Part shown: piece after piece, positions 1 to 64,000 of the stretch
Numbering within the stretch: position 1 is the stretch's first letter
Layout: every line of letters starts with the position of its first letter
Origin: Coleophoma eucalyptorum
Taxonomy: Eukaryota > Ascomycota > Leotiomycetes > Helotiales > Dermateaceae
Direction: 5' to 3'
Assembly: GCA_026120035.1 (NCBI GenBank)
Contig: JALRME010000014.1
Span: 949,757 to 1,013,756 of the forward strand
Length of the DNA stretch: 64,000 nucleotides
Position numbers and translations under genes: made by a program
The notes under the pieces: model-generated
Seen by the model: the letters and a program-made list of their open reading frames with translations, nothing else
Told to the model about the DNA's origin: nothing
The model's database searches: none

Positions 1-854
1 GCTTGTGCTCATAGTGGTTTGCTAGTCCGCCGACCTGGGCGTGCGATGATGCCTGTGCAGCAAACAGACTCGCCAGCTCAGCCTACCGTACCATCGATAA
101 GACAGGAGCCTATGAATTCCGCCTACAAGATGGCAGATCATGTACTTAAATTCCTCTTCTTCATTTTCTGGTTCTGTCTTGTGCTAGGAATTATTTTCGT
201 CGTTGTTAATTATACAACAAACCGGATTGCCATATTGTCTTTCTTTCCCTTCGATGAGGGTCAGTCACAAATTTGGTGGGGTTGGTATTTGACGATTCCA
301 GGACCATGGCAGTTGTTCCTCGTTATGCTTTTTAGAACCGCGATACAGTCCTTTGTTGTAATAGCACTACACTGCGCGGAGTTGTTGATCAATGTCTGGA
401 GAGATGAGTCCGCCTGGCGCAATGCTTACCAGGCAAAAGGTACGGCGAGGAAATCAGCGCTCTACAATCAGCGATATCGAGCATCCCGTGGCTTCTCCTA
501 TTCGTATTCAAACCAATCACTTAATGGATTTTTGGGTCAGTGGCTATCGACATTGATTGCTCGGGCATAAGCATCCGATTTGCCCCGCTACCATTCCTGG
601 TGCTTAGTGGGATGGCACTTGCACTGGCAAATTTTGGGCGAGTAATTACGAGGAAACATCTTACAGGTCCCCAACCTGCCACTTATGGTCATCTCCAGAC
701 TTTGGTGGACTTGATTGATGACTGGGGTACAAATGAAGGCAGATGATTGTGGTGGGGTTCAGAAGGGAATCTCAATAGTCAGATAGTTACTGCAGGAACC
801 AGTGGAAGAAAGGAAGGTGTTGGCCCTATTTCTGCGGGACAATTTTATAGCTAG
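1..854 (+). pseudogene. 3' end of a fungal multi-pass membrane protein, broken
   Basis: The frame is open from the window edge to about 560 and includes two hydrophobic segments (around 145-210 and 310-380). At about 540-560 the reading jumps to another frame, which continues with a hydrophobic stretch and the segment GPQPATYGHLQTLVDLIDDW (about 667-726). I know that segment from the C-termini of large fungal polytopic membrane proteins of unknown function. A TGA at 744-746 then interrupts the frame, which stays open afterwards with LWWGSEG and ends at 852-854. The frame change with no clear GT..AG intron, plus the in-frame stop, points to a pseudogene. The 5' part lies outside the window. 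No function can be assigned. The family recognition is from memory of the motif only. Confidence 0.55.
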
Positions 855-2940
855 TTTAAGTTTTTAGAGCTGGTTTGTTTGCTATTTACTGTATATCTTA
901 ACACAAGGAAGCCAATTATGTATGCTATTCTATCTAAGGTCCCTAGATCATTAAATGTAAGCCTGATGTTCACCATATCTGAACTCTGATGCTTAGATCA
1001 GAAATTGATCGAGCAACCGCTGTTTCTTTGTAAATATCAATAATTCAAGACCGTACAATGTATTCTAACTTACCTCGACAACAGTGTTTATCGAAGTCAA
1101 CCCTGAGCGCAACTTTCTACATCGTTCATCGCTGAGCGGGTAACATCAGGAATACCCTACCTGCCCCTTTACTCTACCCATCCTATACAGTATCTGGTGC
1201 AAGTCAAGAGCGACCGAGTACCTAGCGATACAACGCGGTAGATTATGCACGGATATAGTTTTTATGGACCAAAATATCGTTACGGTATAAATAGGGGATA
1301 ATAGTGTTAGGAAGAATAATAACACTGACATTTTACTTGAAAAGGCTAACGTCCAGTCCGGTTTGCAGAGCTGTGCATCGTGTGCATTGTGAATGGGTTT
1401 GATATACACGGTCAACACGTGCTAAAAGAGGTGTAAGATGACTTGGAACATCTTGTTCGTATGGTCCACGCTACGTGGACGAATGGGTCGAGCGATATAT
1501 TCTGCGCCGAGTATTTACGGAATGTTGAATTTCCACCTATTGGCGGTCAGGTATTACTGCGGCAACTGCCTTCATGTCATCATTGTGAATAGTTCATTCA
1601 GTTGATCAGCTTCCCATACCGAAGGACTGCGTGCCTCTACTCGAGCTCGTCTATTACAAACCAGCATTACGGAAAAGTGAGGAATTCACCATTCAGACGT
1701 AGAAATCCTACCCAATTCAACAAGGGTGGGAATAGAGGCAATCCGGCGAGGAGATCTTCATACTAGTTCGAGAGGAAGGCAGCGAGACGAGCTTGCGACT
1801 TTCTTGCAGTCTTGGCTATATTTTGGTCTAATCGTTACAGTTCTAGAGATCCATATAGATATTTCCAAGTTTACAAGGCTGAATGATGCTTAAGAGCCCA
1901 TGCTGTGAATCACATCCCTCATGTAGCGCATGCAGGAGTGGGCCAATCGAGCGGGAACTAGATTAGAAAGCGCCAATGAGACCATTCAAAGGCAGCAGAC
2001 AGATGAAAAAGGGCGATATATCGAATTTAGCTAGACCCTTCTTAGTCTGTCTATAGTCACTAGGAAGGTGCCTATTCTTCACGAATATTTCGATTTCTTT
2101 CAACAAGTATTGTTCTTCTGCACAAAGGGTGTTGTTTCCGCAGCGAAATTATAAGGCGTGAATTGTACAGCTTGTTATTTTCTAAATTTTACATGAGACA
2201 ACTGAGTATAGAGGGAACTTCCAAAAAGAAAACTGACCTAAATTGGTTTCTTTGGATTTTCCTCTGCTTCATATAAACTCAATCAACGTTTCTGCCCATT
2301 TACTCTGCTCACTTAGCACTTTCTTCTTCAATATCGATAGCTCTTGTGAGTCTAGCTTTTCGCTCAAGGTATGAAAGTTTGTGGCGATCTTGTGGTAGCT
2401 TGAGTCACTTTAAGTAAATCTCAGCAAGTTGAGTTGATCTCGATGAACTTTAAACCTGTCGGGGACATCAGAAGTTGGCTGAATTGCTGATTCTTTATCA
2501 ACTAATGTATCACAGGAACAATTTAGCTCTCAATGAATCCCAAATATCTATCCCTTGTGTTCAGCTATATTATGCTAGGTGACAATGATTAGACTGACCT
2601 TTGCAGTCTGGGCCTTCCTTGTTTCGTAAAGTGATAACAGCCGAATATAATGATATGTCGCAATTCCAGTAAATTCCTCGTCAAGTTCTCTCACATATGG
2701 AAAGTCGGAAAGCAGATCTTGTACTGAAGGACTCGTTTCTCCTTGAAACTTTCCGCATGCAATGGGAATCAGATGTTACATTCTCCTTATTCCTTGCGAT
2801 GGCACGCCAAATAAGAAGATCTCATCGACTTTACCAATAGTGCTTTCCTCCCCTTACTCGAATTTGCCAAGCCGATCAAGTCTCGTTCATGAGGGTATTT
2901 TATTAAGGAAGAATATTTCTACTAATACTTACAGAATGAA
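855..2940. other. Intergenic, no gene recognised
   Basis: About 2.1 kb with only short, unconvincing open frames on both strands and no recognisable protein motif, RNA gene or clear repeat. Base composition is ordinary AT-rich intergenic sequence. Confidence 0.5.
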
Positions 2941-3560
2941 AGCTAAATAAACCATATTACACTCTTTAGTATAGACTATAGGTAGAAGAAAATTAAGAAG
3001 AACGATAAGAGCCTACGCTTAAGGGTCCTAGGTAAAAGTAGTCCTTCTTAGCTAGGAGGAATAAGAAAACGGCTTAGGATAATAGATATAACCTTCAAGT
3101 CAAGCTTGATAGATAGCTATAGAACTCTAATTAAACTCGTAACTCTACTATTCTTCCTATAGAGGCTTTTCCTTATACTCCTTGGATTTCTTAATATATA
3201 CAACCATATAATCTCGTATATATAACAAACAGATAGTAAGAAATACTCCTACCCTACAAAGCAAACACTAGTAGCTAGTCCATAGCTTAAGATACTAAAT
3301 AGTTAGACTTCTACTGATAAACCTTTTATCTCGAAGACTTTCTAGTGGTTATAAAACTAAAGAGTCGATATACTTAAGATAGCTCTTTAAAACCTAGCCG
3401 GTAAGGCGATATAGCGTCTTTCGTAGGTCGTCCTTAATACTCTTCTAGCTAGGTCCAAAGTACGTCTAATAACGCTTGTATACTACCATCTGGTGGTCTA
3501 AATTATATTCTAAGTCTATTGGAGGCAATTAATAAAAAAAGGACGCTAAGAGACTAATTG
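2941..3560. repeat. TpA-rich, RIP-like degenerate sequence
   Basis: The composition changes abruptly. TpA steps and TAG/TAA/CTA triplets are very frequent on both strands, CpA/TpG steps are scarce, and CpG is retained (many cgta/tacg words). This resembles the telomere-proximal Gypsy remnant at 59.4-63.9 kb and is what RIP leaves behind in ascomycete repeats. No protein motif could be recovered, so the original element is unknown. Confidence 0.45.
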
Positions 3561-4734
3561 TAGTGTTAAAAACTTACTTGATATATGATTTTACCAAAAC
3601 CCTTTTGGGGGTAAACCTTTTAGGAGTGAACCAGGGATTCGTTAGGGTATTTATAGACCACAAATAGGTCCGAGAACTCCTTTTGACAGTTAAAAGGGCC
3701 CTCACATAAGAGGTAGGCACGTGACTCGGCAAAGCTGGACAGGAACTCAACTCTAAGATTGGGCAGCCTCATCATAAGAACAGTCGACTATTCCAGCTCT
3801 TGGCATCGGTGGCTGCTCCTATGTTACCCGTAAAGTGAAGTGCAACCCAGCCGGCGAGCTGCAGTCTCCGGGGAAGTACTATAAAGCCAAGAAGCCAAAA
3901 TGTCAAGCGTTGGAAAGGAGGGTTCCCTAAAGGTATACGTTGGCTGCGAATGTAGTACCATCCGTTCGGTGCTAGTATAGCGACACCTATATTGATGTTG
4001 TATTATACTACCAAAGATGTGGATTCTGTGGCTGTAAGGTAGCTTTCTATAGTCGCTGAACTAATGGGAGACGGTAAGAGCCAATGCTAAGTGAAGGCTA
4101 AGAGATCTTCGACGGGGGCTTGGGGGGGGGGGGGAGAATGAATGGAGAAAGTAGCCATTAGCTGTCATTTGAGCCCCAATTGGTGGCTTTTGCTATGTCT
4201 TGAAATTTATAACCTCATTGGTGGTCATATGGATTGAATTGTCGCTTATGAACACTGACGGAGGCTGTGTCCTGACCTTGTGGCGTCTTGTTTGCAGTGC
4301 TGATACCCACCCAGCGTTCTAGTCCTATTAGTACATTGCGTTCGGTCGTTCTTAGGATTATCGATATATACATGGTGCCGGTTAAATAATATTATTGGCT
4401 CATCTGTTATAAAGTTGACAAGAGGATATCTTGGGTAGTACCTGATTGGTTGCGAGTTGCCAAAAGCAGCCGAAATTTATGTCTTGTCAGCCGCCTCCAG
4501 CTCTCTCAGCCTTGTGTTATGCATTGTCAGACTCAAACAGGGTCTGGAATACGAGAAATAAGAACTCGGCTTACCCTTCACTATTCTTAGTAGCTTTGCC
4601 ATGGACAGGCGTGAAGAGTTGTTTATATCCTGTTACATTTCTTGAAGTACTTCTTCTATTTTCTCTTATAAAGCCAGCGAGCAATAATTGCGCAACACCC
4701 ACTCGCGGCTTAAGTGCATAGAATAATCGCCGAT
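3561..4734. other. Intergenic region upstream of the FLC/TRP-like gene
   Basis: No gene is recognised. It includes a run of 13 G (about 4122-4134) and the presumed promoter of the FLC-like gene starting at 4735. Open frames at 4446-4721 have no family resemblance. Confidence 0.4.
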
Positions 4735-6837
4735 ATGGGGACGTCTAGGTGGCTTCTATACACAGTGGCATTTCAAAGCCTTATTCTAGGAGTTTATGCG
4801 ACTGATATTTTGAAGCTATCAAGCTTTTCAGAATGCGTTGAGGCGCCTGACATCGTTATTGACCGGGCCAACATTGAATATGATTCGAAGACTCGTGAGA
4901 TTCAACTCGATATCGCAGGACGAAGCTCCAAGTCAGAGAATGTGACCGCAAATTTGTATGTCGCAGCATATGGGAAGCAGTTATACAAAAATAGCTTCGA
5001 CCCATGTGATAGCCAAACATATGTTGACCAACTTTGTCCTGGTGAGTAGATTCTGGTAGAGAATTATACATATTTGTTGATGAATTTGCAACAGTGCCTG
5101 TAGGTAATTTTGCTGCAGCTACTACCCAGACGATCCCCGCCGAATTTGCAGATAAGATTCCTTCGATTGCATATTCGATACCAGATATTGCATTGCAAGC
5201 AACAATAGAGCTGAAATCCTTGGATGATGGTAGGAATGTCGGATGTGTTGTTGCAGATCTTAGCAATGGAAAGTCAATCAACTCAGTGGCAACGACATAT
5301 GTGGCGGCAGCAATTGCGGCGGCCACGCTTCTCCTCACTGGAATAACTTCGCTTTTGAGCGGTGGAGGTGGAAGTGAGCCCGGAAAGGTTGGACCAAGTC
5401 CGAATTTCATGCATATAATGTCCTGGTTTCAAACTGTTGCGACCACGGGCATGTTAAGCGTCAATTACCCACCTCTCTATCGAAACTTTACAGAGAAATT
5501 TGCCTTCTCCACAGGACTGATTTCTTGGACTAAAATGCAGTCAACAATAGACTCTTTTAGATCTCGCACTGGTGGGAATATTACGACAGAAAATGTCCAT
5601 TACTTGAAAAACGCCACATTAGTCTTTTCTGAGGACAATGATTCAACCAACGACGTTCATGTCTCCCGATCCCTTTTATCGACTCTGAAAGTAATTCGGG
5701 ACTTCTCGTTCGGTGACGCCGGAAATGAGACAACAGGAAGCATCACTGCGGGCCTTACACGCCGTGTTTCTGGCATTCAAGCATATTCTGAAGAAATCGG
5801 AATTGTTCAAGAGAATACCTTTATGACAGCATGTCTGATAGCTTGTATTGTCTTTGCGGCAATCATAGTGGCAATTCTACTGTTGAAGGCGTTTCTTGAA
5901 TCCTGGGCTCTATGTGGGACAATCCCTAAATCACTTGCGGGGTTTCGAGAACATTACTGGGGTACCACTTTCCGATCTATTACCAACCTGATTTACATAT
6001 TTTACGGCCCGTGGGTTGGCTGGTGTATTTTCCAATTTAAGACCGGAGACTCTTGGGCGGCTACATTACTAGCTGCGGTCACCTTGATACTTTTCTCGGC
6101 CATTCTTCTATGCTTTGCCGTCGTTATTGTTCGTACTGCCCAAATATATATTAAGTCGCAGGGCTCCGCCGCCGCATTGTTTGAGGAAAAGAGAACCTGG
6201 CTTAAGTATAGTCTGTTTTACAATACATACCGCAAAAACTACTGGTGGTTCTTCAATGTAATCATTGCGTACAGCTTTATCAAGGGATTTCTCCTCGCAG
6301 CACTCAATGGTGAGGGCTTTGCTCAGACGGTCTCCCTGCTAGTGGTGGAAGCACTGATGTTTATTACCACCGTCATTATCCGCCCACATGAAAGGAATAT
6401 CGAGAATATAGTCAATATCGCAACCCGATTTGTCCAGACCTTAACGTTTGCAGGAATCATGGTTTTCGTAAATGAGCTGAAGGTTCAGAAATCAACACAA
6501 ACAATTATGGGATTCGCATTGGTCATCTTTTCATTAGTAACTACAGCAATCTTGGTCATCCTTTTGATCATTAGTACATCTATAACATGTTGCGTGAACA
6601 ATCCGCATCGTCAGCGAAGGAAAGAAGCTGGTATGTACACAATAGAATATGGTTCCATAGGAACTTTTGAGGTAAAATACTAATTTTCTTATAGAGAAAC
6701 AAAAGCGGGAATCAGAGGCATTGATAGCCCAAGGTCACTACAGTAGTAGCTATACAACCTCGGACAGTATGATCTACACGCGATCAATTAATAGAGATCC
6801 AGCTGCAGTGCCTTTATATACTCAAAATCATGTATAG
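4735..6837 (+). CDS. TRP-like / flavin carrier (FLC) family membrane protein
   Basis: Three exons: 4735-5041, 5095-6630 and 6695-6837 (introns of 53 and 64 bp with GTGAGT..CAG and GTATGT..TAG), giving 661 residues. The start at 4735 opens a signal peptide (MGTSRWLLY... to about residue 22). Then comes a Cys-containing ML-like lumenal domain (ECVEAPDIVID, QLCPVPVGNF, IPSIAYSIPD, GCVVADLSNGKS). A polytopic region of roughly nine hydrophobic segments follows (from about residue 185 to 590), with a polar C-tail. This is the architecture of fungal FLC1-3/Pkd2-type proteins (TRP_N plus TRP domains), linked to FAD transport in the ER, cell-wall integrity and calcium. The last exon replaces a run-on into intron 2. 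The gene looks intact; substrate and compartment here are inferred from the family. Confidence 0.88.
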
Positions 6838-7460
6838 TTTTTTTATATAGAGCAGGGCTACTTCTATCTTGTATAGAGATATTTACCAAACCTTGTTAAT
6901 TGTTGATTTGCGTCAGATAACGTAATAACTGACTCTTAAGTCAAATGAGGTTCAAGTTGTGTTCATAAGTATTTGGTTCATTTTTGTGTGTTGACGAGAG
7001 TGTGAGGCAGGGAGGTATAAACCCCTCGCTATTGATACTGTATACATGTGACTAGGTCTCGTGATTGAACTGTAAATGACATTCCGACATTAATCATAGT
7101 TAATTTAACATATGTAACAACTTATATGAAAATTTAATTGAAGATTAAGACCTACAATAGAGTCTAATTCCTAGAATATTTAACTAATATTAGTGAGCTC
7201 AGCCTGATCATCTTATTGTACGGAACATTGTCTTAGGCAAAGAGAACATGCAAGACGAGGCCATGAGCCCAGAAACACGTACGAAATCGACTTCGTCTTG
7301 TATGGGACTCTTGACCACGTCATTAAAGAGACCTTGTCTTAAAGATGCGTGATACTACTGAAGATCCAGGATCTCAAATTTCACTTTTCGCATGATGCAC
7401 TGCTACTACGCTACCCTCGGTCTAATTTTGGTTATGGGTATGTAGGTTTAGATTCCTGAA
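6838..7460. other. Intergenic, no gene recognised
   Basis: AT-rich spacer between the FLC-like gene and the broken AAA ATPase. Part of 7200-7460 may be decayed 5' sequence of that ATPase gene, but no motif is readable. Confidence 0.4.
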
Positions 7461-8386
7461 ATGTATAGTAAAGTACTTTGCAAGGAGATCGAGGAGGGAT
7501 GGTCTCATATCGCGCTAGACGTAGAAATTGAGAGGGTCATGAAGCAGATCATCCCCCAGGCCAAGGCAAGCCTTGCAAAAGGTCGAGCTGCTTGCGGTAT
7601 TCTCAAGAATAGCAGATTTGGCTACTTGCTGCAGTACGGACCACCAGGGACTGGCAAAACGCACCTTGCCCGGGTGGTGGCTCAAGGGTCCAATGTCGTT
7701 ACTAATTGTGTATCTCTAGCTGACATCGAGAACACCGACGTTGGAGAGACAGAAAAAGCAATCACAGGCCTCTTCCAGCTAGGGCGCATGCTCGTCTCGA
7801 CTATCATATTCATTGACGAAGTAGATGCGCTGTTTCGTTCTCATTGTCCTTATGATCAAACCTGGGTTTGAAATCGGCTTAATTAGCTGCTTTACGAAAT
7901 TGATAGCCCTGTCAAGTCGAAAACCGCTCGCTTTGTATTGTTGGCAAGCGACTTTTCCAAGATCTTGACCATGCTTTCTTGCGACGCGTATCTAGTAGCT
8001 TTCACCTTGGACTGCCTTCAAGGGCCCTTCGAAAGGAGATATTCCAAATTGCCTTACGAGACGAGATCTTGAGTGAAACCGTCAACCTATCTCTTCTAGC
8101 TAACATGACTTATCGGTATTCTGGATCACACATCTAGACGCTCTGTATTCAAGCCGTACTGTTGTGTGATGACACCTTTTTTGAAAATGGCGACCACGAA
8201 GGCAAGAGAATGCTTGACATTTTGCATTTGAAGAAGTCATTCAAGAGAGTGTCCCCGACCATCTTGGGGAAAGCTCTCGGTCTCATTCGGGAATTGGCAA
8301 GTGACTCCAATGCTATAGGATATGAAAAGATGCAGACAAAAATGAAAAGAGCGACATATGAGGTTCTTAGCAAGCACCGGAAATGA
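7461..8386 (+). pseudogene. AAA+ ATPase (Msp1/ATAD-like fungal family), decayed
   Basis: The first open part (7461-7871) holds Walker A GPPGTGKT, ENTDVGETEKAI and Walker B IIFIDEVDALF. After a TGA at 7869-7871 the same frame carries on with a TAG two codons before LLYEIDS, then FVLLASDF. Around 7965 the homology jumps to another frame (LDHAFLRRV, arginine-finger region; GLPSRALRKEIFQIALRDE; YRYSGS). A TAG follows at 8135-8137, and the rest runs TLCIQAVLLCDD to 8386. Domain order matches a complete AAA module with its C-terminal helical part, so this was a real gene now inactivated by three stops and one frameshift. Two of the stops (TGA from CGA, TAG from CAG) can be explained by single C-to-T changes. 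The true start upstream is unknown. Confidence 0.8.
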
Positions 8387-8457
8387 GAAACCTACCGGTC
8401 TAGAAACCCTGAAACCCAGAAAATAGAGGTAGAATTAGGGCCAGGATTATGGATCTG

Positions 8458-9340
8458 AAATGAGAGAAGATTCAGGCTTATTTATCATAGGGGAAGTTGC
8501 CTATCTTGAAAGACGTCATCCGCCAGACAGCGCCTGGTTCGCAAGGAACATCTGTGGTCAGTCAGGAAGATCAGACAAGGCCAGGGAAGGATCATGTCGA
8601 ACAATTTACAGAACCGAGACATCATCTAAACTCCGCCAATATCTCTAAGGCTTGGTTATCTTACTGTAAGAAAATATAGCCGGCAAAATATCATATATTC
8701 CACGAAGCCCACTCGAGGGAAGACATCGAGGGATCCATCGTTCGGTACATTTGGGGCGACTACATCGCCTTTAGCTCACTTAATACATTGGCCAGGATCA
8801 AACCACATGCCTCCTTCTTGGAAGACTTACCCAGCTGGGCATTCAATCTTCACAGGCCGCTGATTGGATTTTTCATGTACGAGGAAAACATTTCTTCGAT
8901 ACTCGGGTGGTTGCGACTCAACAAGCATCACGACACGATTGAGGTCGCACAAATGTACCAATTCATGCAGTAACAGCTAGATCCCGAGCCGAAAGGAGGG
9001 ATCCTAATACCACCGTCCGGACAATCTGTCTTCAGCACAGGGGAATATTTTCCCGATGGAGGGCTGAAAGCGTCAATAAATTTCTCTGCGCGTCTTGCAT
9101 TGCCAGGTGATGTTTGTTGACGCAATCGACGGCCTGGGTGCCGACTCCCATCATCACGGGGAGACTGGGTTCCCAACGGAAGACGTGCATCTGCCCTCCC
9201 AGAAGATATTCAACGCATCAAAGAAGCCAGCAGTGCGGCGCGAGAAAGTCTCACGCCTCTCTGTGGCTCGAATGCTGATGTACGATCACGAGTACGAGTT
9301 TCCGGACGGTCTGTCGCTGTTAGATGTTCCTTGAGAACTC
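8458..9340 (+). pseudogene. Decayed protein-coding stretch, family unknown
   Basis: One frame stays protein-like from about 8497 to 9120, interrupted only by TAG at 8677, TAA at 8971 and TGA at 9118. Between the stops it reads like protein (IRQTAPGSQGTSVVS; EGSIVRYIWGDYIAF; LPSWAFNLHRPLIGFFMYEE; GGILIPPSGQSVFSTGEYF). Each stop is one C-to-T change from CAG, CAA and CGA. A different frame continues 9095-9334. I do not recognise the family. It may be the remains of a gene once next to the AAA ATPase, or of a longer gene containing it. Confidence 0.4.
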
Positions 9341-10119
9341 GCCGAGTCTCTCGCTACAGGTCAGAAAAGCTATGTCAATGATCAGGTATCTGTTAAAGCG
9401 ACTTCTTGGGGGGAAAATAACTGGCTAGCTACGCTTTTCACAAATTATATCAGATTTAAACGCCATCTTTGAGATAGGGGTGGTCCACTAAAAGATTATT
9501 TTAACTCAAATCAACCGTTTGACCCAGATAGCCAAGCCTCTGAAAAAATGATCCTTCGAGCATCAGCGTATCTGTTTAGAAGACGGCTATTCACCCCGGT
9601 TGGTAAACTCATAGGCACAGTAGCACCGCGCACCCAGTTCAACGATAAAATCGTCATTTTGCTGGGATGCGACATGCCGGTCATCCTTCGCCCATCGCGT
9701 GACTGCTATCAATTTATCGGGTCTTGCTTCGCTGATGGATTGATGGATGGATGGATGGAGCAGCAGCGTACAAAGTGCAGAAGGGGAGCGCCAAGATCCA
9801 AAATATCTCCTTATGTTAGACATGTCGACCTCCAAACGATCCGGAGCTTGTAGAGTTGACTCTCGGTCTCAAATGCTGCGAAGCTCATCATACACATGGT
9901 TGGCAATATTAAATACCTGGATAAATCAACCTCCCCCAACAGCTCAAGTCCAAGATGTGTATAAGACCAGTAACTGGGACCCTATTATTCACGTTTTATA
10001 TATTAGTATAACTGCTGCAGCTTATTTTCCTCGAAACAACTGGTCATGTAAACTTTCTATTCTATAATAAATAGAAGAGATCTTATTTGTAAGAGACTAA
10101 GGGTATCTTTCAAGAGAAG
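9341..10119. other. Intergenic, no gene recognised
   Basis: Overlapping short frames on both strands (9548-10067) have no recognisable motif and no consistent coding character. A short TGGA-type microsatellite (gatggatgga) sits near 9734-9757. Confidence 0.4.
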
Positions 10120-10827
10120 CTATTTACAATCTGCAAAATATACTCCGAAGTATGACGTATATGGATTATGTGACTGATCCTTGTTAATTCCTTTTAGCAC
10201 CTCTTTAGTGCAGTGCAGCGTATGGCTATAGTCTCCTTGATGAGGATCTATTCCAAAGCCTCCGTGAATGGATCTTTGGATCCTGCGACTCAAGAAAATA
10301 CAGTGGCCAAGATGCTCTTCCCATGTCGTCCAGGTGAACTGAGGAAGAATTCGTTCGGAAAGTGCAATCTCATCGACAACGGAGTGTGTCAGGTTATCAT
10401 CCGTAAAGAAGGGCCATGGTCCACGCTCGCGCTCAGAGCTCATCACCCACTCACGAAATTCAGCAGATGTTTCTCGATCAAGGCACTCTTTTGGTAACCA
10501 TGTGTAGCTCAAGAGATCAAACTCGCAGCCCCGAGCTCGTGCCTCTACTGTCGTGTTCCCACAGGGCGATTCTGATGCCGATGTGCTCGATTCTCGAGTG
10601 GCAGTTCGGTTAAGAAAGTGGGAACGGATCATCATCCAGCCCGAGATCATAAAGATGACACCCATAAGGAAAGATAATCCGCTACAGAAGAGAAACAGAT
10701 ACGAGTGACGCTTGACATGGTCGAATGGATTGGTAGGCGGAAGGTCATCTCCTGAGGTTCTTTGTGAGATCTTTGAGTAGGTCTGAGGCCACTTCCACAT
10801 ATTGTTAGACTCTAATTGGACCAACAA
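10120..10827 (-). CDS. Single-pass membrane protein with paired HXXHC motifs (divergent UstYa-like)
   Basis: One exon, 235 residues (226 if it starts at the second ATG, MWKWPQ). A transmembrane helix lies at about residues 45-67 after a cytosolic N-tail. The ectodomain carries a conserved-looking block CGNTTVEARARGCEFDLLSY, WLPKECLD, then HLGHC and, 29 residues on, HTLHC. Two HXXHC motifs are the hallmark of UstYa/DUF3328 oxidases of fungal RiPP clusters, but the sequence between them does not look like a canonical UstYa domain. A paralogue with the same layout lies at 17717-18385 (CGTTNEEAIARGC, HGEHC, HANHC). Related fungal proteins are known to me only as hypothetical. A role in oxidative peptide tailoring is inferred from the motif pair and from the neighbours, not shown. 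Confidence 0.7.
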   Translation of the reverse strand: MLVQLESNNMWKWPQTYSKISQRTSGDDLPPTNPFDHVKRHSYLFLFCSGLSFLMGVIFMISGWMMIRSHFLNRTATRESSTSASESPCGNTTVEARARGCEFDLLSYTWLPKECLDRETSAEFREWVMSSERERGPWPFFTDDNLTHSVVDEIALSERILPQFTWTTWEEHLGHCIFLSRRIQRSIHGGFGIDPHQGDYSHTLHCTKEVLKGINKDQSHNPYTSYFGVYFADCK

Positions 10828-11881
10828 CCATGGTATATTTAAAAGAAGTACAGATGCGATTGAATGGGCAACAAGCTATACGCATATGTGTGATAAGATT
10901 GCCACATGGGACAATGAGTTGAGCAGAAATAATTACAATACGTGGTGTCAAAGAAGCAACGTGCACAGCTGGTAGACGTCACGAATCTTACAGTACGATT
11001 CAAAAGCTAAGATAAAGGAAAATGTATGACATATAGCATAGATAAGACTTCCTTCCTGTAATGGCCGAATCAGCAGCGTATAGGATGGAAACTTGATAAC
11101 TAGATAAGTGAACCCCTGTGCCTATGATCTGTCTCTACAGTAGTTGCAAAAATGCCCCCAAAGAATTCAAGTAAACTATACTAAAGACACATCGAAAGAT
11201 AAGGATATTTATAGTGCATCCTACTTACAGTCTAAGAGCTTCCTCTACTGGCGAACAGTCCTAACACTTTCTAGATACGTTAGCTAGGTGAATGGCTATT
11301 ACTCTCACGCTAGCAAGCCCCACTTTCGTCTCCACTTAGACTACACCATGCTTAGGAAAATCAGACCCATGACTTATATCCTTGTACAATTTACGAATAT
11401 TGTTATCAATAAGGCTATAGACCCATGCCTTATGTCCTGTACACTTTACGCACTTCAGTGTCAATAAGGCTATATGAAGATTTTATCATACGTAGGTGAG
11501 ATGGCTGAGTCTCAATCATGTCGCGGTCCCGGCCAGCACTACCACTCCAACGTACCCATTCTATAAGAACTATGTGGAATGGACCGCGGCTAGGGCTAAG
11601 CCAAATTAATAACTGATTCTAAAAAATGTTGTAATTTTATAAATTCACTAAAGTTGATGCCGCAAATTAGAGAACATATAACTAGTCTTGCGTGTCCTAA
11701 ACTAGAAAATTCATTATTTACTAGGTATCGCAAAGTACCAGTTGAGTGACAAAAGTGCCAGTTGAAGGACAGTCTTCTGGTTTTGATTACTATTTAACTT
11801 GATATTTTAGGACTTAATGAGATTAACGTGTCTGTCTTTCAGCTTACATTCGTAGGATTAGGCCGCAGTAGTCTTGACGAT
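10828..11881. other. Intergenic with a 56-bp tandem duplication
   Basis: No gene is seen. A near-direct tandem duplication lies at 11364-11419 and 11420-11474 (both begin gacccatg and end caataaggctata). The rest is AT-rich spacer between two genes on the minus strand. Confidence 0.5.
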
Positions 11882-13827
11882 TTAACTTCCTCCTAACTCT
11901 GAAGATACGCTACTAACACGTTTATAGTCGTATGACCTTTCTTTCCTTTTCAAATATCGAGAGGAAATCCAAAATAGCGCTATAAAAACCAGAGCGAAAG
12001 CTACGAACCCCCCTGTCAATTTCACGGAGGTCCTCAACATAGAATTTTGCTTTGCATCAGAAACTGCGTTTGAAGGGCGAATGGTTTGATGAACCAAAGA
12101 TCGCCCTAGTATTACTCCTTCCGCACCAAGTCCTTCAACATAAACATATGCGATATTCCTTTCGGATACAAATGTTGTTTCAAAGCCTTCTTTAGGAACA
12201 GTTCCAAGCAGCGAGAATGACGAGTTATCAGCGGACCCGAAGAACTTCCATGATAAAACCTCCGTCGCACCGTTCCAGCTGACATAATGCACAGTGGTAG
12301 AAGGGCCGTAAACATATGAGATGGCATCTGGATTCGTCACTGGATAGCTCGTGAAATTGAACTTGTAAGAGCGATAGCTTGTAAAGCGATGGGACGCAAA
12401 CCGCGCTTCATAAATGAGACGTCCGTCAGTTGTAAACTCGCTGACATATCCATTATCGCTCCAACCAACAAAGGCGTGAGCATTCGGTAAGATCTGAACG
12501 TTCCCGCGGGCATACGACAAACCGTGATCAGGTCTCTCCCATCGGCGGAGAAGTCTCGCCTCCATAGTATTGGTATTCAGCTCTACAAGCAGAGCAGAAC
12601 TGCATTCCGCCGACTGATGCTTCTTGTCATCAGCTGCATTATTCAGGAGTGACAGTATCGTAACAGTTCGGTCCTCGTATCGAACTCGAGCATCATGTTG
12701 ATGAGAAAAGTTGAAGCCTTTGAGAGTAAAGGAGGAGCCCTTTCCTCCTAGCTGCCACACGATCGAGCCGTCAAGATGAGATATCTTGTAAATTGCACTG
12801 GTAGCTCGGGCGGAAACTATATAGTCTCCTTTGAAGGTCTTCTCTACAGAATTCATATGGCTACAAATTTTAGTATCTTGTCTCACTAGTGTGCAGCTGG
12901 GTGGACTGGTCTCACATCCAATCCCAATATAAGCTCATATCAACACCGGTCTCAGCCCCCGAAATCGGTACACTCCCGGGCCGGTGGTTTGGGTTGCCAT
13001 CGCGCGGCCACTCATCATATGTTGCATTCAACTCAATATGGGTCAAGGGGCTCCACTGGAATAAGACTGCATTGGTGGCCACATCGATCTCAATAAAGCC
13101 ATTATCAACAACTTTAAGCCCATTTATCTCTGCCGGAATGGCCGTTATAACCAGTGCAGATTTACCATCGTTGATGAGATTAAATTCATGCATATCGAAA
13201 TCCGTGCCGCTCAAGGCTGGAGTCATCCCGATCAGCTGATACGAACTGTTCAAATATACTCCTGTTCCGGCAGGAGTATTGTGACGGTACTTGTTAGGTG
13301 TCAATATGAAGGAGAGGGTCGGGACATGATTAACGTCAACGAGCTTGAAATCAAACGTGTTTCGGTTCGACAGCCATGCTGCACCCGTCCATATCAGTTC
13401 CTATTACCAATTAGTCGAAGGTAAAAACACAGGTATGTGGTCGGAGTACTCCATCAGAGGTGTATATTGCAGGGCCAATCTGCGCAGGTTGGAAGTTGTA
13501 AGGTTGTGGCTTGGGCCAGACATCGGTGTACGCGCCAACAAACAAATATCCTGAAGTCACCAGACCTCTCTCATAAATGGAGATATTCCAAGAAGGTGGA
13601 CGAAGGTCTGGTGCCTATGGCCAATTGTGTTAAATATGTATTGTTTGGAGGGGAAAGGAGATATTCACCGACTTGAATGGGCCAGCTAGATCCTTACTGT
13701 TCCACGGCACAAAGTCTTTGCTCAAGTCTTCACTCAGACTGATCAAAGCGAAGCAGCCCTGGCCGAATACTGTGAGTAGCAAGGCATTGAGGAGCTGCAT
13801 CTGAAGGCTAGTACCGGATCGGCGCAT
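11882..13827 (-). CDS. Arylsulfotransferase (ASST)-like secreted/membrane protein
   Basis: Four exons on the minus strand: 13669-13827, 13450-13614, 12916-13400 and 11882-12860, joined by introns of 54, 49 and 55 bp, for 595 residues with all frames closing. The N-terminus is a signal peptide (LLNALLLTVFGQGCFA). The body has the features of fungal ASST (PF14269-type) beta-propeller proteins: DGELIWTG, DMHEFNLINDGKSALVI, FIEIDVATNAVLFQWSPLTH, WDWIHMNSVEK, DYIVSARATSAIYKI, GSIVWQLGG, FSHQHDARV, VSWNGATEVLSW and YVYVEGLGAEGVILG. A C-terminal membrane helix (FVAFALVFIALFWI) precedes a basic tail. Bacterial ASSTs move sulfate between phenolic compounds; fungal members are mostly uncharacterised. 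The gene is divergent to the UstYa gene at 14726 and so probably shares its promoter region. Confidence 0.85.
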
Positions 13828-14725
13828 TACTCAAGCCCTTTTTGCCTAACGGTTGGCAAATTGGAGACAGTGCGGAAGGAATATGGGAGAATTGTGTTGT
13901 GTTCAGCTCTTGCAAGCACATCTGGCAGATGAATCAGACCGATCCGTGTTGCTGGTGATAATCTAATTTCAGGTGAGAGAAATATGACTCAGGGCCGATG
14001 AAATTTAATTCGTATAGTAGAAAGTAACATGTATCCTATTTGCTACATTCGTACTGTAGTTATACTATACCGTAAAAGTAACACCACCGTCCATGCACGA
14101 AATAGTGAATATGCGGATAATTAATCTTTTATTCTTTTACAACAAGAGATTTTAATGGTGGGGGGATAGATTTGGATGAAACCCAAATGCAGTGTGGGCT
14201 AAGCGGTAAAGGAAGGTAGTCCTGCAGAGAAACTGGAGTTGAAACTACGAAAATTCAAAATAATTCCAGTGCAAGGATTAAGAGCTTGAACCTTTACAGA
14301 TCAGGACCTAAATTATGAGGATTTTAGCCATTAGGTAAGTCAAGGTTGGGATGTACCGCTAACTTCGTGGTTGGGATTAAGGAAGGTCCGATACAGTCAG
14401 AAAATGATTGGTACTGCACAATCTCTGTTGTACGTCAAATCACGCCGTTAGGCTGCATGATATCTAGGCTTCAGAATATTTCCCAGGCTTGTTGCTAGGA
14501 TAAATCGTTGACACCATATAGGGAAGGTGAAGGGATTATCGTTGATACATGGGGAACTTATGATGCGCCACGAAGATTATCGGTTGTTAGTCGCGTCGTT
14601 ATCTGCCCAGCCAGCTCTGGGGCCCTTGGGTACCTGATACACACACAACCATCAGCCTTTCCCCGATCCAGAGAGTGGTATTCTCCTGTTCTTCACAACA
14701 CAACTTCTAACGATCAATAACCATT
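13828..14725. promoter_or_regulatory. Divergent intergenic region, ASST-like / UstYa-like
   Basis: An 898-bp gap separates two genes read away from each other, so it must hold both promoters. No specific operator was identified. A short frame at 14508-14720 has no family resemblance. Head-to-head pairing is common in fungal metabolite clusters and suggests joint control. Confidence 0.5.
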
Positions 14726-15898
14726 ATGGATGTCAAATTTGAAGCAAGCGTACCGTTCTTGAAAAACGTCGACGACGATGGGGAGCTTTCTTACCATAAA
14801 AGATATGTTGAGATTCATGGACGATCATTCTCATGGTATCTTTTTGCAGTCGTTCTATTTCTCTTAAGTCATATTTTGACATTTGTCTTCGCCAACTGGA
14901 CGTGGACCAGAAATATTGACAATTTCTGTGCACTTCACACATCTCAAAGCTGGAGTAAGTTTTATCTGGGATTGGAACTGCGAATAAAACTCACATTCAA
15001 TTTTTAGGCCCTGTCCTCGATGACGTAGATATTAAATATACTACGCGTACCTTTCATGGCTCATTCTTCAAAGATGATACAATATACAGGCAGTCAGCAA
15101 GTCCGGAAGTAGACCAGGCATGGCGAGATCTTGGCATTGATTGTAAGTATTTTCCGGTTTTCTTCTTAATGATTCTCCGAGAGGTTTGAGAAATAGTGCG
15201 AAGAAAAGCATTATCTCAGTTCATATTTGTGAAGCCATCTCAGAATGCTACCAAAATATGGAATTAACTGATAACACCATATAGATAGAGGATTGCTCGT
15301 TGCACCTTCTAAAGCTGAGAAAGCAAATATCGCCTCGAACCGTGTCATGTTTAATGAAACCTGGGGCGGCCCTGGCTACCCAGGTATTTTTGAAGTCTTC
15401 CATCAACTGCACTGCTTGGTAAGTCACCTCACTCATTTCATATAACCCTCAAATCCGGTCGTCTGATAATTTATATTCAAACACAGGACATCGTTCGCAA
15501 AAGCACCTTTTACAATTATGAGTATTATCTGAATCTTGGTGAGGGTGCATTTGAACACCCTAAGACCATACTTCCAGCACATGTTGGTTAGTATAACCCT
15601 GTCTCCCTACATACTTCGGGAGATACTTTATTCAAAGGATATTAATTTCTATGATGGCTCAGCGCACTGCATTGATACCATCCGACAACAATTGATGTGT
15701 ACGGCCGATACTGGTATCCACCCCTTTATTCTTGTCGGCGATCCTCCAATGGTCTTCCCAGAATTCACCCGCGAGCATAAGTGTAAAAACTTTGAGGATA
15801 TCCGTGCATGGGCCGAAGAGCACCAAGGGAATTTTGATGAGAGGGCCCGTTTTCATACACCTCTCGAAGGCGAACTTATTTTGGATGAGATGCCGTGA
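14726..15898 (+). CDS. UstYa-type (DUF3328) oxidase-like protein 1
   Basis: Five exons: 14726-14954, 15008-15142, 15285-15418, 15487-15586 and 15663-15898 (introns 53, 142, 68 and 76 bp), giving 277 residues. After a cytosolic N-tail there is one transmembrane helix (WYLFAVVLFLLSHILTFVF, about residues 38-56). The ectodomain contains SPEVDQAWRDLG, then FHQLHCLD (first HXXHC) and HVAHCIDTIRQQLMC (second HXXHC, whose codons are split by intron 4), ending FPEFTREHKCKNF and GELILDEMP. This is the standard layout of UstYa-family proteins, copper-dependent oxidases that cross-link or oxidise core peptides in dikaritin RiPP pathways. It lies 458 bp from the stop of the repeat-bearing precursor at 16356, the two genes converging. 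All splice sites are GT..AG and every frame closes. Confidence 0.92.
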
Positions 15899-16355
15899 TG
15901 AAATATTAAATTTAAATCAAATTTCTATAGTTACCGCAGCCATAGAATGCATTTATCTGTATGCAAGAAATTTATGTAGAACTCATGATATGATAGATCA
16001 TCCTTCACAATCCCTGTAAAAAATATTGCAGCTCAACTTCTCTTCTAAACAATTTGCATTCCTTCCCAGTAAAGAGATTTTCAAAATGTCAAGTCCAACA
16101 TCTGCAGTCACTCGATCCTGATACCCAAAGACATAAGAAGGATTTTCATACTTTTATAGCTTCTTAAAATACACGGCGGGCCTTACGATGGCTTCTTACG
16201 AAACAAAAATGTACCAAATACAAATTAGAGCACGGCGCAGAATGTTGAATTCTACTTATACATCTATGGATATAATCTTCAACCATCCCTTCCCATAAGA
16301 CGTCAAACAATAACATATGTTACTCCCGTACTTCTTCAAATCCTGCCTCCTATCC
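15899..16355. other. Convergent intergenic spacer
   Basis: AT-rich 3' regions of the UstYa-like gene (plus strand) and the peptide precursor (minus strand). No gene is seen. Confidence 0.5.
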
Positions 16356-16819
16356 TCAAGGACCAACCGAGTACTCTCCATAGTTGGAAAACTCAGGATC
16401 CCTCTTGGACTTTGCAGTCACACTGTACTCTCCATAGTTGGAAAACTCAGGATCCCTCTTGGACTTTGCAGTCACACTGTACTCTCCATAGTTGGAAAAC
16501 TCAGGATCCCTCTTGGACTTTGCAGNNNNNNNNNNNNNNNNNNNNNNNNNNNNNNNNNNNNNNNNNNNNNNNNNNNNNNNNNNNNNNNNNNNNNNNNNNN
16601 NNNNNNNNNNNNNNNNNNNNNNNAGTCACACTGTACTCTCCGTAGTTGGAGAATTCAGGATCTCTTTTTGCCACAGCTTCGGCAGGTTCTATGCATTTTA
16701 TCAGTACAAGTTCATAACACATGCCACAAGGTTGGAAACCCACCTTCAATAATGGCGATTGGGCTGGCAAGAACCGTGGCTACGAGAGCGGCTGAAACAG
16801 TGTGAAAGAAGAACTTCAT
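16356..16819 (-). CDS. RiPP precursor with tandem Kex2-bounded core repeats (UstA/dikaritin type)
   Basis: Minus strand; exon 1 is 16744-16819, the 55-bp intron is 16689-16743 (GTGGGT..ATAG), and exon 2 is 16356-16688. The start ATG (16819-16817) opens a clear signal peptide (MKFFFHTVSAALVATVLASP), followed by a short acidic leader ending VAKR. Then come repeats of 18 codons (54 bp) consisting of DPEFSNYGEYSVT and the linker AKSKR. One copy is visible before and three after an assembly gap (16526-16623). The last copy ends SVGP and a TGA at 16356-16358. A secreted leader, Lys-Arg (Kex2) sites and identical Tyr/Phe-bearing cores are the signature of fungal dikaritin precursors, whose aromatic residues are modified by UstYa-type enzymes. 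UstYa-like genes lie on both sides. The chemistry of the product is unknown. Confidence 0.9.
16373..16665 (-). repeat. 54-bp tandem repeat array encoding the core peptides
   Basis: The period is exactly 54 bp between equivalent points at 16373, 16427 and 16481; a further copy lies right of the gap (16624-16662). The copy right of the gap differs from the others at three third-codon positions (GAA/GAG, TTC/TTT, TAC/TAT) without changing the peptide, so selection appears to act on the peptide. Confidence 0.92.
16526..16623. other. Assembly gap (98 N) inside the repeat array
   Basis: Frame continuity of the repeats requires a true gap of 54k minus 2 bases (52, 106, 160 ...). 98 is none of these, so the gap length is an estimate and the number of core copies is unknown. 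Confidence 0.95.
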
Positions 16820-17716
16820 GGTTCGGTAGGATATAATTGATTACCACCAAGTAAATACTCCTTAAGTTGAGGGAAAAGATTGGGATCTGGGTTTTCACGG
16901 GTGTTTCTTGGTGATATAACTCTCCATTAAGTAGTAATAAACTCTCCGTTAAGTCTTAGTCTTTGTTGCTGCCATATCAGACGGGGTTCGGTGATGTCGG
17001 GCTTGCATCCGGAAATATTTTCTTGATTTAAGAATTTACGTGAAGGGACTGTTGTATTCGTTCTATTCCAGCAGGTAAAAGTAAGATCTATTATTGATAA
17101 GGTCAATTGAAGTCTTGTTGTCCGCTACAGCTTACCCCTCCCTGCATGGGGGAAACTGAAACTGCACCAATGCCGTTGGGTGCCACTTACAACCTACAGG
17201 TATAAAGCTCGCCCCGAGACACACGCAATTTGTCTAACCCATGAGGTACTCGAACTAGGTTTTCAAAAGTGGAGAAACCTCTTGCTACAATAGGAAAGTG
17301 ATATATTTATGCGTAGGCTGGATCCCACGCTGGAAATCCCATGTGCCTGAATAGGATACTACGACCTTTCCTTGGTTGTAGTAGCCTATTACCTCTAGTT
17401 AATTGATGGAGGGAAATGATAGCACGATGTTTCATGTATCATTCTGGCTCGATCTATACTAAAAAGAGGGTTTTCTGCTATCGAAAGAGGATTGCATGAT
17501 GTGCTGGGAGAATTACTAGGTTTTTATGACAATCAGCTCATGAAGCCTATAATGCTTAGACCAGAGATATTTTCAATTTAATCTGCGTATCATAGCTATA
17601 CATATGCTATTGGCCCAGCGATAGCCGAAAAGTTCATTTCTATAGATACATACTACCGCATAGGAATGAATAAGTCTTTTTCTCATCTTTGACTATCTAA
17701 GTCGGTGTTGCCATTC
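16820..17716. other. Intergenic; includes the promoter side of the RiPP precursor
   Basis: About 0.9 kb between the start of the precursor and the stop of the next minus-strand gene. No gene or clear regulatory site was recognised; the precursor promoter must lie in its left part. Confidence 0.45.
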
Positions 17717-18385
17717 TCATATAGAGTCCAATCTTAAACACCTGTAGAATCCTAACACCACATCGTTGCTAGCATTTTTCCCCTCCAGCCTCTGATTAAG
17801 CTCCATTGAACAGTGATTTGCGTGGCTCACATCAAGCGTCTTATGATCAATCCACTCACTTCGGCGTTGTACCGCGATCGCCAACTTTCTCCACAAGAAC
17901 AAGCAGTGTTCTCCATGATACCGGCGAGTGTAGATGTGTTTGTGTTTCCCAGCCCAGATGTCAGCCGAGGGAATTTTCTCCTCTTCTAAATATGAATTCG
18001 ACAAGTACCAATCTCGATCTTCAAAGGGGTTGTATTGACTGGTTAATTCCGAAAAGTAACATGGCTTGGGCATCCAGCCATATACCATAGGTTCCATTAT
18101 ACAGCCGCGAGCTATAGCTTCTTCGTTGGTGGTACCGCAGGTGAGAATATTAGTCGTCGCTAGGATGTGGGAGTTGGAAGTTGGGGACAAGAGATAAGTC
18201 CCAACGGCGCCCAGAGAAGTCGCTGTCGCAAGACATAGAAAATAAAATATCCAGCGTGTTGGCATGACTTTGGCGGTTGGTTGTCTAACTGTCTCGGGAT
18301 CTGAAGCATCGAATAGTCGATGATATGTAATTGATTTGGGACCAGAACTAGCCCAGCGCCAGAGGGATTTACTCTTGGAATTCAT
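17717..18385 (-). CDS. Single-pass membrane protein with paired HXXHC motifs (divergent UstYa-like) 2
   Basis: One exon, 222 residues. A transmembrane helix is at about residues 43-66 (WIFYFLCLATATSLGAVGTY). The ectodomain has CGTTNEEAIARGCIMEPMVY, WMPKPCYF, then YHGEHCLFLWRKL (HGEHC) and SHANHC (second HXXHC). The layout matches the protein at 10120-10827, including the Cys-rich EA-ARGC block, the W-P-C motif and the spacing of the two histidine motifs, so the two are paralogues. It lies between the RiPP precursor and the second UstYa gene, with which it is divergent. I infer a UstYa-like oxidative role on the peptide; the domain itself is uncharacterised as far as I know. Confidence 0.72.
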   Translation of the reverse strand: MNSKSKSLWRWASSGPKSITYHRLFDASDPETVRQPTAKVMPTRWIFYFLCLATATSLGAVGTYLLSPTSNSHILATTNILTCGTTNEEAIARGCIMEPMVYGWMPKPCYFSELTSQYNPFEDRDWYLSNSYLEEEKIPSADIWAGKHKHIYTRRYHGEHCLFLWRKLAIAVQRRSEWIDHKTLDVSHANHCSMELNQRLEGKNASNDVVLGFYRCLRLDSI

Positions 18386-19437
18386 TTTCTTCCTTTTTGA
18401 CTGTGAGTTAAATGGGATGTTCGAAGTGAGGTCTATTCACTTGATGACCATAACAGTGGAGCATCAAAGGTCAGATACCGGTATTCTACGTTCTTGATAT
18501 TTGATAACTGAGCACTAATGCAGTCTCATGGCATGGAGACTCCACCAGAGAAGGATAAATCAACAAAATCATGATAAGGAAATCTTGTCAAAGTCCAACT
18601 ATGTTATCCACAAGATGCTTCGAACGTTAATAAGCTATTACTGATGAGGAAGGTTATATTCAAAGGTGTTTATGTTAATCAGCAAAAGGCAAAATTATTA
18701 GGACAAGGCTCTCCCACGCATTTGGTACTGCTCGTAATATGGAATGAGTTATGATCTTCCTATTTGTTGGCGAATTCTTATCGGAGCTGATTACCCAAGT
18801 CTTGAGTAAGACGGTGATCGCTTATATAGCTGCAACCATCACGGGTACAACACTTGTTCATGCAGATGCCAGGGTTAGAACTCACTCATTGTTTCTTCGT
18901 ACTATGTCCGCCCAACAGCGATAGTGGCGGTCGGGCCACCCCCGCTAAAGCTTATCTGCTTACAGTGCCGTACAGGCGAACAAAATAACCTCTATTAGGA
19001 AGGAATTGTAACGCACGTTTGATCGGTTCTCGCCTTCTATATATGGGGTAAAGCTTTGCCATGAGGGACGTGGATAAAGTCAATCACCAACTACCATTAT
19101 ATCCTTGGCCAAAAAAAACCCGAACAACTAGGGAAATATTGCTCACGCTAGATAAGTGATATATCAGCTTCCTAATCGGTACTAAAGCAAGATGTGTGGT
19201 ATGAAATACGTACGAAGTAAAGCTTAGGAGTAGTACTAGTGGCAGATAGATCCTTCCCTGAAGAATTCTTATTACTACTTGCGCTCGGAATACAAAGTAC
19301 AAAATCACTAGTAAGACTCATATTATGTGTCATCGGAAGGAATATCGAGTAGATTGGTGTCTTTGTTGTATGATTAGTTTAGTTTTGTTCCAGTTTTCCC
19401 ACCAATTTCTCTTGATAGCTTGAGTTCAAGATATATT
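18386..19437. promoter_or_regulatory. Divergent intergenic region between two HXXHC-protein genes
   Basis: 1052 bp between the gene at 17717-18385 (minus) and the UstYa gene from 19438 (plus). It must contain both promoters. No operator-like motif was identified, and the minus-strand frame at 19084-19308 has no resemblance to a known family. Confidence 0.45.
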
Positions 19438-20538
19438 ATGGAGTCGCAAATTCAAGAAAATATACCTTTCTTGTCGGGCGACCTAGATCACGACGACCAT
19501 AAGATCTACCATTCAGCAAAAGAACATAAGAGTCGTGAGCAATCATTACAACGCTATCTAGCTCTCATCCTCATCTTATTCTTTCTCTCAAATATCTGTA
19601 CCTTCATTTTTACACACTGGATTTGGACCAGAAATATCGACAACTTAGTTGTGTCCTATACATCTCAAAGTTGGAGTAAGTACACCCCACATCTGGTCTT
19701 ATTCATGAATAAAAGATTGGTCTGATTCAGCTCCGGCAGGCCCGGTTTCAGATGACATAAACATCCAATACATCACGACTGCCTTTGACGGATCTTTCTT
19801 TAAAGAGTCAATCTATCGGCAGACACCGAGCCCAGAGGTAGACCAAGCATGGCGAGATCTGGGGATTCAATGTGAGTTTGTCCATACTCGTCATAGGCCA
19901 TTGACACCTTGAACCAAAAACGAAGAAGACCACTGACGACATAACAAAAGACAAGGCTTTGGTCGTTCCGTCATCTCAGGCTGAAAAAGCGGGCATCATT
20001 CCTGATCGTGTGTCATTAAATGAAACCAATGGCGGTCCAGGCTATCCAGCTATCTTTGAAGTATTCCATCAACTTCATTGCCTGGTAAAACTCCTGTTCT
20101 TATTATATACCGTAACTCCTAGCTGAAAGTATTAACATGTAGGACTTTCTTCGTAAAGGATTATATTTCAATTACGAATACTATGTAAACCTCAGTGAAG
20201 GCCCGTTCAAGCACCCCGAAAAACAATTGAAGCCACATATTGGTAAGATTGACACCCTACATCCTAGAGTTGTCTACACATCTAACAGATCTAATCTTTC
20301 AGGGCACTGCCTCGACATGGTTCGGCAGCAACTGATGTGTTCGGCGGACACGGGTCTCCAGCCATTCATCTGGGTAGGCGACCCTCCGCATCCCTTTCCC
20401 GACTTCAACCAGAAGCACAAGTGCAGGAATTTTGACGCAATTCGAGAGTGGGCAGCGCTGCACCAAGGGAACTTTGATGAAAAGGCAGATTATCATGTGC
20501 CTCAAAAAGGAGAGTTGATCTTGGATGAAGTACCGTGA
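19438..20538 (+). CDS. UstYa-type (DUF3328) oxidase-like protein 2
   Basis: Five exons: 19438-19675, 19740-19871, 19951-20084, 20143-20242 and 20303-20538 (introns 64, 79, 58 and 60 bp), giving 279 residues. Exons 3, 4 and 5 have exactly the same lengths (134, 100, 236) as in the gene at 14726, and all introns sit at equivalent codons, so the two are duplicates. It has one transmembrane helix (LALILILFFLSNICTFIF), SPEVDQAWRDLGI, FHQLHCLD (first HXXHC) and HIGHCLDMVRQQLMC (second HXXHC), ending GELILDEVP. As in dikaritin clusters such as ustiloxin, two UstYa-type proteins may act together. All frames close and no damage is seen. Confidence 0.92.
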
Positions 20539-21170
20539 TGAAAGGAGCAAACGAGTTTGTTTCACTATCATTATACCTCCCTCCAATAAATTGGGCGACT
20601 ATGATTATAATTAGTATGACCACATCTGACCTCGAAGTCGCCATAATAATACGCAAGTTGTAATTAGTCTCTCGTGTTAATTGTTACTTTCCAATTTGAA
20701 GCTTAGTTTTTTTACAAGCGTACTTATATGACAAGATGACAATCAAGTTTCAGCAAAATCAACTGTAACATTTCTGTAATTCTCCATATACTTTTATAAT
20801 AGATCTTTAGACACCTATTGTTGGTTTGGTACACCTCTTATTTCAACTGTAATAGACAAGTCAAATCATGAGGCGAAAAAAAATATAGATCACTCTCCTA
20901 AGTAAATGTGATTGAGGTCATATAAATACTCCTATTGGGTATAGATTCGACCTTCGTAGTAATAATACAAATCATATTGTTTGCATTTGAGTGCGAACAG
21001 AGGTATTAGGTAGTATAATGATATACTATCATCTGTAGGTAGTATAGCGATAATCTAATACGTGTGAGTGATACAACGATACTCCAACACCAAGAACTCG
21101 CTTCGATAGAGAAGAACCTACATATTTCAAATATACTAAAAACGATATAAAATACTAAGAATACTAAAGT
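20539..21170. other. Intergenic, AT-rich, containing an LTR-like repeat
   Basis: No gene is seen. The right half carries an inverted LTR-like repeat described separately (20916-21089). Confidence 0.5.
20916..21089 (-). repeat. LTR-like repeat, family C, minus orientation
   Basis: Read on the minus strand it starts TGTTGGAGTATCG at 21089 and shares blocks with the copies at 23613 (plus) and 31585 (minus). Shared features are the repeated ATCG(C/T)TATACTAC words, a TTCG/GCGCTC-AATGCAAAC block, ACGAAGGTCGAATC and GTATTTATAT. Solo-LTR-like; no coding part is attached. Confidence 0.55.
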
Positions 21171-21174
21171 TTAG

Positions 21175-22217
21175 TTCTAATACGTACTTCAATAGATGCA
21201 CTTGGATTATTCTCATTGAAGAAGGATAACCTGAGCGATTAGCTAGTACGGTACCTTTATCGTGCGTCCAATGCGTAGGTTCAACGATGCCATGAAGTTT
21301 ACCGGCAGTAGCAAGACCTTACTTCCTTCAAACTCGCATACTAGGGGCGAAGATAAGCACGGCTCACAATTTCCAAAGAAGACCAGTCGATCCCAGCCGT
21401 AAACCTAAGGGGTCTGCTTCTCTGATCGGTGTGCAATTTGATCGCGGAACGTGTGGTAAGTTGCCAGCCGAGGCCAAACCTCCTCGAGATATCGGAGCAT
21501 CTCATAAGTGAACCCGCCGTAGTGTATACCGCCAGTGGATATCTCGGCAGCACCCTAGTCACTTTTACAAGCCGCCAGTAAGGTAAACCGGCTTGGATTG
21601 ATGGCCCAGGACATATCAAGACTACTATCACGGTATATTGGCTCGGTGACAACCTCCTGTGCTGCTTCTTCGTCAGCAGGAAGATTCAGCGGAGGGATCG
21701 AGCCCTCTGGAGTTCGTAGGCAGCCATCATTTCACCAGGCACTGCCAGAATGACAGCTGTCTAAGCTCACGACTACCTGCACACCCTTATTATGAAGATC
21801 TTTCAACCATGAATTTAGTTGCCAGTCACGCAAGGCTGGCCCTCCTGAGCAGTAGTCAACTATCATCAAGGATGGATCTTCATCCGAACCATCCTGGGGT
21901 GATTTCTCGGTTTTTCTTAATCGTGCGCCGTGTCTAGAAGAGTGATAAAAGAAGGATTCACCAGTATAAGCCTCAGACAAGACCTTGCTGAAATGCGCCT
22001 TTGTGTCTGAACCACGCGCCAAGATTAGGATATACGGGCTATCCAGTTCAAACTTCTTATTGACATAGGTCTTGATAGCCTGAACATCATTGACACAACC
22101 AGCTAGATTCTTTAGATAGAGCGGTTCACCATTCTCTTGTTTTCTCATACCGCCCTCCTGATTTACGTCTATTCCGATCAGCAACGCAAATCGTTTTGGC
22201 AAGAGGTTTGTAGACAT
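21175..22217 (-). pseudogene. Caspase-like (peptidase C14/metacaspase-type) gene, decayed
   Basis: The intact N-terminal part (22217-21732) begins at an ATG and contains the p20-like core: FALLIGID, LKNLAGCVNDVQAIK, a histidine region FFYHSSRHGAR and the cysteine region VVSLDSCHSG. A TGA follows two codons after HSGSA. The same frame then continues as a p10-like part (WAINPSRFTLLAACKSD, then TAG; GGIHYGGFTYEMLRYL; EKQTP, then TAG; GWDRLVFFG). A shift to another frame yields LPVGKLHGIVEPTHWTHDKG near 21250-21300. The whole therefore resembles a fungal caspase-domain protein with its C-terminal domain, broken by three stops and at least one frameshift. The first TGA is one C-to-T change from CGA. 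Confidence 0.78.
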
Positions 22218-22859
22218 ATTAGGTCAGTCGGTATAGAGAAACTTGTGCTTTGATAAGGTAGTTTAAGAAGTCAAGGTTATAATACTAGGCGCTAGGTTGA
22301 GAAGAAGACCGCCAATTCATGATTGACTATATACTAAGTACAAGTCGCAACAGTTTGGCCCTACATATAAGTATGTGTAAGTATAAATTGAAGGACATGT
22401 GAAAGCGGGCACGGGCTAACTTTACCGCTCGATCGATCTTGTACATAGGTGGAACTACTATAGGCTTAAGCAAAGTCACGTGGTATTTTTAGGCAATACA
22501 AGAGAATCATAACGTATTTCACAAGCAAACCGATGCCCCAAACGAACTACCACTGAGTAACATTAGTATCCTAACGTTAGTTATCGTCATTCACAGGGTG
22601 ATTAAGTTTTTTTTGTATAATAAAATTAAGGTATAGTCTGTGCCCTATAGCGTAAATAGGTTAACCCTAAGTAACTCCAACCCTATCATTATCGCCTATA
22701 ATTTGTCTAGAATCATTTGAAAATACTACAGACAACTAAGAAGCTATAGCCTAACATAACCCTAAAGTATTCGATTATATAGTTATGTTCAATGTTGAGT
22801 TTGGCGTATTGTGTTTGTAGTACAAACACGCCGTTTCGTCTACCGCTATTTCCCGATAT
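22218..22859. other. Intergenic, AT-rich
   Basis: No gene is recognised. It contains one CCTAACGTTAG word (about 22571) like the ends of the 201-bp repeats at 40.5 and 58.3 kb, and short telomere-like words (ttaaccctaa near 22660). Confidence 0.4.
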
Positions 22860-23601
22860 TTGGGTGATAAGTGTAAGAACCTGACCTGCCTGGATTGGAC
22901 GCTCAATCCAACCCTAACTTGGATCGGGCAAGATATTATCATCTTTCCTTGCGTGACATGGTTCAAAATTACCGCCTTTAAGTTCGAAAATGTTAAAATC
23001 TCGAACAATTATGCTGAGTATAGACATGGTGCACAAAGTGGAAATTTAACGCTTTCGATTGGCTGGTCTGCAGATCGAAAAGGTACCACGGCGCTATTCT
23101 ATTATAAATATGGTAATCCTCATCCTGAATATACCTTTTGGCATCCAATACCTATTATTCGTAGTCCACAACAAGCAGAAACTCGTCAGTGGACATCACT
23201 TTTGTACTGCCGAACATGGAGCGGCTAACTTGATCTAGGTCCCGTTATTATACAATGAGAAGAGCCGGATAATCAATGCATGTATTCAATGAGAGACAGT
23301 GCCGGAAACTGGGCTGGAATCATTTACCTTCATACCCCGGTAGCGGACAGCCGTAGGAACACAGCACTGCGAATTAATTCTCCTCTCGGATGGATACGTT
23401 ACTGAGGGTAGCGACACTGTAGACTGGGTTCCAGAAATTAATTTTCCTGAAAGACCACGATCAGGGAGTCATTATAGATTCTATCATGTTATGTGGATCG
23501 AATGGCAATAAGGAGTAGCTTATAGAAAAGGTCTTGGTCGCATAAGAGAAGCTGTTTGGGATGGTCCACTTGAAAACCCAGTGGATATTTTTCTAGGATG
23601 A
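22860..23601 (+). pseudogene. C-terminal remnant of a HET-domain (heterokaryon incompatibility) protein
   Basis: The first frame (22860-23228) gives NLTLSIGWSADRKGTTALFYY, FWHPIPIIRSPQQ and LLYCRTWSG. A TAA follows, and the next readable pieces are MRDSAGNWAGIIYLH and, in another frame, ELILLSDGYVTE and YHVMWIEWQ. After a TAA the segment GVAYRKGLGRIREAVW ends in VDIFLG at 23601. These segments are characteristic of the C-terminal region that follows the HET domain in many ascomycete proteins. The HET domain itself is not present upstream, so this is a truncated and frameshifted relic. An LTR-like repeat starts 12 bp after its stop. Assignment rests on recalled motif resemblance. Confidence 0.55.
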
Positions 23602-23612
23602 ATGTTGAATAG

Positions 23613-23870
23613 TGTTGGAACATCGATATACTACCTACACGTGAGATAACATCGTTATGCCACTTGCATATATTGGCATATCGCTACACTACTTATATGT
23701 GCATACATTTGGAATATCGCTATATTACGTGCTTGTTCCCTTGTTTGCGCTCGGATGCAAACACTACAACTATATTACTACGGAGGTCGAATCGATACCT
23801 AATAGGGGTATTTATATAACCACTATCATACTTACTTAGAAGAATCATCTATATTTTTATCGTACGATTT
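23613..23870 (+). repeat. LTR-like repeat, family C, plus orientation
   Basis: Begins TGTTGGAACATCGATATAC and contains repeated atcg-ctatact words, TTGTTTGCGCTCGGATGCAAAC, ACGGAGGTCGAATCGATACC, GTATTTATAT and catacttacttagaagaatca. Matching blocks occur at 20916-21089, 29165-29305 and 31395-31585. The right boundary is approximate. Confidence 0.6.
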
Positions 23871-25017
23871 TGACCTATTTATTATAGTTGAAATAAGAGG
23901 TATATAGATTAACTAATACTAATTAGTATAGCGCGTAGAGATTACGAGATGCGTACTTGTTGCAACTCAAGTTTCAGATCACAAGCACGTGATATAAGCT
24001 ATGTTTGGAGGACATGAACTATATAGCTCACATCTGAAAACCACTGTTTATCGGAAAACGTAGTTAGTATTTAAGAACACGAGGTTCCTAAGTAGATAGG
24101 AGGTTCATACTCAACTTCAGTTATTCATTTCACATCTGAACTTGATCTAAATTAGTTACGTGCTTCTACTATTCATTAGTAGTTTGTTGATCCGATAGAG
24201 GTTTTGAGCAATGGTAGGATAGAGGCGTTTGGGAGCACAATAACCTTATATTGAATAAATGCTATAGATATCGTACCAAGGACACAAAAAAGATAAGAAG
24301 AAACAGAAGAAAGAAACCAATTTCTATGCCATGTCCCCTTTATATGCTTCCTGGGTCCGAAACCCTCCGACCCTGCTCATACTCGCTTATGCTAGTCCTA
24401 TAGTTACGTGACATAAATACTGGATAGTCCAATTATGGCATCTGCGTAGGTCAGGTTCTAACACTCGGTGTAGAGTTTCATACTCTCGATGGGCTATAGT
24501 CCTCTTTGGAACACGTGCTATAAAGTGTATTAGTGTGTATAGTAGGTGAATGAGGTTGTATAGGAATCTAAAAAATCTGCACGGGAATCAGCCTCACCGC
24601 CTTGCAGGGGAGGTTGGCGGTCATTTTCTAACACCCCCTTTCGTACGTAATGTGCTGGTGACTAGTACTTACGCTGTACTCTCGTCACATGTCATATAGC
24701 ATAGGAATCATTTTTGAAAAGGGCGTATCCAGTAAAAGAGCACCAGCTTCAGTAGTTTTCGAGACATTTTTTTCAAGTCCCATTGTGCGAAGCCCAGTTT
24801 GGAGGTGTCAACCCAAACCTGGTTAGGAGGATCTAGGTGCGTAGGTTGAGACGGAAGGCTAAGCTAGACTAGAGGCGATCCTAAGTATTTGTAATGGTAT
24901 TGCCTTTATAGATAAGCTTAGTTCCTAACCTTACTATCCCTTATGTATAGTGTTAATGGCTTTTACCTTTCAAATATATTCCAAACTCATTTCGGAGGTG
25001 AAATGATTTACATCGGC

Positions 25018-25050
25018 GTACGGTAGAATTAGGCGGTCAAGTGACCAGGG
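25018..25050 (+). repeat. Dispersed repeat fragment, copy 1
   Basis: The word gtacggtagaattaggcggtcaagtgaccaggg matches gtacggtagaatcagccggtcgagtgaccaggg at 29811-29845, in the same orientation, with only a few transitions and transversions. It is probably part of a transposon terminus. Confidence 0.5.
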
Positions 25051-26489
25051 AATTAAATAATTTACAAAGGAGGGATTGAAATGGTTGATATCGCGACGAG
25101 CCCTCTCATCTGATATGCACACTCTCCTACGATCTGGAGCCCTAAGGGCTTTCTAAAGATACAAGTCTGATGTTACTTCGCGAGTAGCAGCCAACCCAAT
25201 GTCACAAGGTTTTATACTTTCATAGCCTCGACAACAATTTGGGCTACATCACGCATTCCAATGGTACTCAATGGGTTTGAAGCCTTATATAAACCGCACA
25301 AAAGTAAATCTTTGTCTATGTACTATACACGTCACTTGCTTAGCACTATTACGAAGAAGCCTTTGACAGATGCGAACAAGTGCCTAGGATATCCGTCTTC
25401 AATCTCTTTGCTCAGTGTTGCGATATAGGTAGTTATTCCCTCAAAAGAAAGAAGAGCCTTGTGCATTTTTGATTGAATATTGGTTCCTACATACCATGAT
25501 TTGACTTCCATTGTACTTTCAGAGATAACAGTCTCTTCGGGAAGACAATTAACCTAGTGGCTCATTGTTCTACTGCTTCCTTTTTAGACCCAATGCGATC
25601 GAAATGATCTTATTTGATGTCCTCCACGTAGCTCTACACGAATGCTGTGCTGGCTGCTTCTGATATAGCTGCTATCAAGCCTTGGACCTTCTCCAGGGCG
25701 ACAGATACCAAGGGAAAGGCAATAAGAACAGCGTTGGTAGTGTTAGTAGAAGCACCTGCTGCCTTTGCTGTCGCAACTATATTGAGTTTTGCACAATTGT
25801 CCAAACTGTCTACAATATGGTCGAAAACAAATAACAGCAACGGCACCGCCGGCCGATCTGGTGACCCGAAATATTAATTGCATGGTTAACCCTAACCTTG
25901 ATCTAAGGAGAGGTTCTTAATAGTAATATTTGCGATTCTAACTACATATAATATAGCTACAGATAAGCTTAACATTTCTTTCCACCTGTCATACCACAGG
26001 AGTAGTCACAATAAAGTGTATCGTATCGGTCGGTGGTGTTGATCCTATTATGGCTACCTATGGTTCTGATGAGAGCAGCTAGTGATGTATCTTCGAGACT
26101 TGAATCACGGCTTGGAAGCTCTACCAATCAAAAGGGCTAGGGTAAACCAATAAGTCAAACAATTTCAATAAGACAATTTTTTGATACCCTCCGAGCACAG
26201 ACTGATGTCTCAAAGGTGAGAGGGCTAAGAGACAGTCGACAGGGACGGAATAAATATAAGTGAATGACTTAAATAGAACGGTATGGGTGAAATCCACCAT
26301 ATAGGAGAGTTAAGAGGAAGAAGGAAAAAAAGAAGAACTTTTAGAGCAAGAACTACTACCTCAAAAGAAAGGTAAGAGCGATAAACAGTAGTTAAGGGTC
26401 CGGTCCAACAATGTAATACTACACCAAGAGCATATTGCCATCCAAATGTAGTTTAGCCGAGTCATTATGGTTGTGTATTGCGGACAATA

Positions 26490-26690
26490 TAAAGTTATGG
26501 GCCGAGTTCCTTCTGCAGCTTATATTACCTCAAAAACTGATCTCAATGATTTGTATACCCTACAGTATAGAGTTATAAGCCGAGTTCCTTCTGCAACTTA
26601 TATTACATCAAAAACTGGCCTTAACGAGGTGTGTATCGTACGTTATAGAGTTATAGGCCGAGTTCGTTCAGTAGCTCGTATAAAGCTCGT
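26490..26690 (+). repeat. 78-bp tandem repeat, about 2.6 copies
   Basis: The words gttatgggccgagttcc, gttataagccgagttcc and gttataggccgagttcg recur at 26494, 26572 and 26650, exactly 78 bp apart. 78 is a multiple of three and one frame (26467-26706, 79 codons) stays open through all copies, giving a 26-residue repeat with GRVPSAAYITSKT. Whether it is translated is unknown. Confidence 0.7.
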
Positions 26691-27176
26691 CTTCAAGAAA
26701 AGTTAGGTAGGCAATGGTGCAAATGTTGCGCGGGATCGTAAAGTCAGCTATCGCTATTGTACTCATTTTACTACTGCTTTAATCGACCAATCTTAAATTA
26801 AGGGAGCAATTGCTGCCATAATACAAAGCATACTGTGAAGTAGCACCAACATATATCCACGAAGACTACGGAAGGGAAGAGGGAGTGACATCGGAAGCGG
26901 GACAGAAGGTGGTCAATTTTCAATATAGTATCTTACTGTATATGAATTTCAGGATTACGCTAGTCTAGGAATTACCGCTGGGCCACTTCCTTTCTCTCCT
27001 TGCTTGCCATTAGATATTGCCTCTGAAACTCCTTTCAGCAATTGGACTACATGGTTCCAAGAGTTGAGGTCATATATCCAGATGCTCTACCAAATTGAAA
27101 TCATCTTGCTCTCTTTCTCTCTATCCTCATTTTCTCTAATTGATAACGTTACGTATCAAGCTGGTATTAGTTCATC

Positions 27177-28964
27177 ATGCTCATCGCTACTATTTTTATA
27201 GCTTTAAGCCTCTCAGCAGCATGTGCCTCTCCTCCACCCTACCAACCTCGACCTTACTCTCCTCGACCTTACTTCCCTCAACCCTACCACTCTCAACCTC
27301 ACCACCATTATCCACCCCACCATTATCCACCCCACCGTTGTGGCCCCAGCTTTGTAGTAGGGCAAATCGTCCAGACCAGCAGCGGGGCTATCACTGGCCA
27401 TGCGGCAACAAATTACTCAGAGGTTTCTGAATACCTTGGAATTCCCTATGCACAACCTCCCGTCGGGGATCTTCGATTCGCGGCTCCTGTGAAATATGCA
27501 GGATCTTCATTGCTAAATGCCTCTGCTTTCGTGAGGTTACAATCTTCTCCTTTCTATTCATACTAGCTGACATGTCCTAGGGCTTTTCGTGCCCTGCACT
27601 TGCATCCCCAATTCCAGCCGAACTGATTACTCGAGTACCAGGTGCAAATATTACCGATATTGGCATCGAATTTTTCCAACCCCAAAACGTAGTACGTCGC
27701 GAAGATTGTTTATATTTGAATGTTTGGTCGAAACCTCAAACTGGTGAGCTGCAAAAGGCCGTAATGGTATATATTCATGGAGGAGGATTTTTTACCGGAA
27801 GTCCCACAACGTCCATTCTCAATGGTGCTGCTCTTGCAGACCGGGAAGATGTTATCATTGTGACTTTAAGGTAAGAAAATCCCAATTTTTTTTAATACAC
27901 CTATTATTTAGAAATATATTGATTCTTACAAAAGTTATCGTTTGAGTATTCTAGGGTTTCCAGGAAATCCTAATACTCAAAATAATCTGGCCTTCTTAGA
28001 CCAACGTCTTGCGATAGAATGGGTCCGAGATAATATTGCGAACTTTGGTGGTGATCCAGCAAGGATCACATTATTCGGACAATCAGCTGGTGCCTCATCG
28101 GCAGATTATCTAGCATACGCCTATGCATCGGATCCAATTGCTAGTGGAATAATACTAGAGTCAGGAACAGCCTTCAGCTATGGACTACCCTATACAGCAA
28201 ATACATCAGCAGCCTCCTGGTATGCCGTCGCTACCACTGTTGGTTGTGGAAACGCTTCGACCAATTCTATAGCACTCCTAGCATGTATGCGAAACGTGGA
28301 TATCGATACTCTTTTGGATAATGTTCCTAATAATGGCCCATACGCTTTTCTAAGTGCCTTCGCACCAACCATAGACAATACAATCGTCTTCTCTAATTAT
28401 TCCCAAAAAACCCCTGCAAGTATTCCAGTTTTACTTGGAAGCAACGATTATGAGGCAGGATACATCCGTACACTTCTCGCCCTAGTAAGCCTTACCTACT
28501 CAGACTCTGATTGGGATTATCTCAACCTCGCAAGCTATACCTGTCCGGCCGGAGTCCGTGCAAACGCTAGTCTAGTGGCTCATAATCCTACCTGGAGATA
28601 TCGATACTACGGTGTATTTCCCAATACCAATATTAGCTCAGAAGGAAAAGCGTATCATAGTGCCGAACTGGAACTAGTATTCGGAACTACGCCTAGTATT
28701 CCAAGTTCAACAATAGAGGAAATAAAGTTTGAGGCCTATATCCAAGGAGCATGGGCTACGTTTGCAAAAGACCCTATCAACGGTTTAGCAACATATGAGG
28801 ACAAGTGGCCTTTGTATAACCTGACTGAAAAGTCCCTTATCCGTCTTGGTTACAACAACCAAATTGGAACAAATCTTGATTTTCCAAGCCCCTATGATAT
28901 AGCTTGCGTAGATATTAGTTTACCAGAGTTAGTATGTCGCTTTAACCCTTCGCTGTGTTCTTGA
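27177..28964 (+). CDS. Secreted type-B carboxylesterase/lipase
   Basis: Three exons: 27177-27530, 27581-27870 and 27935-28964 (introns 50 and 64 bp), 557 residues. The ATG at 27177 opens a signal peptide (MLIATIFIALSLSAACA). A Pro/His/Tyr-rich linker with PRPYSPRPYFPQPY repeats follows, which is unusual for the family. The alpha/beta-hydrolase domain then shows GIPYAQPPVGDLRF, EDCLYLNVW, the oxyanion motif HGGGF, FGGDPARITLFGQSAGA (nucleophilic Ser), LGSNDYEAGY (acid region) and AYHSAELELVFG (catalytic His). Length is typical of fungal type-B carboxylesterases of the feruloyl/lipase group. All catalytic elements are present and the gene looks functional. It stands alone in a gene-poor region; the substrate cannot be deduced. 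Confidence 0.9.
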
Positions 28965-29164
28965 TGTACAAGGAAAGCAAGTAGACGAAACAAGCGACCA
29001 GATTACTTTCTTCTTTTTCATTCAGACTGTACTTCGGCCGACTACACTTTCTAACTGCTCAAGGACTTATCTTTAGCCAATGTAAGCCCTAGTGGCGTTG
29101 GCAAGAACTATAGATAACTCCCTCCTTCATCCTAACGTTCGTATCCCTTGGTTGTTTGTAGAGT

Positions 29165-29305
29165 GGGTAGCTATTGGAATATCGATACTATGATTATCAC
29201 CTAATTATCACATGACCACTCGTTTGTAAACATATGATACTATAGGTGGTATTTATACCTCCTTTACATCATACTTACTTAAGAAGAATCACGACTTATT
29301 ATACT
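29165..29305 (+). repeat. LTR-like repeat, family C, degenerate copy
   Basis: Starts tattggaatatcgatact and ends ggtatttatacc...catacttacttaagaagaatca, matching both ends of the 23613 copy while the middle is shortened. Confidence 0.45.
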
Positions 29306-29810
29306 ATACTAAATTGACCCCTTGATCTACTGATCCTATCGAATATTGATTCTGTTACGAACACATGATAGCTGACGCATTAGCGAAAAATAAGTCAGCT
29401 GATTCTCGGTAGTTTTACCGAGGTATCTATATCATCCAAATGTCGTCCAATTGATCTATTCCGCTGTTAGTTGGTTTGTTAGGTAACGAAGTGATCAATC
29501 AGCCCGTCGTTACTTGTACTTAGCTCGGCATCATCAGATTACTAGCTATTAGCTAGTAGTCTACTGATTTTATAGAACTATTAGCTAACTCGAACACAAA
29601 CGTTAGCCAACTACAATATACTAATATCTATTCTATCTAATATAACTATGAATCTTTCTTGTATGTTTAACCCTAACCCTCTTAAATTCATCTTCTAATA
29701 AGAAGTTATACTACTACTAATCTATATAGTTGTTAATATACCAAATTTGCTTGGTGCTATCTAAGTTATAATCTATAATAAAATCGTGGTCGATTTCATT
29801 ACTTTTGGCT

Positions 29811-29845
29811 GTACGGTAGAATCAGCCGGTCGAGTGACCAGGGGT
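29811..29845 (+). repeat. Dispersed repeat fragment, copy 2
   Basis: Partner of 25018-25050 (gtacggtagaatcagccggtcgagtgaccaggg). Confidence 0.5.
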
Positions 29846-30599
29846 CGATTTTATTAAGTTGGAAATAGGTAACCCAACCGCTGTACAGCCCTAAGAACCC
29901 AGATTTGAGGTAAATGTCATGAACACGTGACAGCTGATGGCCTGAGGCTCGGCGAAGGAGGCTCGCACAGAGAACCATCAGTGGATACCACGTGACTAAG
30001 AGATACCACGTGATTAGATCAGTAGGATCAGTAAGTAATCCAAGTAAGCCAACTGATCCATGGAACACGAAGGACTATATAAAATAAAATAGTTTCCTTA
30101 TTTTAGGAGCTTCGTGCTCAACTTAAATAACATCTTTTGACTATTAGTAACGCGGTTCAAATACTTAACCAACCTACTACCTATGATACACCTATCTCTA
30201 CAGCCAAACCCCCTAAGCACTAGCTTCTAACGAGATTAATACTTCGACCGTTACACTTTGAGGTACCGACTTATAGTAGTACTAATTATGTCTTCTAGGA
30301 AAAATATTGCTAGTCCTATACCAAGCGTGGCCGGATAGACTGTTGTAACGACTAGGTATACCACGGATGCTAGCATAAACACAGGTGGAAACCTGCGTCT
30401 CGCCGGCCTCCTGATAAGCGCCCAACCCTCGGCGACTTAGGAAGGACTGTCCACATAGTCCCTGTAAGATTCCTAGTAGACCGATGGCGAAACCCCGTCG
30501 AATCCCTGGAAGGAAGCCTGAGGGGGAACGTGGAGGTCTTTTATATAGACTTCCCTTTAAAGTACCATCGAAGGGCCGGCGATTAGCTTGCACCTTCGA

Positions 30600-31260
30600 T
30601 AGGGATAACTTGTCACCTAACCTACCTCTTCCTTTTTTACCTTAGTGATTGTGATAGGTTTACAATCATATTGATAAGGAAGACATCCTTAAAGCATATT
30701 ATATTGTATATATAGACTATAAGTCCTATAAATATTGAGAGCAGTTTTTTAGCTACTAGAATAGTACCTTACGATCCTAAGAGAATACTCTCGCGATTAC
30801 ATACTCAATTAAAGACTCTAACACTACCGCCACTTATAGCTGAAAAGGAAGGACTTTAGGTACTTGAAACACTTTATAATATTACTTAATTAGAGCTCCA
30901 AACAAAGGCAATCAAAGAGTACATTCAACGTCGTATAAATAGTCCACTAAGTCCAATAGATACTACCTTAACCCAACTAGTCAGAGGCTGTCAAGTGGCT
31001 ACATATAATGCTGTACTTCTTACAAAAGAAAACAAGTATTTACGAGCTGAAATTGAAAGACAAAAGAGAAAGAGAGCTAAAAGAAGTCATATATAGCTGC
31101 TAATAGTATTCTTATAGTCCAAGAGGGTTTGGAACTATCGCAAGTAGCTAATAGAGAGCTAGAAGGTAGGGTAACGAACGAGGAAGAAACTAAGAAAAAG
31201 CGTACACCTAGGAAGTATAGTATATATGAAATCTAAGGAGCATAATGCTCGTATATACCC
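30600..31260. repeat. TpA-rich RIP-like degenerate sequence
   Basis: Frequent tata/ctata/agctag words, scarce CpA/TpG and stops in all frames. A weakly protein-like plus-strand frame (attcaacgtcgtataaat... aagaaagagagctaaaagaag) may be decayed transposon coding sequence. Confidence 0.35.
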
Positions 31261-31394
31261 TACTAAGTAGAGTTCCAAGATCCAAAATACGGACCTAGTT
31301 TGCCTTAGACCCTTGACCTTACATTGGGGCTCTTAACGCTCGCCCAATCAGACGCCCGGACCGGGCCGTGGACCAGCGCTTATACACAGCTTTT

Positions 31395-31585
31395 GCTGGC
31401 CCAGTTTCGCCCGTGTACTAGTATATATAGTATTTATATCCGAGCGCAAACACGGGAACACACAAGCCATACAACGATATCCCGAATACCTGCATATTCA
31501 GGTGATATCACGATACAACATTGTGTGCAAGTGGTATAGCGATGTTACCACGCGTGTAGGTGATAGATATATCGATATCCCAACA
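31395..31585 (-). repeat. LTR-like repeat, family C, minus orientation
   Basis: Read on the minus strand it begins TGTTGGGATATCGATATATC at 31585 and contains GTAACATCGCTATACCACTTG and GTGTTTGCGCTCGGAT, close to the 23613 copy. Confidence 0.6.
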
Positions 31586-32261
31586 CAAACCTTCGAAATA
31601 AACAACTATAGCTAGGAAATTAAAATATCGCAATAGTGACAACACGCATAGAGATGATTTAAATGAACTTGCTTCTACTTTATTCGCACACCAAATATGC
31701 CATCGGAAGCTTTAAATTTGATGTCAATAGAATTCAATCCAAATATTATATGCATCTAATGACTGGAGCTGACCGGAAACGGAAAGTAGGTGATTAAGCG
31801 AAGTACGGGAAAACAGCGAAACTAGTGGCCTAGATGCATTTTTTCAGACTAGTATCGCCGGATGCAATAAGAGTATACATCTTTGTAAACACCTCTAAGG
31901 ATAACAAGCATCGTAAGAAGGGCTATCAGACTTAAGATGTTGATACTTCTCTTTGTATTTATATATATGATAGAGGTGTTGTTGTGTAAATCTGAAGATA
32001 AAGGTCTAGGCGATAAGACAATGTCTTATGAATGTTACAATCAGTTTTCTTGCTAGATGGTGTAAGGTGCAAGATGTATTCGCATAAAGAGGCTAACTTC
32101 TACGTTTACTTCGTGGACCAGCTTAGTACCCCTGGATTGACCGCATTCATCCGTAGGAGTGGAAGGCTTAGTTTGGAAGTTAAATGCTTTATACCTTCTC
32201 AAAGGTCATAAATAGATCACAGATTTCTTTTTTTTTTTGAAAAATCAATCAGGCCTTCAAT

Positions 32262-33514
32262 ATGTCTAGTTTAGTTGTTGAAGCGTGGATAGAGTTTGGA
32301 CTCGCCGGTGCGATAATATTGACTCGGCTTGCTGCACGATTGTATATGGTAGGGATTCGCAACTTTAGAGGTGATGATTATCTAGCTATTGTAATTTTGG
32401 TAATGCTTTAGGACCAACATTCACCGAGCTTTTTTTGCTGACAGACTCTAGGCTCTATATGCTGCCAATTGCGCGTTAACGACGGTTCGAAGTAAAATCT
32501 CCCTAGAAATCAATATAGCAGAGGATTTGCTGACAATGACCACAGCTAATATTGCTTTGCAATTGCCCTCGTTACAAGACAATCCAATTGAAGCTGCTGA
32601 AGACATTATATTGATTAGGAAGCTACTTTTTACAGACGTGCTTCTCTACAGTGGATTCATATGGACTGCAAAAGCAGCGCTACTATTCTACTATTCTAGT
32701 TTGACGTAAGTAATTCCTAGAAGATGCTCTATCTATAATATCTTAGAGGTGAATATAGATATCTGCATTGGCAACATCGAAAAATCGTTCGAGTCGCGAT
32801 CATTATGTGCTCTATCACGTTTGTCCCTGTCGTCGCTGTAATTTTTGGAGGCTGCAAAACTTTTACCGACCACTGGGAGTCAACATCAACATCATATTGT
32901 AAGTGAATTTTCACGTTCCTAAAAGAAGATGATTTAACTAATCTATTTCTTTAAAGCTTGCCAGACATCAATTACAATACCTCTTGTGATATTCTTTTGT
33001 CATCTAACGTATGATTTAAGTCATTTTCTCTATAAATATCCAAAGGCTTATATAATGATTAGGTCGGATTTATGCCTCTTAGCATTTCCAATTCCAGTTC
33101 TTATAACGCTGTTTAGCATACGTCTTCCTCTTAGTCGGTGAGTTAATAACGCCCAAACCTGCTTTAGGACATAACTCAAGTTCTGTGCCAGAAAACTCAT
33201 AATCGGAGCAATGTCATGTACTGGACTCTTTACTATTGCTACGTCAATTATAGTTGTCATTAAATATACGACAACCCATGATCGGATTGGGCCAGCAAAG
33301 TGGACAAAGCGGGAATTAGTTAGTCTCAGTTATGCTTACGACTATGAACTATGCTAATGAAAAGGAACAGTTTTTATGGGTCATTCTACTTAATATCCCA
33401 TCTCTCCTGTCTATGTTCAAAAACAAGATTTTACCTAATTCAACCTCTCAGGATGGAAGTAATATGCAACTACAAATAGAATTTTCAGGGCAGGATAGGA
33501 AAGCTACACCTTAA
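32262..33514 (+). CDS. SAT4/rhodopsin-domain integral membrane protein 1
   Basis: Seven exons: 32262-32399, 32452-32705, 32747-32898, 32957-33008, 33063-33137, 33192-33318 and 33365-33514 (introns 41-59 bp), 315 residues with every junction in frame. Family features are the N-terminal block TRLAARLYMVGIRNFRGDDY, about seven hydrophobic segments, FPIPVLITLFSIRLPLSRK and the late REL-EQFLWVILLNIPSL. Fungal SAT4-type proteins are seven-helix membrane proteins of mostly unknown role, some found in metabolite clusters. The central loop is shorter than usual and the 41-bp intron is at the low end of fungal sizes, so internal boundaries could differ slightly. No stop inside the model suggests an intact gene. 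Confidence 0.65.
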
Positions 33515-34066
33515 AGCCCTTCTATACCAGAGTCGACTTAGGTTGAATGCTACAGTTCTTGATTAGTCACATATAACCCTAAGCAGAAATTTGGCCTTAA
33601 TCGGAATTGGTGAAATGAAGATGTAACCAACGCAGTTCGCCATCTTGAACCACAAGTTCAAACTTTGAAGAGACGCAAGACAGTGGGCTAAGTTGCACTT
33701 CGGAACGAAGAAAATTACGAAAAACTATATCGATATCACTTAAGTATATTCTATCTGCAATCTTTGTACCAAAGTTCTTCAGGAGAGTTCATCCGTAAGT
33801 CGGATTGGTTATATTGGTACCTAGGAAGAGACTATCAAGCTCATAATTTCGGAAGCTTTCCAGCATTCTGCTTTTCTTTTATTTGGGATTATGGACAATG
33901 GACAATATATGGATCATGAAGGGGGTCAACAGTCTATATGGAGGCTATATGTAACAGCTACAGGCTTCGCCACCTGTTCATCTTGCTCAGGGAAGTTCAA
34001 ATCTTAGTGGGATATTGAATTTAGAAATGTACATGTCTTCTTTTTGAAATTACCTGGGTGAAATCC
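33515..34066. other. Intergenic, no gene recognised
   Basis: AT-rich spacer with no protein motif or clear repeat. Confidence 0.4.
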
Positions 34067-34660
34067 TTAGTTAGATGTCCCCGTGTAGTCGATGAACTCT
34101 TTGAAAACAAACGTGGCTGGCTGATGGATTGGAGCTTTGACTAATAAAGCTACAATGAATGCTATCAATCCAAAATAGTTAATGGCAATTGTAAAGTAGA
34201 GAAACTGCCGTGTTATTGGACGGCCGATAGTGTTCATAAATAACCATGATAGAAAAATGGCTGCGGTGAAGCCAAGAAGTTGTCCTAGTGTAGGTGAATA
34301 TTGGATCTTGACCGCTACTGCCATCGAGATCATCTGAGCTAGGTCGTAGGCATACGATGTAACTGCTGCCACTAAGCCGATGAGGTTGAACCTATCTCTA
34401 TCAGTTGAAGCTCGTTTTTATATCTTTTCGAACTTATCATGCTATAATCCAAGAAGCAAAAGTAGAGTATTTGGACGGAGCCAAGAACGCTGCCTAAAAG
34501 TATAGACCCCTACTTGTTGGCAAGGGCGAGACAATCTCAGCTATAACTAAAGCCTCGTAGAAAGTCAAGACTGGTATGACAATCCAGCTTATAACCATCG
34601 TAGCTGGAACTCCTATTGACAAACTATATCCAAAACAAAAGCCGTGGTAGTGCCAAGCAC
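34067..34660 (-). pseudogene. Amino-acid/GABA permease (APC family) fragment
   Basis: Minus strand. The 5' part around 34650-34440 reads LSIGVPATMVISWIVIP, FYEALVIAEIVSPLPTSRGLYF, then a TAG where a Trp is expected, then AAFLAPSKYSTFASWIIA and TAG. The 3' part (34372-34067) gives VTSYAYDLAQMISMAVAV, QLLGFTAAIFLSWLFMNTIGR and HQPATFVFKEFIDYTGTSN. This order corresponds to transmembrane helices 2-6 of fungal GABA/choline-type permeases. The N- and C-terminal thirds are missing and there are two stops, so it is a truncated relic. Confidence 0.6.
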
Positions 34661-36408
34661 ACCCTTCGTACTCAAAGATGTCAATGAAGTATTCTATCGG
34701 ACTCTTTCAACTGGACGATTATAGAAACGTACGAGGAGGGAAAATAAGATCCCAAAATTATAGAGAGGACCTAAATTCCGTAGCAGCTGCTACTTATACT
34801 CTAACTCCTCCAACATCTCCTCATAGAATTTCTGAAAGTAATTTTGATCCTATTCTACACATTAATTTTGTTCTGTAAGCTTCTTTCCTAGGAAAGAGTC
34901 CCTATCACTCAATAGATTGGATTCAAACAGAAAGGATACGAATGAAGAAAGCAAAGGAACGAAAAGAAAGAGCAGGATAAATTCGTGCGGAGTAAGTTCG
35001 AGGGGTGCAAAATCATAGGTAAGGTTCAAAACTAGTAGACTAGTTTGGAGTGATGGAGGTGGTATCTGTCTCCGATTCGCTTGTCGCCCGAAGCATAAAA
35101 TGCTTTGGGATAGATCTTGCGTGCCAGCCGCATTCGATGAACCGAACTTGTAATAATCCACGGTCCATGGGCACAAGTGGTGGCTGCTCACGTCCAAAGG
35201 CTAAAAGAGAATCGACACAAGAGACCATCGGCATGCTCACAGAATCATGAGAATTGGTGGTAGACTTATTTTTGGATGAGGGCCGTGGACCTATTTTCCT
35301 ACCTACCCACGCTATATCGCATGTTTCATCCTACAAGTTTGTTAACAGAATTGGGCTTCTTTAGAGTATTCGTATCTCATGTTACCAGTCCATACTACCA
35401 AATGGTCTATGTAACTTGAGAAGTGGAAATTGGCTGTAAGGTTGGGTAACATTCAACCTCGTCACAATACTCGAGAAGTACGGTTGAAATTCGATTAGTC
35501 ATCAAAATGAGTTGTTAGTCGGCTTTATGGTCTGTTGTGAGCTATCAGTGACTGCCAAGGTCGTCATTGAAATTTGCGTCTCGTATCGTGCACGATTGTA
35601 ATAATAGTTCCAAGGCACAATAGCATCTATTTTGCGGGAAAGGATTGCCAAAATTCGTGTTGCAACTATTGGTCGCATAAATATGATATCATGTAACAAC
35701 ATTCATCACTAAACCGCCTGCTCAGCTTTCAACAAATAGTTGGACAGGCGAGAAACTACAATAAGCATCGTGGAATCTCCACAGTAAGATTGGAGGTGCC
35801 TCTCAAATTGAATGCAAGCTCAAATATATCATTTTTCTGGAGAGAGAGAGACCCAGCGAAATAACATGAAGTTCCGGGATCATAATCCGACATCGACAAA
35901 GATAAAGGGATCAAAATATGTAATATTTAGCATTCTGCGAGACAAAATAGGGACGAGGGACATATATGTCCACAGATCAATTAGCTTGTAATACTTTAAA
36001 GCCCTGAGAGGGGATGCCTCAAAATAATCGCTACAGTAAGAGTCCCGAAGCAAGAGTTTGTCCATTTGCACTGACATAAGTCCCTTCTGTACCCTCACTA
36101 GTGCCCTCAAAAATACAACGAACCCCAACTCGAGTATGATGGTGATGTCTTTGACGATCAAAGTCGAGGAGATTTGTTTATAAGATTTAAATTCCGAAGC
36201 TTAGATTTATGTCAGGGCCTTGAAACCAAACTAAAATCATTCCTGTTTGTGTATGCACATTGCTTATGCCAAGCCCGCTACTGTATAAATTTATAGGTAT
36301 CTCGATTTATGCCTTACGATTATACTTACTATTCTATTGCCTTATGTACTTTACTATGTTATAGTGACTAAAACTTTATATATCCAGCATTTAACTATCA
36401 ACTCCGAT
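34661..36408. other. Intergenic, no gene recognised
   Basis: Several overlapping open frames at 34862-35250 and 35880-36161 show no family motif and overlap on opposite strands. Nothing can be supported. Confidence 0.4.
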
Positions 36409-36741
36409 TTATGGGAATGCAAACATAGTCGACTGGTCTTGGACCTTTAGTTGCAATAATAATGCAATAGTTGGAGGTCTGTAAATATAATCAAGAATAT
36501 GAACAGTAATTCCCTCTGCTATGATAGACCAGTCTGTCTCTGTTGGAGTGTCTTTGAGCAGGACGCGGGCTACCAGATCGAGGGCATTTAGTTCAATAGC
36601 GCTACGAGCAACACCGATGATCTTCCCTGCCCCAAATTGACGTGCGAGCGAAATGGCAAGAGACCCCAATGCAGGGATTGCACCAATATTTAACACGGTG
36701 AAGTTTTCGGGGAGGTCGAAAGCTTGGGCTTTGATGCCCAT
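36409..36741 (-). pseudogene. Zinc-type alcohol dehydrogenase/quinone oxidoreductase (MDR) fragment
   Basis: A 110-codon frame contains NFTVLNIGAIPALGSLAISL and ARQFGAGKIIGVARSAIEL, the Rossmann NAD(P)-binding region of MDR-family oxidoreductases (the usual G-x-x-G-x-x-G turn reads GAIPALG). It then gives an AEGITVHILDYIY-like beta strand region. The catalytic N-terminal and the C-terminal parts are absent, so this is a fragment of about one third of a gene. Confidence 0.55.
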
Positions 36742-38291
36742 CGAGCTCCTGAAGTTGGGTTGATTATGCCGGCAATTTGGATAATAGATGTACCTTCAGG
36801 GACTGACGTAATGGCATAACAGGAATGATTGTTTTGTACCTCAGTTGCTGATTCAGTACTATTTATCTAGATAGTTGAATTCTTCGCCATCTAATAATTG
36901 TGCTGGGCTATCTTACCCTAAGCCCCTGCTGCCGGCCCCAAGGCGACAGAAATAGACGATGTATCGTCCAATACCAACACATGAAGACATCATCATGTAA
37001 CTTTTAATTACTGAACGGTCAGCCAAGCAGATTAAGTGCATAAACAACAAGGACCTGATTTTTTGGATGAAATTGAACATTTATAGGTACATCGCATTTC
37101 CCTGTTGCAACGTCTGATAAAGAAGGTTGCTCGCAATCTGCTCACTTGAGGGCTTCAAACACCAACAGAGCGAAAGCTGAGCAACAAACTTAGACTATCA
37201 AAATGCGATGCTAATTAACACTGAGCGCATAGAGATATATCATAAATTTATTTGAATGTAGACACTTGTATCCAATCTCCCTTCTGGCAGTCACTATATG
37301 GACAAGATTCTTAAAATTAGCCCAGAGTACGACTGGCGAAGTTTCCTCTTGTTGTTGACAGCTGCTCAGGCATGTACAATAATCCATCGCTACCTTACTG
37401 TGTAGACTAAGAAACGAAAATGTTGGTAATATTTGTCGCGAATCAGTGGCAGAGAGACTACTCTTGCAAGCAATCCAGGGACAAGTATTTGGACTGACCA
37501 TATTCGACTCATCAGTCTATATTATATAATTCATGGAAATTCTCTCCCGCTCGTGTCGGGCCTGGGAAGGTCAGCGTATTTATGTATGCACACTTAACTC
37601 TAACACTCTTCTCCAGGGCTTGACAGAAGCTTAACCTCTCAGCCACATATCTAGTCAAGGTTAAAGTTACTACGCCAACACTCTACTGCTTCTTAAACGA
37701 GGTTAGAATGTAGCAATAGTAATCATGGTACCTTTTAAAGGGCAAATAAACTTGAATCTAGATTTTTCTGCTCGAAATCTTTATTTGGTTTAGCCAAGTG
37801 TGCTCGAGGCGAATGGAGACAAATCAGAGGACAACGGTGACAGCAAGATGTGAGAACCTTAACTGAAGCAGCCATAGCATTGTCTTAAAAGGGCGATTCA
37901 TAACAGTGCTAGTTCCGGGATAAATTCCGTAGTGACCTCTATAGAGTTGCGATGTGGAGGGTCCATATCTGCATCCGATTGTGATCTTGGTGGTGCTACC
38001 GTTTGCGTTCGGTTCACGACAAATGCTGAAAAACTTTAAATCATTTAGTATAAGAATGAAACAACCCACCTACAGGGACTGGGATTTTGCGATTATTATA
38101 GCTTTATTGAAATTATCACTTGACGCTCGGTATACGACGAGTGTGGGTTTCAAATGGATAGCCCTTACCCAATTGTAGATCCATATGACGGTCGAATTGT
38201 AATTCACTGTGGTTCTTCCTTTGGATTATGAACTTGGGATTGCTGACTCTCATCAAAGGGCCAAACAACATATCAGGTGGCCTTATTGGCT
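36742..38291. other. Intergenic, no gene recognised
   Basis: Minus-strand frames at 37211-37501 and 37824-38069 have no recognised motif. The right end may hide a small first exon of the SAT4-type gene starting near 38292. Confidence 0.4.
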
Positions 38292-39583
38292 ATGGAATGG
38301 TCATTCCTGATTATTGCAATAGCTATTGTGTCCTTGAGATTATACACAAGATTTCGTATAGTGAAGGAAACCCGAACAGATGACTGGCTCATATTGGTTG
38401 CCTTGGTACGGATACATTGATATAATCTTTAGTTTCATCGATTGCAGCTAATCTTGTGATGGATACAGTGCACCCACGTGGTTTCTACGGTACTTGATAT
38501 TGTCGGTGAGTTCCCGTAGTCAAAATGATTCAGTATATAGGCAATGTTGTATCAGCATTCCACGAATACATATTACCTGACCGGTGGCTTACCAATATGA
38601 TTTTCGCTTTAGGTATGAAGTATGGACTTGGAGTGCATGTCGAACACACGACCTGGGATCAGTTCATCAAACTCGGTCAAGTGAGAATCCTATGCAACTA
38701 TCTTCACATTATTGTCATAAAACTAATTTATTAGATAACATACGTGATACAGATAATATATATTGTGTCAATGACTCTTGTCAAGCTCTCTATCCTCGCT
38801 ACCTATTTACGAACCTTCACGATCGGAATGATTCGGCCTATTATTAAAATCTGCATGGGTTTCCTTCTCGGAATAGGCATCTCAAGCATCTTCGGAATAG
38901 TTTTCCAGTGTGTACCTGTCAAGGGGAATTTTTTTCAATCAACTTTCCAGAGACCAGGAGACCATTGCATCAATGGGTGGGCTCTCCAATACTCCATATC
39001 AAGTCTCATGATTGTTGCAGATCTTGCAGTACTCGTGTTACCAATCAAGAATATCTGGGGTGCGCATTTCCAATTTCTGGCATTCGTCATAAATTCCAAG
39101 ACAAAGAAAATTTAACTGACTTTGAAATTCATCAGAGCTTTCTTGTCTGTCCAAGAAAAAGCGTGCTGGACTTATCATCCTATTATCATTAGGAGGACTG
39201 TAAGTGAACTATATAAAAGACTGAACAATAGATCATGCTAACCATAATTTCTCTAGAGCCTGCATTGCGTCAATTATCCGACTCAGGGTTGTGTACATAA
39301 TAAAACATAGCCAAGACCGCAGCTGTGAGTTTGATTTTTTCTTATGAATCTACCTCTTCCCTAGAGGGATTCTATTTATTGTGACTAACTCTCTGATTTG
39401 TCAACAGGGGATACATTTCAGTTTTCATTATGCTCCAGTCTAGAAGTCTCTCTAGGCATCATTGCGGTGTCTATTTCCGCATGTAAGGCATTTGTAAGAA
39501 AGCATTTCCCAAAATCGAAGATTCTAGATACGAAGGAGTCGTCAACCAGCCAGAGACAGATTCTTGTGATAGAGGAGGTATAA
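38292..39583 (+). CDS. SAT4/rhodopsin-domain integral membrane protein 2
   Basis: Seven exons: 38292-38405, 38469-38505, 38613-38680, 38735-39059, 39136-39199, 39257-39324 and 39408-39583 (introns 54-107 bp), 283 residues. The sequence is typical of the family: SLRLYTRFRIVKETRTDDW, KYGLGVHVEHTTWDQFIKLG, IVSMTLVKLSILATYLRTF, FQCVPVKGNF, CINGWALQYSISSLMIVAD, LAVLVLPIKNIW, KKKRAGLIILLSLGGLACIA and SLEVSLGIIAVSISACKAF. Seven helices can be counted. The frame is open before 38292 (VALLAMEW), so an extra upstream exon is possible and the start is uncertain. It is unlike protein 1 at the sequence level beyond family motifs. It looks intact. Confidence 0.78.
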
Positions 39584-39754
39584 AGCAAACTGGTGGGTGG
39601 ATATACCGTGGTGGATGTAACAAAGGCCATTTGAATCCATACAGGCTAGAATATTATAATAGTGAGCTATACTCACCTAGTATTCGCGATGGTGTATTTG
39701 GTCTACTGCAGATACCAGTCAAAGTGAGGAAGACTACCCCTAGTATTTCGCCTT

Positions 39755-39842
39755 AGTTGACCATAATAAGTCCCGCGCATCTTCCTCGGACTAGGGGGGG
39801 GTGTACAGGCCAGTTGACCGTAATAAGTTGACCGTAATAAGT
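39755..39842 (+). repeat. Short gttgaccgtaataagt repeats
   Basis: Three copies of the 14-16 bp word, the last two directly abutting (39813 and 39827). They may mark transposon ends. Confidence 0.4.
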
Positions 39843-40554
39843 GTTTTCCCCCCGATCCGCCAGATGCCCCTATCTCCGCCTAAACCGTGGAGAAAGCGGC
39901 TCTGGGTTAGGGTGTCGGGTTCTAGTTAGGGTTTTAATGGGTTAGGGGCCCGCTGGTTTAACCGGGAGGATTAGAGTCTATAGATATAATTCGTCTTAGG
40001 GTTAGAGTATTTCATAATTTTTTGAAAACTTCTTTTTATAATAAATTTACTGATGTCTTTAAAATCTAGATTCTGAAATATAAAGTTATAACTTTACCGA
40101 ATCTTTTGTGACATATTTCCCTCATGAAACGTGCACCTTAATAAACCGCGCACAATAACACCAAAACGCGTCAACTAACATTCCACCTACAATACTACTC
40201 CCAAATCAAGCTTTACCTTCTAATCAAGAAGGTAGCATTCTTTTAAGTATCTAGGTACTTGAATTATACTGTGGTGGGGAAAGTCCTATCAAAGCACATA
40301 GAGTTGCAGGACGTGGAATAGAGGGTAGTTCAGTAGTAGCACTACATTTCGCAGTTATCGTCAAGTTTTGGGTTGGTTAAAAAGGTATGTAAATTGTTGT
40401 TTTTCTATAGTACAGCCCAGCTGCATTTATATATGCATGCATGATCCTCGTGACAGAATGGAGTTGAAATCAAGTGACAGCAAGTAACCCCGTCACAATA
40501 CCAATTTGAAAACGTTCGCGCTACTACTATTATATATAACGTACCTATCCAAAC

Positions 40555-40755
40555 CCTAACGTTAGCATCCTCCAACTTCGGTGTAATTGGATTTTTTTCC
40601 TATACCGAAAATATCGGTACACGGTCTTGGCGATAAAACTCAATCACACTATAATTGGAATCTAGGGTTTATCTTTATTCTTTTCATTTTTTATTATTTC
40701 GTACGAACAATAATAGTAAATCAATTAGAACATTAAACTAAACCAATTCCCCAAG
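40555..40755 (+). repeat. 201-bp MITE-like repeat, left copy
   Basis: Begins CCTAACGTTAGCATCC and ends aaccaattccccaag. The first about 120 bp form an imperfect hairpin: (AACGTTAGcATCCtCCAAcTtCGG) against the reverse of taattggaatctagggtt. A copy of equal length and the same orientation lies at 58281-58481. There is no coding capacity. Confidence 0.65.
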
Positions 40756-40798
40756 TAGTCTGCCTACTGTTCATTATTCTTCCCTCTTCCTTATTGCT

Positions 40799-41141
40799 TC
40801 AGCCTGTATGTTTAGAAAGGCGCTTCTCGATATCTTCCGGTCGTATATTCTTTGGGAGAGGATAGGCAGTTTGCTATATAAGTATTAGCACTGGCTATGT
40901 ATTTCAAGCAAGAAATCGCTTTACTTAATATCTCTGCTGTAGATGGCGGCCAAGATATATGATCCCTGGATCTGTACGTGGTGTATCGACCATGCCTGCA
41001 AATAATCAGAGCAACGTCGATACCATCGAATTCCCCTAATTCATAGGCTTTCTTAACCAAGGTATCCCCCCTATTTATTCCCTCGGTCTTTCTTTTTCTT
41101 CTTTTTCCCTCGTCATTTCGTTTCACGTTTATAATATCCAT
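40799..41141 (-). CDS. Small MADS-box-like (SRF-type) protein, model uncertain
   Basis: The frame from the ATG at 41141 contains KRKTEGINRGDTLVKKAYEL, GEFDGIDVALIICRHGRYTTYRS and HISWPPSTAEIL, resembling the MADS DNA-binding fold found in small fungal proteins of this kind (K-KAYELG--DVA-II). A further conserved-looking piece (YPLPKNIRPEDIEKRL, ending in TGA at 40799-40801) is in another frame. A GTAAAG..TATATAG intron (about 51 bp) would join the two parts but leaves the frame off by one. The gene may therefore carry an indel or use a splice site I cannot see. If intact, it would be a transcription-factor-like protein of about 100 residues. Confidence 0.45.
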
Positions 41142-41588
41142 GATACCAAAAGGTGGTCTGCCTAGGTCGGTTTTGATACACTTCGAGCATTAAGCCTGAT
41201 GCAATTGAGAGTCCTCTGTAGTTCTGGACCTTGTTTTGTCAAAGACCCTCTGTTCTAATGGTTGTCTTTTAAGACTTTCGTATTGGTGGGCAGCAGGGGC
41301 ATAGGAGCCGATTTTGAGCCCGTGGTTTGGTTGCACAATGAGAGGCCTGAATCGATCCCCTCCAAATCAAAGTGGTAGGGAGTCGCATTTGAACCCTCAA
41401 TCCTCTAAAGTCTTAGCCGAAGGAAGGGCTTAATTGGGCAATGGCCTTAATTGGCCCCATTTGAATCCAAGCGGTGGGAGCCAGATTTGGACCCTTCAGA
41501 TATAAAAATTGCTAGAGTACTTTGATAGGTATACTCGTACGAAAGTAACTAGGAAATATCGCCTTCTTATCCTAGATAGCTATAAAAG
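41142..41588. other. Intergenic, no gene recognised
   Basis: No motif. Sequence words recur imperfectly (gccttaattggccccatttgaatcc; ggagtcgcatttgaaccctc), suggesting an old repeat. Confidence 0.35.
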
Positions 41589-41897
41589 TTATGTATCGGC
41601 GGGGCAATTTCCGTCTAATTTATAGAGATATGACCCAGCCGTAGCAAGCGCCAGAGGAGATCCGCCTAATTTGGTTGCGAGGCTGACAGCATCTGGATCT
41701 AGTATACGAGTTCGTACTGCCTTTGTGATGTAAGCCACACCTACCATCAACAAGTCCCTTTCGGCCTGACGTATTTGATAAGATCTGGAGACTATCCTAC
41801 CGTCGATAATATCTTCCAGGTAAGAACATATGAGGAAGAAGCTCGATGGTTTCTGTAAATTAGCTATAGTGTTGTCTATATACAACGGCCTAGTCAA
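41589..41897 (-). pseudogene. NB-ARC/NLR-type protein fragment
   Basis: A 102-codon frame ends with DPDAVSLATKLGGSPLALATAGSYL, the GLPLA-like region that closes the NB-ARC nucleotide-binding domain of fungal NLR proteins. The preceding part (LLMVGVAYITKAV...) is less clear. The P-loop and downstream repeats are missing, so only a piece of the gene remains. It lies 110 bp downstream of the ASST gene stop. Confidence 0.5.
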
Positions 41898-42007
41898 ATG
41901 ATTTCTGACTGCTGGGGCTCCAAATGCGCCAAGCTGCAGTTCGAAACACTTTTAGATAAAGAGAAGCTCTTTGAAAGTCCCCCCGGAAATAGTAAATTAA
42001 TAGCATT

Positions 42008-43723
42008 CTAGCCGACCAAAACAATATCCGATTTTCTCGATACCTTTCCGCAAGAGCGCTCAATAGCACCAGCCTGGACAGCTTCAGACCCAGAAGGAAT
42101 AGAAAAGGAAGTCTCAAAGCCCTCCTTAGAGATAATTCCAACACGCTTGAGTGTCTCGTTGCTGGACCCTGCATAAATTTCATATTCAGTGACGTCTGTC
42201 GCTCCATTCCAGCTCACATAACCACGGAGTAAAGAAGAAGTGCAGCTACTCAGTAAATCATTGGCTGTAAGCTGCTTAACTACCAGGCTTGGTTTCGCTG
42301 ATGGAGTAGCATGCCATTCATCCTTGTAAACACGGTACGAATCAGCAGTGTCAGAGGTGCTGAATTGAGCAGACCAGCGCACGTCGCTACCATCGGGTTT
42401 GGAACCATATTCCTTGATAATTGGATGGAGACCATAGCCCATTAGGTAATTTCCATTTGATAGCGACGTGAATGAACCTGCGGCAGCGGTGAAAAGCGTC
42501 TGCACAGGGTCGGAGAGGTTGGTATAGACGACAGGAGGATGGTCGGAATCAGGAACTTTTGGGAGGATCAGCGAGAGACCAACCGTTGGGATGGTGGTGT
42601 TCAATTGCCAATTGTTGTTCGCGAACATGGTGTATAGATTGCGATCCTTGGAAAACTCTTGGATACGAACCATGTGCTGCCAGGACTAGAGGAATGATTA
42701 AATGTTGGTCGGCTGGCTTAGATAGAACGGATGAAAGGATGAAAAGAAGAAACTAACAAATTGGACGTTGGATGGAAGAGCACCGAAGTCGCCTCCAGTT
42801 TCGCCGTTGATCTCCCACAAGATTTTTCCGGCTCGATTAACTAAATATGATGTCCACGTGTGACGACTGTTGATTAAATAATTATCGCCAAAAGACTCGA
42901 TAGAATTGGTGTGAAACCAGTCATAGGGAGTTGTCCTATTTAATCCGGTAGAACCAATGGGCATGTGGGTGGCAGTAACAGGCACATGAGCCAATGGACT
43001 CCAGATAAACAAAACATTGCCAGTCTTTATATCGACTTCGACAGCAAGAGGGTCCAGGACCCATCCATTGTCAGGCCCACCTACAGCAGTGAGGTTGGTC
43101 TGTGTGAGATTATATGCTGTAACAAGCATAGTATCGCGAGGAGTGATAAAGGATTCGTGAACGTCATTTTGGCATGGTGGAATTATACCTGGAAAGTTCA
43201 TGTCATTCAGCTGGAGACAAACGGTGTGAATGACTGAGTAAGATTGATCAAGAATTGGCACTTTGCCGTACCCATATGAAGCCAGTCCATCGTTCGCAGG
43301 ACTGCCTACACCGGTCCAGTATGTAATTACGGGTTTGTTGTCGAATTTCTGAACCCGAAAGTTATTTGTGGCTTCTGTAGGCCCAGCCCAAATCAGTTCA
43401 TTAGTGTCGGTAAAGATAATAGGTGCCTGTTGTTTAGCTCCAGGGGGAGTTGCATCATTCGTCTGAGCCAGGAAAAGAAAACCTGGGGCAAGCGGTTCGC
43501 CGGAAGCATTTATCCTCATGAAAGGAGGTGTCGCATTGAACGATTGATAAGTCTGCCAGGGCCAGATACCCGCGAGAGAATCCTCCGCGACCTCGCGGCT
43601 ATTGGCCGAGCAGACAACTGTTTTGTCTTCATGTCGATACCAAAACCGAGAAGGTGAACACTCTGTTTGTGAAAGAGCCAGGGCAAAACACAAGAGTTCA
43701 GAAAATCTCCGATGAAGATACAT
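42008..43723 (-). CDS. Arylsulfotransferase (ASST)-like secreted protein 2
   Basis: Two exons: 42758-43723 and 42008-42685 (intron 72 bp, GTTAGT..CTAG), 547 residues. A signal peptide lies at the N-terminus (RFSELLCFALALSQTEC). ASST motifs: GIWPWQTYQSFNATPPFMRI, APGFLFLAQ, ELIWAGPTEATNNFRVQKFD, CQNDVHESFITP, LDPLAVEVDIKTGNVLFIWS, SPLAHVP, PYDWFHTNSIESFGDNYLIN, HTWTSYLVNRAGKILWEI, VSWNGATDVTEYEIY and GIISKEGFETSF. Unlike the copy at 11882 it has no C-terminal membrane helix. An additional short intron near 43600-43645 is possible (a GTATCG..AATAG pair preserves the frame). The two ASST genes are family members rather than recent duplicates. Confidence 0.82.
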
Positions 43724-45177
43724 AGCTGCTTGGTTGATACAGGCGAGACAATCAAGTTGAAAGAAACTGGGCTTTGCATAGCGAAGGCCACGATATATAT
43801 AGTCTTTAGGGATGGAAATTCATGGCAACTCTCTCTCTCTTTTTAGTCACTGGTTATCCGAAATAAGGCAAACCCTTCTCCAGTGCAAATTCCCCAGGAA
43901 TATTTCGTACATGGACCCACATAATGAGAGTGCGGGGAGTTTGCGATGTAAAGATAAACGACCGGAATCCGGCAGCCCAGGGCTTGAATATACCTGACAG
44001 CCCAAATCTAACAGGGAAATATAACTACGTGACCTTAGTCTACACCGCAAAGATCCTCCCACATTAGAGCGTCATGAATAAACTTTTCTGGGTCAACTTA
44101 TCTCTCAGACGCTTATATAATCGTATTAAATTTGCATTTTCTGATATCTAGGTTCCGTGCCTCACGCATAGAGCCTGTATAACAGTCTCAAACCTCAGCT
44201 TTCTCGATTAACCCATAGGTAGTGATGATCCAAACCACAGAAATGGGTTAATTAGCTAAAGGGAATTCCCGATTTGCGATTTTAGAGGAGCGGTTCTAGT
44301 TTCTCAAACTCCGCCAAATCTTGGAAAATTGTGAGTTGCTGGTGCAGCTGGGTACAGCAGACTGCTGGAACGGATCGAAAGGCTTTAGGCCTAAGACGGC
44401 CAAATCCCCCATTACCCTGACTTTATTAGCACGGAAAAGGCGTTTTCCACGGAGTCCGAACGGAACGTGGCACCAATAAACATCTTAGCCCACTTCCCGG
44501 GCGCTCAAATCCACGGATTTCTCCGTGCGGGGTGCCGAACCAGAATGTAAGTGAGCAGTTGACTGGCCGACTTACTTGAAGCTTTTAAAAAGTATAACAA
44601 TTGTAACTCTTTTGATCAACTTTCTTACTCTCTGTATACATCGGTTGAGCTTAGCTAATTGATCAACCGACCTATCTCTAAGTGCTTAGTCTACTTTCTT
44701 TTTTAATGAATGGTATCATGTAATATAATATCTTGTAGCCTCGTGTCAGAAGTTGATGTCTGGCTGAGTGCTTTAGCTTCTGTTGCTTTAGGCAGCAATA
44801 CCTTGCCATAAGAGCATGAGATATATAGAGGTCTTCAGTTAGAAGAATGCTCAATGCTGTACAAAGTCTTTACAGAGTTTCTAACTACTCTGGTATATAT
44901 ATACTTACAACGTAGCAACTTAACAGTCAAGTACTTACACTGCAAACAGCTTATTCCGTTATTCAGTTAATCATCCAATCAGAACCTCCATTTTCTAACA
45001 TTCTAAGACTCCTTTGAAAACGGGCGTTACTCAAAGGAGTTTCCTGACATTTTAGCAAAAACTCATTTTCAGATTGGTAAAAAGCATTCGTACACAAATC
45101 AGTCATAAGAACGTTGTTATTCTAATAAAATGATTTTTTTATGATTTATGATATGTATTTGACTCTATGGGAGTAGT
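43724..45177. other. Intergenic, with LTR-like repeat at its right
   Basis: No gene. A short ct-rich run (43830-43842) and the repeat 44786-45000 are the only structures noticed. Confidence 0.5.
44786..45000 (-). repeat. LTR-like repeat, left copy
   Basis: Shares ctttaggcagcaatacc, agagcatga-agatata, gtcttcagt-agaaga-tgctca, tacagagt, gtatatat-tacaacg-agtaac and cagaacctcc-ttttc-aaca with 53830-54051, in the same orientation. Read on the minus strand the repeat starts TGTT(A/G)GAAAA, a common start of fungal LTRs. Confidence 0.65.
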
Positions 45178-46947
45178 TTAAACTAAGGGCAGGATGATTC
45201 GGCTAGGGTACTCTGGCCCAAAATGTACCTTATGAAAGCCCTTATTAATGCCATTCTTCATACCGCCAGCCAGCGGCTGAAAAGCCGCTATCGTGGGATT
45301 GCTACCAAGAACATGGACCTCCAGTCCTTCCCCAGCCTCATAGTCAATCCCCATTGCCCATAGTCCGATCTCGAGCTCCACCACCTTACCGCGCGAGGTG
45401 TCGAGCTTCTTCGCATGCGGATGATATGGGTATTGAGGATGCATTGTCTTTGAGGAATCGATCTCACGATGTGAGGCTCGGAGCATGCCGACTGGTCCCG
45501 GATAGAGGATCAGGTCACTCTTATCCTTGTCCTTAATATCGTCCATCTTGCTGACCCGCGCGTTCGACCATGGAATGTTTAAAGCTAGCAGGAGTTTTCC
45601 AGTCGGATCAAGCTTGCGGATGATGACAAAGACATCCATGTCATCCTCATCGTCACAAGACATATAGATTACGGCTTTTGGCAAACCGATAAGCCTAGTT
45701 TGCTCCTTAAACGTATATCGAAATTTCGAGCTCTGCATAGTTGCTGAGTCGTAACTAGACACGCCGGCTTCCTGACTTAATGTGGGGAAAAGTTTCCCAT
45801 CTGGAGCAAAAAAGAACTCTGTATACTTGGTATTAGGAATTGGGAAATCATCCACCGTAATATTATACTCTGGATCTCGTTCACCAAACTTAAGAGCTGT
45901 GACACGGACTCGAGGAGTCTCCTCCCATCGATTATCGAGGCCTTTTAAATACTTGTCGAAAAAGGCTTGAAGCTCGTTTGTTGAGTTTTCATCGTTCCAG
46001 ATGTCGTACCACTCCTGCCAAGGGCCTATTCGGAACCACTTATCCTTCGATGGAATCTCGAGCCAGCCACGGATTGATCCTATTACGTGAACATTGCTCG
46101 AATAGCTACCCGTGAGATATGTTGGGATATTAATATTTTTAAGGTTCGCCCGCTTATCATCCCAGAATGAGTTCACTAGGCCTTTGCTCCTACGGAACAT
46201 CTCCTTGAAATCTTCCATACCATGACGTCCCTGGATGAAGACACTGGAGATATAGTCGAAGAAGTCGCCATGCCACATACCGCCCCGTCCAAATTGTTCT
46301 CGGAAGAGGTCAGAACATGCTTCCCAGGGCGCAATTGCTTTCAGAGATGGCGGCTTTTGTGCTGCCACAAAGTACTGCGTAATGGCGAGGTGGGAATTAC
46401 CGACCATACCCACATTGCCAGAACACCAATCCATCTTCGCAATCGTTTCGATCACATCATACCCATCTTCGCCTTCCTGGGTGCCCATGATTACCACTGG
46501 CCCATCGGAGTCCCCTGTGCCTCGAGTATCGGCACTGATAATGGCATACCCTCTAGGGATCCATTCTGCAGGATCTGGCGCCTCGAACTTCTCCAACCCA
46601 GAAAGTTTGCCGTCGGGTACACCGACATTCCAGGGCGTCATAAGGTTCAACATACAGAGGCCGCTAAATTTCTTCCCAAATGGGCTGAACCCAAGAAGCG
46701 CAGGGACTTTGTTATTACTGCCCGTTTCTGGTGAACGATAAACGTCGCAATAAAGTCTCGCCCCATCCCGCATCATGATCTCGACATCGTGTTCAACGAG
46801 AATATCACAAGGCAAGGCACGAGAGCGGTATCCATTCCAACCTTTCGGAAGAATCTCACTCTGCCCCTTTTTGAAACCTTGATAGTTGTTCCGACCAAAT
46901 CTTGGAGGATCAATGGGTTTTGTGGCGATGAGGACTGGAGGAGGCAT
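45178..46947 (-). CDS. CocE/NonD-family hydrolase (X-Pro dipeptidyl-peptidase S15 type) 1
   Basis: One exon. The frame is open from 47094, but the ATG at 46947 (MPPPVLIATKPIDPPRFG) gives the better N-terminus and 589 residues. An alpha/beta-hydrolase domain includes EIMMRDGARLYCDVYRSPE, GFSPFGKKFSG, GYAIISADTRGTGDSDGP, and the nucleophile elbow MVGNSHLAITQYF (GNSH, Ser). A second half with the jelly-roll of the PepX_C type follows (TRLIGLPKAVIYMSCDDED, DMDVFVIIRKLD, GPVGMLRASHREID, VVELEIGLWAMG). Members hydrolyse esters or amides (bacterial cocaine esterase, glutaryl acylases); the fungal role is unknown. It is divergent to a second family member at 47411 with only about 460 bp between them. 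Confidence 0.88.
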   Translation of the reverse strand: MPPPVLIATKPIDPPRFGRNNYQGFKKGQSEILPKGWNGYRSRALPCDILVEHDVEIMMRDGARLYCDVYRSPETGSNNKVPALLGFSPFGKKFSGLCMLNLMTPWNVGVPDGKLSGLEKFEAPDPAEWIPRGYAIISADTRGTGDSDGPVVIMGTQEGEDGYDVIETIAKMDWCSGNVGMVGNSHLAITQYFVAAQKPPSLKAIAPWEACSDLFREQFGRGGMWHGDFFDYISSVFIQGRHGMEDFKEMFRRSKGLVNSFWDDKRANLKNINIPTYLTGSYSSNVHVIGSIRGWLEIPSKDKWFRIGPWQEWYDIWNDENSTNELQAFFDKYLKGLDNRWEETPRVRVTALKFGERDPEYNITVDDFPIPNTKYTEFFFAPDGKLFPTLSQEAGVSSYDSATMQSSKFRYTFKEQTRLIGLPKAVIYMSCDDEDDMDVFVIIRKLDPTGKLLLALNIPWSNARVSKMDDIKDKDKSDLILYPGPVGMLRASHREIDSSKTMHPQYPYHPHAKKLDTSRGKVVELEIGLWAMGIDYEAGEGLEVHVLGSNPTIAAFQPLAGGMKNGINKGFHKVHFGPEYPSRIILPLV

Positions 46948-47410
46948 TGTTCTACAGTCGGGAATGGAAAGCCAAGAGAAGCAATGAATTATAGGAGCCG
47001 TTGCACAAGGAAGAGGTACATAAAAATGATAACAAATGTCAAGAATGAAAAACCTCAATACACAGCGAATTGATATACAGGTCTCGTCCATCACGTGCTT
47101 CTGTCTCTTTACACTACCTAGCCGGCCGAAAGACCAGCTCCGCGGAGTCCGATGGTAGGGGACTCCACCTTCGGCATACGCCCTACTGCATGCAAGTCTC
47201 GTAATCGATTAGTCCGAGCATAGGCTTTAAAAGACTTTCAGTTTTGTTGCTTATAATATCACGTTTCGTTAATTCTCGGCCGCTGTCGATTCTATACCAC
47301 ACTATAAATTTAGATTCTATACTACCATATAAATTCGGACCACACCTCAACGAAACTTCTCCTTATTCCACAGCGTCTTCCAGAAAACCTGACATCACAC
47401 AATAGTCAAC
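46948..47410. promoter_or_regulatory. Divergent promoter region between the two CocE/NonD genes
   Basis: 463 bp shared by two oppositely read paralogues. It contains CGGCCGAAAG and TCTCGGCCGCTG words (CGG/CCG half sites typical of Zn2Cys6 binding). A Zn2Cys6 gene lies 2.1 kb beyond. Binding is conjecture. Confidence 0.45.
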
Positions 47411-49456
47411 ATGGGGGAAACAACTTTTACAGGCGTCGAGAAAGTCCTCCAGATACCACTAGCGTCGATTGAAGAGCACCACCACTACAAACCATCAGCT
47501 GCCAAGAGCGAGATCTTACAAGTAGGAACTGTCCAGGTTGATGGTCACCGGCCCCTCCTCTGTGACATCCTTGTCGAGAGAGACATACCCATCTCCCTAC
47601 GCGACGGCACCATCATTTACGCAAACATCTTTCGGCCGCCTTATGCAGCTCCACGCACCGTCCCGGCTATCATTGCCGGCGGGCCCTTTGGGAAAGACGG
47701 CGGGCCGAACAGGAAAAACTTTGATAACTGGCCGTGGCGATTCGGGTGTCCGCGCGTGGCAACTTCAGGTCTGGAGAAATTTGAGGGACCAGATCCGGGC
47801 TACTGGTGTTATCATGGATATGCTATTGTTCATACAGGTTAGCTAGCATGAACCCCTTCCTCGTCTTTTAAAAAGCCACAAATCAGTTGGGTTTTTGGCT
47901 GGCAGGCTTTATACTAACTCCACGTCATCAGATTGCCGCGGCGTCTGGAACTCCCAGGGCGATATGAACATGCCCTCTAAAGCAGAGGGGAAAGACAACT
48001 ACGATATTATCGAATTTCTTTCGACATTACCATGGTGTAATCAGAAGGTCTCAATGTCGGGAAACAGTTACCTGTCCATGACCCAGTGGTTTACCGGTGC
48101 CGAAAGACCACCCCATCTCGCTTGCTTGGCTCCGTGGGAGGGCATCTCAGACTTGTATAATGACCTGGTGAGGAGGGGAGGTGAGTGCTTCACTACGCAA
48201 GACCGAGACGTTCTTGAATTTTTCGTTCTCAACTGATGAAAATTGGCTAGGGATTCCAAGTCCTGGCTTTGCGGATGGCTTGATTCGTGGTGATGTCGCC
48301 TCTTCGAACGGGAGTAAAGGGATTGATATGAACGCTATGTGCTATAAGTATGATTTGTGGAACGACTGGTGGGCCGAATTTGTCCCGGATCTGGAGAAAA
48401 TAAATTGTCCACTCTACGTGGTCTCGAGTTGGACAAATGCACTGCACGTGAGTGGGACGTTTCGTGGGTGGGAAAAGAGTGGCAGTCAGGAGAAATGGCT
48501 CCGCATTCATAATTCACATGAGTGGCCAGGTATATATACATGTCTTTATGAGCAGAGATTAAAAAACAGAGGACAGTGAGACTAACAACCCGATCCGTAC
48601 AGATCTATATGACGAGCATAGCCTTATAGACTTGAGAAAGTTCTTCGATCACTATTTAAAGGGCGTCAATAACGACTGGGCCTACACCCCACGGGTTCGA
48701 ATGTGTGTACTCAATGCCGGAGGCAACGACATCATCAACCGGCCGGAGCAGGAATTCCCTCTCCAGCGCCAACAGCCACTGAAGCTTTATCTTGACGCAT
48801 CCAACATGATGCTGGCACCGAAGGATCTGCCAAACGCATCAAAAGTTTCGTACGACGCATGTACAGGATCGGTGCAATTTCGCACCACTGTCACGTCGTC
48901 CATGGAAATCACAGGTTACATCAGCCTCCGCTTGTGGGTAGAGGCCGAGGGTTCCAACGACATGGACATCTATGCAACGCTCCAGAAATTTGACAGCAAA
49001 TCACAGATGCTGGAGTGCCCCATGGTGGATGTGGGACGACTCCTGGCAGAGCCGGAGAAGGAACGGCAGGCAATGATGGACGGTCGCGCCAAGGACCCCA
49101 AGTCCTGGGAGATCTATTTTGACTCGGGCCCAATGGGGTGTCTGCGTGTTAGTCACCGCGGCCTGGACGAGAAGGAGTCTAGAACTTTCCATCCCGTGTA
49201 CTCGCACCTGGAAGAGCGTTTGCTAAGTCCTGGCGAGGTTGTACCTGTGGACATTGCCTTTTGGCCTTATGGGATGATTGTTAATCCGGGGGAAGAGCTA
49301 CGGGTAACGGTCTCGGGCATCAATACTAAGGAACATCTGCGCCCGAATGATTTGAGACCGGAGCTACGCAATTGCGGCATGCACACTCTCCATACCGGCG
49401 CGGATCGACAGTCATATATTCTCTTGCCATTGGTGTCAGGTGCACCAGGCCTCTAG
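47411..49456 (+). CDS. CocE/NonD-family hydrolase 2
   Basis: Four exons: 47411-47837, 47932-48180, 48251-48529 and 48603-49456 (introns 94, 70 and 73 bp), 602 residues, all frames closing. It shares the layout of its divergent neighbour: RDIPISLRDGTIIYANIFRP, GGPFGKDGGPNRKNF, TSGLEKFEGPDPGYW, CRGVWNSQGDMN, nucleophile elbow MSGNSYLSMTQWF (GNSY, Ser), then RKFFDHYLKGVNNDW, PRVRMCVLN, SMEITGYISLRLWVEAEGSN, DMDIYATLQKFD, GPMGCLRVSHRGLD and VVPVDIAFWPYG. The first paralogue has no introns while this one has three, so the duplication is old or one copy lost introns. Probable cytosolic ester or amide hydrolase. Confidence 0.88.
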
Positions 49457-49559
49457 GGCCGTGATGCTACCCGCAGGAACTCGAGCTCTTTGCTAGAAGA
49501 ACTATTATTTACATTGCTGACCCTCCTTCTCTGATTTCTCTTTTCGTGTACCCATATGA

Positions 49560-52216
49560 TTATTGTATGCCGATAAAGTTGACAGTGTCATCCAAGTTAA
49601 CAGGCCAGAGCTGCATAGGGAAGGATCCATTATTATCATGATCAAGGCCAAAAAAGTCTTCGATGCTAAATTCAGAAGCGACTGCATCGTTGGTGGTTGG
49701 CCTTGTCACAGGATCTCTCATATTGTTTGCTTGGACTAGCCACTGTCCCGCGGTCCTAGATCTCGCCCGCTCTTGTGCAAGTGCAATAGCATTTATTAAA
49801 GATTTGCTGAGCTCCTGGAAGGAGGAAATCGCAAGTCGATTCGTGTTGCTTTGAATAAAACAACGAGTGAGAGTTTTCATCAGCGCTATGTCGGTTTCGG
49901 AAGTCCAGTTAAGTGGGTCGTTCATGATTCCGACGTAGAGCGTAAACAGAACATTTAGGATATATGATGTTGTCCACCTATCATAGCGTGTAAGTATTTG
50001 ATTTGCCAATATTAATAGATCAAACACTCTAAGATTAATGATATAACGTATTCGTGGTCATGGCAGCTTATTATTTTTATAGCCCAGCTTTCCATAGTAG
50101 CAGGAATACTTCATACCTAATAAAGGTGGATGAGTGGGTCGATCTGTTATAAATGTTTGAATGAAAAACATGAAAAGAAGAGAGTTCTTACCTTAAAATG
50201 GGCCATGCTAAGTGACTGTTAGCCAGATGATTAAGTGCTCGAATAAGCGAGCGGGCTGAATTTAAGCAAATCACATTTGCAGCAAGCATGCGAGGGTTAC
50301 TGCTTTGGCTCTCATGCAGTTTCACCCCTCCAAATAGTGCAGCACGATGGATAACTAGCATCGCGTTGCAGTACATGGAATGCAATACCACTCCCGCAAG
50401 CGACTTTGACCCCGCATTCGCCCCCATCAACTCTTCGTGTACCTGCAAGCTCTCCGGCAAATTGCTTTTCCAGTCTAGCAGCATCTGATCAACCTTTTCA
50501 ACTTCCATGATCAGATGGAACTCATTATCTGGGGCCACAGCCTTACTCATTAAACGACTAGAGATAGCGGACAGAATTTGACAGAAGCCGATCAAACGAC
50601 TAAAAAAGGTCATATCTTTGTGATGGTCTCCCATAACAGAATCATTATCGGTAACGTTAATTAGGGGATCAGCATCGCACTCGCTATCATTTATTACAGA
50701 TGGCCGACCCGATTCAAAACAAAGTTTTCTAAAACTGTAGTTAGAAAATGTCCTCAAAAGATCATGGTTTTGGGTAAATCTATTACTTATCTAAACAATA
50801 ACATGCCCACCACAAGCGAGTCCGAAGAAAATAATCTTTTTGGACAAACTGTCTTTCGTACGGATGTTTATGGGAGGAGAGAGCTCGGTGCAAGCCGAGC
50901 GACTGGGCGATTCGCACTGCCGTACCCATAGCCAATATTGCTTGGCCTTCTTTGTTGCAATTTATAAGCTCCAGAGCCTGTGGCGGAGGGGGGGATTAGC
51001 CAACAGTTCAGCATTTGTTACTGTCAGGTAAATTAATAGATCGGGAGACTGTACCATCAAAACAAGCACTTGAACGCTGAGGAGATATGGTGTCGAAATT
51101 ACTTCGCCGTAGAGGCCCCATGCTTTCTCAAATAGTTCAATGTAGTCGTCTCCTGTCTGGTTGCTCCGTGCTCCTAAAGCCAGAACCATATAAATACAAC
51201 ACACACTGACTGCATCTGTTGATTCTCCCTTGGCATAGAAGTCTTCATATGTAGCTCTGAACGATGTTTTGGACAGCACGGGAAATAAACCGTTGATTGC
51301 TATAAAGTACTCTATAACCTCGAATCAGCACACGGTAATATGAAAAATATCGTCAGCATTCAAGTCTCACCCTCAATGTACGTATCTGCTAGAGATTTGG
51401 GCAAGGGCGGAGTAAAAGTATTAGTATGCATGGAAATATCTTCACCAAAGCTCAACAGAGGACAAAAGAACTTCATCACATTGATTCTGATACTCTCGTC
51501 ATGAAATGCCTCCTCGGCAGACTTGGCGAGAACCTGCGTTGAGATCTTGCCCGCATATTTGCACTTGACTGAAGACTGGGCAGTATCGATGGTCACAACT
51601 CCCTCAAGGCTGTCGCTTGACAAGGTAAATACGGTTGGGGTGGTGGTAGGTGGTGTAACGAGCAAGCTGACCACTGGGTCTCCTCTTTCTGAGGGTTGAG
51701 AGGTCGGGGCTGAGCTACGGTCGCTGAAATAGTCGTTGCCCACTGAAACCTCATTTGGCGCGTCCCCGCTCAATGTCGGCATCTCTAGGTAGTTTATACT
51801 GGCGCGGTTCGTCGGCGCCTCGCGGTAATGTCTTGGCAAGTTTTGCGAGACCGAAGCGGCGCCGATGACATTAAAGGCTTGCTGCTGCTGTTGCGTCTCA
51901 AATTGGTAGAGGGACGTATCCCTCTGCTTTGAGGCTCGACGCACCGATGACCCATCAGCCTTGGTGATGGAGCATTCGACCTTATAGCTGGAACAATTTC
52001 GACACGGCCCATCCTGATCATCGCAGCGAATCTAACATCAGGTATAAGAAGACGGATAGACGCCCCAATCTGCAAGGGGAGCGCTCACCTTTCTGCGCCA
52101 GCAACTATCGCACTACAGGACCATGGCATATCAGCGTGTACAGGAACGCGGAAGAAAGGAATTGAGGCTAGGTGTAGTCATACTGCACGCGGTCTATGCC
52201 TGCGGCTCGGTGGCAT
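49560..52216 (-). CDS. Zn2Cys6 fungal transcription factor
   Basis: Seven exons on the minus strand: 52184-52216, 52089-52112, 51371-52031, 51022-51311, 50787-50977, 50192-50734 and 49560-49977, giving 719 residues. The DNA-binding cluster spans exons 1-3: MPPSRRHRPRA, then CDSCWRRKIRCDDQDGP and CRNCSSYKVEC (C-x2-C-x6-C, then C-x2-C-x6-C). A Gln-rich linker (about residues 60-70) follows. The middle homology region is of the fungal-specific TF type: EEYFIAINGLFPVLS, AMGTAVRIAQSLGLHR, RTRLWWACYCLDN, FESGRPSVINDSECD and LAWPILRWTTSYILNVLFTL. Intron 6 (214 bp) is longer than the rest. It converges with CocE/NonD gene 2 (104 bp apart) and is the only regulator in the module, so it may control the hydrolases, dioxygenase and transporter. 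Confidence 0.87.
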
Positions 52217-52339
52217 GATGTTCTTCTCCTAACGCTGGTTCTTAGCATGTCGCTTTGCTTTCCTCTATATGCCTTTTCTTTTATAACGTTGATTGCGCAG
52301 AGTAAGCAGGAGGAGAAGTAGCGCGAGGCCAGAGGCAGG

Positions 52340-52520
52340 GAACTAGACGAGTGGACGACGAGAGAGGGAGGAGAGGGAGGAGAGATGAAGGGTGAAAGAA
52401 GGGGAGAAAGAGAGGATGTATACAACGAGAGAAAGAAGGGGAGCAAGAGAAGGTGTATACAACGAGAGAAAGAAGGGGAGCAAGAGAAGGTGTATACAAC
52501 GAGAGAAAGAAGGCGAAAGA
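52340..52520 (+). repeat. Purine-rich tract with 37-bp tandem repeat
   Basis: Nearly all A/G on the plus strand. gtatacaacgagagaaagaagg recurs at 52418, 52455 and 52492 (period 37 bp). It lies about 125-275 bp upstream of the transcription factor ATG, within its promoter or 5' leader. Confidence 0.75.
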
Positions 52521-53829
52521 CAGGCGGGGTGTGGGGAAGGTGGGGGACGTGGGGCAAGGACGGCTCCTGCACTCCGAAATAACCGACACCGAGATACGCG
52601 ATTTCTTTTCCCTCTATGCCAAAACACCTTACTTCTACACTGCGGAACAGCATTTCAAAAGTCTCTCCACGCTAGACAGCTGTCAGATGCCACCCATCAA
52701 CGAGATCAGAACTCAAGTAGCCTAAAAGAAGTTTGATTGCAGTGAATTTTCCAGGGCTTTTGGCCTAGAGCCTAAGCCTGAGTAGCCTGTAATATCATTG
52801 AACGCGTAGCGCTCGTGGTTGCTAGGCCAGAAAGCGCCTCTCTTGTCGAGGAATCCCGAGTGGCGTGGGCACAGACTTTTGCGATGCTCCTCCGGATATG
52901 TCCATGCGCTAATCTCATAGCTTCTAAACGTTCTGGCATCGCATCTACGCACTTATTTATATTCTTCTGGCTTATTCTCTCCCATCCTTCTGAAACTCAT
53001 ACAATTTGGTGTGTCGGTTATGTGGGACACCGGGACTCGCGTTCTTGCGAACATATGCTTAGTAAGCGCCATCCTCCCATTCGTGGAGTCATATATGTAG
53101 ATCTAGATAGATTTAGATCTTATTTATATCCATTGCCAAGGTTGACTGAGTATGTGACAGATCAAGAGCACGTACTGTGCTAACTAAGCAATGTTCTCTG
53201 TATATTTGCCCAGTGTACATAGGAATTTGCACAGAATTACCAGCACCTAAACATAGCTCGATTCGTCAGTTATAAGCCCGAAATAGCTATCAACAATATT
53301 ATCTTGATATTTCCACTACGTACTAAAGAAAGAATCAGAATTTGAGCATAATTATTAAGAAGTCTCTGTACATATCAGCCGTGATTATTCGTGTGTAACC
53401 AAACATCAACAACAACAGACCCCAACCACCACAAAAACACGCGCCATTTCAGCAGAAATGACTTCAATAATATTAATCAGGATCTATGTAAACAGTACGA
53501 AGGACTGAAGAGAATGGTTCTACCTGGTTCAGCTCAAGGCTGAACAGAAACTATTGTGAAAATACTATAATCCCAATAAACTTGTAAAGCCAAGTAGACC
53601 GCGCTAAGAAAGGGGCATATAGGAGTATATATCAATAGGCTGAAGTATCCATTCCTATAGGTTGGCTGTATAGTAAGGAAAGAAGATAGATAGAAAAGTG
53701 AGTGAGTGGCTAGGAGCCAACCTATAATTACATCAGCCCAAGCCTCTGACTGACAATGGCCTGCATTACTTCTAGGCAATAAAATGGCGTCGAAAATAGG
53801 TGCCTTTCTTAATGCTTTGGGCGACAGTG

Positions 53830-54051
53830 CCTTAGGCAGCAATACCTGTTGTCAGTCCAAGAGCATGAAAGATATAAAGCTCTTCAGTCAGAAGACTGCT
53901 CAAATCCCTTACAGAGTCTACAAACAGTTTTCCACTACTATAGTATATATGTAGTTACAACGCAGTAACCGAGTAACCAAGCAACACATAATCAGTCTAT
54001 CTATTCTGTGACCCAGTTTTATCATTCAATAAAAACCTCAGTTTTCCAACA
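53830..54051 (-). repeat. LTR-like repeat, right copy
   Basis: Partner of 44786-45000; ends ttttccaaca, so on the minus strand it starts TGTTGGAAAACTGAGG. Confidence 0.65.
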
Positions 54052-54071
54052 AAGGGGCTCGACAAGCCAGC

Positions 54072-54095
54072 AGTACTACTTGTAGCAGTAGTACT
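54072..54095. other. Short perfect hairpin downstream of the dioxygenase gene
   Basis: agtactact and agtagtact, 9-bp perfect arms around a 6-base loop, 33 bp beyond the stop of the minus-strand gene at 54128. Function unknown. Confidence 0.4.
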
Positions 54096-54127
54096 CTTGC
54101 GGTCACAGTATTGATTCTGAAATATTT

Positions 54128-55268
54128 CTAATTATATGCAACAACACCCGCGAGTTTAAGTAGCCTATCAGTGAGGACTGGTTTCTCTAGAGGCTCTGAT
54201 CGTTCACCATGGCAGATCTTTCCATCTCGCATCGCATTGCCCTGAGCAAAAATATTGCAGTGCGGCCAATGAGTTGTGCCTTCAAATTTGTTGAAGATCT
54301 CGACCTTCGAAGCACGATCTTCAGGCGAGATCAAGCTGGCTGGAGTGTACGTGGCGTAGATAATTGTGCGGATAGTCTCGCTCTTGGGCAGAGAGGCGTA
54401 ATGCACCGTTCTCGAGTCCCAAATAATCAGATCGCCCGGCTCAGCATTAACTTTCATGAGCTTACACCCGTGGTCTTCGAACCATTTGACGTCCTCGACC
54501 GTGAAACCGTACCAATCAAATTGTCCGGGGGCATCGACTGCCTTGGGCTGCGGCGGGTGCTCTTTGAAGAATGTATCGAACAGCTCAGAGCTGCCCTGTA
54601 GGAGCTGTAGACCTCCATCCTGGGGACCCGCCTGGGAGAGATTGATGATCCCTTGAGCACAGGCGAGACCTTGACGTGAAGGGGACTGGTCGACGTGCGG
54701 CCATGGCTTCCACTTCAGGTCGGAGCGCCCTGGCAGAGTGATATTGACGGCGTCGAAGGACACGAGCAGCTCATCGGTGCCCCATAGTTTAGCAAACGGC
54801 TCTATGATACCAGTCTCACTGTGATTAGACATGAGTTAGATGGCTGATCAAGTTGGGATAGGATCCAATATAGACGCACCAGCGAGCTTCCCATACCCAT
54901 TTCTCGTGCGCAGCACAGTAGTTCAACACCATGCCACCGTTCATCATCACCGGCAGGTGCTCGTCGACCCAGGTCGACTTGTCGTTGATGTCGAAGCCAA
55001 AGGGGAACTTCTGGAACCAGGACAAGGCCTGCTCGCGGTACGAGTCGGCGCGCTCGCGGGGGATGGCACCCTTGATGACGACAAAACCATTACTGAAGAA
55101 GTCGTCGCGCCAGTCACCAAAGGGCTTCTCGCCCTTGGCTTGCTGGCTGAGGATCTGGTTCTCGCCGCCGACCCTGGTGGTGGCGTAGTCGTACTGCACT
55201 CCGTGACTGTTCTTTAGGTAACCGCTGGTGATGGAAGCTGGATCTGGCTGGACGATAGCGGAAGGCAT
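54128..55268 (-). CDS. Phytanoyl-CoA dioxygenase (PhyH) family Fe(II)/2-oxoglutarate oxygenase
   Basis: Two exons: 54880-55268 and 54128-54818 (intron 61 bp), 359 residues. The double-stranded beta-helix motifs are present: WPHVDQSPSRQGL supplies the HxD iron ligands, DSRTVHYASLPKS the distal histidine, and TIRTIIYATYTP the arginine that binds 2-oxoglutarate. N-terminal FGDWRDDFFSNGFVVIKGAI is the usual PhyH opening. The family hydroxylates small molecules, often in fungal metabolite or catabolic clusters. The gene is on the same strand as the MFS gene at 56130 (862 bp apart) and near the Zn2Cys6 factor. It looks intact; the substrate is unknown. Confidence 0.9.
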
Positions 55269-56129
55269 AGTGGCTAGCTAGCTATATAGATCTCTTGTGC
55301 GCTGTTACAAGATCGAATGTAAGTAATATATATAATTGGAGCGAAGTCGTCTGTTGCTCTTGGTGACGTTGTGAAGATATTGGTTTGAAGGTTTAAAAAG
55401 GATGAAAGTGAGAACATATATATGAAAGAATGTTGCAAACTCACCAGTTTGCCACCATAGCTGGCAAATCACAATAAACTTACTTCACATAATTTGATGG
55501 ACTCTAACATGCTCGGCCAGCATATTTTCTTTCTGGATACACTATTCATAAGTCCGTCGGTAAATACCGCGCTTTCCGTGGAGTCCGGGCCATAATGCTT
55601 CAACATGTAAAAGCTAAGCTAGTATTCTGCCAGCTCTTCTTCCGCCCGGGGTCCGCCGGGATCCCGGACTCTCCCTACTACTAGACTTCGTACTAACTAG
55701 TTTTGTCGCGCTCCGTACCATACATGCTCTAACCAGTAATCTCATCATAATCGTATTAGCACCTTAGAATCATGTTATTATCCATTGATATAATGAACAA
55801 GTTGCTATACTTGTGCTAAAAGTCTAAAGTGCTTGGAAACTTATGGATTTCACATTACTATAATCATACCCTAAAATACCACTCATCCTGTGCTCTGAGA
55901 CACTTGAAATGCGTGACATTATATATAATCCCACTGTTGAAATTCAAGCACTAGTTCTTGGATGATATTTGATGATAAAATTCCATTAAGTGCTCTGGAT
56001 GTTATCATACAACTCAGCCTGAGCGAAACATTTACATACTAATCACCTCGTTTGACACAGAAGACAACAAATAAAGGCATCGAAAGAGAACCTGGGTGAC
56101 CAGCCAGTACACGATAACTAGGCATGAGT
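55269..56129. other. Intergenic, promoter of the dioxygenase and 3' region of the transporter
   Basis: No gene seen. A GC-rich patch at about 55640-55670 (cgcccggggtccgccgggatcccggac) lies about 370-400 bp upstream of the dioxygenase and contains CGG/CCG words. Confidence 0.45.
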
Positions 56130-57665
56130 CTAGACGTACTCGATCTCTTTAACTGACTCATTGTTTTTATCTTTCCCTATAACCTTGGTGGCCATGGCAT
56201 CCATAGCCAAGTTCTCAGCAATCTTCCCATCAAAGAGTGCCGTCACCTCTTCCAATGTGCGACCTCTGGTCTCTGGAGTGTAGAAGATGATAAATACAAT
56301 GACGGCGCAGAGCACGCCAATATAGACAATGTAGTACTTCCATGTGAGGGCTGCAAAGGCAATCGGATTGACGTATTGGTTAAAGCAGAGCGCCACCGCT
56401 GTGCTGAACCAGTAGAGACTATTGTACTTGGCTCGAAGGTGCGTCGATGCAATTTCGGAGACATAGAGGGGTGGGATTGGCGTATAGCTGATATCATAGG
56501 CACCAAAGAACAAGAAGAGAAAGACGATGACGGCATTCCCCATGCTGGCGTTTCCCGTTTGTGAATATACGGCAGAGCATGCAGTGACTAGTGTCATGAA
56601 GACAAGCATACCGCAAGCACCGATCAGGAGCAGCTTCTTCCGCCCAACGCGTTCGGCCAGCAGAGCACCGATAATGGAAACGATCCAGTTGAAAATCTGG
56701 AGACCACCGTTGATGCCCTGTTGCTGACTTGCACTCTGCACACCCAAGGTCTTCAACACTGGCGCGAGATAGAAACTGACGATCCCATTGCCCACCCACT
56801 GGGAGCTGAGACCCAAGACGATGATGATAATGGACCGTTGCAAATTCCCCCCCCGTGAGAAGAGTGATAGCCAGTTATACGACTCCTGACCCTCGGTATC
56901 TAACGAAGTTTTGATTTCGTTGAACTCGAATTCAACCAGCTCGTCATCCGCATTACCATTGGCATGGTACTTGGCCAATATGCTGTTCGCTTCGGCGCCA
57001 CGGGATTTCATGTAGAGCCATCGCGGCGACTCGGGACAAAAGAAGACGACGACCGCCTGCGTCAACGTCCACATGGCCTGCAGGATAACGGGGAGTCTCC
57101 ATGTCCAGGACGTAGTCATATTTAAAGATCCGTACGCCGTCCAAGCGGCGGTGATCCCACCCACGTAGAAGAAAGTGTTGTAGAGCGCAGTGACCTGCGC
57201 CCGCTGCCTTGGGTGACTGAGCTCAGCGACGAGGGTACTAGAGGCAACGGTGAGGAAGACGGCAAAAAAGCCCAGAAGTAGTCGCGTGCCTAGGAACTGT
57301 AGGGCATTTTGGCAGAAGGTTTGGCCGATGATAGCGCCAAAGAGACAGACGTCTGCGAGGAGAATGGTGTTGCGTCTGCCCAGGTAATCGGTCGAGTATG
57401 CCGCTGGGAACAAGGCGAGAATGGCTCCGAATGACGACGAGGCGATGACCAGGCCCTGCATGGAGGTCGAGGTCAGGTTCATGTCTATATACCACCGCGG
57501 GTTTGCGAGTAGACCGGCAATGAGCGAGGCATCATAGCCAAATCCGATGCTGCCCAGCATGACGGCGCCGAGGAAGAGATTCAACTTCCGCAGGCCAGGG
57601 TCCTTCCACCATTGCGGATTAGTGTGGTTCCTGAGAGTTGGAAAGTTCAGTTTGCTGTTCGACAT
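56130..57665 (-). CDS. MFS sugar transporter (lactose-permease-like)
   Basis: One exon. The frame opens at 57704 (524 residues), but the ATG at 57665 (MSNSKLNFPTLRNHTN) is the more likely start (511 residues). Twelve hydrophobic segments. Sugar-porter signatures: GYDASLIAGL in helix 1, STDYLGRRNTILLADVC in the loop between helices 2 and 3, PESPRWLYMKSRG after helix 6, QQQGINGGLQIFNW in helix 7, AERVGRKKLLLIG and YTPETRGRTLEEV after helix 12. This is the pattern of fungal LAC12/HXT-type permeases of the plasma membrane. It is last in the module with the dioxygenase and the two CocE/NonD hydrolases, consistent with uptake of a glycoside or small ester, or export of a product. Confidence 0.92.
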   Translation of the reverse strand: MSNSKLNFPTLRNHTNPQWWKDPGLRKLNLFLGAVMLGSIGFGYDASLIAGLLANPRWYIDMNLTSTSMQGLVIASSSFGAILALFPAAYSTDYLGRRNTILLADVCLFGAIIGQTFCQNALQFLGTRLLLGFFAVFLTVASSTLVAELSHPRQRAQVTALYNTFFYVGGITAAWTAYGSLNMTTSWTWRLPVILQAMWTLTQAVVVFFCPESPRWLYMKSRGAEANSILAKYHANGNADDELVEFEFNEIKTSLDTEGQESYNWLSLFSRGGNLQRSIIIIVLGLSSQWVGNGIVSFYLAPVLKTLGVQSASQQQGINGGLQIFNWIVSIIGALLAERVGRKKLLLIGACGMLVFMTLVTACSAVYSQTGNASMGNAVIVFLFLFFGAYDISYTPIPPLYVSEIASTHLRAKYNSLYWFSTAVALCFNQYVNPIAFAALTWKYYIVYIGVLCAVIVFIIFYTPETRGRTLEEVTALFDGKIAENLAMDAMATKVIGKDKNNESVKEIEYV

Positions 57666-58280
57666 ATTTTCGAGAGAGGAGTCTGAGATGGTAGGAAGAA
57701 GCAAGAGAGTAACGAATGCAGTTGAAACGATCTGTTTGCATATGGCCGCCCCGGACCTTTAAAGCTTCTGGAAAGTCGCCAACAACAACCAATAATGTGA
57801 CCCAGAATTCGGACAGCTAATTCTAGTGCTCCAGGCCAAAGCTGGGGTATGGGGTTAGTACGCATGTAATCTGTGGGGAACAGCCTGTATTCTATGGGGA
57901 ACAGCCTGTAAGGGCCAACCTGTGGACTCGTCCTTAGTCAAGCCGCACGTAGGTGGCTCTAGCTGTCCGAAATAACCGACACACCAAAATACAGTACTAG
58001 CTCATAAGCTTGAACGGAATTGCCGATTTACACCAAAAACCCGCCTTTTCACTTGAATAGTTCCGGTAAACCACGCTTACTATAGTAAATCTTAGCATTC
58101 GGCTTGATTAATTGGATCTTGGTCTTTAACTTCCGTGGGGTATTTTAGTTTACTCCGCGAAAGTCGTAATAAATGAAGCCGTGGAGGTGGCCGGCTTGGC
58201 ACACGGAGTCCGCGGACGGGCGACATCCTGTACAGGTGATGGTGGTACAAAGTGCGAGGGCAAAAGTCTTGAATCCCACC
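57666..58280. other. Intergenic, promoter side of the MFS gene
   Basis: No gene. It contains ctgt(g/a)(g/t)gggaacagcctgta in two close copies (about 57870-57910). Confidence 0.45.
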
Positions 58281-58481
58281 CCTAACGTTAGAATCCCCCA
58301 ATTACGGCGTAATTAGGTTTTTTTCCCATACAAAAAATGTCGGTACACGGTCTTGGCGAGAAAACCCAATCACACCGTAATTGGATTCTAGGGTTAATCT
58401 TTATTCTTCTTATTTCATCTTATTTCGTACGAACCACGATAGCAAATTAATTAGAATATTAAGCTAAACTAATTCCCTAAG
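58281..58481 (+). repeat. 201-bp MITE-like repeat, right copy
   Basis: Begins CCTAACGTTAGAATCC and ends actaattccctaag; same length and orientation as 40555-40755. Internal hairpin: AACGTTAGAATCCccCCAATTACGGCG pairs with CACCGTAATTGGATTCTAGGGTT. Confidence 0.68.
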
Positions 58482-59400
58482 TTTGGAGTCATTTGCTCTA
58501 CTTAAATGTGGATTTTCAAGTCTTAATATGTTTAGGTGACTAGTACCTATGTACGATCAGCCCGGGCGTAATTTCGCGATACCTCTACGAAATCCATTAG
58601 ACTCCAATTGAACTACGCTAGTAAGTTAACCAATATATCTAGTTATTTCTATGTTCGTACGATCATACGATAGTCTAGTTACCAGAAGATAGGTCATTCC
58701 CTTAACCCTATATCTAGGTAGTAGATAGATTTTAGTACAAGGAGTGCCCCTTTAAGAGCTAGAGTCGAGTTAGGATCCGATAGTATATCAATAAGGACTA
58801 TAGTAAGAAGAGAATAAAGGACTAGGATATCTTTAGAACCGTACGAATGCAATTATGGTTCAAAGGTCATAAAGAAAGGTATTAGGTAGTAGATGAAAAT
58901 GCTCCTACTACTACTACTACTACTACCTAGCCTAGCCGAGAATCTAGTTACATTATGGATAGTCAAGCCTAGAGGTCATTAGGTTTGATTTCCCCTACCG
59001 GGAAGCTTGAATTAGTACTAATCTATCTATATCAGCTTCGTACGAAAAGATTAAATAGGAAATCCAACAATAGAAAGCTGTTAGGTGTCACAGGTAGAGT
59101 GACGTACAAGCAATAGATAAGTAGGGTATACATAGGGTATACGTAGGTAGGTAGTCCATTGGTAGGTCGGCGGCCAGCTAAGCGAGACGGCTTCGCTAAG
59201 TCGCGAGCTCTACGTGTCTCGACATTAAAGGGTTCGATTATAGGACGTCCCAAAAGGGTAACTGTCAGGTGTCACAGGTAGAGTGACATACAAGCAATAG
59301 ATAAGCAGGGTATATATAGGGTATACGTAGGTAGGTAGTAGTTATTATTCAAACTGATCTCTAAAGATCCTTAAACCAAGGGGGCTGAAGATATATATAT
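58482..59400. other. Subtelomeric repeat-rich region
   Basis: No gene. A ctactacta microsatellite lies at about 58898-58925, followed by the pair of 77-bp direct repeats at 59078-59154 and 59262-59338. Confidence 0.5.
59078..59338 (+). repeat. Two 77-bp direct repeats, 184 bp apart
   Basis: tgt(t/c)aggtgtcacaggtagagtgac followed by caagcaatagataag-agggtata and gtaggtaggtagt occurs at 59078-59154 and 59262-59338 with about six differences, mostly transitions. Confidence 0.7.
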
Positions 59401-62400
59401 GTTTCCCCGTCTGGCTCGCTAATACCATATGACCTCGCTTGAGCCTATGATATTGCCTCCCCCTTTATGGGCGTATCCTTACGACCATTCCCTAAGCATC
59501 CGTAATACCGTTGGGGCATAAGCTCCTAGAAGGTAATTCCTATTGTTAGCCGAAGAAACGGGTTTGGAGGAGTAAAGCATAAGCAGTCCGCTAGGGTGGC
59601 GCTTGTGCGACTACTAGTGACAACCTAAGGGGTCTTCGTCTGGTTTGTCTGAATGTCCTTAGTTTGTACTTAGCTTCCCGATATTATCTTCATCCTTATT
59701 AGTACTTCACGCACTCCCCGCTGCCTCCTCGCCTACTCGGCGCTACTAACAACCTTGCCTTTCTAGATCCCTAGTTTGCTATTTTCTTTGTTCTCTCGTA
59801 AACACCCCCTTAGTTCTTTATCGTACCGTAAGCGTTTCGATTTCTTTATATCGCTAGGTGGTATAATTACGTAAATAGGCTATAGTATTTCTAGCGTCTA
59901 TAAAAGGCTCTCCTCTTACTACCTAACCTCCCTCTTTCTTTTATATCAAACATTATAACTTTTCTTCTACTTTCTTACCCCCTCTATTTAATACTCTTCT
60001 TCTATAAGTATTCTCGCCTTCGCTATAACTACGCGATACTTACATAGTATAACTAACCCCTATAGTATAATATCTACTCTTCCTACTCGTTAGAGTATTA
60101 CCTCCCGCTTTATATATACGTTCGAGACGCTATCTCGTCGCTACTATTTACGATACTTCAAACGTATTAATAAGGAGCCTAATATCTAATATATTAAGAC
60201 TATAGGTAGGAATATATATAACCGCTACCGTAGGTTGAATAAGCCCTATTACGATATAGATATTCTTTTCGTTAGTATTCTTACTAATTAACTTATCTTT
60301 AGGTTCCTCAATCAAGTATTCTTAGGCTCAACCGCCTACTCGCTCGCGCTATCGCTATATCCCGTCTAGCTATCGGTAATACAAAGATTACTACTTATAT
60401 CTAAGTTCAAGTACTATAACGTTAATATATATCCTAAGTTAAAGCTAATGTTCGTCTAGCCCGCGTCCTATAGACGATATAGGGAATAGCCTAAATAATT
60501 ATTCGTAATCAAGCCTAAATATAGAATACCTTAGATAGTATTTTGGATGTCCTTCGTTACTAAGTAAGTAAGCTATCCTATAAGTATAACGCTATCTAAC
60601 TATCGTAGAACAACTTACCTCTCGTTATTACAACTAACGATAACGACCTAAGAGACCATTCTAATAACGATAAGAAGTCGAAGGGTTCTAATGATATTAT
60701 AGGTCCTTCTAGATAGTAAGGTTAAGAAGAGGGGAGTTTATAGAGTTATAGTATCGAGGATAAGACATAAAGACGATAGTATACATTCGAAGCTTTAGCG
60801 TTACGTTCTATATAGCTTTTAGTAATAAAATACAATCTACTTCTTTATACTTTATACCTTCGCTTCCGCGATAGTAACGTAGTATAGCTTTACTTATAAT
60901 ATTTCTCTAATGCTTTAGGTATATATTCTAAGTTATTTATACTTTGCTAGGTATCCTTAGTAGGTATATAGCCCTTCTATCGTATCAAGTACTATCGATC
61001 ATTCGTATTATCTCGGTAGGCCTATATAGATTCTACTTCAAATTCTTTATTATTACCGACTTCAATAGATAGTAGTACTTTATCGATATCGCTTCGCTAG
61101 TAGTATAACTCCAAGAGCGAAACGTAAAATATATTATAAATTTTATACAACGAAGGTAATTATAAACGATATACTTAGTCGTAGTTCCCGATTACCTTCG
61201 TAATTACGAAGGGGCTAAGATAGCGGTCTAATAGCTTCTTACTTAATCGTAACTATTTAATATTTTTAGCTAATAGTATTACTTTGTTACCTATTTAGAA
61301 TATTCTTAGGATTTATTTCCTATTATAAAATTTCTTCTAAGCCTCGATACTACTACGCTAGCGTACCTCTAGTTTCTCCCGTTCGGCCTCGATAACTTTT
61401 ACTCTCTCGGTTGCTACTAGTACCTCTCCTTCTAGTACGTTATCCCTAACGTAGATTTCAATAGTAGGATAGAATCTATATATAGTAAAAAATAGGGTTG
61501 TTTTTATAGTTAAGTATTACGAATTATTATATATAAACTCCGTGAGTACTACCTTCGTAGACCAGTCGTCCTATAGATAACTATAGTAGTAACGCAAATA
61601 ATACTCTAATATTTGATTCAAATTTTCTATTTGGCTATCTGTTTGTAGATAAAATACGATACTAAGCCGACGCTATATACCTAGGTAGAAATACAATATA
61701 GCCTAAAATTAGCTAGTGAATATAATGCCTCGGTCTAAGGTAATCCCTTTAAGAACCCCGAAATCCTTAAATATCCTATTAATAAATAGTTTAGTAAGCT
61801 TAAGGATAGTAATTATCTTAGTTATAGGAATATATCGTACTATCTTCGTATATCTATCGACAACTACCAAGATTAAGTTATATATATTACTTTAAAATAT
61901 TAAGGTAGATAAATCTATTATAAAGTTAAGTATTATCTCTTCCTACGGTCTCGAGGGTATAAGGAACGAAGCTAGGACGCCGTAGGGCCGATATCTTTTC
62001 ACCTTAGTCCTCTAGCACACTAGATATATTTTGATATAATTCTTAATATCTTTTTTTATACTCGACTAGAAATATTTTCTACGGAGTACCTCTAGCGTCT
62101 TACTAACGCTAAAATGGCCTCCTAACGGGTCGTTATAATTTAACTTTAGGATTTCATCCTAGATAGCTATATCTACCAATATATAAATAGACTCTTTTCG
62201 GTATAATAGGCTATTTACATTAAGGTTCTAAGTCTTAGTAACTTTAGCCTTCTCTCGCCTCAAACGACCTTCGTAACCCTAGCTTTATACAAAGTCATTA
62301 CGACTTTATAACACAAGTAGGAATTCTTATAAGGATTCTTAGGTCGGTTTATAAGCTGTTTCGTTATCAACGATAAGAACTATCGCGGTACGAGGTATAC

Positions 62401-63903
62401 GCTATTTATAACTAGCTATACTAGCAATAGGCTCTAGTATCGACCCTAATACCGATACTACGTTATACTATTTATACGATACTAACGTATAACCGCTAGA
62501 TAGCGCCTACTTATAGTTACGACGGGAGACTCTTATCTCTAGTGCTACTAGCATCTTACTAGCCGAGGATTGCCTAGTCCTCGTCTTCTAGGCCTTAAAT
62601 TACGACGTTATAGGGCTTATATAGCGAGATCTTCCTACTATACGATAGGAATAAATCTTCGATAGTTGTTTTATTAATAGCTTATTCTAAAGAGTATATA
62701 CAATAGATTCTTTTTCGTAATCTATTTGATAATCTAGTCTACGTGACGGGCCGTCGGTAGGATTACTACTATCCGCTCGATACTCAATAGTAAAGTCGAA
62801 GGCTATAAGTTCTTTAGCCTATCGTACCTATCTATTGTTTAGCTTTCTTTTTATTATAAAGTATTTAAGATTGTTATAATTAGTCTTAACTATAATAGGA
62901 AGCTAGCTATACGCTAGGTAATACCTCTAAGTTCTAAACGCCTATATAATAACTATTAGTTCTATATTATAAGTTTTGTATCTAGTTTCGATATCTATAA
63001 ATTTCTTCGAGAAGAATACTATCGAGTGCTATCTAGCGTTAAGCCCGCTACCGAATAGTTATAATAATATTCCTACTATAGCAAATCCTAACGTATTTAT
63101 TTCTACGAGGATTTTTAGTAATAGATCGAAGTAGCGTAAGATAGGTATAGTTATAAACGTATCTTTAAGTTTTTAGAAAGCTACTTTGGCTTCGTTAGGC
63201 CATTTGAACTCTTGTTCCCCTCCCCCCTTTAAGAGATCGAAGAGGCCTTTTGCAATCTATAAGTATACGAATATAAACCGTCGATAGAAGTTCGTAAAGC
63301 CAAGGAATATCTAAACTTCCTTCGTAAAGTTTAGTACTAGCTATTCTAAAACGATTGTAACGCGGCTTAGCTCTATCGCTATACTATCGGGGCTTATAAT
63401 AAAGCCTAGAAACTCAACTTGGTTAGTATAAAATTCGTATTTCTTTAGGTTCACGAAAAGTTAATATTATTTTAATCTTTCGAGTACCTAGCGGACCGCC
63501 TACTTATACTATAATAGGTCTTTAGAGTAGATTAAGATATCATCGAGGTATACTATATAGGTAATATTAACGAGTCTTACGAGAGTATTATTAATATATA
63601 CTTAGAATATAGCCAAGGCGTTTACTAATCCAAATAGTATTACGTAATATTCAAAATGACTATATTGCGTATGGAACGTAGTCTTCCACTCGTCGCCCTC
63701 TTGAATATATATCCTATAATATACATTCTTAAGATCCAACTTCGTAAATACTCTAGCTTCCTATAGTCGATCTAGTGTTTTATTAATTAATAGTAGTAAT
63801 ATCCTATTCTTAATAATAATTATATTCAACCCTCGGTAGTCGACGTACAACCATAGGCCTTTACCTTTCTTAGGGACGAACATAATTAATACTCCTATAG
63901 GAC
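59400..63903 (-). mobile_element. Degenerate Ty3/Gypsy retrotransposon, RIP-like, truncated by the telomere
   Basis: Read on the minus strand from 63903: VPKKGKGLWLYVDYRGLN (63880-63830), [31 protein letters not shown] (about 63700-63605) and VYLDDILI (about 63555-63530; the catalytic YVDD box reads YLDD) define reverse transcriptase. At about 61985-61735 are DFI-like LNFIIDLST, ILVVVDRYTKIVRYIPI, LFINRIFKDFGVLKGITLD and RGIIFTS, the integrase core. The pol order RT then integrase identifies Ty3/Gypsy. Stops are scattered in all frames and TpA is in great excess over CpA/TpG, which fits RIP. No intact LTR was found. Gag and protease, expected to the right, are absent because the telomere starts about ten codons before the RT motif. 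Confidence 0.85.
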
Positions 63904-64000
63904 TTAGGGTTAGGGTTAGGGTTAGGGTTAGGGTTAGGGTTAGGGTTAGGGTTAGGGTTAGGGTTAGGGTTAGGGTTAGGGTTAGGGTTAGGGTTAGGGT
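63904..64000 (+). repeat. Telomere, (TTAGGG)n
   Basis: Sixteen perfect TTAGGG units plus one base to the window end. The G-rich strand is the plus strand, so the chromosome end is to the right. The junction is ...taggac then TTAGGG. Confidence 0.99.

What the first reader, a model, noticed from the sequence alone, without database searches (positions are those of the whole stretch)
16356..16819. Candidate new fungal RiPP precursor with repeated Tyr-containing cores
Seen directly: a signal peptide, a 55-bp intron, and a tandem array of 18-codon repeats, each DPEFSNYGEYSVT plus a linker ending in Lys-Arg, on the strand opposite to the obvious low-complexity frames. Known: dikaritin precursors (ustiloxin, phomopsin, asperipin types) have this build and are modified by UstYa-type enzymes. 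Inferred: the aromatic Phe/Tyr/Tyr core is cross-linked or otherwise oxidised into a secreted cyclic peptide. I do not recall a characterised product with this core.
Basis: partly seen in the sequence, partly recalled or inferred. Interest (0 to 1): 0.95.

Follow-up and report, generated by a model that had tools for sequence, protein, structure and literature searches.

The report
Fungal repeat-peptide precursor with oxidase genes
A fungal chromosome end carries a small gene for a secreted protein made of repeated, protease-cut peptide units, set among genes for oxidising enzymes of the kind that turn such units into cyclic natural products, together with a second, unnamed enzyme-like family that keeps the same company elsewhere in the genome.

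Summary
On the minus strand a two-exon gene (16819-16356) encodes a signal peptide, a KR site, then DPEFSNYGEYSVT-AKSKR repeats. Four copies are readable; a nominal 98-N assembly gap hides the rest. Differences between copies are synonymous. The searches found no relative of the repeat. Cross-linking is untested.

New here: two more neighbours belong to a family without a Pfam model, with its own Cys-rich module and also two HxxHC motifs spaced like those of UstYa. I found 15 such genes at 10 loci of this genome. Six loci lie within 10 kb of a Pfam UstYa gene, a seventh beside divergent UstYa-like genes, and 4 of 10 carry a KEX2-repeat precursor. Both motifs are readable in 12 of 15; the two genes at loci with neither UstYa nor precursor have broken ones. 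I propose partner oxidases, probably copper enzymes. Homology to UstYa is likely but not proven: most profile similarity comes from the motifs. Rated a new variant of a known kind.

The parts
16356..16819 (-). KEX2-repeat precursor gene: exon 1 16819-16744, intron 16743-16689, exon 2 16688-16356; signal peptide, KR site, repeats of DPEFSNYGEYSVT-AKSKR (four readable copies, assembly gap inside the array)
14726..15898 (+). UstYa/DUF3328 gene 1, five exons (14726-14954, 15008-15142, 15285-15418, 15487-15586, 15663-15898), one hydrophobic segment, HQLHC and HVAHC
   Evidence: PF11807 hit; splicing
19438..20538 (+). UstYa/DUF3328 gene 2, five exons (exon 2 and 3 acceptors ambiguous), HQLHC and HIGHC, 55% identical to gene 1
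   Evidence: PF11807 hits; splicing and BLASTP
17717..18385 (-). CG-family protein 1 (222 aa): N-terminal hydrophobic helix, CG..EA..GC Cys-rich module, HGEHC and HANHC; no Pfam match over cut-off
10120..10800 (-). CG-family protein 2 (226 aa): same layout, HLGHC and HTLHC; no Pfam match
11882..13827 (-). Arylsulfotransferase-family gene (PF14269), split over several frames so probably with introns, signal-like start and C-terminal hydrophobic segment (by eye); possible tailoring gene, membership of the cluster uncertain

Best explanation
This is a dikaritin-type RiPP gene cluster (about 10.1-20.5 kb of the window). The precursor enters the ER by its signal peptide (shown as sequence, inferred as function). 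In the Golgi a Kex2-type protease cuts after each Lys-Arg, releasing DPEFSNYGEYSVTAKSKR units, which a carboxypeptidase would trim (inferred from established KEP processing). The two UstYa proteins, anchored with their HxxHC-(x)n-HxxHC copper site in the lumen, oxidise the units, most likely at Phe or Tyr side chains, to a cyclic or otherwise oxidised secreted peptide (inferred from CctR, AprY and UstYa precedents). The two CG-family proteins most likely act in the same compartment as further oxidases of the same metal-site type (inferred from motif, topology and recurrent neighbourhood).
For: Precursor anatomy; synonymous differences among copies. Two UstYa genes with intact motif pairs, about 0.5 kb and 2.6 kb from the precursor. 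Published frequency: 22% of 7878 fungal KEPs have DUF3328 genes nearby, at a mean distance of 3.09 genes (PMC7329392, abstract and passages seen). DUF3328 is a binuclear copper family using HxxHC(x)nHxxHC (PMC12435403, passages). CG family: 15 genes at 10 loci (14 by search; 1 by motif); 6 of 10 loci within 10 kb of Pfam UstYa, binomial p 2.6e-9, or 1e-7 without the window's own locus; KEX2-repeat precursors in 4 of 10. Motif spacing where both motifs lie in one open segment: 27-37 in 10 CG segments; 27-34 in 5 of 6 UstYa segments, 53 in the sixth. Both motifs are readable in 12 of 15 CG genes, and both genes at the two loci with neither UstYa nor precursor are among the three that lack them.
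Against: No RNA or product. The repeat had no homologue among 31 word-sharing candidates, so conservation of the core is untested; that search used only a 55-residue piece, so longer precursors were out of reach. The array is interrupted by an assembly gap. Pfam finds no UstYa domain in CG proteins (0 of 8 over the cut-off, best E 0.18). With the six motif residues kept, column shuffles reach the observed CG-UstYa profile score in 7 of 100 and 3 of 100 cases. One CG gene beside a precursor (L035 244-999) has broken motifs (YLSHC, HSKDC).
Confidence: 0.8

Rival explanations
1. A KEX2-processed repeat protein that yields linear, unmodified secreted signalling or effector-like peptides; the oxidase genes are neighbours without a role in it.
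For: Most fungal KEPs (78% of 7878) have no DUF3328 gene nearby, and KEPs are thought to have begun as linear peptides (PMC7329392, abstract). No product evidence exists here.
Against: UstYa genes lie on both sides, and UstYa-type or CG genes lie beside the three other KEPs found here. The repeat holds two Tyr and one Phe; 65.6% of repeats of DUF3328-associated KEPs contain Tyr against 38.2% of the others (PMC7329392, passage).
Confidence: 0.15
2. An ascomycete alpha-pheromone precursor.
For: Same signal-plus-KR-repeat build.
Against: Leotiomycete and Sordariomycete alpha pheromones have two conserved Cys (PMC6339444, passage); this core has none. Pheromone precursors almost never neighbour DUF3328 genes (PMC7329392, abstract). 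The fungal class of this genome is not known.
Confidence: 0.02
3. Chance repeat or low-complexity DNA; the real gene is on the plus strand.
For: A plus-strand ORF of 162 codons overlaps (16317-16805), but it runs through the N gap of unknown length.
Against: Differences between copies are silent only in the minus-strand frame, apart from an opposite frame with a stop; signal, intron and KR sites fall in register.
Confidence: 0.02

Closest known systems
Dikaritin clusters (ustiloxin, phomopsin, asperipin-2a, victorin; epichloecyclin by some authors)
   Same: Signal peptide, repeated cores between KR sites, UstYa/DUF3328 genes next to the precursor.
   Different: Core DPEFSNYGEYSV; two extra double-HxxHC proteins outside Pfam UstYa; an arylsulfotransferase-family gene. 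Only four ORFs of 10-20.6 kb were scanned against Pfam besides the PF11807 genome search, so other small or split tailoring genes may have been missed.
Kex2-processed repeat proteins (KEPs; Umemura 2020, Le Marquer 2019)
   Same: Meets the KEP build.
   Different: The strings EFSNYGEY, NYGEYS and SNYGEYS were found in none of the 5.39 million open papers searched; the supplementary tables of those surveys could not be opened.
DUF3328 copper enzymes (CctR, ApnU, AprY)
   Same: UstYa 1 and 2 are Pfam members; the CG proteins share the TM-plus-lumenal-type layout and, in 12 of 15 genes, two readable HxxHC motifs.
   Different: The CG family has an invariant CG..A...GC..C module and a conserved C-terminal Cys in the aligned members, and is not detected by PF11807.

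Membership tests
Dikaritin-type RiPP (KEP precursor plus UstYa) | N-terminal ER signal peptide on the precursor | tested here: met
   MKFFFHTVSAALVATVLASPIA, judged by eye, no predictor run
Dikaritin-type RiPP (KEP precursor plus UstYa) | Repeated cores bounded by dibasic Kex2 sites | tested here: met
   18-residue repeat with KR, four readable copies
Dikaritin-type RiPP (KEP precursor plus UstYa) | UstYa/DUF3328 genes beside the precursor | tested here: met
   Two PF11807 genes flanking it
Dikaritin-type RiPP (KEP precursor plus UstYa) | Two intact HxxHC motifs in those UstYa proteins | tested here: met
   HQLHC/HVAHC and HQLHC/HIGHC
Dikaritin-type RiPP (KEP precursor plus UstYa) | Oxidatively cyclised core peptide as product | not testable with these tools
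   Needs mass spectrometry or NMR
DUF3328/UstYa (for the CG-family proteins) | Detection by Pfam PF11807 over its cut-off | tested here: not met
   0 of 8 members; one at E 0.18
DUF3328/UstYa (for the CG-family proteins) | HxxHC(x)nHxxHC motif pair | tested here: met
   Both window proteins have it. Readable in 12 of 15 genes of the genome: 10 in one segment, 2 in two segments; broken in 3 (L035 244-999, C4, C90). The six residues are invariant in A3, but A3 holds members chosen with the pair intact
DUF3328/UstYa (for the CG-family proteins) | Single N-terminal TM helix, then a domain with each HxxHC at the start of a helix | tested here: met
   AF2 model of the 17717-18385 protein: helices 44-65, 157-173 and 186-197 with HxxHC at 157 and 188; the UstYa model has the same order but low confidence (pLDDT 57). 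Monomer only; dimer not modelled
DUF3328/UstYa (for the CG-family proteins) | Sequence homology beyond the motif | tested here: inconclusive
   hhalign P 3.2e-4 and 2e-4 but probability only 39% and 47%; CG HMM hits a Pfam UstYa protein at E 2.8e-4 in a small local set; motif-preserving shuffles reach the score in 7/100 and 3/100
DUF3328/UstYa (for the CG-family proteins) | Copper dependence | not testable with these tools
   Needs protein
Ascomycete alpha pheromone | Two conserved Cys in the repeated peptide (Leotiomycetes and Sordariomycetes) | tested here: not met
   No Cys in the repeat; criterion from PMC6339444 (passage)

The most novel reading that the evidence does not exclude
The CG..EA..GC double-HxxHC proteins are an unnamed second family of lumenal copper oxidases that partner, and sometimes replace, UstYa in KEX2-repeat RiPP pathways. 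Surveys that count DUF3328 by Pfam would miss them, so part of the KEPs counted as lacking DUF3328 would in fact be oxidatively modified.
Probability: 0.4. Interest if true: 0.8.

Novelty: new variant of a known kind. Interest (0 to 1): 0.6.

Why it matters
According to a 2022 review, only five dikaritins had been reported (PMC10512285, passage), although 22% of 7878 KEPs sit beside DUF3328 genes (PMC7329392, abstract). This cluster adds a defined substrate, DPEFSNYGEYSV, with its likely enzymes. If the CG family is confirmed, it gives a searchable marker for fungal peptide clusters that Pfam-based mining does not see, and a second lineage in which to study how an HxxHC pair becomes an oxidase.

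Tried and rejected
Homologue search with the post-gap repeat piece: 31 candidates shared words, none scored at E <= 1. DNA search of the array in the own genome: only the gene itself, on both sides of the gap. So no paralogous precursor with this core was found.

First thought, dropped: that the C9 precursor (12 repeats of AEPAQMGTQAYK) shows CG genes without any UstYa. A local HMM search found divergent UstYa-like genes there (L034 4590-5213 -, L035 2315-2935 +). Only the C56 end locus has precursor plus CG gene with no UstYa hit in the fetched stretch, and there only about 2 kb remain to the contig end.

The alignments held members with an open frame; 3 of 15 genes have broken motifs (L035 244-999, the C90 gene, and the C4 gene, whose frame also has stops).

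Arylsulfotransferase link: 15 loci counted, 2 within 10 kb of UstYa (this window and C11); suggestive only, so tyrosine sulfation is just a thought. KEX2-repeat scan of 5 stretches at UstYa loci without CG genes (L038-L042, one covering a single flank): none found. No random-locus control could be fetched, so the precursor enrichment rests on assumed genome-wide counts of 5-40 KEPs. CG and UstYa loci could also share company only because both sit in metabolite gene islands.

Full report
What is there. The window is the end of contig C7 of an unnamed 45.3-Mb fungal assembly in 101 contigs; it ends in TTAGGG repeats, a telomere by common knowledge. On the minus strand 16819-16356 lies a two-exon gene. 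Exon 1 gives MKFFFHTVSAALVATVLASPIAIIE; a 55-nt GT..AG intron follows; exon 2 gives EPAEAVAKR and then repeats DPEFSNYGEYSVT-AKSKR, the last ending SVGP. Four copies are readable. A 98-base N run interrupts the array. Its length does not fit the frame, and N runs of 97 and 98 bases were seen in two other tandem arrays of the assembly, so it is probably a nominal gap and the copy number is unknown.

Is it coding? The first copy differs from the next ones at three bases, all third positions and all silent in this frame; about one in five possible changes would be silent. The last copy keeps Ser-Val with other codons. In the other five frames the same differences change residues, or the frame has a stop. 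The scanner for KR-bounded repeats (three or more similar cores) gave no hit in 1 Mb of first-order random DNA.

Surroundings. UstYa gene 1 (14726-15898 +) and UstYa gene 2 (19438-20538 +) are PF11807 members, 55% identical over 288 columns, each with two HxxHC motifs and one N-terminal hydrophobic segment (the segment by eye). Exon borders of gene 2 are partly ambiguous: eight open models were possible. Two single-exon genes, 17717-18385 - and 10120-10800 -, encode related proteins (25% identity, E 2e-12) without Pfam matches. An arylsulfotransferase-family gene lies at 11882-13827 -. The TRP-channel gene at 5094-6683 looks unrelated. Of the stretch 10-20.6 kb only four ORFs were given to Pfam, so small or split genes may have been missed.

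The CG family. In 8 members from this genome, chosen with open frames and both motifs, C83 G84 A90 G94 C95 C109 H157 H160 C161 H188 H191 C192 and C216 are invariant, in the numbering of the 17717-18385 protein. In the wider 22-sequence alignment one member leaves the second motif because its frame runs on past an exon end. Searches with three members gave 14, 13 and 12 places in the genome (E limits 0.01, 0.001, 0.001). Merged into genes they make 14, and one more was found by motif: 15 genes at 10 loci. Against the 26 UstYa loci merged from 47 PF11807 hits, 6 of 10 lie within 10 kb, where 1.5% of the genome would qualify (p 2.6e-9; 1e-7 without the window's locus). C9 adds divergent UstYa-like genes. 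The fetched stretches at the loci on C4 and C90 show neither UstYa nor a precursor.

Motif state. Both motifs are readable in 12 of the 15 genes: ten in one open segment and two spread over two segments (C16:571 kb and the C56 end gene). Three are broken: the C90 gene (RQVYC, HTEQC), the C4 gene (first motif REEHC, stops in the frame) and one of the three C9 genes (YLSHC, HSKDC). So the two loci with neither UstYa nor precursor hold two of the three broken genes. By simple counting (3 of 105 ways, my arithmetic, no call) that has odds of about 0.03; it fits a motif kept for work in such clusters, but the numbers are small.

Precursors at CG loci. All 10 loci were scanned for KR-bounded repeats (the nine outside the window also by a weaker scan). 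Four have one: this window; C56 near 30 kb (GEQSVDPEGMFSTSVD-V/NA-KR, 18 units counted, beside UstYa and CG genes); C56 end (DILSQDKR, 16 units, with a signal-like first exon and an intron); and C9 (12 repeats of AEPAQMGTQAYK, next to an M1 aminopeptidase gene). If the genome holds 5 to 40 KEPs, four at CG loci has p 3e-9 to 5e-5, and three or more has p 1e-6 to 1e-3; the true number is not known and the window's own locus was chosen, not drawn. MFS transporter genes lie at both C56 loci.

What the CG proteins may be. AlphaFold2 gives a confident domain (block means 85-98 for residues 81-220, mean over all 82.5), with each HxxHC at the start of a helix and strands before and after. The UstYa model has the same order of elements, but with pLDDT 57 it is weak support. 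Profile comparison aligns both motif pairs (P 3.2e-4 and 2e-4, probability 39% and 47%). Keeping only the six motif residues and shuffling the other columns reaches that score in 7 of 100 and 3 of 100 cases, while shuffling all columns did not (0 of 50). So the match is mostly the motif. In a small local set (24 stretches and the window) the CG HMM also hits two Pfam UstYa proteins at E 2.8e-4 and 6.6e-3; the UstYa HMM hits five CG segments only at 0.04-0.41, which is not significant. Remote homology is the simplest reading; convergence on a metal-site motif is not excluded. The family-profile search found 32 database proteins at E <= 0.001, none with a precomputed Pfam domain, and the only one named by organism is from Xylogone.

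Mechanism. DUF3328 enzymes are membrane-anchored copper enzymes whose HxxHC(x)nHxxHC motif holds the metal (PMC12435403, passages), and a 2026 preprint recommends the two motifs as the family mark (PMC12871659, passages). Dikaritin precursors are cut by Kex2 and cyclised by UstYa homologues (PMC9233826, passages; PMC10512285, passages). By that precedent the unit here is released by Kex2 and oxidised at Phe/Tyr. Which residues are linked, and whether sulfation occurs, is unknown.

Novelty. No held paper has the strings EFSNYGEY, NYGEYS or SNYGEYS. Searches for HxxHC, DUF3328, UstYa-like and related terms showed no description of the CG family in the listings or in the passages I opened, but subscription papers and supplements were out of reach. 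A 2024 tool for domainless enzymes grouped 572 fungal biosynthetic proteins without Pfam domains (PMC11109268, passages); whether a CG member is among them I could not see.

Noticed in passing
L034 8628-9236 (-): KEX2-repeat precursor with 12 repeats of AEPAQMGTQAYK (KR-bounded) near three CG-family genes, two divergent UstYa-like genes and an M1 aminopeptidase gene.
   Followed up: partly
L027 5322-6576 (+): KEX2-repeat precursor GEQSVDPEGMFSTSVD(V/NA)KR, 18 units counted, with an assembly gap, near UstYa and CG genes.
   Followed up: partly
L037 3-552 (-): Short-unit KEX2-repeat precursor (DILSQDKR, 16 units) with a signal-like first exon, beside a CG gene at a contig end; no UstYa hit in the fetched stretch.
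   Followed up: partly
L015 1228-1989 (+) and L010 1588-2001 (-): CG-family genes at loci with neither UstYa nor precursor; their HxxHC motifs are broken, and the L010 frame has stops.
   Followed up: partly
window 42701-43819 (-): A second arylsulfotransferase-family gene (PF14269) in the same window.
   Followed up: no
window 45181-49453: Two S15/PepX-type genes (X-Pro dipeptidyl-peptidase family names) about 25 kb from a precursor whose units begin Asp-Pro after Kex2; probably coincidence.
   Followed up: no
L042 (C11:320500-330499): UstYa-like gene pieces about 8.7 kb from another arylsulfotransferase-family gene, with no CG gene or KEX2-repeat precursor found in the stretch.
   Followed up: partly
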